Source: Tremella fuciformis
Taxonomy: Eukaryota; Basidiomycota; Tremellomycetes; Tremellales; Tremellaceae
Direction: 5' to 3'
DNA length: 64,000 bases
Assembly (NCBI GenBank): GCA_032768795.1
Contig: CP136491.1
Coordinates: forward strand, 1,984,001-2,048,000
Made by a program: the position numbers and the translations under genes. Below, piece after piece: positions 1-64,000 of this stretch. The notes beneath the pieces are model-generated. The model made no database searches. It was not told where the DNA came from and saw only the letters and a list, made by a program, of their open reading frames with translations. Each line of letters opens with the position of its first letter. Position 1 is the first letter of the stretch.

Positions 1-47
1 TTGTGGAGAGGAGAGCGCAGTGCGGTACCGGTCCGTGGTCACGTTAC

Positions 48-183
48 TATGGCGGGCCGGCGGCCTCATATTACTTTCTGAGTGGCGATTTTTACCTTTC
101 CATTCAGACTTGTCTTCACTTCCATTTTTTACGCGTCATATGCATGCTACGGCCCTCAAACCAGCACCAAACGAATCAGTGCA
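48..183. repeat. Left terminal inverted repeat of integrase transposon
   Basis: Imperfect inverted copy of 15300-15434. Shared blocks include TATGRCGGGCC, GGCCTCA, GCGATTTTT, ACGCGT and a long block (about 144-183) centred on ACCASCACCAAWCG. It starts directly after CGTTAC and ends about 60 bp before the proposed start of the integrase gene, so it probably contains that gene's promoter. Confidence 0.75.
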
Positions 184-243
184 TCATTCTACGCGTCGAT
201 AGACCCCAAAAACGCCTCTGGACGACGTGTGGAACGTTGTTAA

Positions 244-1540
244 ATGGTGGGTTGAATGATCGCTCGGGGAACGAACAAAACTGACATTCAAGACCGACAT
301 ATCGTCACTCTCTGACCATGAGATCGCCTGTATCCAGCAGAATGTTGCCCACTATGCCTCCCAGGCCACTCTCTGGGTCGACACGAGCCCCCCACAGCGC
401 GACCAGACCGCTTTACCCCGTCTCATCGCCTCTATCACCTCCCTCATCACGGATCTTCGGGCTGTCGAGATGGCCCTTCCTGCTCAGGTGTTTGTGCCGC
501 TGCACATCCACCTGACACACGTGCAGGACATGCTCAAGGACGCCCAGAGGTCCGCAGACACCCTCTTGGGCAAGAATTCCATGCGGACGGCACATACGCT
601 GGAGTACAGCGGCGTCGCCGGCCGTCCAAGGATCGTCTGCTCAGAGCAGATGATTATCGATCTACATGACCTCGGTATGACCGAAAGACAGCTTGCAAGG
701 CATCTAAACATCTCTCGGGCCACCCTCCAGAGGCGCAAGCATGCCCTGGGCTTGAGCAACAAGCCCCAGGAGGCTTTATTGGACTTGCAGGTGCAGGCGG
801 TGAGCATCACCTTCTGGTCTCCGTCGATCATTACGGGCCACCAAAGCGTTTCTGACTCGCAGGAAGTTGATAGATGTTGGAAAGAGGGCGGTGGAATGGA
901 GGGATATCGTCTGGTCATGGCTGCCTTTGCAAGGAAACGCTTATCGGCCACCAGAGCTCAAATCCGACAGGCCATCCATGACCTGGACTCAGACGAGGCT
1001 AGACGCCGCTTTGCTCAAACGACCACCAGGAGGGTCTACAGCGTCCCATTTGCCAACAGCCTGTGGCATATCGACGGCCATCACAAGCTCATTGACGCCA
1101 AGATCGTCATACACGGCGGGATCGATGGCAAGTCCCGAAAAGTCGTCTTTCTAAAGGCTAGCACAAACAATCGAGCTGCGACGGTCTTTGAGAGCTTCCA
1201 GGCCGCTGTCGAACGCTGTGGGCTGCCCAGCAGAGTCCGCGGAGACTATGGGAAGGAGAATCTTGAGGTCAAAGCGTTCATGGAGGCCAAGCGAGGTAGG
1301 TCTGACGGGCCAAGGCTGGGCTGATTGTTACAGGCCGCGAACATCATGCGTTCATCCAAGGCCCATCTACACGGAACCAGAGGATAGAACGCTTCTGGGT
1401 AGACCTGCAGTGGCGGTGTACATTCCGATATCGCCTGCTCTTCGATCAGTTCAAGGAGAAGGCCATCTTGAGTGTCGACAACCCCTTCGATCTTTGGTGT
1501 CTTCACCTGTGCTACCTCCCAATGCTCAATGCGAGCCTTG
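244..1540 (+). pseudogene. Integrase-core (DDE) transposase, 5' part, interrupted by gypsy
   Basis: This is the first two thirds of a retroviral-type integrase gene of the kind common in basidiomycetes. Proposed exons are 244-246 (ATG only), 293-799, 863-1295 and 1334-1540. The gene continues at 12867-13369. Together the pieces give 1653 nt, or 550 aa, with no frame change at the insertion point. An HTH-like stretch lies near residues 110-150. The catalytic triad is visible: D in WHIDGHHKL, D in RGDYGKEN, and E in NQRIERFW, with 34 residues between the second D and E. It should cut and join transposon DNA in the nucleus. The ATG-only first exon is the least certain point, because no other in-frame ATG precedes residue 60. 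The 38-nt intron 1296-1333 is very short but restores the conserved region. The gene is broken by the gypsy element, so it is probably inactive here. Confidence 0.75.
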
Positions 1541-2108
1541 TGTCACGCCTGGGCTCCCTTGGGTAGTGACAAAGGAGGAACGGAGCAAGAATGTTGGGGC
1601 TGTAACCCAACGAAGTCGTCACTGGCTCGTCGAGCAAGGACACGGACTAGGAGGTTCGACTCCGGCGAGGTCGAACTTGACCGAATGGAATCGGACTGGG
1701 ATGAGGGACTGGGACTGGAGGGGAAGTCACTGGGAGATGTGAAACTGATCCATCGCTGGGGCATCTACGAGAGAGTCGCGGGTTTATATATACAATAGGC
1801 GTTCAGGTGAACGCCACAGGTGTTCGGGTGATTGTTCGTGTGAACAATCAAATACTACTTCTTCTGGAAGGCGTTCATGTGACCAAAGGGGGTCGGGTGA
1901 ACGCTGCTTGCGTTCAGGTGAACGTGGCAGGCATGTCGTCCAAGGCTAGTGTTTGTTCAGGTGAATGGGACCTGTGTTCGAGTGAACACTTGGGTGAACA
2001 GTGATGTCGTGGGTAGATGTCCCAATGATGCGGAGTCGGAGCAAGGCGAAGATTACTTGAAGTTGAGTCGAAGGGCGGAGCAAAGTCGGAGTTTGGTCGT
2101 TCATGACA
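1541..2108 (-). repeat. Gypsy 3' LTR (element orientation)
   Basis: 568 bp with ends TGTCACG...CATGACA on the plus strand. It matches 12294-12861 by eye without differences. It contains a TATA-like stretch near 1783-1795 and a series of GTTCAGGTGAAC-like palindromes between about 1800 and 2000. Confidence 0.95.
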
Positions 2109-2149
2109 GGAGCTCCCCCTCTAAAGGCGAAGTCCTCTGAGCCTGGAGC

Positions 2150-2899
2150 TCAAGTCTTTTGGTGTGCCGAGTTTGGCGGGAAGTGGTGTCGATGGTTGCG
2201 GATATGTTGTCGACGGAATGCTTTGTAGGCCATGGTGTCAAAGATGTTTTCCCATGGTTCCCATGAGTCATGGGCATCGGAGTAGTCCTTCCAGTGGACA
2301 AGGTAGTCATAACCATTGTCTTCACTGATGCGAGAGTCGATGATCCGGTCGATGATGTATTCTTCTTGACCTTGGATCTCGATTTTGGGCGGAGGGTCCT
2401 GCTGTTGATGTTGATGTCCTGGTCGGACAGGCTCGAGCAGGTTGACATGGAAGACGGGGTGGATCGGAAGTGTCGGCGGAAGATCGAGTTTGAATGCAAG
2501 TGGCGAAGATGTTGTGCCAATGATGGTGTAGGGACCCAACATGCGTTGGTCCAACTTGAGAGAAGGTCGGAGCGAAGTGATGTTTCGTCTGTTGAGGAAG
2601 ACTGAGTCGCCAATTTTGAATGTCGGAGTGGAATCTGAGTTGGTGATGGCTTTGGCTCGCTTGTTGAAGTGGCGGACATAGCTGGCCTGTGCCTTCTCAA
2701 GATTGGAGTGTAGCTCCTTGTGGATTTTCTCGAGTGATTGGAGGTGCGAAGTTGCGGCTGGAACCGAAGAAGGTGGTGGAGATGCCGGAGAGAGCGGGTG
2801 GTAACCATAATTTGCTTCGAAGGGACTGTGTTGGGTGGCGGAGTGTGTCGAATTGTTATAGGCAAATTCGGCAATGTCGAGGATTGTTGACCAATTGTC
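2150..2899 (-). pseudogene. Gypsy integrase C-terminal part and chromodomain
   Basis: This is the end of the gypsy pol gene, cut off from the rest by the copia insertion at 2900-2904. The integrase reading resumes as DQDNWSTILDIAEFAYNNS, then shows the conserved HPVFHVNLL segment. It ends in a chromodomain with EYIIDRIIDSR...YLVHWKDY...DSWEPWENI and stops at 2150. Chromodomains of this type direct integration to particular chromatin. The reading frame is uninterrupted within the segment. Confidence 0.85.
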
Positions 2900-2904
2900 C
2901 TGGT

Positions 2905-3222
2905 CGACGGAATCTTAGCTCTGAGGCAATGGGATTCCGGTCACCTGTTGCCCGCTCAGCACTTGCTATGAGTGATGCATTCGGACTTACCTGTTGCCCG
3001 CTCAGCACTTGCTATGAGTGATGAGGAGGGCAACAGGCGGCGGCATTCTACAAGGTCGTCGAGGGTGTCGGCGTTATAAGCGGAGTTATCGTTGGTGGCA
3101 GCTTCTCTGCCTCGTCGAGGGTGAACCTCGTCGAGGCACAACCTCGTCGAGGATCGAGTAGCCTCGACGAGGTTACTCGAAGATGAGTCAAGCTCATGTG
3201 AGCGTACCACCTATTTCCGTCG
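2905..3222 (-). repeat. Copia 3' LTR
   Basis: 318 bp, CGACGG...CCGTCG. It contains a direct repeat of about 35 bp (ACCTGTTGCCCGCTCAGC...) and several CCTCGTCGAGG palindromes. Same sequence as 7632-7949, and as the solo copy at 44527-44844 apart from at least one base. Confidence 0.95.
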
Positions 3223-3241
3223 CCTCCCCTCGCGAGCATGT

Positions 3242-6200
3242 CTATTGACTCATCTGCCCTCCTTCTCCTTGTCTTTCCAATCCCAGTAACTGCCGGAGCT
3301 GTCTTGTCTTCTCGGCCGAAAGGGTCTTGGTCAGGATGTCGGCTCGATTGCTGTCCGTTGGTGTGTATTTGAGCTCAAGCAGACCACCAGCTTGATGCTC
3401 TCGTATCCACTGGGCTCGCATGTCGAATGCTTTGTTCAACTTGAACCCGTGTTGATGTTTGGCCAGTTGAATGGCCCCATTGTTGTCGTTGTAGATGGGC
3501 ACTGCTCCATCTGGGCCTAGGTCGAGGTCGTTCAACAGTTGCCTGAGCCATATTGCCTCTTTGCCCGCTTCTGTCGATGCAAGGAGCTCTGCCTGTGTCG
3601 TCGACAGTGCGACTGTCGGTTGTCGCCTGCTTTTCCATGATACGATGCCTCCGTAGGTGTTGAAGATATAGCCAGTTGTTGATCGGCGTGTATCGAGACA
3701 TCCACCCCAGTCTGCGTCCGCCCATCCCAACAGTGCTCGTCTCCCTCCATGAGCATCGAAGGTGAGAGCAAGATCCGAGGTTCCTCGAAGATACCTCAGT
3801 AGGTGCTTTGCGGCCCTCCAATGCGCGAGTGACCATTTGCTTATGAAGCGACACAGCAGTGAGGCTGCGTAGGCGATGTCGGGTCGGGTGATAGTGGCGA
3901 TATAGAGGATTGACCCGGCGAGTGCAGGAAACGGTTTGTCTCGAGCCTCCTCGACCTCCTTTGGCGTAGCCTCGACGAGCTTTGCGTCTGGCAAGATTGT
4001 CTTGCAGGCTTTCCCGGTTTCACCGAAGCGTTGAAGAACTGCCTCGATGTAGTGCTCTTGTGATAGGTACATCTTCTTGTTTGGCCTGTCTCGGTAGATG
4101 TTGATACCGAGGAAGTATGAGACCGGTCCTTGATCCTTGCACTCAAGTTCCTTGTCGATTCTCCGCTTGATCTCGTCGATTGTTGATCGATCGTTGCCGG
4201 CGATGAGCATGTCGTCAACATGGACTGAGATCATGCACCGCTTGTGTCCTTGTCGCAGCGAGTAGATGCATGGGTCCGCTAGGGTCGGTTTGAAGCCTAG
4301 CTCCCGTAGGAACTCGTCGAGGCGTTTGTTGAACAAGTGCGGTGATTGTCGGAGACCGTATAATGACTTCCGGAGGTGCAGGACGTGATCGGCAGCGATG
4401 TCGCTACCTTCTGGTGGCTCGATGAAGATGTCCTTGTCGATATTGGCCTTGAGGAATGCGCCGATGATGTCGATTTGGTCGCATTCCCAGTCGAGGTAGT
4501 TAACGATGGTGAGGAATAGGCGGAATGAAGACTTGTGGGTGACCGATGCAAAGAGTTCGTCGAAATCCCGTCCTGAGACTTGTTGGAACCCTCTCACGAC
4601 GAATCTAGCCTTGTATTGGCTTGCTTTGCCCGTGTCCCCGTCGATTTTGCGGGTGAAGACCCATTTGCCTGTAAGGGTGCGGTGGTTCTCTCTGGGGACT
4701 TTCTCCCACACTCCGTATTTCTCCATCTTTGTCATCTCCTCGTCCATGGCCCTGTTCCACTCCTCCCAGTCTGCAGCTCGACGAGCTTCGGTGTATGACT
4801 GAGGGTTGGTGAGTGACTGGGCTGATAACGCGTGCTCGATGGCTACTCGGTTATAGTCCATGTCGATGTCGTGCAGAGGGTGATGACTGGGCTCTTGACC
4901 TGCTAGTCTCCCGGACCGTCTTGGTTCATCTGCATCGGCCTCTATGGGCTGGTTTAGCCGACGATCTGGATCCTCTGGTCCGTCGTCGGGGTTCGGTTCT
5001 GGGCTCGGTGCATCCTCTCGAATGTATTCGTTGGCCCAGCCTCTCCCTTGCCTTGGCACGGCTTGGGGAGGTATGTCGTCCATCTCTTCCCTTTGTTCCT
5101 CTTCTTCTGGTGCCTCCCCTGCCTCGACTATCTCGTTCAGCTCGATTGATGTATCGTCATCCTCGTCGAGGCTCGTCGATGCTTGTCGAGGTTCAGGTTG
5201 AGGCGGCTCCAGAATCCGTCGCGGTTCATCTGAACGTGGCGTTGTCTTCTTGCCCGTGATGAATGTAACGTCTCGACTTGCGATGACCCTGTTGGTTTGG
5301 GTCAACACCTTGTAGCCCCAGCTCCCTTCTGTGTATCCCAGCAGTCGACCGCATTGACCCCGCTCGTCGAGCTTTGATGCGGGGCTCACAACTCGATAGA
5401 TGCAGTGTTGGCCAAATGGCTGCATTCCTTCATATCGTATGTCAATGTCGTGATGTGGTCGAAAGAGAGCGACAGGGATTTTTCCTTGGGAGTCTGGTAG
5501 CCTGTTTCTGGTGAAGACTACATATCGTAATGCGTCGACCCAGAATTGACTTGACAGGTTCGAGTCCGCGAGACATGTGCGGATGTCATTGAGGATGGTG
5601 AGATGGACGCGCTCGACTCGACTGTTTTGATTGTGTGCGTCGGTCGGCGTGAGGGTATGCTCAATTCCCTTGCTTTTACACCAGTGGCTGAATTCCTTGC
5701 TCGTGAACTCGCCTCCTTGGTCTGAGCGGATGGTCTTGACCGTTCGATCAAGCTGATTCTCTGCCAACTTGATGTAGTCTTGTAGTGCTTCGGCTGCATC
5801 CGACTTCTTCTTGATTGGTATAGCTTGCACAAATTTGCTATGGTCGTCGTAGCAGGTGAGGAAGTATTGGAAGCCTTCTCTCGACTGGACGGTCGCTGGT
5901 CCCCATAGATCGACTGATACCTCGACGAGGGGTTTGCCGGCTCGACGCGGGTTAGGTAGAGATGCCGAGCGCGTTGCCTTCCCTTTCAGGCAATCCATGC
6001 ATTCGACTCTCCGAAACAATCCCGTCCACTTGGCGCCTAGCTTCCCCTCTTTCCCGAGCTCCCAGACCTTCCTCATGTTCGAGTGACCTAGGCGCTTGTG
6101 CCAGGTGAGGAGGCGGTTGTCTTCGGCTTCAGTGTTTTCTCTTGCCTGAAGTGCTCGGTGAATGCGCGAGGTGGTGCGTACCGGTGTGTCGTCTACAACC

Positions 6201-7534
6201 CATAGGTTGCCGAGCTTCTTGCCCCGGAGGATGACCTTTCCTTTCTCGACCAATGTAGCCGAGTCGCTCGAGAAGCGCCAATGGGTCCCTGTGTATGGAC
6301 CGAGGCGCTGTGTTGAGAGGAGGTTGTGCGAGAATGATGGAACGTAGAGGGCGTTGTTGTACCATACGTTGTTGAAGGTGAGGCGGCCGGAGTGTGTAGC
6401 TTCGACAATCGATCCGTCTCCAATTTGGATCTTGACGGCCTTGTCGAGTTTGGTGAGATGTGAGAGAAGGTGCTTGTCCTTGATGAATGGACTGGTGGCA
6501 CCGCTGTCGATGATGATGGAGGTGGATGGGAGGTTGTCGTTGGCGTGTAATGCAATCTCCGTCGCATAATAGCCTTCCTCCTTTGTCTCCCTCGACGAGC
6601 CTCTCTTGTTCTCACTCGATGAGTCATCCCCTGACTCCATCTGCTCTCTTGCCTTCTTCGCTTGTCCTCCCTGCTTCCTTCCCTTGGCTGCTTCCCTGGC
6701 CGACCTTTGCTCCTGGATGTGCTTCGGCACTCCAATCACTTTCCAGCACTCATCTGTGGAGTGCCTCCCCTGATCCGGATGGTGGATGCATCTCTTGCTT
6801 GCCGGTTTCTGCAGAGATTTGCTGAGCATCCCCATCTCGTTTACGCTCTCGCCCTTTTGTTGACGTCTGCGATGTTCATCGGCGACCCTATCGATAACCT
6901 CGTCGAGGTGGATCTTGTTCGACGAGGTCCCTGAGTAGAAGGTCGATGCGAGGAGGCCGTATGAGGACGGTAGGCGACGGATGGCGGCGTATGCGCCAAT
7001 CTGGTTGGCGAATTGCTCAAGGGTGAGCTTGGAAGTGATGGCGGAGGAGGTGATTTCGGCCAGTTGCGACCGGATAGCTGTGAGATGAGGTTCGGGGTCC
7101 TCATTCTCTGGGATGGTCTCGCCAAATATCGATGACCATAATTCGGCTAGGCGAGATCCGTTGTCGGCCCCATATGTGGTGACCAGATGATCGTAGAGCC
7201 CCTTCGGTTGAGGATTCTCGAAGTCGATCAGGTTCGAGGGAAGCTTGTTTTGGACAGTCTCTGTCAGACTGCCGTAGAGAGTGGAGAGGGCGGTGGACTG
7301 CTCCTTCTCATGCTCGTATAGAGCAACTGCTCTCTTTGATGTCTCGGCTGCTGTCGCCGGACTTGACACTGGATATCGAGCCTCGACGAGTGCCCGAATC
7401 GCTGACGCGTCCTTGGTGATGTGGGGTACGAGACCGGCGGATCCGAGGACGACTCGAATCTCGCGCACCCACTGGGCGTAGTTGTCGCGCCCGTTGAGCT
7501 TGCGCTCCTCTTTCACCGTCTGCACAGATGGCAT
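3242..7534 (-). CDS. Copia gag-pol polyprotein
   Basis: One uninterrupted ORF of 1430 codons holds the whole Ty1/copia order. Gag is at residues 1 to about 330 (with a His/Cys cluster CIHHPDQGRHSTDEC in place of a clean CCHC knuckle). Protease has DSGAT near residue 342. The integrase zinc finger has HKRLGH and CMDCLKGK, and its core has VDLWGP, IRSDQGGEF and VERVHLT. Reverse transcriptase has DIIGAFLKA and SVHVDDMLIAG (VHVDD in place of the usual YVDD). RNase H has GWADADWGG and STTQAELLA. A single gag-pol frame is normal for copia. Acidic linkers lie between integrase and RT. No lesion is visible, so the product is probably functional. Confidence 0.95.
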   Translation of the reverse strand: MPSVQTVKEERKLNGRDNYAQWVREIRVVLGSAGLVPHITKDASAIRALVEARYPVSSPATAAETSKRAVALYEHEKEQSTALSTLYGSLTETVQNKLPSNLIDFENPQPKGLYDHLVTTYGADNGSRLAELWSSIFGETIPENEDPEPHLTAIRSQLAEITSSAITSKLTLEQFANQIGAYAAIRRLPSSYGLLASTFYSGTSSNKIHLDEVIDRVADEHRRRQQKGESVNEMGMLSKSLQKPASKRCIHHPDQGRHSTDECWKVIGVPKHIQEQRSAREAAKGRKQGGQAKKAREQMESGDDSSSENKRGSSRETKEEGYYATEIALHANDNLPSTSIIIDSGATSPFIKDKHLLSHLTKLDKAVKIQIGDGSIVEATHSGRLTFNNVWYNNALYVPSFSHNLLSTQRLGPYTGTHWRFSSDSATLVEKGKVILRGKKLGNLWVVDDTPVRTTSRIHRALQARENTEAEDNRLLTWHKRLGHSNMRKVWELGKEGKLGAKWTGLFRRVECMDCLKGKATRSASLPNPRRAGKPLVEVSVDLWGPATVQSREGFQYFLTCYDDHSKFVQAIPIKKKSDAAEALQDYIKLAENQLDRTVKTIRSDQGGEFTSKEFSHWCKSKGIEHTLTPTDAHNQNSRVERVHLTILNDIRTCLADSNLSSQFWVDALRYVVFTRNRLPDSQGKIPVALFRPHHDIDIRYEGMQPFGQHCIYRVVSPASKLDERGQCGRLLGYTEGSWGYKVLTQTNRVIASRDVTFITGKKTTPRSDEPRRILEPPQPEPRQASTSLDEDDDTSIELNEIVEAGEAPEEEEQREEMDDIPPQAVPRQGRGWANEYIREDAPSPEPNPDDGPEDPDRRLNQPIEADADEPRRSGRLAGQEPSHHPLHDIDMDYNRVAIEHALSAQSLTNPQSYTEARRAADWEEWNRAMDEEMTKMEKYGVWEKVPRENHRTLTGKWVFTRKIDGDTGKASQYKARFVVRGFQQVSGRDFDELFASVTHKSSFRLFLTIVNYLDWECDQIDIIGAFLKANIDKDIFIEPPEGSDIAADHVLHLRKSLYGLRQSPHLFNKRLDEFLRELGFKPTLADPCIYSLRQGHKRCMISVHVDDMLIAGNDRSTIDEIKRRIDKELECKDQGPVSYFLGINIYRDRPNKKMYLSQEHYIEAVLQRFGETGKACKTILPDAKLVEATPKEVEEARDKPFPALAGSILYIATITRPDIAYAASLLCRFISKWSLAHWRAAKHLLRYLRGTSDLALTFDAHGGRRALLGWADADWGGCLDTRRSTTGYIFNTYGGIVSWKSRRQPTVALSTTQAELLASTEAGKEAIWLRQLLNDLDLGPDGAVPIYNDNNGAIQLAKHQHGFKLNKAFDMRAQWIREHQAGGLLELKYTPTDSNRADILTKTLSAEKTRQLRQLLGLERQGEGGQMSQ

Positions 7535-7631
7535 GACGGAGGACCACTTCGAGGCTGGCGGTGCGTAGGCAAGGTCGACGAGTTTGTTGACGCGTTCTAT
7601 CTACCGCGACTTGTCGAAGGAGACGTTACCA

Positions 7632-7949
7632 CGACGGAATCTTAGCTCTGAGGCAATGGGATTCCGGTCACCTGTTGCCCGCTCAGCACTTGCTATGAGT
7701 GATGCATTCGGACTTACCTGTTGCCCGCTCAGCACTTGCTATGAGTGATGAGGAGGGCAACAGGCGGCGGCATTCTACAAGGTCGTCGAGGGTGTCGGCG
7801 TTATAAGCGGAGTTATCGTTGGTGGCAGCTTCTCTGCCTCGTCGAGGGTGAACCTCGTCGAGGCACAACCTCGTCGAGGATCGAGTAGCCTCGACGAGGT
7901 TACTCGAAGATGAGTCAAGCTCATGTGAGCGTACCACCTATTTCCGTCG
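7632..7949 (-). repeat. Copia 5' LTR
   Basis: 318 bp, matching 2905-3222. The gag-pol ATG lies 97 nt downstream of it in the element's orientation. Confidence 0.95.
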
Positions 7950-7954
7950 CTGGT

Positions 7955-8829
7955 TGTGGTTGCAATAGGTGCGGAGATATGTTTCCAAGACTTGGTTGAC
8001 TCGTTCGGTCTGGCCATCGGATTGCGGGTGGAAGGCGGTCGAGAAGTTCGGTGTGATGCCAAGACCATTGACAAATGCTCGCCAGAATTGGGAGTTGAAG
8101 ATTGCTCCTCGGTCGGAGACAATGTCGGAGGGTATGCCATGAAGTCGAACAATGTTTTGGCGGAAGAGTGAAGCGAGGTGCGGGGAATCGAATCCTTGTT
8201 CTTGATAAGGGACAAAGTGGGCTTGTTTTGTGAATCGGTCGACGAAGACCATGATTGAGTCGAAGTTGTTCGATTTTGGGAGTTTGACAATGGCGTCCAT
8301 GGAGATTGACTGCCAAGGTCGGGTCGGAATTGGAAGAGGCTGGAGTGGTCCATACGGTTTGTGTCGAGGTGTTTTGTTTCGTGCACAGGTATGACAACCG
8401 TTGACGTAGGTGTTGACGAATGATCGAAGACCAGGGAAGTAATAGTGTCGGGAAGCAAGGTCATAGGTTTTTGCCTGTCCTAGGTGACCTGCAGTTGGAG
8501 CATTGTGAACTTGATGAAGAATGTCGAGGCGGAGTTGGTGATTATCGGGAACATAGACTAGATTGGCGAAGTGGATAACTCCGTTGTCGATGGAGTATGA
8601 CGGAAGTTTGGTTGCAATTGAAGTTGGCGGAGTAAGACGATTTCCCAGATAGGGTCGGATTTGGCGGAGATGAGGGTCGACAAGTTGGAGTTGGCGGATG
8701 CGATCGATGATGGTCGAAGTGATTGCTGAAGATTGTGAAGTTTGACGTTTGCGGTTGGTGGCTCCAATGACAAGTTGACCTGGTTTCAGGAGAGTGTGTG
8801 GAGGTGCTTCAGCAGCTCTACTCCCCCCC
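7955..8829 (-). pseudogene. Gypsy integrase, zinc finger and catalytic core
   Basis: In this frame the zinc-binding HHCC region is visible (CHTCARNK near 8380-8400). It is followed by the core: D in FVDRFTKQAHF, D in IVSDRGAIFNS, and E in GQTERVNQ. The reading ends at YCNHNQ where the copia element is inserted. At its upstream end (about 8823-8830) the frame is offset from the RNase H frame by a run of eight G, where seven would keep the frame open. Confidence 0.85.
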
Positions 8830-8952
8830 CTGAAGGTCTTGACGTCTCGTCAAGGCATCGGGCTTGCCCATTTTGGTGCCAGGCCGGTAGTGAATCTTGA
8901 AGTCGAAGTTGGCGAGAAGTTCTGCCCACTGTGCTTGTCGGCGATTAAGCAC

Positions 8953-10680
8953 TCAAGAGGTGGTGAAGTATTCGAGATTTTTGTGATCGGTGAAAACCGT
9001 GATTTCGCTTGATCCTTCGAGGTAGGATCGCCAATGTTTGAATGCTTCAACAATTGCGAGCATTTCTTTGTCGTATATTTCGTAGTTGAGTTCGGCTGGT
9101 TGGAGTTTCCTGGAGTAGAAGGCGATCGGATGAAGGTTGTTGGAATTGTTGGCAGCTGGATGGGATAGGACACCCGCTATGGCGTAGTCGGAGGCGTCGG
9201 TTTCAAGAATGAGAGATTTGCCGGGCTCGAAGTGTTGTAGGATTGGTGCCAAAGTGAAGGCGGACTTGAGTGATTCAAAGGCTTCGGTGTCCTTCTCTCC
9301 CCATTCAAACTTCACTTCCTTTCGGAGGAGTCGGGTGAGCGGAGCGGTGACCTTTGAATATGACTTGATGAATCGCCGGTAGAAATTGGCGAAGCCGAGG
9401 AAAACTTGAATGTCGTGGACCGAAGTTGGTTTTGGCCAAGAAGTGACTGCTTCAACTTTGCTTGGGTCCATCCTGATTCCCTTGTCCGAGACAAGATAAC
9501 CAAGGAAGTCCACTTCGTGTCGGAAGAAGGTGCACTTCTCTGCCTTCGCCCAGAGTTGATGTTTTTGGAGGCGATCCAGGACTTGTCGGACGTGTCGAAC
9601 ATGATCTTCGCGGGTTTTGCTGAAGATCAAAATGTCGTCCAGATAGACAATGACGAAGATGTCAAGGAAGTCGCGAAGAGTGTCGTTGATAAGATTTTGG
9701 AACGATGCCGGGGCGTTTGTAAGGCCAAAGGGCATGACCAAGTATTCGAAGAGGCCGTAGCGTGTGCGGAAAGCGGTTTTCCACTCATCGCCAGGTTTGA
9801 TCCGGATGAGGTTGTATGCGGCTCGAAGATCGATTTTGGTGAACCAGGATGCGCCAGAGAGGCGGTCGAGTGATTCTTGAATGAGCGGGAGTGGGTATCG
9901 ATTCTTTCGAGTGATCGAGTTGAGTGAGCGGTAGTCGACACAGAGTCGGAGGCTGCCGTCGGATTTCTTGACAAAGAGGATCGGAGAGCCAGCTGGGCTG
10001 GTGCTGGGTCGGATAAATCCTTTCTTGAGGTTCTCCTTGAGGTATTCGTCCAGAGCTTGGAGCTCGACTGCAGACAAGGAGTAGATCGGTCCGAACTTTG
10101 GTTGGGCGTCCCCTTCCAAAGGGATTGCGTGATCATATGGTCCGTGGTCTGGGAGCTTGTCGGAGTTGGATTTGTTGAAGACGTCGAAGTAGGAGTGAAA
10201 CTCGGTTGGGATTTGGGTTTGGAGTGAAGCAAGGTCGGGAATGGTATTGTCGTCATCGTCGCCTGTCGATGGGGTTGGATCGATGAGACCTGAGACTTGA
10301 TTGGCAGATGTAATGCCGAAGATGCTAGCGGTTTTGATCGCTTGGCGGAAGGCTTTCCCGCTGATTAGGGATACCTGAATCGGTCGACTAGATGATTGAT
10401 CGTAGCGCCGAGTGACTGGATGAGGCGGACTTGAAGCGGAGTTGCTTGGCAAGTCGCGGACTGGAGTTGTCGAACATGTCGGAGATGTCGAAGATGTGTT
10501 TTGCGTACCCGAAGTGTCGATACTTGGCGGGTTGCGGACTCGGAGAGGCGATGTTGCCTGTGACTGGAATGGCGTATCTGCATCTTTGCTTGCCTGATGC
10601 ACTGTGCCAGACAGTACTGGGAGGAGAAGACGATGGTCTGGCGGGACCAATCGACGACTGGATTGTGCTGGGATAGCCAT
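8953..10680 (-). pseudogene. Gypsy reverse transcriptase and RNase H
   Basis: Reverse transcriptase motifs are clear: CVDYRSLNSITRKN, LVMPFGLTNAPASFQ, and YLDDILIFS, in which the catalytic box reads YLDD. RNase H follows with ETDASDYAIAGVL and TDHKNLEYF. The ORF stops at a TGA (8953-8955), but the same frame continues with [13 protein letters not shown], the normal continuation of RNase H. The stop is therefore probably a nonsense mutation. The protease frame upstream differs from this frame, and the switch lies within 10365-10680 where both are open. Confidence 0.9.
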
Positions 10681-11198
10681 GGAAGGCCAAGGATGACTGG
10701 ATAATCGCCAAGTGAAGTGATGTCGAAGGAAATCACTTCGGAGGGATCAAGAATGGCGAGTCGGACTGGAGTTGTGTGATGGGTGATGGCGCCGGATTTG
10801 ATTGGTCGACCATCGATAACTTCGATTGGAACGGCTTGTTCCTTTTGGACTTGTTGAATGTTCATGGCGGAGAGGAATGACTTGTTGATGAAGCTGCCGG
10901 TAGCTCCAGAGTCGATCATAGCGTAGGTGTCAAAGGAGGTGTTGTTGAAGGAGAGTGTGATCGGAACACACAGATGCGGGATAGAGTGGTCGGAGGTAGT
11001 GGACAGAAGCGTTGTAGCTGATATTTGATGACCAGATTGGATTGAACCGAAGGTATGGTGCCCAGGTGTGAGCCCCAGAGGTGGGGGCACATCTAGGCCT
11101 GGGGCTTGGTGTTTTTTGTCGGTTCGGAGGTGGATCGTGCGTTGATCGCACTGACTTGAGTAGATCGATTGCTGCCTCGGTTTGGTCGGATTGGACAT
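10365..11198 (-). CDS. Gypsy protease region
   Basis: This holds the aspartic protease core with MIDSGATGSFI and the ILGLPWL flap-type motif typical of Ty3/gypsy. It overlaps the end of gag (11093-11198) in a different frame, compatible with frameshifted gag-pol expression. The last part (below about 10680) overlaps the RT frame, so the true switch point is uncertain. Confidence 0.8.
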   Translation of the reverse strand: MSNPTKPRQQSIYSSQCDQRTIHLRTDKKHQAPGLDVPPPLGLTPGHHTFGSIQSGHQISATTLLSTTSDHSIPHLCVPITLSFNNTSFDTYAMIDSGATGSFINKSFLSAMNIQQVQKEQAVPIEVIDGRPIKSGAITHHTTPVRLAILDPSEVISFDITSLGDYPVILGLPWLSQHNPVVDWSRQTIVFSSQYCLAQCIRQAKMQIRHSSHRQHRLSESATRQVSTLRVRKTHLRHLRHVRQLQSATCQATPLQVRLIQSLGATINHLVDRFRYP

Positions 11199-12118
11199 TG
11201 GCCTGCGCTGTGACCAGGTTTGCCGCAGTAGAGGCAGAGATTGTTCTTGAATCGATGTTCCCTTTCCTGAGGAGTGAGGGGCGTGAATCGTGGTCGAACA
11301 GCATCGATTTCCATTGGAGTTGGAGTGAAGGTCGATGGGTTTTGGGTCGAAGATATCGGAGTGCGAGTGAAGTTGTTGGTCCGTGGCATTGAGTTGATGT
11401 TTGTGATCCGTGCGTGGGTGGTTTGGATGGCGGAGTCGGTGAATCCTCTTCTTCGCTGGAACAGGAGATCATCCCATTTGATGGCATTGTCGATCAAGTC
11501 GGTGATGGTGTCGAAACCATTGGGAGTGAGGAGTTTGTCCTTGACATCCTCCTTGAGTCCATCGAAGAAGGAGTGTCGCATTGCTTCGTCACCCCAGTGG
11601 AGGTGAGCAGCATGGCGCTGGAACTCGGTTGCGTAGTGAGTTGCTGAACCGGTTTGTCGAAGGACCTTGAGTTTTTGGCGAGAGGTTTCAATGATGTTTG
11701 AGTCGCCAAAGATTTTCTTGAATTCGACCTTGAAGTTGTCCCATTGTTGGACCCAGGTAGGTTGTTCGCTCTCTGCAAGGAGCAGATGCGGCATGACCCA
11801 CTGATAGGCCTGGTCCTTCAACAGGTTCGTGACAAATGCGAGCTTCGCTTTGTCGGTCGAGTAGGTTCGGGGTTGAACAGAGAATACCATGTCACACTTC
11901 AGGATGAACTCCGCTGCCTCATCCTTGCGGCCAGTGAAGGCGGTCGGATGTGAGACTTTGGGCTCCTTGCTGAAGGCAACAGGTTGAGGAGTGGGGGTGG
12001 CCATGACCTGGGCTTGGGTGTTGGTCAAGGCCTGCTCGAGTTGGACAATCCGGGCTTGCATAGCCTCAAGGATGTCGTGGTAGTCTTGAGTGTTGGTAGG
12101 AAGTTTGAGGTCGGACAT
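11093..12118 (-). CDS. Gypsy Gag with CCHC zinc knuckle
   Basis: A 341-aa capsid/nucleocapsid protein begins at the first ATG after the LTR and a leader of about 175 nt. The retrotransposon gag core (TAFTGRKDEAAEFILKCD... then WVQQWDNFKVEFKKIFGD) spans about residues 55-200. A nucleic-acid-binding knuckle CLYCGKPGHSAGQC lies near residue 300. Gag packages the element RNA into virus-like particles. The ORF shows no lesion. Confidence 0.9.
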   Translation of the reverse strand: MSDLKLPTNTQDYHDILEAMQARIVQLEQALTNTQAQVMATPTPQPVAFSKEPKVSHPTAFTGRKDEAAEFILKCDMVFSVQPRTYSTDKAKLAFVTNLLKDQAYQWVMPHLLLAESEQPTWVQQWDNFKVEFKKIFGDSNIIETSRQKLKVLRQTGSATHYATEFQRHAAHLHWGDEAMRHSFFDGLKEDVKDKLLTPNGFDTITDLIDNAIKWDDLLFQRRRGFTDSAIQTTHARITNINSMPRTNNFTRTPISSTQNPSTFTPTPMEIDAVRPRFTPLTPQEREHRFKNNLCLYCGKPGHSAGQCPIRPNRGSNRSTQVSAINARSTSEPTKNTKPQA

Positions 12119-12293
12119 GGTGAAGGTGGTCGGATTGTCCTAGAGTATGATCGAAGATGGCAAGTTTGTCGAAGTGTCCTTGAATATTATCGAAGATGGC
12201 AAAGGAATGTCGGTGTGTCGGAATAAAGAGTGTGGTCAATCTATGTAAAGAGCGAAGAAAAACGAGCGAGGACGAAGGGGTAGCGATGGATAC

Positions 12294-12861
12294 TGTCACG
12301 CCTGGGCTCCCTTGGGTAGTGACAAAGGAGGAACGGAGCAAGAATGTTGGGGCTGTAACCCAACGAAGTCGTCACTGGCTCGTCGAGCAAGGACACGGAC
12401 TAGGAGGTTCGACTCCGGCGAGGTCGAACTTGACCGAATGGAATCGGACTGGGATGAGGGACTGGGACTGGAGGGGAAGTCACTGGGAGATGTGAAACTG
12501 ATCCATCGCTGGGGCATCTACGAGAGAGTCGCGGGTTTATATATACAATAGGCGTTCAGGTGAACGCCACAGGTGTTCGGGTGATTGTTCGTGTGAACAA
12601 TCAAATACTACTTCTTCTGGAAGGCGTTCATGTGACCAAAGGGGGTCGGGTGAACGCTGCTTGCGTTCAGGTGAACGTGGCAGGCATGTCGTCCAAGGCT
12701 AGTGTTTGTTCAGGTGAATGGGACCTGTGTTCGAGTGAACACTTGGGTGAACAGTGATGTCGTGGGTAGATGTCCCAATGATGCGGAGTCGGAGCAAGGC
12801 GAAGATTACTTGAAGTTGAGTCGAAGGGCGGAGCAAAGTCGGAGTTTGGTCGTTCATGACA
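12294..12861 (-). repeat. Gypsy 5' LTR (element orientation)
   Basis: 568 bp, same sequence as 1541-2108. It is followed by CCTTG at 12862-12866, the copy of the target duplication at 1536-1540. In the element's orientation this is the promoter LTR. Confidence 0.95.
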
Positions 12862-12866
12862 CCTTG

Positions 12867-13369
12867 AGAACACCGCGACAGACTGGAATAGACACAAGAT
12901 GGACGATTTGGGTGGGCGGAGCCCGGAATTGATGTGGTGGGACAGTAAGTGCGGCCACAGACCGGAAAGACCGCTGATGAAAGGTGTGCTGGACGCCGAA
13001 GCTCGCGGGATTGACATACTTGCCGATCCAGGGGCCATACTACGTGAGGAGGCCGTCCACGGCCCACATGACGATCCCCTGCGGCCGCTGGCGTTCGCAG
13101 ACTACGGGCTTGATGACTATGGACACCGAGCGGACGGTCACATTTCGCAGGACGACCCTTTCCTCGAAGTCCAGCCCGTCCTAGGGCAAGTCCCGCCCGA
13201 GGTGGTCACCGCACTGGAGGATCCTGCATTCCAGGGGGCCCTGCTTGCTCGCATAGGCCCATGGCGGCTTGGAATGGATGATTGGGGTGAGCAGAGGTAC
13301 ATCCAATGCCGAGAAGAAGTGGATGAGTTTCTACGCCGCCAATTTCCGACATTACTCAACCAGTTTTGA
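12867..13369 (+). pseudogene. Integrase-core transposase, 3' part
   Basis: This continues the interrupted integrase gene of 244-1540. The exon resumes right after the second CCTTG copy with ENTATDWNRHKMDDLGG and ends at a stop at 13367-13369. Family members end with a similar region after the catalytic Glu (W-rich segment with PELMWWD, then an acidic tail). The splice-free join keeps the frame exactly. The gene converges on the 511-aa gene, whose stop lies at 13656. Confidence 0.75.
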
Positions 13370-13655
13370 AGCTACATGCATGGGGATTGCCGAGCATGGT
13401 TGCCCGAGACCCGCTGAGCAAGCCAACACTTCATGCATCGCCATCCAGCTTGATTCTGTTGAAGAATGCAAGAAAAGGAGATATCTCGGCCTCACCACCA
13501 TCTCCCCGACATCGATCCCTTCCGTCCTTCTCCCCATCGTCCTTTGGCCTATGTCACTTGCGTGCGAATTGGGGTATCTGCTTTTCAGCCATAAGTTCTG
13601 CAGTTCGCATGGTAACAGAGCCGTTCAGCGATGAGACGAAAGAGCAGACTCGCCT

Positions 13656-15285
13656 CTATCCCATCGTGGTGTTTGCGGCGTTATCAATCATGCCGGCACG
13701 AGCAGAATTGCGGGTCATTCGTGGCATGTGTTCGTTGCGCGGTGCGAACAGTGGTGACCACTCGATTCGCTGTCTCTTGCCTCCTGGGGTCCGCCGACCC
13801 TTTGATGACGGCGATACCAGGTCGACAGGAGCATCCTGGGCTGTGCCAGCAGCCGAGGACACTCCGTCAGACCTGGTATTGCCGCCTGGGGCTTGATCCT
13901 TGTTGCCTTCGGTCCCTATAGTCTCAAACCGTCCACCACCATCAGAGGGCGTCTCCGACAAGGCAATGGGGCGTCCCAGGACGCCGCCCGCGGCCGAAGA
14001 GACCGTGCCAGCGGTCTCTTCGGCCACGGGCGGCAGAGACCAGGTGTCCACCGTCCCTGACGTGAGACGCCTAAGAGAGTCCACCGCATTCGCAGGCGAT
14101 GTCTGTCCGGCCTTGCCCTTGGTCTTATGGCCTAGGACTCGATCCTTGAGGGCTTGATTGTTCGATTTGCGGGCTTGGGCTATCTCGCACTGTCGAACCG
14201 CTTGATTCCAGTCCCGGGTAAAGTCTTCTAGCTCTTCCTCGCCATCAAATGGAAGCCGCAGGGGAGTAATGATCCCTAGGCCACCGTCCGCAAAGAAACG
14301 ATCCAGGTTCCGTGCAGCGGTAGACAGGCCTCGGGGACCAAGGTACAGGTTTTGACCGCCGTCATCACTCCCAACCCATCTGCAGAGTGAGCCACAGCCT
14401 CACAGACCGCCTGCAGTGACGACGAACGAGTAATCAATGACTTCAAGCAGCGAGACGGCCGGCAAGGCGTTTGCCACCTCCTTGCGGACGTCTTCAATGG
14501 TCATACCATAGGTGAAGACTGGGTAGCCCATGAACTGACGCCTCCTGCACACCGTGTACAAGATCTCAAGCTTGGCCTCGGTCCACGGGGCGTTATCGGC
14601 AAAGATCGTTGTTGCGGGGACGTAAATGACCTGGTAATGAGCTCATACCAACCACAGACCAACAACAGAGACCTACCCCGCCTTCAGGCTGATTGCCAAG
14701 CTGGACGGCATGATCCTTTGCGAGGGGCACATGGACCGGCTTGGCGACGGCCTGGGGCTGCTCGGCACGCTTAGCAGGCTCACCTGTGGTCTTCTGAGCA
14801 GCTTGGCGGCCGCCGATAGACTTTCTACCTCCCTTTGAAGCAGCCCAACCAGCTCGAATGTTGCTGGCGGACTGTAGGGCAAACCGCCCGGTAGATTCGG
14901 CTCGAACTTGGTCGAGAGGCTGCCGCAGAGTCCCCTCTGTGTAGAAAGACTTGTTTGACGCCTCTGGGGTAGGTGTGTGACAAGCTGTAGTCACCAGAGC
15001 GCCCGTCATGGTTGATGGAGTGACAAAGGACGATGGGGTGCTGGACTCGGGGACAGCCTGCGCGTCACCAGTGAGGCCCAAAGCCTTCAAAACTGCTGGA
15101 AGGGCTCCAGGAGCGCTCTGGGCAAGCTGAGCAACGACTCTGGTGAGCTGTAGATCCATTGGGGACTGTCTATGAGCATTGACAAGCGATGGGAGTCCGT
15201 AGAACATCAGGCAACCCACCATGTCGGGTCTCCCTTCCGCCGAAGTCGCCTCAGAGGACGTATGCATGGTATTGACGCGTTCCAT
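13656..15285 (-). CDS. Unknown 511-aa protein of the integrase transposon
   Basis: Three exons are proposed: 15285-14677, 14630-14428 and 14379-13656, with introns of 46 and 48 nt. The total is 1536 nt in frame. The start ATG lies just inside the right TIR. Residues 1 to about 200 are low-complexity and basic near the end. The middle is ordered: VIYVPATTIFADNAPWTEAK, then TYGMTIEDVRKEVANALP, then LYLGPRGLSTAARNLDRFF. The C-terminal part is charged and probably disordered, ending in a basic stretch. I do not recognise the family. Its position, facing the integrase gene inside the same pair of TIRs, suggests an accessory transposition protein or target/DNA-binding partner. That is inference only. 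Confidence 0.65.
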
Positions 15286-15299
15286 TACGTGTAATCGGG

Positions 15300-15434
15300 T
15301 GCGCTGAGGCGATTGGTGGTGGTCTCAAGGCTGTAGCTTCAAAACTGACAGAGATAACGCGTGAGATGTTAAAGCTCAGATGGAATGTGGTGTGAAAAAT
15401 CGCTCATCGATTTTGAGGCCTGTGGCCCGTCATA
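15300..15434. repeat. Right terminal inverted repeat of integrase transposon
   Basis: Read on the minus strand it starts TATGACGGGCC and aligns with the left end for about 135 bp with scattered mismatches and small gaps. CGTTAC follows at 15435-15440. The ATG of the 511-aa gene (15285) lies just inside it, so the repeat probably carries that gene's promoter. Confidence 0.75.
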
Positions 15435-15440
15435 CGTTAC

Positions 15441-15973
15441 GTTACCGTCCTTTGCCAAAGGTGGGCTTCACCACTATTTGCCCCTTTACAGCCCCGTTTG
15501 ATGGCCATAAAGGTTCCCTTCCCAATTAGAGCCATGATATTGGGTAGATCAGGGGACTCTGATAATCACCTACAGGTGTCAGATTATGCATAGAATGTCT
15601 GACAGATGTGCAAACTGGATCTTCAAACAGCAGCCTGCTTGTCCTCTATCTCCCTTCTGCATTTTGCACTGTTTCTGCGCTCTTCCGGGGTCATTCGGGC
15701 TGCTGCTGTTGTCTGTAAACAAGCAGATGTGCAGTACATAGTCTTGCACACCCGTGATGGCATTGGCAACACAGACAGAAGTGCCGAATGATAACAGTGC
15801 ACACTGCGCCAGTCCTGGCCGGAGCCCAGCCAACTTGTTCTCGCTCTGATGCCCCGCAGACAGTGCAAAGCGTGATCATATGCTACATGCCATCAAAGCC
15901 AGCCACTCCGTGGTGTGATCTTCCCGTCGGACTCGTCCCAATCCATCCACGCGCTCCCTAGTGAGCTCATCAT
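15441..15973. other. Intergenic: right flank of transposon to KCS1 3' end
   Basis: No convincing gene. Short ORFs on both strands lack homology cues. It contains the 3' flank of the kinase gene, whose stop is at 15974-15976. Confidence 0.5.
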
Positions 15974-18900
15974 CTACGTCGACATACTCGCCACATCGAC
16001 CTCATCCCCGAATATCTCACTCCACACCCTCTCATCCCAGCAGTCGTTGTCGAGCTCCCTCACCCGACTGACATCACCCTCAAACCTCCGCCGATCCATC
16101 TCGCCCTGCCAGATCCCCCTCAATGCCTCGCAGACGCTCTTGAGACCAAAGAGGAACCCCATATCAGGCGCGGAGCGATGTTTCGGCGGGAAGCGAGCCA
16201 TAGCGAGCCCCGTCTGGGTGTCAAAGTGGGTGTCGTACCCCTTGCCCAGCGCTTGCGGGTCTTCTCGCCGCAGTTCTTCCAAGGGTGTAGGGAGGAAATC
16301 TCGTCCGGTGGTAGTGTGCGCAAAGTCCACGACGCGGATATTGACTTCTCCTCTGAGGCGCAGAGTGTTGGTCGCATTGGGCCGTTGTCGGCGGTGTGCA
16401 GCGTCGACCGAGCGAGAACGGCGAGTGGTACTGCCTCCGGGATTGGCTTCGGGATGATGTGCATCGGCATGCGAGTGCGAGTGTCGATGGCGGTGCTCGG
16501 CGTACTCGTCGACCGGGGTTGGTATCTCGGCAGGAGGCAAGCGGGCATGTCGGCGGAAATGGTCTTGGGCATCCTTGTCCCCGTCGTAGATGAGCAGGAG
16601 TGAGCAGCCGTAGAATCGGAACCCATCCAGTTGGTGTATGATCTTGGCGAGGGCGTGTAGCTTGCGGAGGAGGTTCGGGATATGGTCCAGGAGGAAGGTA
16701 TCGCCGTCGTGAAGGAAGAAGGAGAGCACACGAGGGAAGTCGGGCGTGCGGAGCTCGCGACCACGGTACTTGTCTTTGGAGCAGAAAGATTGGGTTGAAT
16801 TGTTCCACACCTACTCTAAGCTCCCAGCCTACGATATGTCTGGCTAACTCACCTGCATGCCGCACATGCGCACGCCGAGTGTCCGGCTGGTAGTCATGTC
16901 GCACTTCTTCCTCTGGCTCTTCTTCTTGAGTGGCGTGGCGTCGTAGCCGTACTGTCTTGTGCCCATCTTGAGATCGAGAACACAGGGGTGCTTGAGCCGA
17001 CCAGTGAGGTCTTCCATGAAGATGAAAAGCTCTTGGCGTGTTATGTCATCGAGGACCTGGCTCGAATGCACAGCAGGAGCAGAAGGGTCGTTCCTGAAGC
17101 CCAGCTGCGATGCTCGACGAGGGACGAGGGGAGACGAAGGCGAGTCTAGTCCGCCCAGCGACAGCTGGGAAATATCCGACATCTTCCTCCTTCTGCGACC
17201 GATGGCAAGGGCGCCGCTGTCCGCTTCGCGACTGGTATCATCATCGTCGGGGTCCATGCTGAAGACGCCACCATCTTCCGTTTCGCCCTGCTGCTCGTCG
17301 GTCGGGGGCCTGGTTGCAGACATGGACATGGACATGCTCATGCCTGTCAGTCCGCCGCGTAGACCAAGGTTGAGCCGGTCCGCAATCCCGATATCGCTCT
17401 TGGTACGCCGGACCTGGCCCTCTTCAACACTGCTTAAAGCCATATTCGCCGCACTGGTCGAGCTCTCCCTTCGTTTTCGACCGTAAGCGCCGCGCCCTCG
17501 CGGGCGGCGATCTCTGACACCAAGAGGACTAGGCGCATCTTCATCGTCTGCTTCAGCCTCAAAGTCGGCTTCGTCAATGTCTCCTCGCTGACTACCGCCT
17601 GTCGACCCGTGATGGCCTTTCTTCTTGAGTCGCTTGAGAATCGCAGCAAAGACATGATCTTTGAGCTTGGTATTGACTGCAGTCGAGCCTGTTCCGCCGA
17701 ATGGATGAGGCGAGCTGGACCCAGACTGCGGAAGAGGCGGGTCAAACATGTGATCACCAAACGGAAGTCGTGAACTGATCGCAGGCGAAGAGTAGGTATG
17801 GTGTAATGGCCCATGTGCAGCATGGCCTGAGGGAGATGGGGCAGGAGTCGCAGGTTCAGGGTGCTCCGCGATGGCTTGGGGTACTGCAAGGCCGGGAGTG
17901 GATGGTTGACGCCAGTTGGGCGAGCTGGAGAGGAGGCTCATCTGGCCAAAGGAGGACGAAGGGGATTGGCTGCGCGGGCGATGATGGTAGTCTGATGATC
18001 GCACAGAAGACGGGCGGAGGGTACGGGAAGTACGGTCGTCATCTGACAAGATGCCGTTTGGCGCTGTAGCAGCTGGCCGGACGCGCCTCGATTGAGACTT
18101 GAACAGCCAGTCGGGAACAACGTGTCTATTCCAGTCAAGTGCGACTTCAGGTATCTCAACAGGAGTCGAGTAGGACAAACTCGAGGCTGCTTTATGAAGC
18201 GTGGGCCGGTGATGGATCTCTACTTCAGGATTATCGGCCGCAGCATCGTTGGTCGAATGTGAGCGAGGACTTAGGACGGGTCGTTGCGAGGCAGACCGGG
18301 AAGGCCCGGCAGGTGTCGGGGGATGCGATACGGCAGGAGAGTCGGCAGGAGTGTTCGAGACGTCTGTAGCGGTTGCAGTGGCGGTTCCTCCCCGAGGTGC
18401 CCGGCGGTAGTTGACCATCATGACGCCGAGATAGCGGGGAATGAAGGCCAGGAGCGCAGGCGCGAGGCGCTCGACTTCCTCGTAGAAGAGATTTTCTCGA
18501 GACACGAGGGGCTGCAATCAGCTTTGGGTGCATGACCTGGTCAGACTTGGCGTACCTTGCACACTGCCCGACGGGTGAACTTGTAGATACTGCTGTGCCC
18601 TCCCACCGCATGGCTAAATGGCTGCAAGGGGACACGCAGCCTCTCCTCCCCATCATCATCCTCGGTCTCACTGCCGATCGCGCCCATATCCCAGCTGGAC
18701 CTATCCCCATCCGACTCGCCCGTGAGCGAATCATCTGTTGTCGTCCAACCTTCTTCGTCCTCGTCTTCCCACGGACTCCCAAGCCGAGCATCCTCTTCGC
18801 TCTGCAAAACGGTGGTCGGCCTGTCGGGCGAGGCAGAAACGGATGGAGCGGCACTGTCACGCCTCTCCGCTCGCTCTTTCCGGAAAGGTGAGGCGACAAG

Positions 18901-20028
18901 CTGTATAGCCGCGGCTTCTTCAGTCTTCTTCCGCTCGAGCGACGCGGGCAGGGGGAGCGGCGAAGGATGCGCGATGACAGTCTTGCCACTGGCAGTGGTT
19001 CCGCCTGTCGTAGACCGTTCTCTAGCGCCCCTGCCAGATGTTTGGGTCGGAACTTCATCTCTCTCGTCAATAACGGGCGGCAGGTCCGGACGAGACTTGC
19101 GCTTCTCCTTTTCGAAAGCTTCCCGGCGCTGCTGACTCTCCTTGAAGAGACCCATGCCGATACTGCCCTTCCGACCCTGTTTTCTCGAGACGGATACATC
19201 AAGATTATCCTTGGCTTCGCTGAGCACGCGGAGAGCTTCGCGGGGGAGGGAGATCTCTTCGCCGCCAACACCGCGGCGCAGAGCCTCGCCAAATGACGCG
19301 TCAAAGTCATCACCTAGTCCGAGCTCGAGCGCGAACGGGGGCAGACCACCTTGCGCAGCCGGTCGAGAGTAAGGCTGGTCCATCGAGTAGTGGGGGAGGT
19401 AGAATGAGGAGTCGGACGCGATGTGCGGGTTGGAGGGAAGCAGCACCGAATTGGAGCGAGGGCGACGGCGCGAGCGGCCGGCCTCACTGCCATTGCTGAG
19501 GCCGTTGCCATTGATGTGAGGGCCGAGAGGTGGGGCAGCAGGAGCAGCAGGAGGCGGTGGAAGAGAGATAGGAGGAGGAGGCGGAGGACCGGTGTTCGAC
19601 GACCGAAGGGACGACATCCTGCGCAATAGTCCCTCGCGTACGCTCCCACTGCCGCTCATGGTCCGCTGCCGCGGCTCATCCTCCGCCGCTGCAACGCCCA
19701 CGGCAGCCGCATCATCATCGCGATCGTCATTGACTAGCCGATCTACCGCATCCTGCCTCAAGGAGATGGTGGCGGACCCGACCTCCCTCTCACGCATAGA
19801 GGGGCGCCCATCGCGCGTCTTTGACCGGGTTCGCGCAAGGCGAGGCGAGGACGAACGTGCAAAGAGGGGCGGCTTGGAGGTCGAGCGAGGGGGATGAAGG
19901 GGCCGAGAAGAGCCGGCGATGGAGGTGGAGGCGGGAAGTTGGGGAGGAGGAGGGGTGCTGGGCGCGGGACAAGTCGGTAGTGAGACCTGGAGCGACGAGG
20001 GGCTCTGGCGAGAGGGCGAGGTGGACAT
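15974..20028 (-). CDS. KCS1: Inositol hexakisphosphate kinase (Kcs1 type)
   Basis: This enzyme phosphorylates InsP6 to the pyrophosphate InsP7, a regulator of phosphate sensing and cell morphology in fungi. Exons 20028-18556, 18511-16853 and 16810-15974 (introns 44 and 42 nt) give 3969 nt, or 1322 aa. That is within the range of fungal Kcs1 proteins. The N-terminal two thirds are long, Ser-rich and presumably disordered, with one conserved block at the exon 1/2 junction. The kinase domain is C-terminal. It has the family signature PxxxDxKxG as PCVLDLKMG, then MCGMQVWNNSTQSFCSKDKY spanning an exon junction, the SLLLIYDGD strand, and the catalytic DFA motif in VVDFAHTT. Between the last two lies a His-rich insert. 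All catalytic motifs are present. Its 5' neighbour is HMG-CoA synthase on the same strand. Confidence 0.95.
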
Positions 20029-20792
20029 CTACCGGAGAAGTCTGTATTATCTGTACGACTGGGCTCGTATCTGTACTATCGTTCTCACGTCAAACTGTGG
20101 TGTGTAGACTAAGATCAGTCCCCATCCCTGCCCACACAAGCAAAGACGTCATTGGCCCAAGGGCGACTGGAGATTGGAGAGGCGATAGGTGGTAGGGAGA
20201 GGGACAGGGATTGTGCTAGGAATATCGCTCACTCGTACCAATGGCCAGAGTGGCCAGGATGACATCTCTCCCTCTGTCCCGGGTGTATCTTGAAAATAGC
20301 GCAGCCTCTTTCGTTTGTTGTGATCCCGATAAGCACTTGAGGGTGTGTTGTGGGCGAGTCGATGGGCCGTGCACCGGTCTCGAGAGAGAGGAGAGAAGCA
20401 AAGAAAAGTCGGGATGAGGTCCGAGACTCCAAAGAGAGAGAAGAATGAGAGAGAGGTTGTTGTCGGAATACGTGCGAGTCATGACGAACGTGGTGGTGGT
20501 GGGCTGTGGCGTCATTTACGTTTGATAGTCAGTCTTGTTTTTTTCCTCTCACTCTCGCTACTGACAAGACCTAGACATTAGATAGAGCTAGCCTTCTAAG
20601 CTCTCTCCTTTGGACAAAGAGACACGTTCGTCCACCACATGCATGGCTTCGTGATGTTCGGCCGAGGCACAGGGTATATAAATGGTCTGTATCTCTCTAG
20701 CTTTATATGCAAGGGGTAGCAAGCGTCTTCCTCGATCCTCACTTGTCGTCCATCTCTCATGCCTCAAGAATGCTCATGAACAGTGCTGATGC
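20029..20792. other. Intergenic between KCS1 promoter and ERG13 3' end
   Basis: Probably the KCS1 promoter and 5' leader plus the ERG13 3' region. A TATA-like run TATATAAATGG occurs near 20674 on the plus strand, but no plus-strand gene follows. No coding signal was recognised. Confidence 0.5.
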
Positions 20793-22770
20793 TCACAGAA
20801 CCGCCTTCTGCGAGTATGTCCGACGGAACAGCTCGTCCACGCCTTCGAGGTAGTACCCGCCCGGCCAGATGTTGTCTAGCGAGCCTTCCGGTGTGTACTT
20901 GACGGCGTTGTGGTTGGCCTCGCGGAGCTGCTTATCAGCAATCTACCCTCTTCCAGCGTCAAGACAACGTACTTTCAGCGCAGTCACGTATTCCTCGCAC
21001 GGCCGGACCTCCATTGCTGCCAATCTTTGCTTCAAGTCCAATTTGCTCTTGATCTCAGCAGCGGAGCCGTTGACTCTCAAGGCATAGAACGAGGCGGCAC
21101 AGCCAGAGCCGAACGCGTACATCCCTATGCGTTGGCCTAGCTACAGGAGTCAGCGACGAGGCCATGATCCGAAATGTCATTGTAGCCCACCTGGAGATCT
21201 GCGTTGCTGATGACACTGGCCAATGCACCGTACAGACTCGCGGTGTACATGTTACCGCATCGCTGCACACAGTCCGAACCGGGCGTGACGGCCGATTTGT
21301 AGTGCTCAGCGGCCACTCCGACAAAAGTCTTCTCGACCACCTTATCGGTGTACGTCTTGGTCTTGTCAAGGGATTTGATGTTTTCTGGGACAGCGGCGAA
21401 GGACGGGTGAGACGGATTGCGCAAATAGTCCTACACCATCAGCTTTCATCGCGCTTCATGACGCGAGAACTGACGTTGTAGAACATCCGCGCGTGACCCT
21501 TCTGGACGAGCTTGCCGTATGGGCTGTGCAAGCACACATAGTCAAACTTCTCGATGCCCTCCTTTGACGCCGACTCCGCATGTCCGTTGGTCGCCGAGTG
21601 CCCGTTCGACTCGCCGTTGACAAACGATTGCGCAGCACCGGCAACATCGGCCGCAACGTCCGAGATGGCCTGGGTGACAGAGGAGAGGGAGAGTTGCTTA
21701 GCGGCCCGGGCTTTTGACTTGGCAACTTTGTCGATGTAGGTGTTGTATGCGTTGTCGAGGGCGCCAAGATAGGCGGCGATAGTCCAGGGGCCGTCAACAG
21801 TGGGCTGGGGTCAGCATGCGCCGGCGTTGTGTGTAGTCATTGGCAGATGCCGATCACCATCAGGATCATTGCTGATCGCGGGCCGGCGGTACGGCAAGCA
21901 GGGTGGAGAAGGAAGGAGGAAGCTCACGTATTCCGCAGACAAGTCGGGTTTGTAAAAGTCGTAAGTGTGGGCGATGTACGTCCCATGTACAGCTGCCCAT
22001 CAGCGCCTCACTCCTTTACACAAAAAGGGAGAGACTCACGCTCCAATACAAGCGGAGCGTCCGGGCCAATGAGCATGGCACACGCGCCCATACCCCCCAC
22101 AGGCCGCGCCGAGCCCTCTTTGTAAATGGCGATATCACCGCACATGACAATAGCGTTCCGGCCATCCCAACTCTCGCTCTGGATCCAGTTAACGCAGTTG
22201 AAAAGGGCGGCCGTGGACCCGTAGCACGCGTTTTTGTTGTCGATACCCTCAATGTCGTGGTTGCCTGCTGCGGCGAAGAGTTCCATGAGGACTGTTTTGG
22301 TCGCTTTGGATTTGTCGATCAGGGTTTCGGTACCGACGTCAAGCCGACCGATGGAGAGGGGATCTATGTTGTACTTTTTGAGCAGGGACGAGACAACTGA
22401 TCGTGAGCGGGGGACACACGTCACGCGAGGGGAGCGAGAAAGGAAGAGGGTACTCACCCGTGAGAGCGACAGAGTTGACGTCTTCCCTGGTCTGTCAGGA
22501 TGCGTTCATGTGTATGAGGAGCTGCACAGCTCTGCCTCAACCAGCAGAGGAAGGACGAGGAAGGGTGAAGCAGGAAGAGCTCTGCAACGAAGAGACTCAC
22601 TTGTCATCGGTGAACGCCATGTACTTCTGGCCAAGGCCAATGGTGTACTTGCCCTTTGACACGCCGTCAAAGATCTCGAGGTCGTCTTCCGAGATGCACC
22701 TCTTCGGAAAGTACATTTCCATACCGAGAATACCGACATTGGACGGGCGGGGAGGGACGTAGTAGGACAT
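20793..22770 (-). CDS. ERG13: Hydroxymethylglutaryl-CoA synthase
   Basis: It condenses acetyl-CoA and acetoacetyl-CoA to HMG-CoA at the start of the mevalonate/ergosterol pathway. Eight exons are proposed: 22770-22601, 22486-22458, 22396-22040, 21992-21928, 21804-21475, 21430-21191, 21140-20973 and 20930-20793. They total 1497 nt, or 498 aa, the usual length. The second exon is only 29 nt. The catalytic Glu lies in [14 protein letters not shown], the nucleophilic Cys in [12 protein letters not shown] and the His in [17 protein letters not shown]. The protein ends in a normal C-terminus without a targeting signal, so it is cytosolic. All introns are 40-110 nt with GT..AG ends. Confidence 0.95.
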
Positions 22771-23123
22771 GGCGGATAGTTGCTCTGGAGGGTACGGGCG
22801 TTTGGAGATGGATAGGAGGTGCTGATGAGCTGCCTGTGACGCGTCGAGGTCGTCTTGAAGAGTATAGATGAAAGTCAAGAAAGAAGTTTCAATGATACGA
22901 TGAGACGATGGATCATATGGTACGAGGAATGAGATGTTCTGCGTTTTTGGGGGCAGCACGGCTCTCCTTCAGGGTCACGCGCCATGACCCCTCGTGCCTG
23001 AAACATGGCATCAATCAGAAACGAGACCCTGAAAATCAGTCGGGTCTCTCTAATCTCTGAGGATGTCATTCAATACAACAACATCGAGGCTATTGGCTAC
23101 AGCATACGACGGGACAGACGTGA
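22771..23123. other. Intergenic upstream of ERG13
   Basis: Likely the ERG13 promoter and leader, together with the 3' region of the next gene (same strand). No coding signal was recognised. Confidence 0.5.
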
Positions 23124-24025
23124 TCAGAAGCCATAGGCATAGCCTAAGCTTTTCCCGCCCAGAGTGGGGGCTGGGCGATAGTATGCCGGTGGTCGTCGTA
23201 TTCTCTGCTTGCGCTTCCGTCGTGGTCCCGGTGATGATACAGCTGTGTCGACCACAGGCAGGACGGGAACAGCACCCGTATTCTGGATTGGGGGAGGGGC
23301 AGTCACGTCCGAAGACATGATATGGGGTGAGACTTGGATCAGCGCTGCTGATGGTAGTTTTGTCGTGGATTGGGTCACGGAGACATGCCGGATCTTCTTG
23401 GCCCTGCCGTCGCTCTTCGCTGCGGTTTCCCAGGTGTCTCGTGCAGATGCAGAATCAGCAGCTTCACTAGCAAGCTTCGAGATGCGCTCCACAGAGACTG
23501 CAGGCAATGGACGATGCCGAGGATTGCTGACAATCAGCGAAACGGTAGCAGACACTCAGATGTTATTCACACTGGAGTCTCGTAGTTCTGGCTGGGCGGG
23601 ACAAGGGAGACCGATTTGACCGATTGATTGGAGAAAAGACGTATGACCGACGCTCATCGTCAGCTTACGCCTTCATCGAAGGACTATAGAGTAGTCGAGG
23701 ACATACAGGTGGGAACATCGATACTCGCTCCTTGAGCCCGAGTAGCCTTTTCTCGCTCTTTCCGCCGCTTCTTCTTGGCATTTTGCTTCTCCGCTTTGGT
23801 CATGGGACGAGTATGCGATTCATCATCCTCAATGCCATCGTCCTCTACTCCCTGTCTTTTGACAACAGCAGAGTCGCCTGAAGAGGTCGAAAGATCTAGT
23901 CGGGCGCAAACCGAGGCATTGTATCGCTCGAGTAGCGAAGGCGATGGCGAAGCGTGTCGGGAGCTCGATGTAGAACCACTTTCTTCCGAGCTGCTCTCGT
24001 CCGGGTCGCTCGCATCAGGGGCCAT
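23124..24025 (-). CDS. Small basic hypothetical protein
   Basis: Two exons are proposed, 24025-23707 and 23554-23124, giving 249 aa. The 152-nt intron is longer than others here and may hide a further exon. The N-terminus is acidic and Ser-rich (DPDESSSEESGS). A basic, probably helical stretch follows (MTKAEKQNAKKKRRKEREK). The C-terminus is Arg-rich and ends in YYRPAPTLGGKSLGYAYGF, which looks like a conserved terminal motif. Composition suggests a nuclear, RNA- or chromatin-associated protein, but I do not recognise the family. It is divergent from CWC21, whose ATG lies 215 bp away, so the two probably share a promoter region. Confidence 0.6.
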
Positions 24026-24239
24026 GCTGGTCGCGAAGCCCTCAACAGCATCGACGGACAAAATTATAAACTGCAAGCCTGTGTCCTCATTCCTTAGCCG
24101 GGGAGTATTAGCGGAAACAAACACTATTAGCACGCCCAAATCGCCGCCTAATCCCGCTCAGCTTCGCCACCGCTTCCCTCTTCAACGCTCACCTGTCCTC
24201 CATAACTCTTCTCATACCAGGACCAAATAGCTAGACAAG

Positions 24240-25699
24240 ATGCCATATAACGGTATCGGCCTCGCGACAGCCCGTGGATCGTACGCGATGTCTTGTCTTG
24301 GTGTTGGCGGTGGCTGATGAAGCAGGGGGACGAACGGATACATCTCGCGCAACACCGCGTTCCTCAAAGTCCGGGAAGGACCGCCGCCCGGTCCAGGCTA
24401 CGGCGGCGGCCAGCAGGGCGCGCGGTACGGCGACTTTCTCGACACGCTCACTGGGCCGCCGGTGCACCGTCAGCCGGACCAAGGTATCTTGGACCATGAG
24501 CGTAAGCGCCGGGTGGAGGTCAAGTGCGCCGAGCTGCGCGAGGAGATGGAAGAGGCTGGGTGAGTGTCTCTCAGAAGAATCTAGATGGTACCATATCCTT
24601 GGCATTCGCACTCGGATCCGTGAAGACTTTCAGTCAGCGCGTTGCGACCGACGACCGTGGCGGGAAGGCCGGGGACGATCGTGGGACAGGTTCTCCATTT
24701 GGTGCAGTGGGGTTTCGGCGAGGGAGGACACTGATGGCAGTACCGAGGACGTCGCGATCGACGAAGCTGTAGATGCTCTGCGCGAGCGACTGCTCGCTTC
24801 TGCAGCCAATCTCGGTCCAAGGGGCAGGCCGACAGATTCTCACTCGATCGCCGCAGCCAAGCAGGTCGAGATGAATCGATTGCAGCGCGCACTCAATGTT
24901 TCCGCCGATCACGTGGAGGGAAAGGCTTTCCAGAGAGAGACCGAGGAGGAGAAGGCGGCGAGGATCGCCGTGCGGGAAGAGAGAGATAGGGAGAGGGTCG
25001 ACGCTGCGTTGAAGCGCGAGAAGGAGAACGAGCGGAGGAAGAAAGAGTTCGAAGAGAGGGAAAGGCTCAGGAGGCGACAAGAGTACGAGAGGTAAGTCTC
25101 AACTTTGCTTCGTATGATGTGGCAGCTGATGTGGCAGGAAACTGGAAGCGGAAAGGAATAGAGACCGTCCTCCCCGCAGTGCATCGCCTGCTCGAGCTCG
25201 CGGCAGGCCTGATTCTCGTTCGCCCTCCCCGCCTCCTCGCCGGCGCTTGTCGCCTCCGCCTCATAGCAGGACCGTCTTGCCATCTCCCCCGCTTCGAGGC
25301 AGACCTCGCTCGCCCTCGGACTCGCGTTCTCCCCCTCCTAGGCAGCGAAGGAGGTATTCCGGTTCGTCAAGATCGCACTCGCCTCCACCCCGCCGAGCTC
25401 GGTCGCCTTCCTACTCGCGATCACCTCCGCGAAGGAGGTACTCGGACTCTCGCTCGCCCCAGCCGAATCGCCGCAGGGCGCTGAGCGACTCGCGATCCCC
25501 CCCTCCACTGCGGCGAGGCAGAGACGATTCTCGCTCGCCCCCTCCCAAGAGACTCCAAGATGATCTGTCAGACTCGAGATCACGCTCGCCCCCTCGCCGA
25601 AGGTATCGCGATGACTCGCCAAGTGATGTCAGCAGGAGCGAGAGGAGCTTGACGCCTGAGCCTACCAAAGCGAGGGTCGAGCGAACCCGACGGGCGTAG
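24240..25699 (+). CDS. CWC21: Pre-mRNA-splicing factor Cwc21/SRRM2-type
   Basis: A spliceosome component that binds near the catalytic centre via Prp8/Snu114. Exons 24240-24280, 24326-24559, 24741-25091 and 25138-25699 give 1188 nt, or 395 aa. The N-terminus [19 protein letters not shown] is the family hallmark, and its codons are split by intron 1. A cwf21-type helical region follows (residues about 55-85, [20 protein letters not shown]). A charged coiled coil spans about 120-210 ([18 protein letters not shown]). The C-terminal third is an RS domain with many SRSPP repeats, as in SRRM2. Yeast Cwc21 is shorter, so the RS tail resembles the metazoan form. The intron 24560-24740 is unusually long for this window. 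Confidence 0.9.
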
Positions 25700-25944
25700 C
25701 GCTGAGAAAGGCGGCCAGTTGCCTTGAGTTCAAGTGGACGAGAATCGTTGATGCGGAAAAGACGAATGTATATCAACAGGTTGAGGAGGTACAACGGGTA
25801 CTCTAAGATATGTATTGTCTACAGTCTACAACTGTGGGGTGGCGAGTCGAAGTGGATACAAAGCGGGGATACAAGCAGGAAATATCAAAGTCCCATCCCA
25901 GAAGGAATTTGAGGAGGTTGTGAGACCGAAAGTCAGGTATGGGT

Positions 25945-26784
25945 CTACTTGCCTGCTCCCAGCCCAACCCGGTACTCATCCCACGTACATTTGCCCTTGA
26001 CACTTCCATATACCTTGACCTTGAGACTCTTCCACACCTTGTCTCCGACTTCGACCTTCCCGCGATACCCAGCCTTCTGAATGGCACTCTTGACGCACTC
26101 TTCGCGTGTCCAGCCCTGGTCGAGGCATACTTCGGGCAGGTATGTGGCCGAAAGAGATCGAGCACCGTGGCCGGTCGTATGGCTCAGCAGGGATGAGGGT
26201 GAGTACGGGTGGGTCGAGGGGTGCGGAAAGGAGATGTGGATGCCGTGGACACCGGGTGTCCAGCCGAGCGGATCAGAGATGGGCGTCATGGGCGTCAAGA
26301 GGGACACGCTGGGCTCAGCAATGTATCACCGGCCGAGGTTTGGCCTCACCCGCATATAAGAGTAGGCAGCTCGGACTCGCGTATAGGCGAGAATCGGTGG
26401 TCTTGCAGTGCGGCGATGAGTGCGTATTCCCTCAAGCCCTGTGCGAGGGGCAAGGGGGAGAACGTCCCGATGCAGCCTCTCAGGCTGGGCTTCTTGTTCG
26501 AGCGCAGGTGAGATGTCGTCTCCCACGTGACAAACAGCGCACCGAGCGTCAGCTCTCGTATATGCACCATGCGAGCGCGCTCACTATGGCTCGTCGGGAT
26601 TGTCGAAAGGCGGGTCCACGGGCTCGCGATTCTCAAAATGGGCTTGTAGGACGTCGAAGCACCACGCGGCATGCACGGATGTAGACTGGATAGAGGCGGG
26701 TGTAGGAGGCTGGGTGATGGAGGATAGGGTGGAAGGTGTTGACGAGCCCGGTCGGGAGAGGGGCGGTGTGGGTTCCATTGTCAT
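25945..26784 (-). CDS. AMMECR1-domain protein
   Basis: Homologue of human AMMECR1, a conserved protein of unclear biochemical role. Exons 26784-26585, 26541-26350 and 26308-25945 give 756 nt, or 251 aa. The N-terminus is short, Pro/Ser/Thr-rich and non-conserved. The domain starts at [14 protein letters not shown]. It shows the signature [20 protein letters not shown], then LQDHRFSPI, then a split VSLLTP strand. It ends in a basic region with [11 protein letters not shown]. The first intron (26542-26584, 43 nt, donor GTGAGC, branch-like CTGAC) must end at GG, not AG, to keep the conserved YALFVTW reading. No AG in the interval gives the right phase. It may be a non-canonical acceptor or a mutation. 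Confidence 0.85.
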
Positions 26785-27020
26785 GGAACGGATGGGTGGC
26801 GATCTCCCCGATTGATCGAACGGAGCTTGGCCCAGGTAGAGTCAGGAGAGAGGTCTTCTAAGCTGTATGCGGTCGACTGCGTTGGCCTGTGGGGCGAATA
26901 ACGGGTGCCAGCTCCCACTGACAATGAGCAGGTGAACCGATGGTTCTGACAACGACGAGGACGGTCGGGAGGGTGCCTGATGACCGGACCACGTGGAAGA
27001 GCGGATGCAAATGACTTCTA

Positions 27021-28840
27021 CTCGCTGCCACGTGGTTCTCGGACCTGTCAAATTCTCGGACGATACCTCTGAGAGTAGATCATAGTCTTCAGCTCGTCAT
27101 TGCTCGGCCATGCATTCAGCTATCGAGTCCGCCGTTCAGGAGCTGCGAGAGCATCCCGAGAAGAGTGTGCGCCAAGTTGCCCGAGAGCGAAACGTCCCAA
27201 AATCGACTCTACACGATCGATGGACCAACACCCACGCCTCTCATGCTGATGGGGCCGAGCGACACCTCTCATGCGTCCAGGAGGACGCCCTGGTGGACAA
27301 GATCAACGAGTATGCGTCCCGAGGGACCCTCCTGACACCTCGTCATGTCCACGACCTTGCGGAGGCCGTCTGTGGGGAGCAAATTGGGGAGAATTGGGTC
27401 GGGCGCTTTGTTGACCGTCACTCGGACAGGATCTCATCGCGATTCCACACCTACAGAGAGCTTGCGCGCCTGCAAGCGGATTGTCAGGAGGTCCGCAGAG
27501 CCTGGTTTAGCCTTGTGAGTGCTCCAGCCAGCCCGCCACGACGCGCAGACGTTCTCTGACATGATGATAGGTCTCTGATATCTATCACAGCGACCTCTAT
27601 GAGCCCGCGGGCATCTACAATGTCGACGAGTCGTTCTTCTCCCTCTCCTATGGGCGCACGGCACGCCGCATAGCCCCTCGGAATCATCCACGCAACGCCC
27701 AGGCTGTTTCTGGGTCCACCGAGCACATCACCGTCGTTGCGTGTATTGGGCTCGACACAGCTCCCGTCCCTCCCTTCGTGATCTACCCGGGACAACACCT
27801 GTACGACGTTTGGTTCACAGACAGCATGCCAGACGTACCGCAAAGGGCTGCCGCCACTCATTCGGGGTGGATCAACAGCTACCTTATGCAGAAATGGCTT
27901 GAAGACGTCTTTGACCCGTCCACCCGCGACCGAGTTGCTGCAGGCCGCCGCCGCCTCTTATTCCTGGACGGACACGAATCCCACGTCAAGGTCGAGTTCC
28001 TGGAGGCCTGCTGGGACCGCAACATCGTCGTCGTCATCATCCCAGCCAACGCAAGCAGCTTCCTGCAGCCTCTGGATGTTGGGTTCTTCAACCCGCTCAA
28101 GACTCGATTCTTTGGGCGGCTCGACGCGCATCGGCAGGCTCTGGGCAACGAAGAGGCCCCAGCCAAGGGCGTGTTTTGGAGATTCCATCAGCAGGCCTGG
28201 AAGGAGACTGCGACATCCCGACAGATCCGATCTGCATGGAGAAAGGCGGGACTTTGGCCTCTCAATGCGGCCGCAATGGGTCTGACCGATGTCTCGACAC
28301 CACCACGGGAGCTGCAGCCCGCCGGTGAGGCGATTGTCACGCCGCACACACCCCGGACACTCAAGCGACAGAAGCGCAGCTGTCGACGAGGCGATATCGA
28401 CCAACAGACCTACCTTATGAAGGTGGAGAAGGCCCTCGAAATGAAGATGTCGTCGGAGGCAATCATCAAAGCTCAGCTTGAGCGGACAACTGCAGCCAGG
28501 GAGCTACAGCAAGCAGCCAAGGGCAAGCGTAAGAGGCTCAGCTTCCCTCACGGCCAGCTGTTTGATCCAGAGTATCGTGAGCAGCATGCAGAAGAGCTGG
28601 CCGAGCGGAAGGCAAGGGAGGTAGAAGCCCGCCGAAGGAGAGTGGACAAGGAGAGACAACCAGGGCAGCAGCAGCCTCAAGAACCACGCCAGGCATGCAC
28701 ACCGGGGCCCTCTACAGCTGTGTAAAGCTATGTAGCCATATCGTTGATGTAGCCCATGTACTCGCCATCATCGTCATCGTCGTCGCTACCTAGATGGCCG
28801 TCCGAAAATTTGACAGGTCCGAGAACCACGTGGCAGCGAG
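27021..28840 (+). mobile_element. Intact pogo-type DNA transposon
   Basis: A 1820-bp element with 42-bp terminal inverted repeats (27021-27062 and 28799-28840, one mismatch, starting CTCGCTGCCACGTGG). It is bounded by TA on both sides (27019-27020, 28841-28842), the target duplication of Tc1/mariner/pogo elements. It carries one transposase gene without visible lesions. It lies between the AMMECR1 gene and the gene at 29020, in their shared upstream region. Confidence 0.95.
27110..28725 (+). CDS. Pogo-family (DDE_1) transposase
   Basis: Exons 27110-27514 and 27571-28725 (56-nt intron) give 519 aa. The N-terminus has a psq-type helix-turn-helix (SVRQVARERNVPKSTLHDRW, residues about 22-41). 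A CENPB-type HTH follows (LTPRHVHDLAEAVCGEQIG...WVGRFVDRH). The DDE_1 catalytic core has D in IYNVDESFFS, D in LFLDGHESHV and D in QPLDVGFFNPLK. That is the DDD arrangement of pogo/Fot1 elements. The C-terminus is a basic coiled coil (YREQHAEELAERKAREVEAR). It should excise and insert the element at TA. The ORF is complete, so the element may be mobile. Confidence 0.95.
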
Positions 28841-29019
28841 TAGCCAAGACGCGACTGGTCTTTTCAATGGCCAGCGCGTCTCCGGACTTTGAGCAATTGA
28901 TCAATCCTTGACAACCTCCCCTCTCGTACACACCGGCCGCATACCTGCACGAAGACCCGCGCAGCGAGCACTGCATCTCTTCGCCTTGATCTCCACTCGA
29001 TCGTGAGAAGTGGGCCGAC

Positions 29020-29873
29020 ATGTCCATGCTCCCTCCGCCCAAGCGGCAACTTCGCCCGACCGCCTCGTTACCAACGACGGCCGAGACGTATGGCGAGAAG
29101 CACGGTCTGCCAGAAGACCTGACAAGACAGCTAGAGAACGTAGGCAGAGCAAAACGGGCAGGTGAGGCGCTCCCATGCCTCGGCACGTTCCGAGCTGCGC
29201 ACTGACCGCAGTCGTCTCGCAAGGCCGAGGATTCCAACGTTCGACGACTACTTCGGTCCTTCCCCTCTACCCATCGCACCCTCAGCAAGAAACCGTGCCC
29301 CCCATCATGCCTACCGGATGGCAGACTTCGGCGCAGACGCTTGAGAATGCAAAGGCAGCTCTGAGAGAGGAACACCGTCAGCGCGAACTCCAGCCTTTCT
29401 ACGCGGCGTCAAGCTCGTCGCACTCGCCCTCGGGCTCGCCACCTCCCGCCTTACCAGCATTCTCCAATCTCGCAGGGAGCAAGAAGCGCAAGGATGATGA
29501 TGAGGATGGAGACGACGCAGCCGGGGCGGGCGACACAGATACCGAGATGGACGAGGACGACGATGCTGTGCCCAGCCTCACCCAGAGCGGGTCCACAGCG
29601 GCCACGGACGACTTCCCGCCCGTCTTTCAGAGTCCGCACATCACGCATCCGGAACTGTTTGCCAAGCCGGCCCTGCCATCAAGAATTGCAGATAGCGGCC
29701 TGGGGAGGCAAAAGAAGGGTCTTCCTGCGAGACTGGGCGGCGGTAGGACGTTGGGCAAGACAGTGTCGGCGCCGGTCTTTGGTGCTGCAGCGGCGTGGGG
29801 CATGGAGGTGGATGCGGCTCAAGGAGAGGATGGCTTTGACGTGGCCGAGTGGGCCAAAGGCGAGGACTTTTGA
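29020..29873 (+). CDS. Small nuclear-type acidic protein, unknown
   Basis: Exons 29020-29161 and 29212-29873 (50-nt intron) give 267 aa. The start is the first ATG after the pogo element's flank. Residues about 38-70 (NVGRAKRAVVSQGRGF, then STTTSVLPLYP) resemble, weakly, the hug-type motif of small ribonucleotide reductase inhibitors (Sml1/Dif1/Spd1 group). This assignment is tentative. A KKRK cluster followed by an Asp/Glu-rich run suggests a nuclear protein. The C-terminus holds conserved-looking GLGRQKKGLPARLGGGRTLG. If the hug-motif reading is right it would act in dNTP control. Otherwise the function is unknown. Confidence 0.6.
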
Positions 29874-30403
29874 TAGGAACCATCGGAGATGTGTGCCGCT
29901 GGACGGCTGATTGATCTGTACATATGTTGCAATTCTATTTGTATGCCCTGGTCTGATTGCTCGACTGCAGCTGGGCTCAATCCTCGCCAAGAGGGCGTCT
30001 CTCTCACCGTGGGTGGACCAAGTATAAGCCATTGGTTACTGCCTGTGATGTGCCACGACAGACACTAGAAAATGCTAAGTTCTAGATCCTCACCAGGAAG
30101 ATTGACGGTCTTCCTCCTCTGAGTCGCCTTCAGCATCGGGTTGGTGTACCCTGCTGAACTTGGAATACTTGATTCGAAGCTTTGGCTCATGTCAATCTTG
30201 ATCCTGACTCACAACAGCTATTCCAACAAGGATAGCTGCCCACGTGATGCATTCGCGCAAGTCCGAGATGACGCGTTTCTCTCATCGACAACAATGTGTT
30301 TGGTATCTCTTTCTTACCTCGCCCATATACATAAACATCCTCTAATCGCTGTACATAGACCCCCCTCTCCGATTTCGCCCCTACCATCAATGCGCTTTGC
30401 GTG
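29874..30403. other. Intergenic, promoter side of MFS gene
   Basis: No gene recognised. It holds the 3' flank of 29020-29873 and the likely promoter and leader of the transporter gene. Pyrimidine-rich CCCCCTCTCC lies just upstream of its ATG. Confidence 0.5.
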
Positions 30404-32540
30404 ATGTCCGCCATCGTCATCCAGCAGGCCGCTGCGCCGGGTGAACGAGCCCGCCTCATCTCCTCGTCATCCTATCACAAACATCGCTCGTCATCCTCAT
30501 CTTCCTCGTCTGTCTCTTCAGCATCTGAGTCGATCGACTATGGCACCGTACCCAGTCGTGGGCTTAGGGGAGGCTCAACTGCCCCGCATCCTCTTGGACA
30601 GCCGGGCATCCTTCGATCGGCACCTCTCAAAGATACGATTAGCCCGCTGCGATTTATCCTGACTTTGGTTGGCATATGGAGCGCAAACTTCGTGTTTGCG
30701 TTTCAGGCAAGTGCGGTCCCGACATTGGCGCCGACCATTGGCAGTGGATTCAATCGCGCGGAGCTCGGGACGTATCTAGGCAGCGTCTTTACGCTCGCCA
30801 GCACCGCAGGTCTGTATTCTTGAGCATTGTTTCTGCGGTACCGGCTGACTAGCAGTTATCCCGCTCTTCGGAGTCCTGATGGAGACGCTTGGCCGCCGAT
30901 TCGCGATGCTCACGGCGTGTTTCTTCTTCGGCGTCGGAACTGTGTTTTGCGCGCTTGCTCCGAGTATGGCAGCCCTTATTGGCGCTAGGGCTTTTGGCGG
31001 GGTGAACAGGCTTCCTCACTCAGTGTCGCGTGCAAAGCTGATTAAAGCTCGGCGGCGGTGGATTACTGACCGTGTCTTCAGTCATCACGACCGATCTGGT
31101 GCCGCTGCGGGATCGGGGCATCTATCAAGGTACACATGTCCGCTAACTTGGTTGCATTTCGAGCTGATCACAAGGTGCCATGATGACCGTCTTTGGAGCA
31201 GGGACTATGCTGGGCGGACCTATCGCAGGCATTCTCACTGACAAGCACGGATGGCCGTGGAGCTTCTGGGTCCAGGTTGGTATGGCAGGTTCAGTCCGGT
31301 GAGATAGCTGACAGCAGGTTCCCGTTATCATCTTCTGTGCAACGGCCGTTTCCATTGTCCTGCCCGAGTCGCCTCTTCCCCCGACTCACCCCACTGTCCT
31401 ATCTGGATTGCGCTCAATCGATTGGCTCGGGCTTGTACTCCTTCTCGGATCGGTGTCCAGCCTGATCCTTGGCTTCTCCTTCCACACTTCGTTCTTCCTT
31501 CCCTGGTCTTCGCCAGAGGTTTGGGGCTGTCTGGTCACCGCTGTCATCGGAGGTACTTTGTTTGTGATGGTCGAGCGACGGGTGAAAAGACCTATCATGC
31601 CGCTCGAAGTATTGCGCACCGGTCATGTGCGGGCAATCATGCTGGGCGGCTTCTTTCTCAGTGTCAGCAACCAGGCCTTCGTATGTTCTCAATGTCTACT
31701 CAGCTCATGGACACTCACCGCGCAGATGTATCACATCCCCGTGTACTTCAGCGTCATACTCAACACCTCTACAGCTGAAGCAGGCCTCATCTTGTCGCTG
31801 TGCGGGGGTCTGGGTCTCGCACTCGGGTCTCTTGCAGCCGGCCAATACATCCGACGCGGCGGCAAATACAAGTGGCTCGGCGTGATCTGCCTCATTCCGG
31901 GGGTCACTGCTACTTTCCTTGGATCCTGCTGGACTCCAAGCTGGCCTTGGTGGTCCTACTACGCGACAGTCCTGCCTGGTTGTCTAGGCTATTCAATATT
32001 CCTCGGTGTTACTCTTGTCGCGTTGATCGCGTCGTGCGACAGCCAGTTGATGGTGAGCCGCGTCATGACTCATTCTATTTGAGAGCTAATTGTTCCTAGC
32101 CCAAAGCCACTGCCACTCTTTATAGCATCCGATCTCTCGGTGTCACTCTTGGGGTCTCTCTCGGCGGATCGATCCAAATCGCCTCTTTAACGTCCACCCT
32201 GAAGCATGCGTTCAAGCACTCCAAGACCGTCCGTTTGCCGTCTCAAGAAATTACAGATATCATCAACTCGGTCATTCACTCGAAAGCTTCCATCCGGCGT
32301 CTCTCAGAGCCATATCAATCGATGGCCTTGGATGCGTACGCACACAGTATTCGCGTTGTCTTCTTATTCGCCTTTGTCGTGGCGCTCTGCACGTGGTCGA
32401 CCAGCTTCTTCATCGAGGACATTCCATTGCATGAGGGAGGGAGCAAGCGCAGTAAGATCCGGGGAGCGGCAGGGGTGGTGGACGATCTAGGCGAGGGTCT
32501 GGGGTCGGGAACGGTCGAAGGCGAGACGAGGAGGCGTTAA
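30404..32540 (+). CDS. MFS transporter (DHA2/Vba-like)
   Basis: Seven exons are proposed: 30404-30809, 30856-31001, 31048-31129, 31175-31275, 31318-31680, 31726-32052 and 32100-32540. They total 1866 nt, or 621 aa. A Ser-rich cytosolic N-terminus (residues about 1-70) ends before the first membrane helix. The major-facilitator signature between helices 2 and 3 reads FGVLMETLGRRFAML, and LGGGGLLTVSSVITTDLVP follows. The motif GAGTMLGGPIAGILTDKHGW is typical of the DHA2 drug/amino acid antiporter group, including vacuolar basic amino acid transporters. About 14 hydrophobic segments can be counted. The substrate is not predictable from sequence alone. Membrane location (vacuole or plasma membrane) is inference. 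Confidence 0.9.
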
Positions 32541-32731
32541 AGTGGGCAAGAGGATCTCTGTTCCACTCTTGTCCAATGTTGTCTTTGCATCTATTGCATC
32601 TATTTGCCACCCGGAGTAGCCATGTTTCAGGCACGTGGTGGAGGCGGTCCAAGCTGTGTTCACACATCAAGCGCCTGTGTTTTCGATCACTCTCCTTTGT
32701 CGATTCACCTTTTCTCCCAATCACTCGCACG

Positions 32732-35700
32732 ATGTCTCTATCGAGGCGGCAGCTGGCGGCCGCACTTCTAGGTGAGATGACTGGCGATGCCAGAAAGGCG
32801 CCTGACCTGCAGAATATGATAATGACCCTGACGACCCCACTTATAATCGGTCCGCACGCGACTCCGCTCTATTCATCTCAAACCGTCGGCCAGATCCACC
32901 TCAATTACCACCCCAGCTGAGCCTTGATATCAGACCTTCTAGTATCTACTCAGGTTATGGACATCTCTCCTCCTCTTCAGCTGCTCAGCTACTCGACCGT
33001 AGAAGAAATGATGCCCTTGCGACACTGGATGGGCGTGCCAGGTTTCAAGGCACGCCCGGTGCGGGACTGCCCGTGGAGTCGACAGAGGAGATCGTCGAGC
33101 CTGAAAATGACGGACTTGGAATACCAGAGCATCTGCTGTCCCCTACCGAGACCGAGGCAACCGCTCGTATCCCCCTTCATCGCATCTCCACCGGGGTGGC
33201 GTCGCCTATCTCACCCTCCATCGACTGCCGGTCCATACATCTCGATCGATGGGACCAGAGCGGATCACATTCGCCAGTGGTAGACCTGGGTAGAGTGGAG
33301 GAGATTGACGAGTTTGGCGCAAATGAGGCTCTCAGCGCTGCCGAGCGAGTGCGTCGACTGGCAGAAGGCATCCCGTTGCCCGACACACCCGGCCCGGCTG
33401 TGCGACACTTTCCCGACCCTGCGGCTAGAAATACGATCCGCAGGATGTCACTGGGCGCTGGGCAAGCGACCATGATACCCCTTCCTGAGTCGCCCTCGAG
33501 TACTGTACGACCGTTATCCGCCATGTCGCGACCCATGTCTGGGCTTTCTCGGCCTTACTCTGCTATGAGATTTGACGACATGGTGGATCTGGACGAAAAC
33601 GGCGAGGATGCTCAGCCAAATCCGTTTGCCCTCCCGGCCCCACCAGCTGAGATGGGCAGTCGTTTCGATCCCAAGATATTAGCGCATCGACGAAGACCCA
33701 GCTCTGCCTTGTCTGCCGACACGGGACGCCCGCCTTCTGTTGCCTTCTCGTTGGACCGCGATGGTCGTTATGACGAGCCCATTTCCGCTCGCGGTCCCAT
33801 GGACGCGCAGTTCGGTCCGATCCTTCGCGCCTCCAAGACGTACAGCGAGATTCCGACTGCTGAAGAATTCGGTCGACCACTCTTGCCGTCTCGATATTCC
33901 GCCATGCCCACCTTTCCTTCCCGGAACTCTCTTTTGCGACCGAAGACCCTTCTCATGCCTCGGCCGCTGTCCACTATTGTTCCTCCTCCAAAAATAGAGA
34001 AGAACCGCAATCCTGAAGGTTGGACTGTTGGGGAGAAACCACTCCCTGCTCAGGCGAGAAGCTCGATTTTACTTGGAGCTGATCATGGCGGATGGGGCAA
34101 ATTGGACGTCAATCGGCTCAGGATCGAGCCGCGGGAAGAACATTGGGAAGACGCCGCAGGAGCCAGAGAGTCGCTTGACGGGGTCCCGAAGGATCAGCCT
34201 GACCAGGTTGACCTTGATCAAATGCCCCCGCAGGGACCTCGAGGGCCAGGCAGGCTTTACGTGAGTCTCTGTGAACTGCTGCATTTACCTGGCTGACCAG
34301 CAGGGCACAAGCCTGATGGATCAGCTCGAAACCCGCAAGCAAATGTGGAAAGGCAAGCAAAGGTCTGTTGGTCCTGGTCCGAGAGAGACAGCAGCTGAGC
34401 TGTAGAGTGTTTACAGGGGACAATCGACCATCGATGATGACTCGACCCGGTCATTCACCATCACACTCGATGGACCAACCAATTTCAGAGGGCTCTGGTC
34501 AGCCTTCCCAGCCTGTCTCGCCGAACAAACGCATGTCAACTCAGTTTGATCCGAATCGACCCCCACTATTACAATTCAACTCAAACGGGGATCTGCGTGT
34601 CGCAGCTCGCGACTCAATTGGCCCGGCGGGGTTCGATCGCATGTCCAAATCTCGTTCAGTATTTGGTGTGGATCAGATATGGGAGCGGGAAATGGCGAAG
34701 CTCAAGATTATGCAAGAGGAGAGAGTTGCTGCTGAAACACGAGCCGCTCAACGCGGTGCAGAAGATGCCAAGAAAGGGAGAAAGAAGAATCGCAAGAGTA
34801 AGGAAAAGGCAGAAGACCGAACCCTGCCCCAGCAGGACGAGCACCTTCCTGAAGATGAGGCGACCGGATACTTCGATGAGTCCGACAAGGACCGCCTACG
34901 AGTGCATGACTGGCACGACTCTGCCCCTACTCTGAACTTCCTTCCTCCCACCGGGGAGATACCCTCTCTACCGTCGTTTGAACCGTCGCCTCTTCCCGAC
35001 GAAATGAGGCCGAAGCGCGCAGGAAGCAGAATGGGCCTGGATGACTGGGCTGACTCGTCCGATGACGAGGACCGGCCGCTCTCAAGCATGTCAAGAGCTC
35101 GTCAGAAACCGCCAGCCCGCGAGGCAGGGGATTCGGACGAAGAGGACGTACCGCTGTCAAAATTCGTTCCAACTACCAGTCTTGGCCGGATTACTCGTGG
35201 CATCTTGCAAGCCGATGAAGATTCTGAAGACGAGGAAGGAGATATACCTCTCTCTCAGCTACGAAAATCTCCTGTCAGATCCTCGACAGCAGGTGTGACC
35301 CGTCTTCGCCTGGCTTCACCGTTGGATCTCGGTACCACGTTTGGAAGTGGATCTCTTGGCCTGGACCTGCCATCTGGACCAACGAAGGCGACAGCGAGCC
35401 CAGCGAATAACGAGGATGACGATGTCCCTCTTCTCTTGCGCCGCCAAGTAGGCCAATCCAATATTTCACCGCAAGAGTCAGCACATCCCATCGACGACGA
35501 TTTACCCTTGGCGTATAAAAGAGGAGCGACAACTATGCCTGCTGTGAACCCTCCGGCAGCGCTTATGCCTGGGATTATTCCCCCCTCTGTCGCTTATCCC
35601 CCGATGGCTTACCCATGGGGCACGTTCCCGTACCCGACGATGTCGGTGTACGGAGGAACCATGTCCCTCCCCGCACCTCCGATGGGCTTCGTACAGCCTG

Positions 35701-35813
35701 TTCTGGGGCCCGCAGGTGCCGAGGTCGCCATCGACCGATGGAGGCAGGAAGTGGCTGTTGCCCCTGGGAGTTCGGGGAGCTTGGCAAGCGTCGATGTGCG
35801 TTCGGCTGCCTGA
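32732..35813 (+). CDS. Large Ser/Pro-rich hypothetical protein
   Basis: Exons 32732-32771, 32813-34260, 34304-34362 and 34406-35813 give 2955 nt, or 984 aa. Most of the chain is low-complexity: repeated RPLSAMSRPMSGLSRPYSAM-type segments, and DDEDRPLSSMSRARQ and DSDEEDVPLSKF-type acidic repeats (four or more copies of an acidic stretch followed by PLS/PLL). An ordered block spans two short exons, MDQLETRKQMWKGKQRVF followed by TGDNRPSMM, and looks conserved. A coiled coil (WEREMAKLKIMQEERVAAE) and a basic KKGRKKNRKSKEK stretch follow. The end is Pro/Gly/Met-rich. I do not recognise the family. Composition suggests a phosphorylated scaffold protein. Confidence 0.7.
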
Positions 35814-36300
35814 GCCAAGCATGACATATGTATTTTGACAGCCTTCCTTCCTCGCTCACTGATCCTTTGTCAAGAAACACCGCTCGTGACGCCCGTCTGG
35901 CCTGAAAGGTTAGCATTTTGACGCTGAATCGACCACTCCTTCCTTTGGCAAGTCCGGAGTATCTCGAGCCGACACCAGCTGCAAACTCCAACGCGTCATG
36001 GGGTACCACGGATCTTGGTCATGATTTCTACACTCCGCAAGAAGTCGGGCGGATTGAAGACAGATTCTTGCCGAGCAGAATAAAAGATTGCGAGCTGCTC
36101 CACCAGCCTACCGTCCTGGTGAGGTCAGTGTCCAAAAGGTCCTTTCAGTCGTGTGAAGCCTGTGCACGGCCGAGTGGACAGAAGGCTATGAGAGCACAAC
36201 GTATATATAATTGGGCGATCGCATCGTTTGCTCCTCACTTGACAATATTTCAGAAAGCTCACTACCTGTTGAACAGCTTATAGACTGACCACTGCACGGA
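35814..36300. other. Intergenic
   Basis: No gene recognised. An open frame at 35918-36283 has no supporting features. A TATA-like TATATATAA near 36200 lies about 100 bp upstream of the next ATG. Confidence 0.45.
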
Positions 36301-36775
36301 ATGTCTGACAGTTCCCAGGACAAGGCACCAACTGACGCGGCAGGCGAGACAGAAGTGGAGGTGACCGCTGAGAGCCTCAAGCTGACGGTGAGTGGATTGC
36401 TTTTCGGATCTCTTTCAAGTCTTGTTGATGGGTAAGCTCGAAGGGGTTATCACACGCTTGCGCGAGTCGACTAGCAAGTCTTACCGCCCGACCACAGACC
36501 TGACGGTCGAGACCGGCGTCCAGGCAGCGCGGAAATGGAGAACGCTAGAAGACATTACCATGGCACAGAAGAGTGCCTGCTCTGCCATTGAGAGCATTCT
36601 GCTGTGCCTGCAGCGTGATCTCAAGACTGCTCGCACGACAGGCCTAAGCGAACAAAGTACCGAACGTACGTCCGAACCCAGCTGTCTGACCAACCAGGAG
36701 GTTGTGAAGGTACGCGAAGTCGCGGATGACTGCGAGTTCCAGCTACAAGAGGTAACCACCATGAACGTTACCTGA
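36301..36775 (+). CDS. Small helical protein, unknown
   Basis: Exons 36301-36387 and 36437-36775 (49-nt intron) give 141 aa. The N-terminus is acidic (MSDSSQDKAPTDAAGETEVE). The rest is predicted helical: LEGVITRLREST, then KSACSAIESILLCLQRDLK, then VREVADDCEFQLQEVT. No signal peptide or membrane segment is seen. The layout (short first exon, then a helical body of about 110 aa) resembles the gene at 37649-38090 on the same strand. The two may be diverged paralogues. Function unknown. Confidence 0.55.
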
Positions 36776-37648
36776 CAGATTCCCATACGCACTGTGCAAA
36801 AAGGCCTGGGATCACAATCAACGGGTGACCAAGCTAGACTAGCTACTGTAATGTCGTCCTGGACGTCTTTTCCAGACACATATGTAATTGACAGGTCGTG
36901 ATCGATCATCCCCGCTGTCCTGTATATGCATCGCCTGTGTCTCGACTGATCATGAAAGCCCTTGCTCTGCGCAGGTAAACTTTGAGTGCCCGCTGAATGT
37001 TCCACGGCCGATACCCAAAGATGATTACTTTTCTGAAAATGGTGCTAGGAATGGACGGACCCAGAGACCGGTTTGGCGCGGTCCGCAGAAGGAAGTGCCC
37101 AGGCGGCATCCAGGGCTCTCTGGAAGACGTCTGGATGCTGGAACAACCGGTAAATAAACCATGTTGTGGGCGTCCATGACGTTCCGCTATCCGTTGGCGC
37201 AAGCCAGAGGCGCTGCCGGATTTCAGATCGCGCAGATAGCCAGCCACAGCTTGCGGTCCCGTTGTCGATTTATTGTGCGCGCGAAGAGTGCCGTCCAACC
37301 CGAGCCAAAACAGTCCACGCGCGATGCATTTCGATCAGCGATGGCTCGCACGGGCATTGATGTCATTAGCAGCGTCTGAGCGCGAACCCTGCCGTTTGAG
37401 ACCAGCATTAGGATGCACTCCTTTCTCGATGCCCGACATGTCAGGGCGTTGAGGTGGTCTCGGGACCCCAGCCGATGAGAGGAGAGCGCGGCCAAGACAG
37501 CGGGCATCATTCGGCGACTGAATCTCGTCGTTGCACGCTCTCGCCCCTTCAGAAATCCAAAAGCCGTTTGACGAGGACCGTTTGCCCCATCTCTCAGCTG
37601 CCCATCACACATCGACTCGCAGCGCCAAAAAGCAGCAACGCATCCAGA
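36776..37648. other. Intergenic
   Basis: No supported gene. Open frames on both strands (for example 36888-37157 plus and 36481-37005 minus) overlap the neighbouring gene or lack conserved features. Confidence 0.45.
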
Positions 37649-38090
37649 ATGAGTACCGCTACCAGCTCCCGTACTGCATACACCCCTCAGGATGTGAGTG
37701 GGGGGACCTGGCGACCCCGTTCATCCCTTCTTGTGCAATTCCGCGGCCCGGTCCCTTCGTGAGACTCACTGACCACAGGCGCGTGCATCCATCACCAACC
37801 TGACCGTCGTCAATACCGCCACAACTCACGATACAGTCAGCTTTCACGCTCAAACGGCGCTTGAAGCTCTGACTTACATCTGGGGCAACTCGGGCTTGAG
37901 CAATGAGGCCGCTGTACGCGTCGGCAAGGCCGCACAAAAGATGAGCGATCTCGCCTTTGACTACACCGAAGGCGACCTTTGGCTGGTCTCTCACGAAGTC
38001 ACGGAGGTGAAAACAGCCGCCCGAGTCGCCTTGAGTCATCTCGACTGGGCGTTACAATATGAGGCATGGGTAAGATCGCAACAAGGCTAG
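37649..38090 (+). CDS. Small helical protein, unknown
   Basis: Exons 37649-37693 and 37779-38090 (85-nt intron) give 118 aa. The body is helical: HDTVSFHAQTALEALTYIWG, then SNEAAVRVGKAAQKMSDLAF, then VKTAARVALSHLDWALQYEA. Heptad-like spacing suggests a helical bundle. No signal peptide is visible. It resembles the product of 36301-36775 in layout. Function unknown. Confidence 0.55.
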
Positions 38091-38714
38091 CACGAGCAGG
38101 ACGACCAACAGGGGCAGGACTATGCTTGTCAGTCGCGAGTCCAAAGCAGATAGATAACGATGCATGATCTTTTAGATCTGTCGGCGGGGAACACGAAAAC
38201 ACAAGAACACGAGAATACAAGAAACTGTGGAACTGAAGCGTGCGATGCCAAACCTAAGTGGTTGACCTGAATAACAGGTCTAGGGAGACTTGTCGATCAT
38301 GTCGACCGTCAAGTGATAGATTGTCGACTCTGTCGATGAAGTGGACTCGGGACATCAGAGACACCAGACCCTCTGCAGCCAACATATTGTACTTAAGACT
38401 GCCCTATTTCAGCAGGCGATTGACCGGCGAGGGCACGAGATCTTGCAAACTAGTGCAAGGCGACGCTTGGATGCGCCGCATCACTCATGAACTAGCACAT
38501 TGACCGCTGAGCACATATGTGTCAGCCAAACCAGAAAGCAGACCTTTGGTCCGACTCACTCAGTGCTCGACTCTCAGATCGCCGCCAGTGGCGAGTGGGT
38601 AGGAATGAATCAGGCATGAGTTCCAGAACGGGTGAGCATTTACATGAAGGAGGTATGGACAGAGACATGCAATTCTTCGGATGAGTATCAGTCAGGTATC
38701 GGAAGACAAAGCTC
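38091..38714. other. Intergenic; start of gene-poor region
   Basis: No gene recognised. From here to about 49600 the sequence is visibly less GC-rich and becomes LTR-dominated. Confidence 0.45.
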
Positions 38715-39933
38715 TCAGATGGGAAGACCATTCTCATCCTCGGGAAGCAGAAGCGGGTTTGGATCATGCGGCAGAGCGGGAATTAGCCAAAGCGACACCT
38801 TTCTGGTAGCCGCCGCCTCAGTTGCGTCCCAAGAGCAAGATTCTTCCGTCAAGGTGTAAGGCTTGGGTGCGAAGAGCGAGAACTGGTTCCGACTTAGATT
38901 GTTGTACTCCACTGCAGTGAGACTCTGCCCCTCACGTACAGGCCAGATGTGGAGTGTCGGGGCAACAGTCTGATACCTGGTCAGACAATCGTGCGCGAAG
39001 GTTTTGCAAAAGTCGTCGTCCTCATAGACATCTTGCAGAGATTTGTGCTGATCTTGCAACCACGCACCGGCCATTGTATGGAAGCGTTGCTGCATATCAT
39101 TCACTGTGAACTGGGCAAACAGCGGGTGGATGGGGTGCCAGGCGGAGGCAACCGAGGTGGTGGCCCATCCGGGCAGGACCAGGGTGATGGTCTGGTTGTT
39201 GGGATGGGATATATACCTGCTTCCACTGCGGTTTATGGTGTAGTGGGGAAGGGGCGCAGATCCGTCAGGCAGGAAGAGGATGCTGCTGGCCCAATCTTGC
39301 GGAAGAGAACGAAGAGCAGCTGCAAGATCACTTGTCGGCCAGCGCAATGCTTGCGGCTCATCAAACTCTCGGGCGGTTACAGCCAGATCCAGGTGTTGAC
39401 GCGTGCCCATGTCCATGAGACTCCTTGGCGTGATCAGAGCTGAAAGGCGGTCGTGCAGGATGCTCAGTGCACAACCCTTGGTTGTGCCTTCATTAGTAGA
39501 GGCAACCCTGTTCATCTCAGGCTCCAGATGGCCGTTGAAGATACCCCGCATGATCCAGCACGTCATCTGTTGCAGGAAAGGCCAGGTGTTTGGGTTGACG
39601 CCGACAGTGTCTGGGACTCTTGTAGGGTAGGCATCTCTCTCAATTCCAGTCGACAGGCGTACCGTCACCACAACTTGAGATATATCTGCCTTCGACAAAC
39701 CTAGTTTGCATAGAGTTAATGCTTGGGCGTGACTGCAGCCTGAACCACAGTCGAGGGTTGATGTCCAAGCTTGCATTCATTGGAATTCTAGTAGATGCGC
39801 AATACAGTAATGGCAACAATGTCCAGAGTTCAGGCAAGTCGACTGTTGACTGTGAAAAATGGGAAGGCCGCGTCCACTCCTTTCCGGCGGAGTCCTGCAA
39901 ACCTTTTGTGCCAGACAAAGTACAGTCAACCAA
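38715..39933 (-). CDS. Unknown family, member A (GW / HPLFAQ protein)
   Basis: The 3' exon is clear: 38715 to about 39700, with a frame open up to 39776. An upstream exon in another frame (about 39933-39800) carries STVDLPELWTLLPLLY, matching TVDMPDFL in member B. An intron must lie near 39700-39790, but I could not place it exactly. Shared features with 47973-48989: a short strand ending in LPGW, then HPLFAQ...NDMQ, then DDDFCKTFAHDCL, then EYNNLSRNQFSLFAP, then a terminal VSLWLIPALP. These conserved blocks imply a real protein. No enzyme motif, signal peptide or membrane segment is seen. Function unknown. Confidence 0.6.
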
Positions 39934-40374
39934 CTAGTTATGCGTACCCCCCACTTATGTGTAGCGACTTGGGCTGTCATTTACTCTTCTCTTACATTTG
40001 TCCATAAGATCTCTTGTTAAACGCCGCTAGGACGTCATGGAGCTCAAGAAAAGCACTCTGTAATGCACAGTAGATGCCTACTACATCCTTCTTGTTGCTA
40101 GGCCCAGATTATCCACTGTTGCCCTCATCAACCGCAGCCATGGTGTCGTGCAGAGGTCCCTGAAGTGACACCTCAAAGGCGTTAAAATTGGTCATGTCCA
40201 GGTTGCTCAACAAGCTCTGAGGCCTACGGAGGAGCTTACCCTGGCCAAATACACATGGCACATGGCCCACCTCTGTCTCCCACTTGACATTGCCTTTGCA
40301 CAAGAGCTTGCGGAGGCAATCCGCCCGAGTAAGTCTTTGCTGAACATGGCCAAGAATGGGTCAGACTTTGTCCT
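39934..40374. other. Intergenic
   Basis: No gene recognised. It lies between member A and the first solo LTR. Confidence 0.45.
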
Positions 40375-40783
40375 TGTCACAGGGCCAGGCCAGTTGTTGA
40401 CTGATGGGCCCTCTCACACATGCTCTCTGTCAATCTATCTCTGTTCTCCATGAGATGAGAAGGTGTGTCCTACAGCCTCTTGGGCGTCAGCAACATGGCT
40501 GGGCCATTACTTTCTATCCATAGGACTCATTACCAGGGTGCTAAGGACAGTCTACGGGTGAGAGCTTGTATGTATATCACCCATGCCTTTATCTGCACCG
40601 CCCTGGGCTTTCTCCTTGAAACACAATTGATGAGGCTCAAGCTCTAGAGTTGCCAAGGCTACTCAAGGCTTGTCAAAGCTACTTGAGGATTGACAATATC
40701 CTCACATGTCTGACAGGCCTGCTGGACTGGAATGAAGGTCATAGGCGTGCGTTGGTGATCATGGACATGTGGCAGACGTGACA
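40375..40783 (+). repeat. Solo LTR, family Y
   Basis: 409 bp with TGTCACAGGG...GACGTGACA ends. Flanks are GTCCT (40370-40374) and GTCCA (40784-40788), a 4-of-5 match. It has an internal TATA-like TGTATGTATATC near 40568. Related copies lie at 43754-44400, 44406-45720 (interrupted) and, inverted, 63130-63521. Confidence 0.7.
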
Positions 40784-41074
40784 GTCCAATACTCTCATTC
40801 TAAGGCAGATTTCTAGGCTTTGCAAGCCAGAGACTAAAGCCCTGGGCAACCTTGTTTTACTCTTGTGTACATTCTCATCACTCCACTCTTCAGGTGTGGG
40901 ATCCCCCCTGTTCCTTTGTCACAGGGCAATTGGTGACAGTTGGTCAAGTGTGAATCACCTGCTGGCCATGTGAGAGATGTTTGCCATGTGCATAGGTTGT
41001 TGAGTGCCCGGCATTAAGACCAATAGCTTGGCAACTCTAGAGTCCCAGCGTCTTTGATGAGGTTACAAGGAAAT

Positions 41075-41747
41075 TGTAACAACTCAAACCTGGGGGCCTT
41101 GAGGCTTGGCAACAAGTAGATGGCGGTAGTTGGAATGTGGCAAGCTTGGGCTACACCAAAGGCAAAGGGGTACGACCACTGAACCTGTGGCTTGGTTGGA
41201 CGATGTAGTAGAGTTGACAATCCCTGAAGACCACGGTGTGGATGTTGAGTATCAAACTGCTCAAAGGGTCCCACGGAGATTGTGTGGTGTTGTGGCGAGC
41301 AAAGGTAAAGACAGAGCAAGCAAAGAGGAGCTTGGCACAAGTCTCTAAGACTAGGTGTAACTTGCAATACATTGATCCTTGGGGAGAAGGATCAAGAAGT
41401 AGGCTCTTTATATATGTCTGTGGACTGGGTGGCAAATCCAAGGATGCCAAATCCAAGTGCGCAACCCCTTCACCTGGAGTTGCCACTCACTCTACCTGAC
41501 TTCGGGCTGGTGCCACCTTGGTGCCAGTACGGATTGGCCTGGGTTCCTAGTTCCACTCGGGTTCACCGGGTGTCACCTGAGTTCACCTGGTGTCACCGGG
41601 ATCCCACCTGGCGTCACCTGGCGGTAGACCATCCCAGTGTTCTAGCTTGGAAAGCGAGCCTTTCCGGTATTCCAGCTTGGGGTGTTGCAGTCCGGGTGGG
41701 AAACGGTTGGGGCCTGTATGGGTGGCAATGGTGAACGGATCGTAACA
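41075..41747 (-). repeat. Solo LTR, family Z
   Basis: 673 bp with TGTAACAACT...CGTAACA ends. Flanks GAAAT and AAAAT match at 4 of 5. A second, inverted copy is spread over 45721-47173 with two insertions. A run of CACCTG-like motifs (about 41540-41620) and a TATATAT near 41405 (minus-strand promoter side) are shared by both copies. Confidence 0.7.
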
Positions 41748-41917
41748 AAAATTGACAGACAGAACCTGGTTGATGTCTTCAAGTCCATTCAATAACATTG
41801 GTAAGGCATCTGAGGCTATTTCAAAATGTGTTATTGCCATTCAATTCATGTGGCAACCTCTCCTTACATTTCATAGATTGCTGCATTGATTTGACATGAT
41901 CATAGAGATGGCCTTGG

Positions 41918-41933
41918 CCCCCCCCCCCCCCCC
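41918..41933 (+). repeat. Homopolymer C tract
   Basis: Sixteen C in a row, followed by TCCTCCC, about 120 bp upstream of the orphan gene at 42052. It may be a length-variable site. Confidence 0.9.
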
Positions 41934-42051
41934 TCCTCCCAAGCCCTTTCCCTTCACCTGCAATGCAATATTGACTGTCAAATATTCTCAACGGGTTTTC
42001 AAGAGATTCCCAATCAACCCCAGGTCAAAAAACCTTTCTGCACCCTAAGTG

Positions 42052-43554
42052 ATGCCTCATTTGACAGAGCAGATCTTTAAAGGATGTTGGCAACAATTTG
42101 CATCTACAGGGAGAAAACAAGCGTATAAATATGCTGGAGTCCCTGTGTTGCTTAAGTCTGTAAACATAATCTTGGAGCTTTTAACCACAGACAATCCTAT
42201 TATGGAGGCCAGCTGTGATACAAACAGTGAAAGGTATGCCACAGCAGATGGCAGCATGTACCAGGCCTGGTCTGACAGTGTTTATGACCTTGTGCAAAAG
42301 ATTGATGCCAAAAGCACTACCTCTGCACTCTTAAAACTGCTTCAGGAAATGGATCTTGATCAACCAGACAATCATGTCAACCGTGACTTTGACATACTGT
42401 ATCAACGAGCTGTTGAGAATGGTTTGACCTTTTCATTGAAAAAGGGCCATGTCACTGTATACATGCCAAGCAGCTACATTCCAAAAGGCACCAGGGAAGA
42501 GAAACAAAGAGAACTTGATCGCATCACACAGAATGTCAGCGCAGAGCTCATAGCCCGTTGTGTTCAAAGGATGTCCCACCAAAGAGAGACAACAGGGATA
42601 TATGGGCTCTCCATCCTGGCCAGAGTGATTTCAAGCACAATTACCCGTGGCATGAAAAGCAGGGACAGTTTCTGGTCTTGTCAGGAATTTCCAGTTGTGG
42701 AACCCTTGGATTCCGACAACATCCCCAGGCAGTCAGACAGCTCCAACATGCTTACAAGCATCCGGCTGAAAGAACTGCTGTTCAAATTTTCCAAAGACTG
42801 GGAGACTATCAAGCTAAGGTCTGGGCCTCCATCCACTTGGATACTTTCAAAAGGCATGATTCAGCCTCCTGGGAATCTTATGGGAATCTCATCTACATGT
42901 CCCAGATTAACTGGTAAAGATGTCCTGAATGCAGTGATTTCCGTTACAAAGGATTTAACTAGAACAACCCACCAACTGAAAGCCCTGATGGCAAGCAAAG
43001 GGTACAGAAGCATGGAGGACCTAAAGTTGAAAGCTGAAAACCACCAGAGACTTCTCGCCAGTGCAGTTGTCTCAGGCCAACATGTGGCTGAGCTCAGACA
43101 CCAAAATGAGTCTTTACAGGGTCATCTGCAGAAATCGCAAGCGGGATTCCCGCAAGATGTGTGTGGGGATCTCAGCTCAGTTCAGGAGAAATATCCCGCT
43201 TTGGCCAATCAGCTACAGTCAAAATTAAGTCAGAATCAGCAAAGAAGCTTAAATCGCTTCTGCCAAGATCTCCATTCAGGAGCAGCAGATCAAAATGTCA
43301 GTGGGATCTTTGATGCACCCCTATTTTACACATACGAAGAGAAGTCTGTGAGAGCCAAACTGAACTCCTTGGACAATGAGACCAAACCAGTTCTATGCAA
43401 TGATTCATTCTCAATAGAGCTGACTGACTACAAGTATCCACTTCTTGATGTGTTCAGCCACTCCATTGATGAGAAACTATCCCGGAAAGAGCAGCCTTCC
43501 GCATTCAACATCAAGAAATTTCTGAACGACCACAAAGCACAGCAGACTCTATAA
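42052..43554 (+). CDS. Intron-free orphan protein, 500 aa
   Basis: One continuous ORF starts at an ATG only two codons after an in-frame TAA. There are no splice signals and codon use is A/T-rich, unlike the GC-rich, intron-rich host genes. The sequence is mixed alpha/beta in feel: KQAYKYAGVPVLLKSVNIIL near the start, ENGLTFSLKKGHVTVYMPSS near residue 130, and a coiled-coil-like stretch near residues 330-375 (LKLKAENHQRLLASAVV, then RHQNESLQGHLQ). No catalytic motif, signal or membrane segment is recognised. It lies between LTR copies, so it may have arrived with a repeat or by transfer. A viral or selfish-element origin was considered but cannot be shown. Function unknown. Confidence 0.6.
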   Translation: MPHLTEQIFKGCWQQFASTGRKQAYKYAGVPVLLKSVNIILELLTTDNPIMEASCDTNSERYATADGSMYQAWSDSVYDLVQKIDAKSTTSALLKLLQEMDLDQPDNHVNRDFDILYQRAVENGLTFSLKKGHVTVYMPSSYIPKGTREEKQRELDRITQNVSAELIARCVQRMSHQRETTGIYGLSILARVISSTITRGMKSRDSFWSCQEFPVVEPLDSDNIPRQSDSSNMLTSIRLKELLFKFSKDWETIKLRSGPPSTWILSKGMIQPPGNLMGISSTCPRLTGKDVLNAVISVTKDLTRTTHQLKALMASKGYRSMEDLKLKAENHQRLLASAVVSGQHVAELRHQNESLQGHLQKSQAGFPQDVCGDLSSVQEKYPALANQLQSKLSQNQQRSLNRFCQDLHSGAADQNVSGIFDAPLFYTYEEKSVRAKLNSLDNETKPVLCNDSFSIELTDYKYPLLDVFSHSIDEKLSRKEQPSAFNIKKFLNDHKAQQTL

Positions 43555-43753
43555 CTTCAACCCTGACACTGTATAGCACAAAAGACAGGCTTCTTTGGGA
43601 TTGCATGTGCAACCCATTTGTTTGTAGGATATGTATATTTGAAAACTTGATTCCAGGACCGCTTGAGAGGACCAAATTATTATTATAGCATCATCCCAGG
43701 GTATCAATATTGTGGAAAGTGGCTGGCTGGACAATGACTTGGCGCATCACCAC

Positions 43754-44400
43754 TGTTATGAGCCCGGCCGGTTGTCGACTGATGAACCCTCCCACATGTG
43801 CTCTCTGTTGGTCTGTTGCTGTTCTCCACAAGAAGGTGTAACCTACAGCCTCTTGCATGTCAACAACACAACTGCACCGTCAATCACAATCCATGGGACT
43901 CATTAGCAAGATGGTAAGGATGGTCTACAGGCATGGGCTTGTTTATATATTGCCCCCTCTTGGCCTCTGCACCGCCTCGGGTTTTCTCCAGGAAACATCA
44001 TCCTCAATGTCATGGGGTCAGGCCATAAGGCCCTCTCACGTGTGCTCTCTGTTGGTCTGTTCCTGGTCTCCACAAGAAGGTGTATCCTACAACCTCTTGT
44101 GCATCAACAACATGGCTGTGCCGCCAATCTCTATCTATGGGACTCAATACCATGGTGCTAAGGACCGTCTATGGGTGTGAGCTTGTATGTATAACGCTGG
44201 TGCCCCCCTCTGCACTGCCTCGGAATTTCTCCTTGAAACACCGTCAACGAGACTCAAGCTCTAGAGTTGTCAAGGCTCCTCAAGGCTCCTTGAGGGTATT
44301 TGAGCATGGACGAGGTGCTCCTGTGTCTGACAGGCATGCTGAGCTGGGACAAAGGTCATAAGCGTGCATTGGTAATCATGGAGGCGTGGCCAATGTGACA
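43754..44400 (+). repeat. LTR, family Y, with internal duplication
   Basis: 647 bp, TGTTATGAGC...CAATGTGACA. About 235 bp (roughly 43786-44023) is repeated in tandem at about 44029-44260, each copy with the CTCTCTGTTGGTCTGTT block. No matching target duplication was found at its ends. Confidence 0.6.
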
Positions 44401-44405
44401 ATCAA

Positions 44406-44517
44406 TGAGGCTCAAGCCTCCAAGTTGTCAAGGCTCATCAAGGCTTGTTGAAACCACTCAAGGGTCAATGGTGTTGTCATGTGCATGACAGCCATGCTGA
44501 GCTGGGATGGGGGTTTT
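44406..44517 (+). repeat. Truncated LTR Y fragment, left piece
   Basis: A second copy of the Y 3' part follows the 647-bp copy directly. It is interrupted after GTTTT (44513-44517) and resumes at 45680. Confidence 0.6.
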
Positions 44518-45674
44518 TGTCACGATCGACGGAATCGTAGCTCTGAGGCAATGGGATTCCGGTCACCTGTTGCCCGCTCAGCACTTGCTATGAGTGATGC
44601 ATTCGGACTTACCTGTTGCCCGCTCAGCACTTGCTATGAGTGATGAGGAGGGCAACAGGCGGCGGCATTCTACAAGGTCGTCGAGGGTGTCGGCGTTATA
44701 AGCGGAGTTATCGTTGGTGGCAGCTTCTCTGCCTCGTCGAGGGTGAACCTCGTCGAGGCACAACCTCGTCGAGGATCGAGTAGCCTCGACGAGGTTACTC
44801 GAAGATGAGTCAAGCTCATGTGAGCGTACCACCTATTTCCGTCGACGATACCTCTCTGTCTCTGTCGAAAGGCCCGTCACTGGGTGACCGAGACTCTTCG
44901 ACTTCGGCGAGGTTGGGCGAGGCTAGGGGAGAAGAGGGCGAGGGCAAGGGCTTGGAGGACTTGTAGAATCTCAACGAGTGTTGACGAGGATAGCCAAGGT
45001 TGGCTAGGGAAGGCGAGACTAGACAAGGCGAACCGACAAGTGCTAGACCTTAGCAGCTGTTGGCGGGACGGAGCGAGAGAGAGTAAGTGAGGGAGTAGTC
45101 CCATGCAACTCAATTGCAAGAGTACTGGAGTTCTACGAGGGCTCTGCGAGCCTTCAGTATCCTACAGCCCGTCCCATCGTCTCTGCGACTGTCTCTGCAA
45201 GCTCGGCGAGCCCTTGGCGCATCCACGTTGAGCCCATTGTTGTCTTGTTTCCCTTCTGTCGAGTTTGCCGCATCCGGCAAACTCGCTGAGTAAGCATCGA
45301 AGATGACTATTGTTCTTCGACGGCGGGCATGGCAAGCGCGGCGAGCTTTGGAGAGCTCCTTGCTGTCGACTAGAGCTGCGGTGTCGGCGGGACTTAGCTG
45401 TGCGAGAGATGTATCCTTTTGTCTGACGAATGCGGTAATTTCACGTGGGTTGGTCTCGACGAGTCGCGGCGAGCTTCGGCGAGCGCCGACGAGTGCTCGA
45501 CTCACGTTCCTTTGGCTCGGTGTTGCTCGGTCTTGGTGATGCTTCGGTGTCATTCACGTGGGTCGGTCTCGACAAGTCGCGGCGAGCTTTGGCGAGCGCC
45601 GACAAGTGCTTGACTCACGTTCCTTTGGCTCGGTGTTGCTCGGTCTTGGTGATGCTTTGGTGTCATTCGTGACA
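44518..45674 (+). repeat. Solo LTR, family X, carrying a copia solo LTR
   Basis: Ends TGTCACGAT...ATTCGTGACA. GTTTT lies on both sides (44513-44517, 45675-45679). Without the inserted copia LTR and its duplication it is 834 bp. A unit of about 112 bp is repeated in tandem near 45437-45662. The part 44880-45170 is present in inverted orientation at about 63522-63860. Confidence 0.75.
44527..44844 (-). repeat. Copia solo LTR (TSD ACGAT)
   Basis: 318 bp, nearly identical to the LTRs of the full copia element (one T to G change seen near the left end). It has the same CGACGG...CCGTCG ends and lies between ACGAT duplications at 44522-44526 and 44845-44849. It is a recombination remnant of a second insertion. 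Confidence 0.95.
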
Positions 45675-45679
45675 GTTTT

Positions 45680-45720
45680 AAACGTGCATTGGTGATGACA
45701 GAGGCCTCGCCAACATGACA
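45680..45720 (+). repeat. Truncated LTR Y fragment, right piece
   Basis: Continues the Y sequence interrupted at 44517 (AAACGTGCATTGGTGATGAC...), ending in CAACATGACA. Confidence 0.6.
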
Positions 45721-47173
45721 ACATGGTATGATCCGGTCACCATTGCTACCCATACAGGCCCCAATTGTCTGCCACCCTGTTACGAACCTGCAACTCGGCT
45801 CGTAACACAAGCCATCAAGCCGCAGACAAAAGGGCACAAGACAACCAGTCCCTTCAGCCAACAAGAGGACAAAAACCTCATCCAAGACACGCCAGCCTGG
45901 ACTCACCGCCCCAGGGCCTTATACCTTTGGATGAGATCAAATACAATAAGCAGGCCTGGCATAACCCGAGTTCCACTCAGGGGACGCACCGCAAACCTGC
46001 TCGGCTGAGGTACAAGCAAACTCTCCTTGCTCATGGCCTATTGTTTGCATAAAAGGAGCTTATTGTCCCCCCAGGGACTAAGACGGTGCAAGGAGAGAGA
46101 ACAATAGAAAGGGAGGCAAGGAGCACGGTTACATGATTACTCAGCATGCGTCAAGATGGGTGGCAAATCCCTTACAGCGTTCATAGCTCAAAGACTATAT
46201 AAAGCGGCCACTCTGGCTGCAGAGATCTTTTCCCCAGAGATCGATTCTTGTAGTTACTTTTCATAGCTTCCTTGCACTCGAGTCTGCCTCCTTGCGCACC
46301 CGGCCTCGAGCGCCCTTCAACTTCAACCCTCAACTGTCCGGTACGTCCCAGACTGTACTTCCTCTTACCTCCGTGTGCGTATCACCCGTCCACCTACCTT
46401 GGCTAGCTACCAAGGCTAGGTTGTAACACACCCGCATCACAACGCCCCAAGCTGGTATACCGGAAGAGTTCACTCTCCAAGCTGGAACACGGGGGGGTCT
46501 ACTACCAGGTGACGCCAGGTGCAATCAGGGACTACCAGGTGAAGTTAGGTGATGCCAGGTGACTCCAAGTGGAACTAGGAACCCAGGCCAATCTGTACTG
46601 GCACCAAGGTGGCAGCCCAGAGTCAGGTGGAGTGAGTGGCAACTCCAGGTGAAGGGTGTCATGATGGGCACGACATGTCCAACGTACCCTTGATAAACCG
46701 AGTTTGGGTTAGGGATTAACCAGAACTTGGGGCGCAAATATCCTTTTGGGATATTATTCCTCACCATGAAAGACCTTGACCATGACCATTGTTATAAAGG
46801 GGTTGCGCACACTGATTTGCCACTCAGTCCGTAGACATATATAAAGACCCTACTTCTTGGTCCTTCTCCCCAAGGGACAATCTATGACAAGTCACACCTA
46901 GTCTTAGAGCCTTGGACTGAGCCCCTCTTCGCTTGCTTTGTCTTTACCTCTACTCGCCACAACACCTATCTCCGTGAGATCCTTCGAGCACTTTGACCAT
47001 CAAAATTCACACCAAGGCCTATGTGGATTGTCAACTCTCCTATGCCGTCCAATCAAGCCACAGTGTAAGTGGTTGTACTCCATTGCCTTATGTACAATCC
47101 AAGCTTGCCACATCATGACCACTGCCATCTACTTGTTGCTGGACCTGAAGGTTGTTGGGTTCAAATTGTAACA
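45721..47173 (+). repeat. LTR, family Z, inverted copy with two insertions
   Basis: Matches the reverse complement of 41075-41747, starting near TGATCCGGTCACCATTGC and ending in CAAATTGTAACA. It is interrupted by LTR W (45778-46438) and by a piece of about 130 bp near 46650-46783 that is absent from the other copy. It contains TATATATAAAG near 46847. Confidence 0.65.
45778..46438 (+). repeat. Solo LTR, family W
   Basis: 661 bp, TGTTACGAAC...GGTTGTAACA, with CACCC on both sides (45773-45777, 46439-46443). Joining the flanks restores the Z sequence. It has TATATAAAG near 46196. Confidence 0.85.
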
Positions 47174-47276
47174 CAAAGCTACTTCTCTCCTTCTCTGCCA
47201 TGTGGCCTCCCAACTACCCCTACCTCTGTTGGTATGAGGGGGTTGTATCAAGAGGTATAAGCCAGCTGTCATGACG

Positions 47277-47927
47277 GCACCTCAGGCAGAACAGCTGCAT
47301 GATGTCATGACTATGATCAGATCCCAGCCCAACCTATTACCTCGGGTCATCAACTTGACGACATCACTTCTTCGACCTATGATGTCAGACATCGACCGAT
47401 GTAATCACTTCCTCGCTATCGATGAGATCAAGCTCCAACTGTTACTGTAAGAAGTAATTGCAACATGAGGATTCCGATGTAGGTTCGATTTGATATGGAA
47501 AACAGTTGGATGAACAGGAAAAACATGGATGCGTGAAAAAGATATATTCCCTGTACTTTTGTCACGTCGGACATGACACCGCCACCTTGCAGGCCTATAT
47601 GTACCACAAACCGCGAGTCTCGGTCAGACTCGGGTTATCGTGACCCTTTTGGTGCAGTGGTATTAGCTGGACAGTGCAATAGCTATGTGGTAGGTTATTG
47701 GCATTGTTACAACTTTCTTCTGTAGTTCTCTTTTCTCCAGCAATGGATCTCATTCTTTCTTTCCATCGATCAGTCACACAGTTGGTTCTAACCCAACAAC
47801 CACAGTTCCCTCCGGAGTTGTCTTCTTGCTTTACGAGCCAGAGACTAGCCCTATCAGTACTACTTCATTAGACTGCGGCCCTCAGTCTTCCGGTCGGTTT
47901 CAGCCACCAACCCTCTAGCGCGTGACA
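47277..47927 (+). repeat. Solo LTR, family V
   Basis: 651 bp, TGTCATGACGG...GCGCGTGACA, flanked by CCAGC and CCAGG (4 of 5). A block near 47630-47715 (CTTTTGGTGCAGTGGTATTAG) has a diverged relative at about 58880-58960. Confidence 0.65.
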
Positions 47928-47972
47928 CCAGGCCAATGCATAAACATAGTAAGAGCGTTGCATAAGGCACCC

Positions 47973-48989
47973 CTACTGAGCAGGGGGGCCTATGGACAGT
48001 GCTGGAGTGAATTGTAGCTTGACAGTACCTGGGAAAGTTTCCTCAGATTCAATCCATTTTTGGTCCACTCTCAGCTGCTCAGGCCCAGCTTCTAGGGGAT
48101 CAAAGTAGTCTGAGGAAGGCACAAAGGTGGACATATTGCTCCTGGCTAACGAATCATAATCCTCTCTTTTTATCCAAACCTTCTTGAGCACTCCTGCCAC
48201 ACACGCACGATCAGTGTGAAAGTTGCACATGTCTTGCCCAAAGGTTGTCCAGAAGGCATTGCTTCTGGCCACAGTTGACAGAGGAACAGAGTGCTCATCA
48301 GCATACTTGCGCGCAGCAATGTTTAACTCGTATTGCATCTCATCTGCTTCAGCCTGAGCAAAGATTGGATGGAGAGAATAATACTTGGTTCCAGCCACAT
48401 TGTTGACCCATCCGGAGAGTGTAAAAGTCATTTCATCCCCATTGTCAGATTTTGTAAAGCAGTTGATGTTGTTAGGCATCACCAGGAGGTCTCCTGGTTG
48501 AGCCTGTGCTGGCTCTGTGGGCTTTGGGTTGACTTCGTTGGTCCAGGTGGCAAACCCCTCAACATTCAGTGGCCAGCGGTCGGGGTTTGCTTCCTTCATC
48601 CGCGTGCGGGTGAAATTACATACCAGCTTGGGAGTCGGTGTATCGGTGAAAGCCCAGGGGCTAACGCAAATTGCAGTCTTGGTCAACTTGGTAGAGTATA
48701 CCATTTCTGCAAATATGTTGTGCAGGAAATCAGGCATGTCCACGGTTCAGTCAAAGCCCTCATCAAAGCCATCTGAAGAGCGCTTTGCCTGCCAGCGAGT
48801 GACGTGTCTCAACACAAAGTATGCCTTTTCTGACACAAAAACTTGAGAAGGGTCTGTTGAATCACTAAATAGTTTACTGATTCTTGTTTCCCATGACAGG
48901 CAGCTTCTGTCTAGGTCTTTGTTGGTACCCCTGGTTCCCACATGTTCAGGCAGGCTGTCAAACTTATATCTTAAGGGTGCACTGGACAT
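47973..48989 (-). pseudogene. Unknown family, member B (in-frame TGA)
   Basis: A 339-codon frame from ATG 48989 to a stop at 47973, with one internal TGA at 48747-48749. The frame continues unchanged after it with TVDMPDFLHNIFAEMVY, and member A has a sense codon (TCA) at the equivalent place. Conserved blocks: PDRWPLNVEGF, GDLLVMPNN, FTLSGW, HPIFAQAEADEMQ, FWTTFGQDMCNF, EDYDSLARSNMSTFVP and VKLQFTPAL. No known domain is recognised. It is either a recent pseudogene or a gene using readthrough or an unseen intron. Function unknown. Confidence 0.6.
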
Positions 48990-49635
48990 GTTGGGTCAAG
49001 ACTGATGATGAGGATAGGCCAAGTAGAAGTGTCAGGGAAATTGTGCTTACTTTGCCCTGGTATCTACTGCTTCATTTTGCTTTTCATACATGGACGCTTG
49101 CCTAGCCCAGCTACATTCTGGCGGCGCTCCCTTGTGCGCGCCTTCTACAAACATGCTTGGGTGGTCTGGGCCCTTGGAGCTCATTGTGAAGGGAGACAAG
49201 GTGATATCTGGAATTCTCAGTTAGCCAGACTTACCTTTGTTGCCAACTCCCCAACTCATCAATGCAAGTGTGGACAAATACTTGCCTGACAGCTGCTTTT
49301 TCCAACGCTCCCTTCTGCGTCTTCCAAAGACATGCTTCGGTGGTCAAGGTCGATGGAGCTCATGTCAAAGGTTGCTGGGCAAACTCTCCATGACGTATTT
49401 TAGGTCAAAAGACCTCAAGAGAAGCGTAGACTGACATAATTCCACATCCTTCAGAGATGTGCATTACGAGGAAACGAATTGTGAGGAGCGCACTGAGGCA
49501 TTTGCCCTGGTCTTATGCCTCGAACAGCTCACGAATCACTCCTAAGGTTGCCGATCACGGAAATGTGAAAAGGATATTTGATACATCTCATGTCGCGCGA
49601 TACAGTTGACCTCGGTCTACTTCTTTTGACACCTA
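48990..49635. other. Intergenic between member B and catalase
   Basis: No gene. Two diverged copies of a segment of about 80 bp (near 49120-49200 and 49300-49380, each with CGCTCCCTT and ACATGCTT.GGTGGTC) form a degenerate direct repeat. Confidence 0.45.
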
Positions 49636-51627
49636 TTAAGCCGCGACCTTGGCGGGGGCGCCGTTGTCAAACTTGACATTCTTGGAGATGTCCATCCCAT
49701 TGGCAGGGATCTTCTGCTTGCCCATACCGTTGTGCGAGCCATTAAACTTCATATCGACCTGGACGTCAGACGCGTCCCTGCGCAGCGCCGTGAGTATACT
49801 CACAATCGAGTCGTAGCCTTTGATTTTCATGGCCTTCTCGAGACCCTCGGCAATATCAGGCGAGACTTGGCGGAAGATAGCGATCTGGCGTTTCTTGATC
49901 TCGTCGACGGTGCACTTGCCCATATGGCCAGAAACCGTCTCGATGAAGCGCTTCTTCTCCTCGTCACTGAAAACTTTCTGCCACAAAGCCCCTACTGGTC
50001 AGCCGATCGATCACTGGGTCCAAGGGTGAGGAGACGCACGAGGGGCGTTGAAGTCCTCCGGGCGGATTTCGCTGAGGAAGCTGACGGCCTCGCCGACAAA
50101 CTTGCCGTGTACCTCGTTGATATCATATCTGGGCTTCTTGAAGCCGATCGGCTCGATCGACGAAAGATAATTAGGCCTGCCGCCCTGGTTGAAGAATGCC
50201 ATGGCGCCGTCACGCTGGAAGTTGGCCATGGAGTATGGGCACACGGGCTGGTTGACAGGGAGCTGCTGGTAGTTGACGCCGATGCGGTGTCGATGGGCAT
50301 CGGGGTACGAGAAGAGACGAGACTGGAGGACGGGGTCGGCGGAGGGCTCGATACCGGGGACCATGTGAGAGGGGTTGAAGGCGACCTGCTCGACCTCGGC
50401 AAAGTAGTTGGCGGCGTTCTGGTTGAGGGTGAACTTGCCGATGGTTCGGAGAGGGTAGTCTTTGTGCGGCCAGATGTGCGTGAGGTCAAAGACGTTGATA
50501 CGCTTCTGCTCCCATGCCTCCTCGGCCTGCTTCTGAGTCATCGTCTGGACCTTCATGGTCCACGAGGGGAAGTCGCCGTTCTGGATGGCGTAGTAGAGGT
50601 CCTTCTGACCGTGGTCGTTGGAGCTACAAATCAGGGCCGGGCTCTCACAAACGATCGGAATACATACCACTCCGCCGCCTCGTCAGCAGTAAGGTTCTTT
50701 ATACCCTGGTCCGAAATGAGGTGGAACTGGGCATAGACCCAGCTTCCATCCTCCTTGACGATCTTGAGGGTGTGGCCGTAGAAGCCGTGCATGAATCGCC
50801 AGCCGTTCGGAATCCCGCGGTCGCCCATGAGGATCATGAACTGATGCACCGACTCGGGGTTTTGGCTGGCATAGTCCCAGAACGCAGTCGAGTCATCGTC
50901 ACCGCTGAGGTGGGTTGCGGGGTCGCGCTTTTGGGTATGAATGAAGTGGGGGAACTTGGCGGGATCGCGAAGGCTGGGCGTCAGCATCTCTCCCGGCCAC
51001 AAGAGGGAGGTGCTGACAAAAACACCGGCGTGTTGTTGGCGACAAAGTCCCAGTTGCCCTCTGCCGTCTTGAACTTGACGGCGAAGCCTCGGGGGTCACT
51101 GAGGCTTAGTAGGACTGACAAAAGGTGTAAATGAGGACGAACCGTGCCACATCCGAAGAGCCAGACTCGCGGCCGACGGTGGAAAACCGAACGGTGACGG
51201 GACATTTGACGCCTTTCTTGAACATGTCGGCACAGCAGAGGTCCTCGAGACCGTCGGTGCATTCCCATTGGCCATGTGCGCCAGAACCCTTGGCATGGAC
51301 AACACGCTCGGGAATTCTGCGTATCAGAGATACGCTTATCGTGATTGTGGCAAACTTACCGCTCGCGGTCAAAGTGCGAGAGAAGGTCAATCAGGTGGAA
51401 ATCCTGCAGGAGGAGAGGACCATCGAGACCGGCTCGTTGAGCCATGTACGGGTGAGGCATGGGCACGCCATTGCTCGTGGTGTACACGCTGCTCATGAGA
51501 AACGCGCCGAGTAGAGGAGGACGACGCACGTCTGCTCAGACTTCAGCTCCCTGTCCTGCTCGTAGTTTCGCATCGTAGGCGAGGGCTTGTCCCCATTGGC
51601 GTGACCGTCCATTCCCTTTGCGCTCAT
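49636..51627 (-). CDS. Catalase (monofunctional haem)
   Basis: It decomposes hydrogen peroxide. Seven exons are proposed: 51627-51530, 51488-51360, 51316-51143, 51098-51018, 50973-50668, 50623-50040 and 49991-49636. They total 1728 nt, or 575 aa. The distal His lies in [17 protein letters not shown]/haem-pocket region [12 protein letters not shown] is followed by DPRGFAVKF. The catalytic Asn is in the region ending HGFYGHTLK. The proximal haem ligand Tyr lies in [12 protein letters not shown]. It is a short-chain form without the flavodoxin-like extension of large-subunit catalases. No clear C-terminal SKL-type peroxisomal signal is present (it ends APAKVAA), so it is probably cytosolic. It borders the repeat-rich region. 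Confidence 0.95.
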
Positions 51628-52640
51628 GTTGTCGTTCGTGGCGAGAGATTGCTGTGACCGGAAAAAGAGACAGTAGAGAACAAAGACGTGAACCCTTTGT
51701 ACTATGTACTGGTCCTCAAGGGGAAGATCTCGGGTGCAACCTTCTACGGCGGATGTAGATACCGTCGGCGGAGGTGACTAGTCAAGGTAAGAGATGAGGA
51801 GTGCGATTTCATGCCATTGGAATTGACGTCATTGGCCCATGAAAGACTTGCGACGTCAGCGATGATCGAGAGATCACGTGTCTTCAGGAACGCAGCAGGG
51901 CGTAAGGCACGGGCGAGAGAAGCAGCAATGCCAAGGGGGCCCATACGACAGCCCATCTCATCTCAATGCATACTCTAACATCTGTCTGTCGCTATGAAGT
52001 ATCACCTAGGCGGCTCGACGCGGTGCCAGTCCCATATGACCTGCTGGCAGTATGCGCAGAGGTACAGCTCGACGGTGTATCCGGCCGCATCGGTCGCCTT
52101 GAAGATTTGCACGACGCAATTCTCTGCCTCTCAGCTCTCCATCGACACTGACATCGCGTTCGGCGGCACGAACGGTGGATGTTCTGGCCCATGGCGTTGC
52201 CCGAGCAGTTGGTGAGGTCGAGGCTCATCTTCCGTGCTGCGTCCAGGGGGTCCGAGTACGTGCTGGTGTCGTGCGTGATGCGAGTGGTTTGTCGGGTGGT
52301 CTGACCCCTTCAGTTGCGCCGTGGACGGCTTTAGTACATGTCAGCGGCGTGGCCGAGTACATGCTCGTGGGCCATCTCGACACCAGAAGCATTGACACTT
52401 CACCACCTCATTCAGATGCCAAGGAGAGACGCAACGGCGAGCGAGCCCATCGGCCCCCATGGGTACTTGTCGATTGCTCGTCGGGATTCTTCGGCGCTGT
52501 CAATGTGTCAGGTTGCGTCAGGGTCGCCACCGGTTGTCAACCGGCCGGGTCAAAGCTCGGACCTGAGCGACATTCCAGTCACGTCCAACAATTTATATGT
52601 ATCTCATCTCATCTGCCCAGACATCTGCCACCCTCTCAAG
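51628..52640. other. Intergenic, with a possible small minus-strand exon
   Basis: Mostly promoter regions of the flanking divergent genes. On the minus strand 52130-52002 reads NCVVQIFKATDAAGYTVELY then LCAYCQQVIWDWHRVEPPR and stops. This looks like a real protein end with a CxxC pair. The frame upstream has a TGA, and I could not place a convincing splice, so it is left uncalled. Confidence 0.35.
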
Positions 52641-53864
52641 ATGGCCACACCACCTCCCCTTCCGCCCGACCTGATCGAGCATATCCTGGAAGACTACCTC
52701 CTGCCTCTGCAATCATCGCTCATCCCTGCCAACCTCCTCTCCTCGACGCTCGCACATCGCATCACCTACATATCGCCTGACCCGACCGACCACGAATCAC
52801 ACCTCTCCCCCTACCCCCCACAGCCGCACCCGCAGGCGCCCCTTGCATCGTCCCATCTCGCGCACCTACACTCGGCAGCACGAGGCGCATCCAGCATACA
52901 GTACGCGACTGACGGCGAGCACCCCCTGGCCCGGGTCATAGTGTCCGACCTCGCCTCCGGGTCGGAAAGCGATGCCGAAGCACCCAGCGTGGAGGTGCTC
53001 ATGCTGTTCGAGATGGGCGCGGAAGACATCGCCACAACCCTGGACGACGGGCCCGTCGAGCCGGTCCAACAGGTTGACGCGGCTGGCGGAGCAGGCAAGG
53101 GCAGCTGGAAGTTTCACGCGGCGCTACCCCACCCTTCACCCCACACCTCTTCTCTATCATGGCTCGACACTCCCGTCGCGCCGCCCATACAACCCGACGA
53201 GTCCCCCAGTGATCACATCGATCTAGGCAGCACCGCCGCGCCGCACGACTACTGGGGTCCGCCGTCGCCGCCTTCTTCCAGCACCACACCCCCCTCTATC
53301 TTACACCACGCCGATGATGAAGATGCTTATTGGGCGTCGTACGGCCCTTCGACGCCGTACGGCGGTACACCGCAGATGAGCAGACAGCCATCTGCCCATG
53401 CTGTACCGCATGCCAAGTCGAACGGACACCTTCCGACGTCCGCGGCTGCCCCGCCCATATCTGCGGACACGCAGTCGAATGGGAGCCAAGGGGAGTCTAC
53501 TGAGTGGATGGTCAAGCGCTTAGACCAGCGTATTGGGGGAGTGTTGCGGAAGTTATGGCTGGAGTTTAGCGGTGGAGAGTCGGAAGATAGTCTGGGGCCG
53601 GACGTCCTGGAAGAGAGGGCGCTGGCGTGGCTGCGACTAACGAGAGAGTGGACCACTACGAACCCACATGCAAACGGACACAGACCAGCGTCACCAGAGG
53701 AGCCGGGGGACGGGCTGGCTGTATTGAAGGGCAAAGTGCAGGTTCTTCAAGAGGTGTATTCCGAGGTGGGAGACGACTTCTGGCGGTTGGTAGAAGGGGC
53801 CATACGCATGCAGCCAGAAGTCGAGGTGGACGCGGAGGAGGCGCAGCGGTTGTACTGGGAGTAG
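52641..53864 (+). CDS. Conserved-looking hypothetical protein, 407 aa
   Basis: Single exon; the ATG at 52641 starts MATPPPLPPDLIEHILEDYL. The N-terminus (residues 1-130) is compact: LLPLQSSLIPANLLSSTLAH, then an acidic EVLMLFEMGAEDI. The middle (about 150-290) is Pro/Ser-rich and disordered. The C-terminal third is helical (WMVKRLDQRIGGVLRKLWLE, then LKGKVQVLQEVYSEVGDDFW). No known domain or targeting signal was recognised. It converges on the Ant1-type carrier, and the Tc1 element is inserted 33 bp after its stop codon. Confidence 0.75.
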   Translation: MATPPPLPPDLIEHILEDYLLPLQSSLIPANLLSSTLAHRITYISPDPTDHESHLSPYPPQPHPQAPLASSHLAHLHSAARGASSIQYATDGEHPLARVIVSDLASGSESDAEAPSVEVLMLFEMGAEDIATTLDDGPVEPVQQVDAAGGAGKGSWKFHAALPHPSPHTSSLSWLDTPVAPPIQPDESPSDHIDLGSTAAPHDYWGPPSPPSSSTTPPSILHHADDEDAYWASYGPSTPYGGTPQMSRQPSAHAVPHAKSNGHLPTSAAAPPISADTQSNGSQGESTEWMVKRLDQRIGGVLRKLWLEFSGGESEDSLGPDVLEERALAWLRLTREWTTTNPHANGHRPASPEEPGDGLAVLKGKVQVLQEVYSEVGDDFWRLVEGAIRMQPEVEVDAEEAQRLYWE

Positions 53865-53897
53865 AGGACACGTAGGCATCATATACAACCTCGCATA

Positions 53898-55218
53898 CTC
53901 GTCGTCCGCATTGGTATGAATGTGGCACATCGCCGGACCCCTTTCAAGTATCAACATATTGGACGAGATTGCTCATTGTGCATGCAATACTTATCATAGG
54001 CGCTCAAGACTTTGGATACATATTGTTCTGACCCTTGGCTATGTATACACGGTCTAGAATGGCGTGTGGCCTCCTTTGGCAGCAACGACCGCTCGTCTTC
54101 TCTCTTCCATCTTCAAGATCTCTCTATCAATGGTCCCTTGTTCCAGACCATCCCATATCTCCTGTATCTGTGCCCAAAGCATGTCGAGGGTCGAGGCAAC
54201 CGGCCTGAGCTTTGATAGTCTTCTTTTGACAATGCCCCAGAGCGGTTCAATGGCATTGAGATCGGGAGAGTTGGGCGGATGGAAAATCGTTTTGATATGG
54301 AGCTCGTCTCTAGCCTCTCCTGCCAGCCCACTTCGATGCGCAGGTGCTCCATCTTCAACACAGACCACCCCTGTGATACCCTCTCGACGTAGCTCTGAGC
54401 AGTAGCCCGCAAGTCGGCCGTGGAGGACATAGTTGACATAGGCAAATCGGTCGATCTTTTTGGAAGGAGCTTGATTTGGTGCTTCGAAGGGGGTGAGGCG
54501 TAGTAGGGGCCATTTATGGCCGAATGCAACAGCACCCCACACCATGAGGGTCTCACGGCCCTGGGAGAAGGTCGGAACCAAGTGCTTAGACAAGAATGCT
54601 TCGCCAGAACGCCGGATGGTATAGGTCGGTCCATTTTTCTTGCCTCTCTCCACACTCGACTCATCTGTGAAGATGACCGCTCTCCAGTCACGCCCCAATG
54701 ACTCTGCCGCCCACCTAAGACGGTCTTGAATGTGTGACGGGGTCAAGAACGGTTTTGGGCGTGCTATGCGCTTGTGATAGCCTTCGACATGCGCTGCTCT
54801 TGCCACAGTATCGCCGCTCACACCTTCTGCCTGGCCTATCTCCTTCCACGTCTTCCGTGGGTTCATGTCGATGTCATGGAGTACTCGACGCTTTGCATGT
54901 TTGTCGAGCTTTGGTGGTCTGCGGCCTCGAGGGCGGGAATCGACAGAACCAGTGGACTTTAGGCGACGGATAGTGGTGGACACAGAACCTGAAGGGATGT
55001 CGAGTATTTCGGCCGTTTCTCGTTGCGTTTTGCCAGCTTTGAGCATGCCCACAATCTCGTGGCGTGTGCTAGTGCTGAGATCTCGCATCTTGAGGCAATG
55101 CATGAAAATTTGATGGAGATACGGGCATGAATGCATGATGACAGTCATGAAACAGTTGAATGAGATCTACACGGGGTAACCGCCACAGTGCCACATTCAT
55201 ACCAATGCGGACGACGAG
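53898..55218 (-). mobile_element. Intact Tc1-type transposon
   Basis: A 1321-bp element with perfect 31-bp inverted repeats (53898-53928 and 55188-55218, starting CTCGTCGTCCGCATT). It is bounded by TA on both sides (53896-53897, 55219-55220). It lies between two convergent genes, 33 bp from one stop codon and 14 bp from the other. It carries a complete transposase ORF. Confidence 0.95.
54054..55088 (-). CDS. Tc1-family transposase (DD34E)
   Basis: 344 aa from the ATG at 55088. An earlier in-frame ATG (55148) adds 20 residues, but family members begin with the MRDLSTSTRHEIVGML helix. Two N-terminal helix-turn-helix regions (LKAGKTQRETAEILDIPSGS, then TWKEIGQAEGVSGDTVAR) precede the catalytic core: D in VIFTDESSVERG, D in VEDGAPAHRS and E in SPDLNAIEPLWG. 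There are 34 residues between the last two. No intron or lesion is seen. It should act at TA sites and on the 31-bp TIRs. Confidence 0.95.
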   Translation of the reverse strand: MRDLSTSTRHEIVGMLKAGKTQRETAEILDIPSGSVSTTIRRLKSTGSVDSRPRGRRPPKLDKHAKRRVLHDIDMNPRKTWKEIGQAEGVSGDTVARAAHVEGYHKRIARPKPFLTPSHIQDRLRWAAESLGRDWRAVIFTDESSVERGKKNGPTYTIRRSGEAFLSKHLVPTFSQGRETLMVWGAVAFGHKWPLLRLTPFEAPNQAPSKKIDRFAYVNYVLHGRLAGYCSELRREGITGVVCVEDGAPAHRSGLAGEARDELHIKTIFHPPNSPDLNAIEPLWGIVKRRLSKLRPVASTLDMLWAQIQEIWDGLEQGTIDREILKMEERRRAVVAAKGGHTPF

Positions 55219-55232
55219 TACATCGCATTATG

Positions 55233-56661
55233 CTAGACTACATCCGCATACCACTTTCGCACCCATCTCCCACCGAAAGTCTGTTTATGTCGAAGGCGAC
55301 TATAGACTATACTCTCGCCGCCACTCCTTTCCCCTCGGCGGCGAGCATGACCATCTGTCATCAGTGACTGCTCTGACCGGGACCATGCGCCACCGACCTT
55401 CTTGACCAGCTCGTAGATCCTGCGCTGGGCGACGAACATGAAGGCAGCAGTGAGGACAGACTGCAATAGCTTGGGTAGGAGACCCGCGTACAGGCCTGGT
55501 CGTCAGCCCGACCCAATGACACTGATCCTCGCCCGACTGACCCGACGCGCCCTCGGTGTGAAGGATATGAAGGACAGCCTTGAGCGACGAGCTGTACTTG
55601 TGGGTGGCGGCTTGCTGCGTGGTCAGTCACGGCCAATCACGCACAGGGAATACTACCAAGCGCGACTTGACAACAATCTGTAGTTAGCTCCGTCCATCTG
55701 AGCTTCCGACATGCGAGCTCACATAAGGGTACGTGCCGCCGGTCGCTACCAGCTTGCTCACCGCTCCAAGCATGAAGAGGTCCCAATCGGTCAACGAGCT
55801 TCTTCCGACTTTACCCGTCGGCTGAGAGCCCTTCCTCGCGAGCCTCCAGGCGAGCAGAACGCCCACGAGCCGCTCATACGTCGTGTACTACTCTCAATGT
55901 TCTGCGCTCTGCACATTGAGGCAAACCCACCTGGATGACGGGGTTGATGACCAGTACAAGGGCCGGACCGATGCCCCGCCAGAACCCCTGGATCCCGTCC
56001 GACTTGTAGATTTCCCTCGCCGCATCCATCGCGGACAGCTTGGCTTTTCCCGTTGCAGGATCCCGAACGACAGCCTTGGTAGACTGAGCAGTCTGGACAG
56101 TCCAGATGGGATTGGTCGACAGGGTGGTGATGCTGCCCGCCACGAGCCCGGCGAGGATACCCTCTCGAGTAGTCAGGGCGTGCGGGGAGGAAGAGGTTGT
56201 GCCTCTGCGCCGGAGGAGGAGGCTGCGCATCTCCTCGTCTGTCGTCAGATTCAGCTGCAAAGCTTGGTGGACGCACAGAACGCATAATACACTCCGTTCG
56301 TGATGGCGATGCCGAAGAGGCTGCTGTCTAGCCCCGAATACAGCCCGGAGAGCCCTTCTTCCTTCAAGGTCTTCTGCAGCGCCGAGACGATGCTCTGCCT
56401 CTGAGTCGGATGACGATTGGAAGGATAAAGACGTACAAGCTCTTCCTCCTTGCTCGCTGCGCTCTTCTGTTTCACTGCCGCACGGGTGGAGAGATTGACA
56501 AGCGGGCTAGCGTCAGGCGAGGCCGCTCCCAATGCCGAGCCCACTCACTAGGTCAACGCCTGTTGGTCAGCCGGACTCATTAGGTTCTCTGAGCAGATAC
56601 GGACCATGGACACGCAGCCCCCGACCGACCCTGCCAGAGCATGTATCGCCGAGTCGCCCAT
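55233..56661 (-). CDS. Peroxisomal adenine nucleotide carrier (Ant1/PMP34 type)
   Basis: A mitochondrial-carrier-family protein, probably exchanging ATP/AMP across the peroxisomal membrane. Exons 56661-56605, 56559-56549, 56506-56277, 56238-55931, 55887-55723, 55677-55657, 55614-55542 and 55495-55233 give 1128 nt, or 375 aa. Exons 2 (11 nt, ALTY) and 6 (21 nt, IVVKSRL) are unusually small. Exon 2 supplies the YP of the first carrier motif (ALTYPLVNLSTR). The second repeat has STNPIWTVQTAQ, as in the PMP34/Ant1/PXN group. The third has TYPYIVVKSRLQA followed by GLYAGLLPKLLQS. The C-terminal tail beyond the last helix is long and basic and may be specific to this lineage. Confidence 0.85.
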
Positions 56662-56833
56662 CTTTGCTCACGTATATGTAGTGGTCTACCTATTGGAGGC
56701 GAATGTAGATGGGCGAGTGCAAAAGAGAGAGAGAATGCGACCGGCGACTTGTTATACCCGACAGGTCCACCGCTTTCAACAGCCTACTCGGGAGCAAATA
56801 CTTATGCATCGCTGGTCGTGTACGGGCATAGCT

Positions 56834-58388
56834 TTATAGCGCAGGCGCTGGGGTCATGGAGATCATGACCGTCATTATAGTTGTGAGTAGCACGAGGAGT
56901 ATCGATACAGAAACGGGCACTACAGTTCGAGAAGGGGGGGCTGCGCTGTTTTGAAGGGTCCCGCTGCCTTTGAGCACGGTGGTGGTGGGGTTGACGTAGA
57001 CGATGGAGACGTGTTCGGTACGGGTCTTCAAGTAAGCGCTGACCCAAGTTTGACCCAAAAGGACTGCTCACTGCGGTCACAATCACTTGGGATCCTTGAG
57101 GATCCGTCGAACTGGCCGTCTCCGTGAGGGTTACGACGACTTCGCTGGCCTGGGTATTGCCGGTCGTCGCGGTCAAGGTGACGACGGCTGGAAAGGATCA
57201 GCCTGAGAAACCCTTGCTATGGAAAAGATTTACCCGTCCCATCGTCGCTGGTTGTGACGCCAGCGGCTGCCGCCGTCACGTAGATAGTGACGACGGCCTC
57301 ACTCTGTCCGGTGGTCGTGCTTCCTTCAGAGTTTGTCCCGGTGATTTCCTGGGTGATAGTGACGACTGGACCAGGTGATGACGAAGGTAGTGAAGTGCTT
57401 GTAGCTGAGCTCGACGAGCTACCCGCGGTCTGACTGGTCGAGGTAGAGGCCGGAGCAGACGCAGAAGAAGTAGAGGAGGTGGATGCAGCCGTTGAGGTAG
57501 GGGCTGATGAGTTGGAGGACGAGGGGGGATCAACTGAACTAGCGGAGGTGTTGGACGAGGCGACTGACGATGGAGCTGTAACGGTATTTGAGCTCGAAAT
57601 CGGCGCCGACTGTGAAGCGGAATCGAGGGAGCTGGATGTGGGAGAAGTAGAAGTTGCAGAGATGCTTGTGGAAGGTGATGAGGCGGAAGGGGTCGCTGAG
57701 CTGGAGCTGGGAGGCGCCGCATCGCCAGACGACGATGTGACTACTGTGCCTCCCACTGAAGTATTAGCTGTTGCGGAGGTGGTAGTCGTCGCGGTGGCAG
57801 GTCCCGTGTCAGTCGAGACCGAACTCGTAGAGCTGGCCGAGGGTGTTCCAAGTGAGGAACCAGAGGGTGACGAGCTACTTGAGGAGGTCAGGATCGGCGA
57901 GGAGGTGGAGGTGAGAGCAGTAGAAGATGAGGTGAGGAGGGCCGACAGAGTCGAAGTTGCAGTTGAGACATCGGTTGAGGCGGTCGTGGCAACCGCAGAG
58001 GAAAAGGTTGAGAAAGTATCAAGCGAAGAGGTCGTTGACGAGATGGTTGATGGGAGGATAGAGGTAGAGTCAAGAGCAGTGACGGTCGAGGAGAGGAGTG
58101 TCAGTGTCTCTCCAACAATGCTGAGCCTGAGCAGCTGCGGAACAGCGGCAGGCATATGCTCACCTCGTTGCCACGGTGGCAGAGGTGGTTATCGTGGCTG
58201 AGGCAGAGCTGGAAGTGCTAGAGAGCGATACTGCTGTCAACTGCATTCCTGCTCTCCGCCATGCCCAGTGACTCACCCGGATCTTGTCGTCGCTGGGCCC
58301 GCCTGGCAGCTCCGATCCTCGGCCGGTCGTTCAACCCCGTCACTCCCACACCCAGCAGGATCGCCCCCAGGCCAGCTGCACACCTCAT
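56834..58388 (-). CDS. Ser/Thr-rich cell-surface protein
   Basis: Starts at ATG 58388 with a short hydrophobic stretch (MRCAAGLGAILLGVGVTGL), compatible with a signal peptide. A small exon and a long, almost pure Ser/Thr/Ala segment (about 58100-57220) follow, a mucin-like O-glycosylation region. Three short repeats of the form VVTxxVTxxxG..T continue (AVVTIYVTAAAAGVTTSDDG and relatives) across small introns. The end is hydrophobic (VPVSVSILLVLLTTIMTVM) and could be a membrane anchor or GPI-attachment signal. Exact splice sites in the 5' part and near 57060-57240 are uncertain. It is likely a cell-wall or plasma-membrane sensor or adhesin-like protein. Confidence 0.65.
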
Positions 58389-59302
58389 GTCGGATCCGTT
58401 TGCATCGGTACGAGGTGTCAGCTGTCTGGACAACTACTAGGGTGATGAGGCTGTGCGACTAGGTAGATCGTGCAGGAAAGTGCGCGATAGGGCGTAGCTC
58501 GTTATTTCAATTCTTTTTTAGCTCTGAATTTCTAATCAGGTATTCAAGTTATTGGTTCTCAGGCAATTTGGAAAACCTAATGCAATTCCTTGTTCTTTGG
58601 TTCCGTTAGACATGGGGGGGTGGGACACCCCCCCAAGACCCCCCCTTGCGCCTAGCGGCGCAGCCATCGCAGCCCTTACGGGTCAAGCATCCGGCAAAGC
58701 CGGATGTACTGTAGAACATTGATTAGTTGCAAGCTAAAGCACTTCATCAAGAGATGCGCAAGTGCTTGTTGGGCATGCTAGGCTGATCAGATGATCATAG
58801 GCATGCCAAGCTGGTCACAGGGGCTATGTCACAGCTGCCACCTGGCAAGCCTATTGCAGTCTTGTCAGACTTGCGCTATTGTAACCATTTTGGTGCAATG
58901 ATAGGGCAGGGTATGGCAGTAGCTATGTAGGCGATTGGTTCTGCTACAGAGATCATTCCATGCATCAGCCTCATGCATAGATCTTTATTCTCTGATGAAA
59001 GGCAATTTGGCAAGGACACAATGCATATTAGGATTGTGCTGATGAAATCAGAATGGCCGGAATTTTCTTATTTAATTCCCCCATTTACCGTTTTCGTTCC
59101 AGGGACACCCGCAGAAATTCGCCCCGTAAGAGCTACGCTGATGATGCTCTGCGGAATGGAATCGTGCTGCCGGCATCAGGGCAATCTAGCATCACGTGTC
59201 TGTCTGTGTCATCCCTTGTCCATCGTCTGTGCATGCTCTCGTACGTCTGGGGGCCTGGAGTTGGAAACGGTGCAGAGGGCGTAGCGACATGCTAACCCGA
59301 GC
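58389..59302. other. Intergenic, with hairpin cluster and LTR remnant
   Basis: No gene. It contains three consecutive hairpins (58614-58706) and, at about 58880-58960, a diverged relative of part of LTR V. Confidence 0.6.
58614..58706. repeat. Cluster of three hairpins
   Basis: First: seven G (58614-58620), loop TGGGACA, seven C (58628-58634), followed by a second C run at 58639-58645. Second: GCGCC (58648-58652) pairs with GGCGC (58657-58661). Third: CATCCGGC (58688-58695), loop AAA, GCCGGATG (58699-58706). All stems are perfect. Confidence 0.85.
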
Positions 59303-60001
59303 TCATGTTCCTCCCTCTGCAAGCCATAGATCGCGCTCCGCATGGTACTGATATTCGTCTTTTGGCAATGCCGGGACGATGTGCAAATATACCCAGCGGC
59401 CAACGTCCTCGGTCATATCGAGTTTGGTTTTGAGACGAGCAGCAGCTTCCTGACCATAGCTAAATTCGTCATAACACTGGACAGACCCGAGCTGGTCGCC
59501 GGACGGAAGGCAGTGCTCCTTGAGAGCCTCCGTGAGCATGTCCTTGTCAATCCAAGTGCCTCCAAAACCGTCCGGGTCACCCCACAGGAAATCTTGAGAG
59601 CGGATGTACCTGATCGCGGTATCCACTTGTTCGAACGTAGGCGGTACGAAGTAGCGTGTGTTGTGAGCGTCAAAGCCGTGTGAAGAAAACGTCGCGCTCG
59701 GCCACCCTTTCATCTTGATCTCCAGCGCTCCATCGTCGTTGTCGCCCACATCGATGGTCGGCATATCGAACGAGGCCCCTGTCAAGTTCAGCATCACACC
59801 ACGCGCCTGCGGATCGTAAGAGCTGCTGTCCGCTGGTTCGTTTTGCCCGTCCGTCCCGACGTAGTCCTGTTCGTCTTGTGACCAGCCGGAGACGCCTTGA
59901 TCAACGTATACGTCTGGATACGCAGACGCACCCGAAGCCTCAGCCCGTCGCCGGTGGGAACTCTTTGTACGCTTGGTGCGGTTTATTGAATACCACGGCA
60001 T
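59303..60001 (-). CDS. Unknown family, member C
   Basis: A 232-aa single-exon ORF. The N-terminus is basic and Ser-rich (MPWYSINRTKRTKSSHRRRA). From about residue 70 it aligns in outline with members A and B: a strand ending KMKGW, then RYFVPPTFEQVDTAIRYI, then WIDKDMLTEALKEHCLPSGD and a final VYLHIVPALPKDE. Unlike A and B it keeps host-like base composition. It has a Gly-rich FLWGDPDGFGGTW segment not present in the others. No catalytic motif is recognised. Function unknown. Confidence 0.6.
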   Translation of the reverse strand: MPWYSINRTKRTKSSHRRRAEASGASAYPDVYVDQGVSGWSQDEQDYVGTDGQNEPADSSSYDPQARGVMLNLTGASFDMPTIDVGDNDDGALEIKMKGWPSATFSSHGFDAHNTRYFVPPTFEQVDTAIRYIRSQDFLWGDPDGFGGTWIDKDMLTEALKEHCLPSGDQLGSVQCYDEFSYGQEAAARLKTKLDMTEDVGRWVYLHIVPALPKDEYQYHAERDLWLAEGGT

Positions 60002-60637
60002 GATGTCAGTGAGAGTTCAGCAGAGAAGGGTGTTGCGTGAAACAAAGAGTCGAGTGGGGTAGCGAGCTGCTTATTACGCATGTCATCACCCCTGTGGGCA
60101 TAGCTCTACAACGAAGGAAGCAACGGATGCCCGGTCGAAGCGTTTCATCTGGGCTTGCCGACGAGCCGGAAGTGTTGCAGCGTTGACAAAGGAGGGTCTG
60201 GCGCTTCTCATGGTCGAGGTCACAGTAGCTCGAAGCCCATGTCAGATATCTGCTGAGGAGGCAAATGTACGGAGGCGTGCTTGCATTCAAACTGCGTCGT
60301 AGGGTCTCACGAAGCATGCCACACAAGAGAGCGCGCGCATAAGGCATGTGCTCAGCTCAGCACAACAAACCAAGAGTGAGGAGTGTTGCATTCTGCGAAC
60401 ACCTCCGTATCTGATTCTTGAGCTTTCAATGCACATAAAATATCTGCCACACCCAGTGATTTTGCCGCACTTCAGAGTGGCAAATCAGTTCTGCTCCATT
60501 TGCTCACATTTCTCCAATCAGAGTCAGAAAGTCAAACAAGCAAGAATGCAAGTCACCTTTCAACCTGGCCCTTTCATAGGCTTGGATGGTCAAGTCTGCC
60601 CAAACACAACAGCGGCTGAATCTGAAGGTCCCTCCCC
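60002..60637. other. Intergenic
   Basis: No gene recognised. Upstream regions of member C (minus) and of the orphan gene at 60638 (plus). Confidence 0.45.
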
Positions 60638-60764
60638 ATGACACACACACTGGCTACATCAACTAAGCAGATTGACCAAGATTGCAGCCTCAACACAATG
60701 GCCAGTGAGTTTGATGGCAGCAGTGACCCCACCAAGCCAAATGTCATGGTGTGGGGTTCCACAC
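60638..60764 (+). pseudogene. Orphan gene, piece 1 (before LTR U)
   Basis: First 42 codons of a gene broken by two solo LTRs. Pieces 60638-60764, 61205-61629 and 61954-62841 form one 480-codon frame (479 aa) if each LTR and one copy of its target duplication are ignored. It starts MTHTLATSTKQIDQD and is intron-free, like the other orphan at 42052. Whether any transcript spans the LTRs is unknown. The ATG choice is uncertain. Confidence 0.55.
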
Positions 60765-61199
60765 TGTCACGACGGCCACGCCCTCGACGACCTACGCACG
60801 TGACCGACACCTCTCACGTGCCCGACACGTGACCTACCTCGGGCTGGAGAACCTCGACGAGGGAGTAGACGTTGGATGAACGCGCGACGACGGGAAGCAG
60901 GCGCAGAGTCATATAGGATGCCCCGGGCGCCCGTCGTAGTTCTTCAGCACTCTCTGATTGAGTCTCATGGATCACCATTGACGATCTCACTCTCTCCGTG
61001 GCACGCAGCGTGGCTGAGTCGCACTTACGCTGTATCCTCGACGACCTTGTTACCTCGACGACCTTGTAACCTCGACGAGGATCCAACCTCGACGAGGATC
61101 CTACCTCGACATCCTCGTTTCTACCCCTTTATCCTTTATTCTTGACTCTGATATTGTGCGAGAGGGCCTCTGCCAACGGGAGAGCGCAGCATCGTGACA
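60765..61199 (+). repeat. Solo LTR, family U (TSD CACAC)
   Basis: 435 bp, TGTCACGACGG...CATCGTGACA, with CACAC on both sides (60760-60764, 61200-61204). It contains several CCTCGACGAGG-type motifs (about 60848-61110) like those in the copia LTR, though the rest of the sequence differs. Confidence 0.9.
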
Positions 61200-61204
61200 C
61201 ACAC

Positions 61205-61629
61205 CTCCTACAGTTCAGGTTCAAGCAGGCCAAGCTGGTGGCCCTGCTGCAGCTGCAGAAGGCGCTGGGAACCTGACTTGCTATGGTACAACACACCCCA
61301 CAGACGGTGCCCAGTCACCACACATGGACCACTGGGAGCCCATAAATGAGGAACACATTTCTGCCCGCCCTCATGCAGCTCATCCTGCGCACCTTTGGAG
61401 CCAGCAGGACAACACATATTCTCAGAATGTGGAAAAAGCTGTCTCCAATACTCCCTATCTTGATGCACTCCCTGAGCATAGGGGTGCGGGCTTCAGCAAC
61501 TTCATTGATGATCGAGGGAATCCTGTCTATCTGGAACCTTCACCAGTGAGCCATACTCACACCTTGACCACCAAAACCAATGATGATGTCCAGGATCTTA
61601 TGTCCAGTCTCCCAAATTTGCGAATGGAC
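61205..61629 (+). pseudogene. Orphan gene, piece 2 (between the two LTRs)
   Basis: Codons about 43-184 of the broken gene. Pro/Ala/His-rich, with YLDALPEHRGAGFSNFIDDR as the most ordered segment. The frame enters and leaves in phase with pieces 1 and 3. Confidence 0.55.
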
Positions 61630-61948
61630 CGACGGAATCTTAGCTCTGAGGCAATGGGATTCCGGTCACCTGTTGCCCGCTCAGCACTTGCTATGAGTGA
61701 TGCATTCGGACTTACCTGTTGCCCGCTCAGCACTTGCTATGAGTGATGAGGAGGGCAACAGGCGGCGGCATTCTACAAGGTCGTCGAGGGTGTCGGCGTT
61801 ATATGCGGAGTTATCGTTGTGGCAGCTTCCCCTGCCTCGTCGAGGGATGAACCTCGTCGAGGCACAACCTCGTCGAGGATGTGTGTGCCTCGACGAGGCT
61901 ACTCGAGGCTGAGTCAAGCTCATGTGAGCGTACTACCTATTTCCGTTG
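61630..61948 (-). repeat. Copia solo LTR, diverged (TSD TGGAC)
   Basis: 319 bp, related to the copia LTRs but with several substitutions and small indels in its second half. Its right end reads CCGTTG, not CCGTCG. TGGAC lies on both sides (61625-61629, 61949-61953). It is an older insertion of the same family. Confidence 0.95.
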
Positions 61949-61953
61949 TGGAC

Positions 61954-62841
61954 GTTGGCTGGGAGACATTCTTGTCCGAGCTTGAAGATGATGAGGATCA
62001 AGCTGTTTATACCGGCTGTGAAACAGGCTATGATGAGACTACAGCAGTCCGGACACCAACTCCAGTGTTTTCAGGTGGCACCAACTTGGCAATTTCAGAT
62101 GTTCAACTGCAGACTCCCACAACACAATCAGGGTGCAAGAACAAACAAACTGTGTCTGAGCCCCAGAGCCCCAGAGAGGGAAAGACAGTTGCCCAAGTCA
62201 GGTCTTGCCCCAGATCAATTGGAAGTCAGGCAAACAGAGCAAGCAATGTGGCTCATGATTCACAAACTGTCAGCTTTGATCCTACTGTGCGGGGATGGCG
62301 ATCATTCAATGACCCAGAAGGGAAAGTGTCCTTGCTGGCAGCGGATTTAGAGGTTGTGGACGTACAAGTAGTGCAGTTCAGGGGGAAACCAAGAATGATC
62401 CATGCAATTTGCAACAAAAAGACGCACGTTGGAGCCACCATTGACATCATGTGTTGGAAGATACACTTGGCAGAACTGAGCTTGACTGGCAAGCCCTTAC
62501 ATTTTGAGGATGAGTCCTACAGAACCATAGTGACGAGAAAGCTACATGATGAGGCATGGTTGCGCCATTCTGCAACCTACAGAACTAAAGAATGTGATGA
62601 AGGACGGGTTCGCATGATAAGCTATGCCGTTCTTATAAGCCGTGGAGAGACGGAGCAAACTATGGCCCCTGAGAACCTTGCAAATTTGACTGAGGAGTTT
62701 GCTAGGCAACAGATGGAGAGAGAGGGGTCTACAAAATCCAAATCGTTGACTCTGCGTGTGACAAAGCCTTGGTTCAGGTCCAGCAAGACTCAACCACTCT
62801 TGACTCAAAGCATATATGTGTCAACCGCAAATACAGAATGA
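61954..62841 (+). pseudogene. Orphan gene, piece 3 (C-terminal domain)
   Basis: 296 codons including the stop. After an acidic start (WETFLSELEDDEDQAVY) and a Ser/Thr/Gln-rich linker comes an ordered domain from about 62270: FDPTVRGWRSFNDPEGKVSL, then VVQFRGKPRMIHAICNK, then RTIVTRKLHDEAWLRHSATY, then RMISYAVLISRGETE. No known fold or motif was recognised. The C-terminal frame has no stop for 888 nt, so the gene was functional until recently or the pieces are still expressed. Confidence 0.55.
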
Positions 62842-63129
62842 TCAATCCTGTCATGACCTCCACCAGTGAAGTCAATCCAGAGACCAAACTCCTGGTTGCA
62901 GCCAACTGCAACTCAAAGCTTTCTGACCTATTGTAGGCAGCACATGTCATTACTTCTGATGAGGACAAGTTTAAAACATGACTCAGGGAATGACATATTA
63001 TTTGTAGAATGCATTATCAGCTTCCCACTCCGGCTCCACCTAGCTGAGTAAGTTTTCACCATTGAGACATTTCTGCTATGAACTAGTCTTCTGCTTCCCA
63101 TGGTAGTCAATGCAAGCCACTTATTGTAA
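62842..63129. other. Intergenic
   Basis: 3' flank of the orphan gene. No feature recognised. Confidence 0.4.
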
Positions 63130-63521
63130 TGTTGGCCATGCCTCCATGATCACCAGCGCACACCCACAACCCTCTTCTCAGCCCAGCACACCTGTCACCC
63201 ACGTGAGCACATCATCAGCGCTTGAGTGCCTTTGACAAGCCTCAAGTAGCCTTGACACCTCTAAAGCCTGAGCCTTATCAATGGTGTTTTAAGGAGAGAG
63301 CCCCTGGCGGTGCAGAGGCGGGTGCGATGATATATATACAACCTCACGCTTCTAGACCGTCCTCAGCACCATGTGAGTCCCAGGGATAGGCAAACAGCGG
63401 AGCCGTTTTGTACACACACAAGAGGCTGTAGCGTACACTTTCTTGTGGAGAAAAGCAACAGATCCACAGAGAGCACGTTTTACAGGGCTCATCAATTGAC
63501 AATCAGCCTGGCTTTGTGACA
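63130..63521 (-). repeat. LTR, family Y, inverted copy
   Basis: 392 bp. Its reverse complement starts TGTCACAAAGCCAGG and ends GGCATGGCCAACA, and it aligns along its length with 40375-40783. TATATATAC lies near 63332. No target duplication was found. Confidence 0.65.
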
Positions 63522-63860
63522 GATACTTAAGCCTCGCAGAACCCTTGTAGAACTTTAGTATTCTTGTAATTGATTGAGCTACATACATCTTTCACCCTTT
63601 ACTTACTCTCTCTTGCTCCATCCCGCCAACAGCTGCTAAGGTCTAGCACTTGTCGGCTGCCTTGCCTTGCCTTAGCTTGTCTTGCCTTGTCTTGTCAACA
63701 CCAGCCAACACTTGCTCAGACTCTACAAGGCCTCTGCGTCCTTGCCCCTGGGTCTTCTCCTAGCCTTGCTCAGCATTGCCAAAGTCAGAGAGTGTTGGCT
63801 ACCTCGCAACAGACACTTGGACAGAGACAGAGGGGTATTGTGATGCATTTCCATGAAAAT
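63522..63860 (-). repeat. LTR, family X, inverted fragment
   Basis: Reverse complement of about 44880-45170 with many substitutions. Shared blocks include CTTACTCTCTC and CAGCTGCTAAGGTCTAGCA. It directly abuts the inverted Y copy. Confidence 0.6.
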
Positions 63861-64000
63861 TTGCATATTTGCTAAACATGTCGACTGCAATCTTTGGCTG
63901 TTTTGGCTCCTGATCGATCAGACAATCTGGTTGCATGCCTTGCCTGGGCACCTGTAACGTTGCATTTTGCCAACCACATACCTTTCAGGGGAGTAGCAGA
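63861..64000. other. Window end, nothing recognised
   Basis: No feature could be supported. Confidence 0.4.

Follow-up and report, generated by a model that had tools for sequence, protein, structure and literature searches.

IS3EU/GingerRoot transposons are described in the available excerpts of PMC10045372 as having TA..TA ends, target site duplications that are usually of 6 bp, and a DDE core without an HHCC motif; the phylogeny reported there could not separate IS481EU from IS3EU/GingerRoot. The same excerpts give a 4-bp duplication together with HHCC for Ginger1, duplications of 4-5 bp for Ginger2, and the terminal signature TNT..AYA for IS481EU. For fungi, the excerpted text of PMC12730594 describes TET+ IS3EU elements of rusts with ends TAYGG..CCRTA, 6-bp duplications, terminal inverted repeats (TIRs) >30 bp, a second gene (an alpha-kinase) opposite to the transposase and a TET/JBP gene between the two, and presents fungal IS3EU elements as capturing proposed anti-silencing genes. 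Styx of Zymoseptoria, as covered by the excerpts of PMC10853768, is 7.9 kb long with 36-bp TIRs and carries four genes (an IS3EU-type transposase, two genes with GATA and CCHC motifs, and one with DUF3577), two of which are genus-restricted; the search for its copies was set to 6-bp duplications, both duplications that are spelled out have six bases, no insertion-site preference is reported there, and the ancestral IS3EU is inferred to have encoded two proteins. IS3EU appears only as a repeat class in the excerpts of PMC12411881, PMC8955403 and PMC11645255 and is not mentioned in that of PMC12210899, and our literature search returned no paper on integrase-core-domain transposons in Tremellomycetes.

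Here we describe a DNA transposon of Tremella fuciformis at positions 48-15434 of a 64,000-nt stretch of contig CP136491.1 (the window). We read it with high confidence as a fungal member of the IS3EU superfamily that carries a convergent, selected accessory gene (the partner), most likely a mobility cofactor.

Element ends and copies in the genome

The element is delimited by imperfect TIRs of ~137 bp and a CGTTAC duplication (Table 1), and the match score between its two 150-bp ends lay 12.6 SD above 200 shuffles. An earlier note made from the window sequence had put the ends at 48 and 15434, with TIRs and flanking CGTTAC, and each was located there. Its estimate of ~4 kb likewise agrees with the element's own length (~4061 bp, insertions excluded), with the correction that this length is split by nested Gypsy and Copia elements.

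Besides the window copy, 10 two-ended copies were found in the host genome (28.1 Mb); the left end gave 17 matches, 6 of which lacked a right end to pair with and were left out of the duplication counts. All two-ended copies (11/11, window copy included) start with TATGG and finish with TCATA, so that the right end read inward is TATGA throughout. Exact 6-bp duplications, with a 6-mer that differs from site to site, flank 10 of the 11, the exception being the copy at C3:2061950 (CTATAG vs CGACGC). Three two-ended copies are uninterrupted (4070-4107 bp, two genes each), and one insertion sits within a dispersed repeat, other copies of which carry the uninterrupted site. The proposal of a TIR-bearing DNA transposon with a 6-bp duplication was thus confirmed, and of the things that the note had suggested looking for in related genomes, complete ~4-kb copies, an uninterrupted related target and further copies with the same ends and gene pairing were present in this genome.

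Table 1. Features of the element in the window, with the basis on which each was placed
Feature	Position	Strand	Basis
Left target site duplication, CGTTAC	42..47		Exact repeat at 15435-15440
Left TIR, ~137 bp, first bases TATGGCGGGCC	48..184	+	End-to-end comparison, shuffle test
Transposase exon with helix-turn-helix domain	470..799	+	Pfam HTH_7 1.2e-6; splice site from uninterrupted copy L022
Transposase exon, rva_4 integrase core, first two catalytic D	863..1295	+	PF24764 3.2e-35; alignment of 19 relatives
Transposase exon carrying the catalytic E (NQRIERFW), truncated by the Gypsy element	1334..1540	+	Alignment of 19 relatives
Gypsy-type LTR retrotransposon inside the transposon	1541..12861	-	LTRs 1541-2108 and 12294-12861, duplication CCTTG
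Copia-type retrotransposon nested within the Gypsy element	2905..7950	-	Identical repeats 2905-3223 and 7632-7950
Transposase gene remainder, C-terminal part to stop	12862..13369	+	Frame continuous in L018, without insert
Partner last exon, encoding a basic tail (motifs TP..K..RIE, TRNSARAG)	13656..14379	-	Partner alignment
Partner exon 3, conserved core PWT..GYP.F.YGM	14428..14630	-	Partner alignment
Partner exon 2	14677..15165	-	Same splice pattern as public protein P0001
Partner exon 1, 22 aa	15220..15285	-	Analogy with public protein P0001
Right TIR, ~137 bp, inward reading TATGACGGGCC	15298..15434	-	End-to-end comparison, shuffle test
Right target site duplication, CGTTAC	15435..15440		Copy of 42-47

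Transposase gene and nested retrotransposons

The transposase combines a helix-turn-helix domain with a DD34E RNase H-like core, a fold supported by the predicted model of a relative (P0004); its true start probably lies further 5' than the first exon in Table 1. No H2C2 (HHCC) model was matched at E<=10 by the window pieces or by six relatives. Relatives were found in basidiomycetes, Rhizophagus and several animals, and in an alignment of 19 of them, 29-45% identical to one reference, the fungal, Rhizophagus and animal proteins form one family. Searching the host genome gave 26 matches, grouped into 23 loci; against viral contigs, the transposase alignment gave 16 pattern matches, none of which was confirmed.

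In the window copy the gene is broken just after the catalytic core by a Gypsy element (domains Ty3_capsid, Retrotrans_gag and RVT_1) with identical LTRs of 568 bp each and a 5-bp duplication, which forms the first 5 bases of the gene remainder; because its gene is cut in this way, the window copy is unable to make a full transposase. Copies L018 and L020 are without the insert, and CCTTG is present once in each. The Copia element nested within it is recognized by its RVT_2 (1.6e-57) and rve domains, and its terminal repeats as delimited possibly include the target duplication.

Partner gene

The partner, modelled as four exons encoding 493 aa, lies convergent to the transposase gene within the TIRs. 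The second gene of the earlier note, an unknown protein of 511 aa, is therefore real but of a different length, and the note's pairing of two convergent genes that move together is supported by the shared copies. Using most of the last exon as query, 17 matches in the host genome were grouped into 13 loci, every one of them convergent to a transposase (13/13), and this query detected no partner copy away from a transposase. A partner was not detectable at 10 of the 23 transposase loci in the same genome, among them all three loci of a second transposase family. That family is 53% identical and its left end is also TATGG; its right end was not found, and an unrelated ORF lies downstream in the same orientation as the transposase. 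A constant association of the partner with all integrase-core genes was accordingly rejected, and with it the suggestion that these ends and this partner define how the whole gene family moves. The partner, missing from the second family, is thus specific to one clade; it is a genuine accessory gene under selection.

Each of the five lineages of two-ended copies carries the partner. At dS of about 0.5-2, dN/dS across the five was 0.21-0.66 for the partner and 0.05-0.12 for the transposase (lineage B entered with its C2 copy in the partner comparison and with its C6 copy in that of the transposase). Purifying selection acts on both genes, and the partner evolves much faster.

A single public relative was found, identical at 478/479 residues to a copy in the host genome. 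Searches with partner proteins (five against Pfam) gave no convincing Pfam or NCBIfam match; a weak Pfam match of 1/5 members (0.0098) was attributed to chance, as were three from NCBIfam that were likewise weak and came from one member each (0.13-0.28). A partner profile had no match in the PDB, structure prediction from a four-row alignment was unsuccessful (mean pLDDT 38.5), and two pattern matches in viral contigs were not confirmed. An alpha-kinase identity was rejected, as none of the five proteins matched the Pfam alpha-kinase at E<=10; a genome profile search for PF02816 carries no information, because its control matched nowhere.

Superfamily placement

The earlier note regarded the element type as unrecognised. 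The published marks of IS3EU/GingerRoot, as far as the excerpts give them, nevertheless fit: the ends are TATGG..TCATA in 11/11 two-ended copies, 6-bp duplications are exact at 10/11 (none at 1/11), the DDE core (PF24764) is preceded by a helix-turn-helix rather than an HHCC motif, the first catalytic D lies far from the N-terminus, and the second gene is opposed. What the element adds to those descriptions is a convergent partner gene family. Its placement draws on the ends, on how long the duplications are, on domain content and on the literature, with indirect support from animal and fungal relatives of the transposase. Compared with the excerpted account of rust TET+ IS3EU, it shares the 6-bp duplications, TIRs >30 bp, TAYGG at one end and an opposed second gene, but its right end is TATGA in all 11 copies, the partner does not match alpha-kinases and no third gene was seen in the element. 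With Styx, as excerpted, it has in common the IS3EU-type transposase and 6-bp duplications, with genus-restricted genes and a two-protein ancestor on the Styx side; it differs in its ~4.06 kb, ~137-bp TIRs and two genes.

Ginger1 and Ginger2 were ruled out by the 6-bp duplications and the lack of HHCC. The ends alone are compatible with IS481EU, TAT..ATA agreeing with the excerpted signature TNT..AYA; IS481EU, with duplications near 4, 15 or 25 bp, was ruled out by the 6-bp duplications at 10/11 copies. Polinton/Maverick elements are large and encode a protein-primed DNA polymerase, and were ruled out by the three uninterrupted copies with two genes each. The note's own proposal, a new integrase-transposon superfamily distinct from IS3EU, has in its favour the right end TATGA rather than TAYGG and a partner that has no known domain and is unlike the alpha-kinase, TET/JBP, GATA, CCHC and DUF3577 genes of fungal IS3EU-type elements. 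We consider it very improbable, given that the TA..TA ends, 6-bp duplication, DDE core without HHCC and opposed second gene all match published IS3EU, and that one transposase family unites fungi, Rhizophagus and animals.

Proposed mechanism and role of the partner

By analogy with DDE relatives, from which the strand chemistry is taken over, the transposase would act on the ~137-bp TIRs, cutting at TATGG/TCATA, and would attach the element's ends to the target with a 6-bp stagger, giving the 6-bp duplication. The most probable role of the partner is that of a cofactor that binds DNA or the transposase in the nucleus and aids mobility, with an anti-silencing role as the main alternative. Harbinger elements, which belong to another transposase superfamily and make 3-bp duplications, carry a transposase and a separate Myb/SANT-like accessory protein inside their TIRs; this two-gene layout is a guide to the partner's possible mode of action by analogy only.

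Within an IS3EU element, the partner could serve as an anti-silencing factor instead of a transposition cofactor (cf. TET/JBP in rusts), a reading that we hold as tentative. There are precedents for fungal IS3EU elements taking up genes with a proposed anti-silencing role (excerpts of PMC12730594), and the faster evolution of the partner is as expected under host conflict; however, Pfam recognised no enzymatic domain in the five partner proteins, and presence in all five lineages is also what would be seen if each jump required a cofactor. It seems unlikely that the transposon picked the partner up from its host and carries it as a passenger that contributes nothing to mobility: second genes vary between lineages of fungal IS3EU-type elements, as far as these are described in the excerpts, and the ORF downstream of the second family's transposase is unrelated to the partner, but no copy was detected apart from a transposase with the last-exon query, and purifying selection across five lineages at such dS is hard to square with a passenger. 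A stronger form of the cofactor reading, in which the partner is the first of a new class of accessory proteins in transposons, fast-changing, confined to one clade and required as a cofactor by the DDE transposase of these IS3EU elements, is possible but doubtful at present; if true, mobility would hang on a lineage-specific protein without relatives elsewhere.

The element type, IS3EU, is known; the partner gene is new, in that the literature searched held no published description of it. The locus provides a multi-lineage IS3EU example whose ends are defined, for which an uninterrupted target was found, and whose accessory gene is under selection and has no known relatives. Going by the excerpted accounts, the second genes of fungal IS3EU-type elements now comprise alpha-kinase, TET/JBP, GATA, CCHC and DUF3577 genes and the partner, and because these elements carry differing second genes, the purpose of the second gene slot becomes testable.

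Ends, nested insertions and copies in the host genome

The bases at both borders of the window element were read directly, and CGTTAC was found at 42-47 and again at 15435-15440, in agreement with the duplication that the earlier note had placed around 48..15434. Between these copies the element starts with TATGGCGGGCC and ends with GGCCCGTCATA. When the two 150-bp ends were aligned, 107 of 165 columns were identical, a match 12.6 SD above 200 shuffles; the similarity extends to about base 137, which bears out the imperfect inverted repeats of about 135 bp proposed previously. A Gypsy-type element, itself carrying a Copia-type element, sits inside the transposase gene of the window copy; without the Gypsy element the transposon measures 4061 bp, and two other host copies (L018 and L020) have no break at this site and CCTTG once.

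A ~950-bp Copia stretch of L060, a second-family locus, had at least 37 further matches of 98-100% identity when 40 of 251 candidates were scored, and one of these is the window's own nested Copia (2905-7950); given this abundance and identity, the Copia family was recently active.

Nested insertions, uninterrupted copies and target site duplications
Feature	Position	Length	Duplication	Domains
Gypsy-type element	LTRs 1541-2108 and 12294-12861, identical	568 bp (LTR)	CCTTG	Ty3_capsid, RVT_1
Copia-type element, nested in Gypsy	repeats 2905-3223 and 7632-7950, identical			RVT_2
Uninterrupted copy	C1:3812117-3816186	4070 bp		
Uninterrupted copy	C3:2419475-2423581	4107 bp		
Uninterrupted copy	C6:379246-383343	4098 bp		
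Duplications of two-ended copies		6 bp	CGTTAC (window), CTTATC, CTGCGG, CAAGGC, GGGACC, CTTTAC, CGCGAC, CCTGAC, GTCACC, CTCAAC	

A search of the host genome (28.1 Mb, 11 contigs) returned 17 matches to the left end and 11 to the right end, every right end being paired with a left end (11/11). An exact 6-bp duplication was present in 10 of the 11 two-ended copies; comparison of the terminal flanks gave none at C3:2061950. The complete 4-kb copies sought on the earlier note's suggestion exist as three uninterrupted copies, and the remaining 8, including the window, span 9.1 to 32 kb and therefore contain inserts. C is the preferred base at either edge of the duplication (position 1 in 8/10, position 6 in 9/10). 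The fifth base of the element is unequal at its two ends, TATGG left versus TATGA right, in 11/11 copies from five lineages. On contig C10 two left ends lie in tandem, at 326320 and 328637, separated by 2.3 kb.

Uninterrupted target site

The flanks of ten sites, each fused with one hexamer, were run against the host genome, and the best 40 of 41 candidates were scored. Nine queries matched their own two halves only, C3a additionally matching a flank of its own tandem duplicate. Site C4b (CAAGGC) matched 19 further places at 80-93% identity across 44 to 66 query bases, with the junction spanned in 19/19. Two fetched copies (L064 and L065) are uninterrupted and carry CGAGGC once, so a related empty site with a single hexamer was recovered. 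These two are alike at 140/149 positions and thus represent a dispersed repeat. This repeat, about 150 bp or more and the target of one insertion, had no Rfam match at E ≤ 0.1.

Pairing and selection

Using most of the last partner exon as query, we obtained 17 matches in the host genome, which we grouped into 13 loci; all 13 have a convergent transposase on the opposite strand. The 26 transposase matches were counted as 23 loci, 13 of which have the partner (11 of 12 at ≥81% identity, the exception being C10:48500). In this genome the constant pairing envisaged earlier holds from the partner's side but not from that of the transposase. Contig C10 (0.83 Mb) accounts for 8 of the 23 transposase loci and for 6 of the 10 that lack a partner; every transposase match with stop codons lies there too.

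Among five lineages, one transposase exon had dN/dS of 0.05-0.12 (10/10 pairs), and three partner exons had 0.21-0.66 (30/30 comparisons <1), at dS of about 0.5-2.1, partly near saturation. Its convergent pairing and dN/dS below 1 mark the partner as a gene that belongs to the element and is under selection.

The partner gene is modelled with four exons on the minus strand that encode 493 aa, replacing the 511 aa given earlier; the protein had no Pfam or NCBIfam match above chance level and none in PDB. Across five lineages it aligns at full length with 46-61% identity to the window protein, and short motifs are strongly conserved, including GYP.F.YG, LDRF..DGG, a TP..K..RIE.SPLF run and TRNSARAG. 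The C-terminal motif, which is basic as well as conserved, could serve as a nuclear localisation signal. P0001 was the only relative obtained from the protein database (one search scored only 7997 candidates); the method relies on shared 5-mers and can overlook a fast-evolving protein. The same database gave 288 transposase relatives, and therefore poor fungal coverage is not the sole cause of the partner's rarity. P0001 has the same splice pattern and is probably from the same species, since 478/479 residues in three exon blocks are identical to the copy at C3.

Comparison with known elements

IS3EU elements are described in PMC10045372 as always having TA..TA ends, usually 6-bp duplications and no HHCC, and as grouped with GingerRoot; the phylogeny there did not separate IS481EU from IS3EU/GingerRoot. 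In PMC12730594, rust TET+ IS3EU elements have TAYGG..CCRTA ends, TIRs >30 bp and an alpha-kinase gene in opposite orientation. According to PMC10853768, Styx encodes a transposase of IS3EU type and was inferred to descend from an IS3EU encoding two proteins; its copies were sought there with the duplication length set to 6 bp. Compared by published descriptions rather than Repbase sequences, the window element fits the IS3EU family, and its designation as an unrecognised type is not supported; what sets it apart from described IS3EU is the TATGA of the right end, together with the partner.

Three loci (C1:5935584, C5:2098582 and C4:1187077) encode a second transposase, 53% identical to that of the window. 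The idea that integrase-core genes share ends and partner holds here in part: the common sequence likewise begins TATGG, but the last-exon query found this partner at none of the three loci in the host genome. As judged from these sequences, the partner is specific to one clade, since the second family is without it. The downstream ORF of the second family is unrelated to the partner and oriented as the transposase; its right end and duplication were not located in the loci compared. The second family (including L060 and L063) has the same Pfam domain as the window transposase.

Probable mechanism and possible role of the partner

Ends, duplications, an uninterrupted related target, pairing and selection are demonstrated, and so is the transposase core fold on a model of a relative. 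By analogy with DDE relatives, the transposase would cleave the element ends, and strand transfer would occur at positions 6 bp apart. For the partner, a mere passenger appears improbable and an anti-silencing factor is a tentative possibility; we lean slightly towards the partner being a cofactor.
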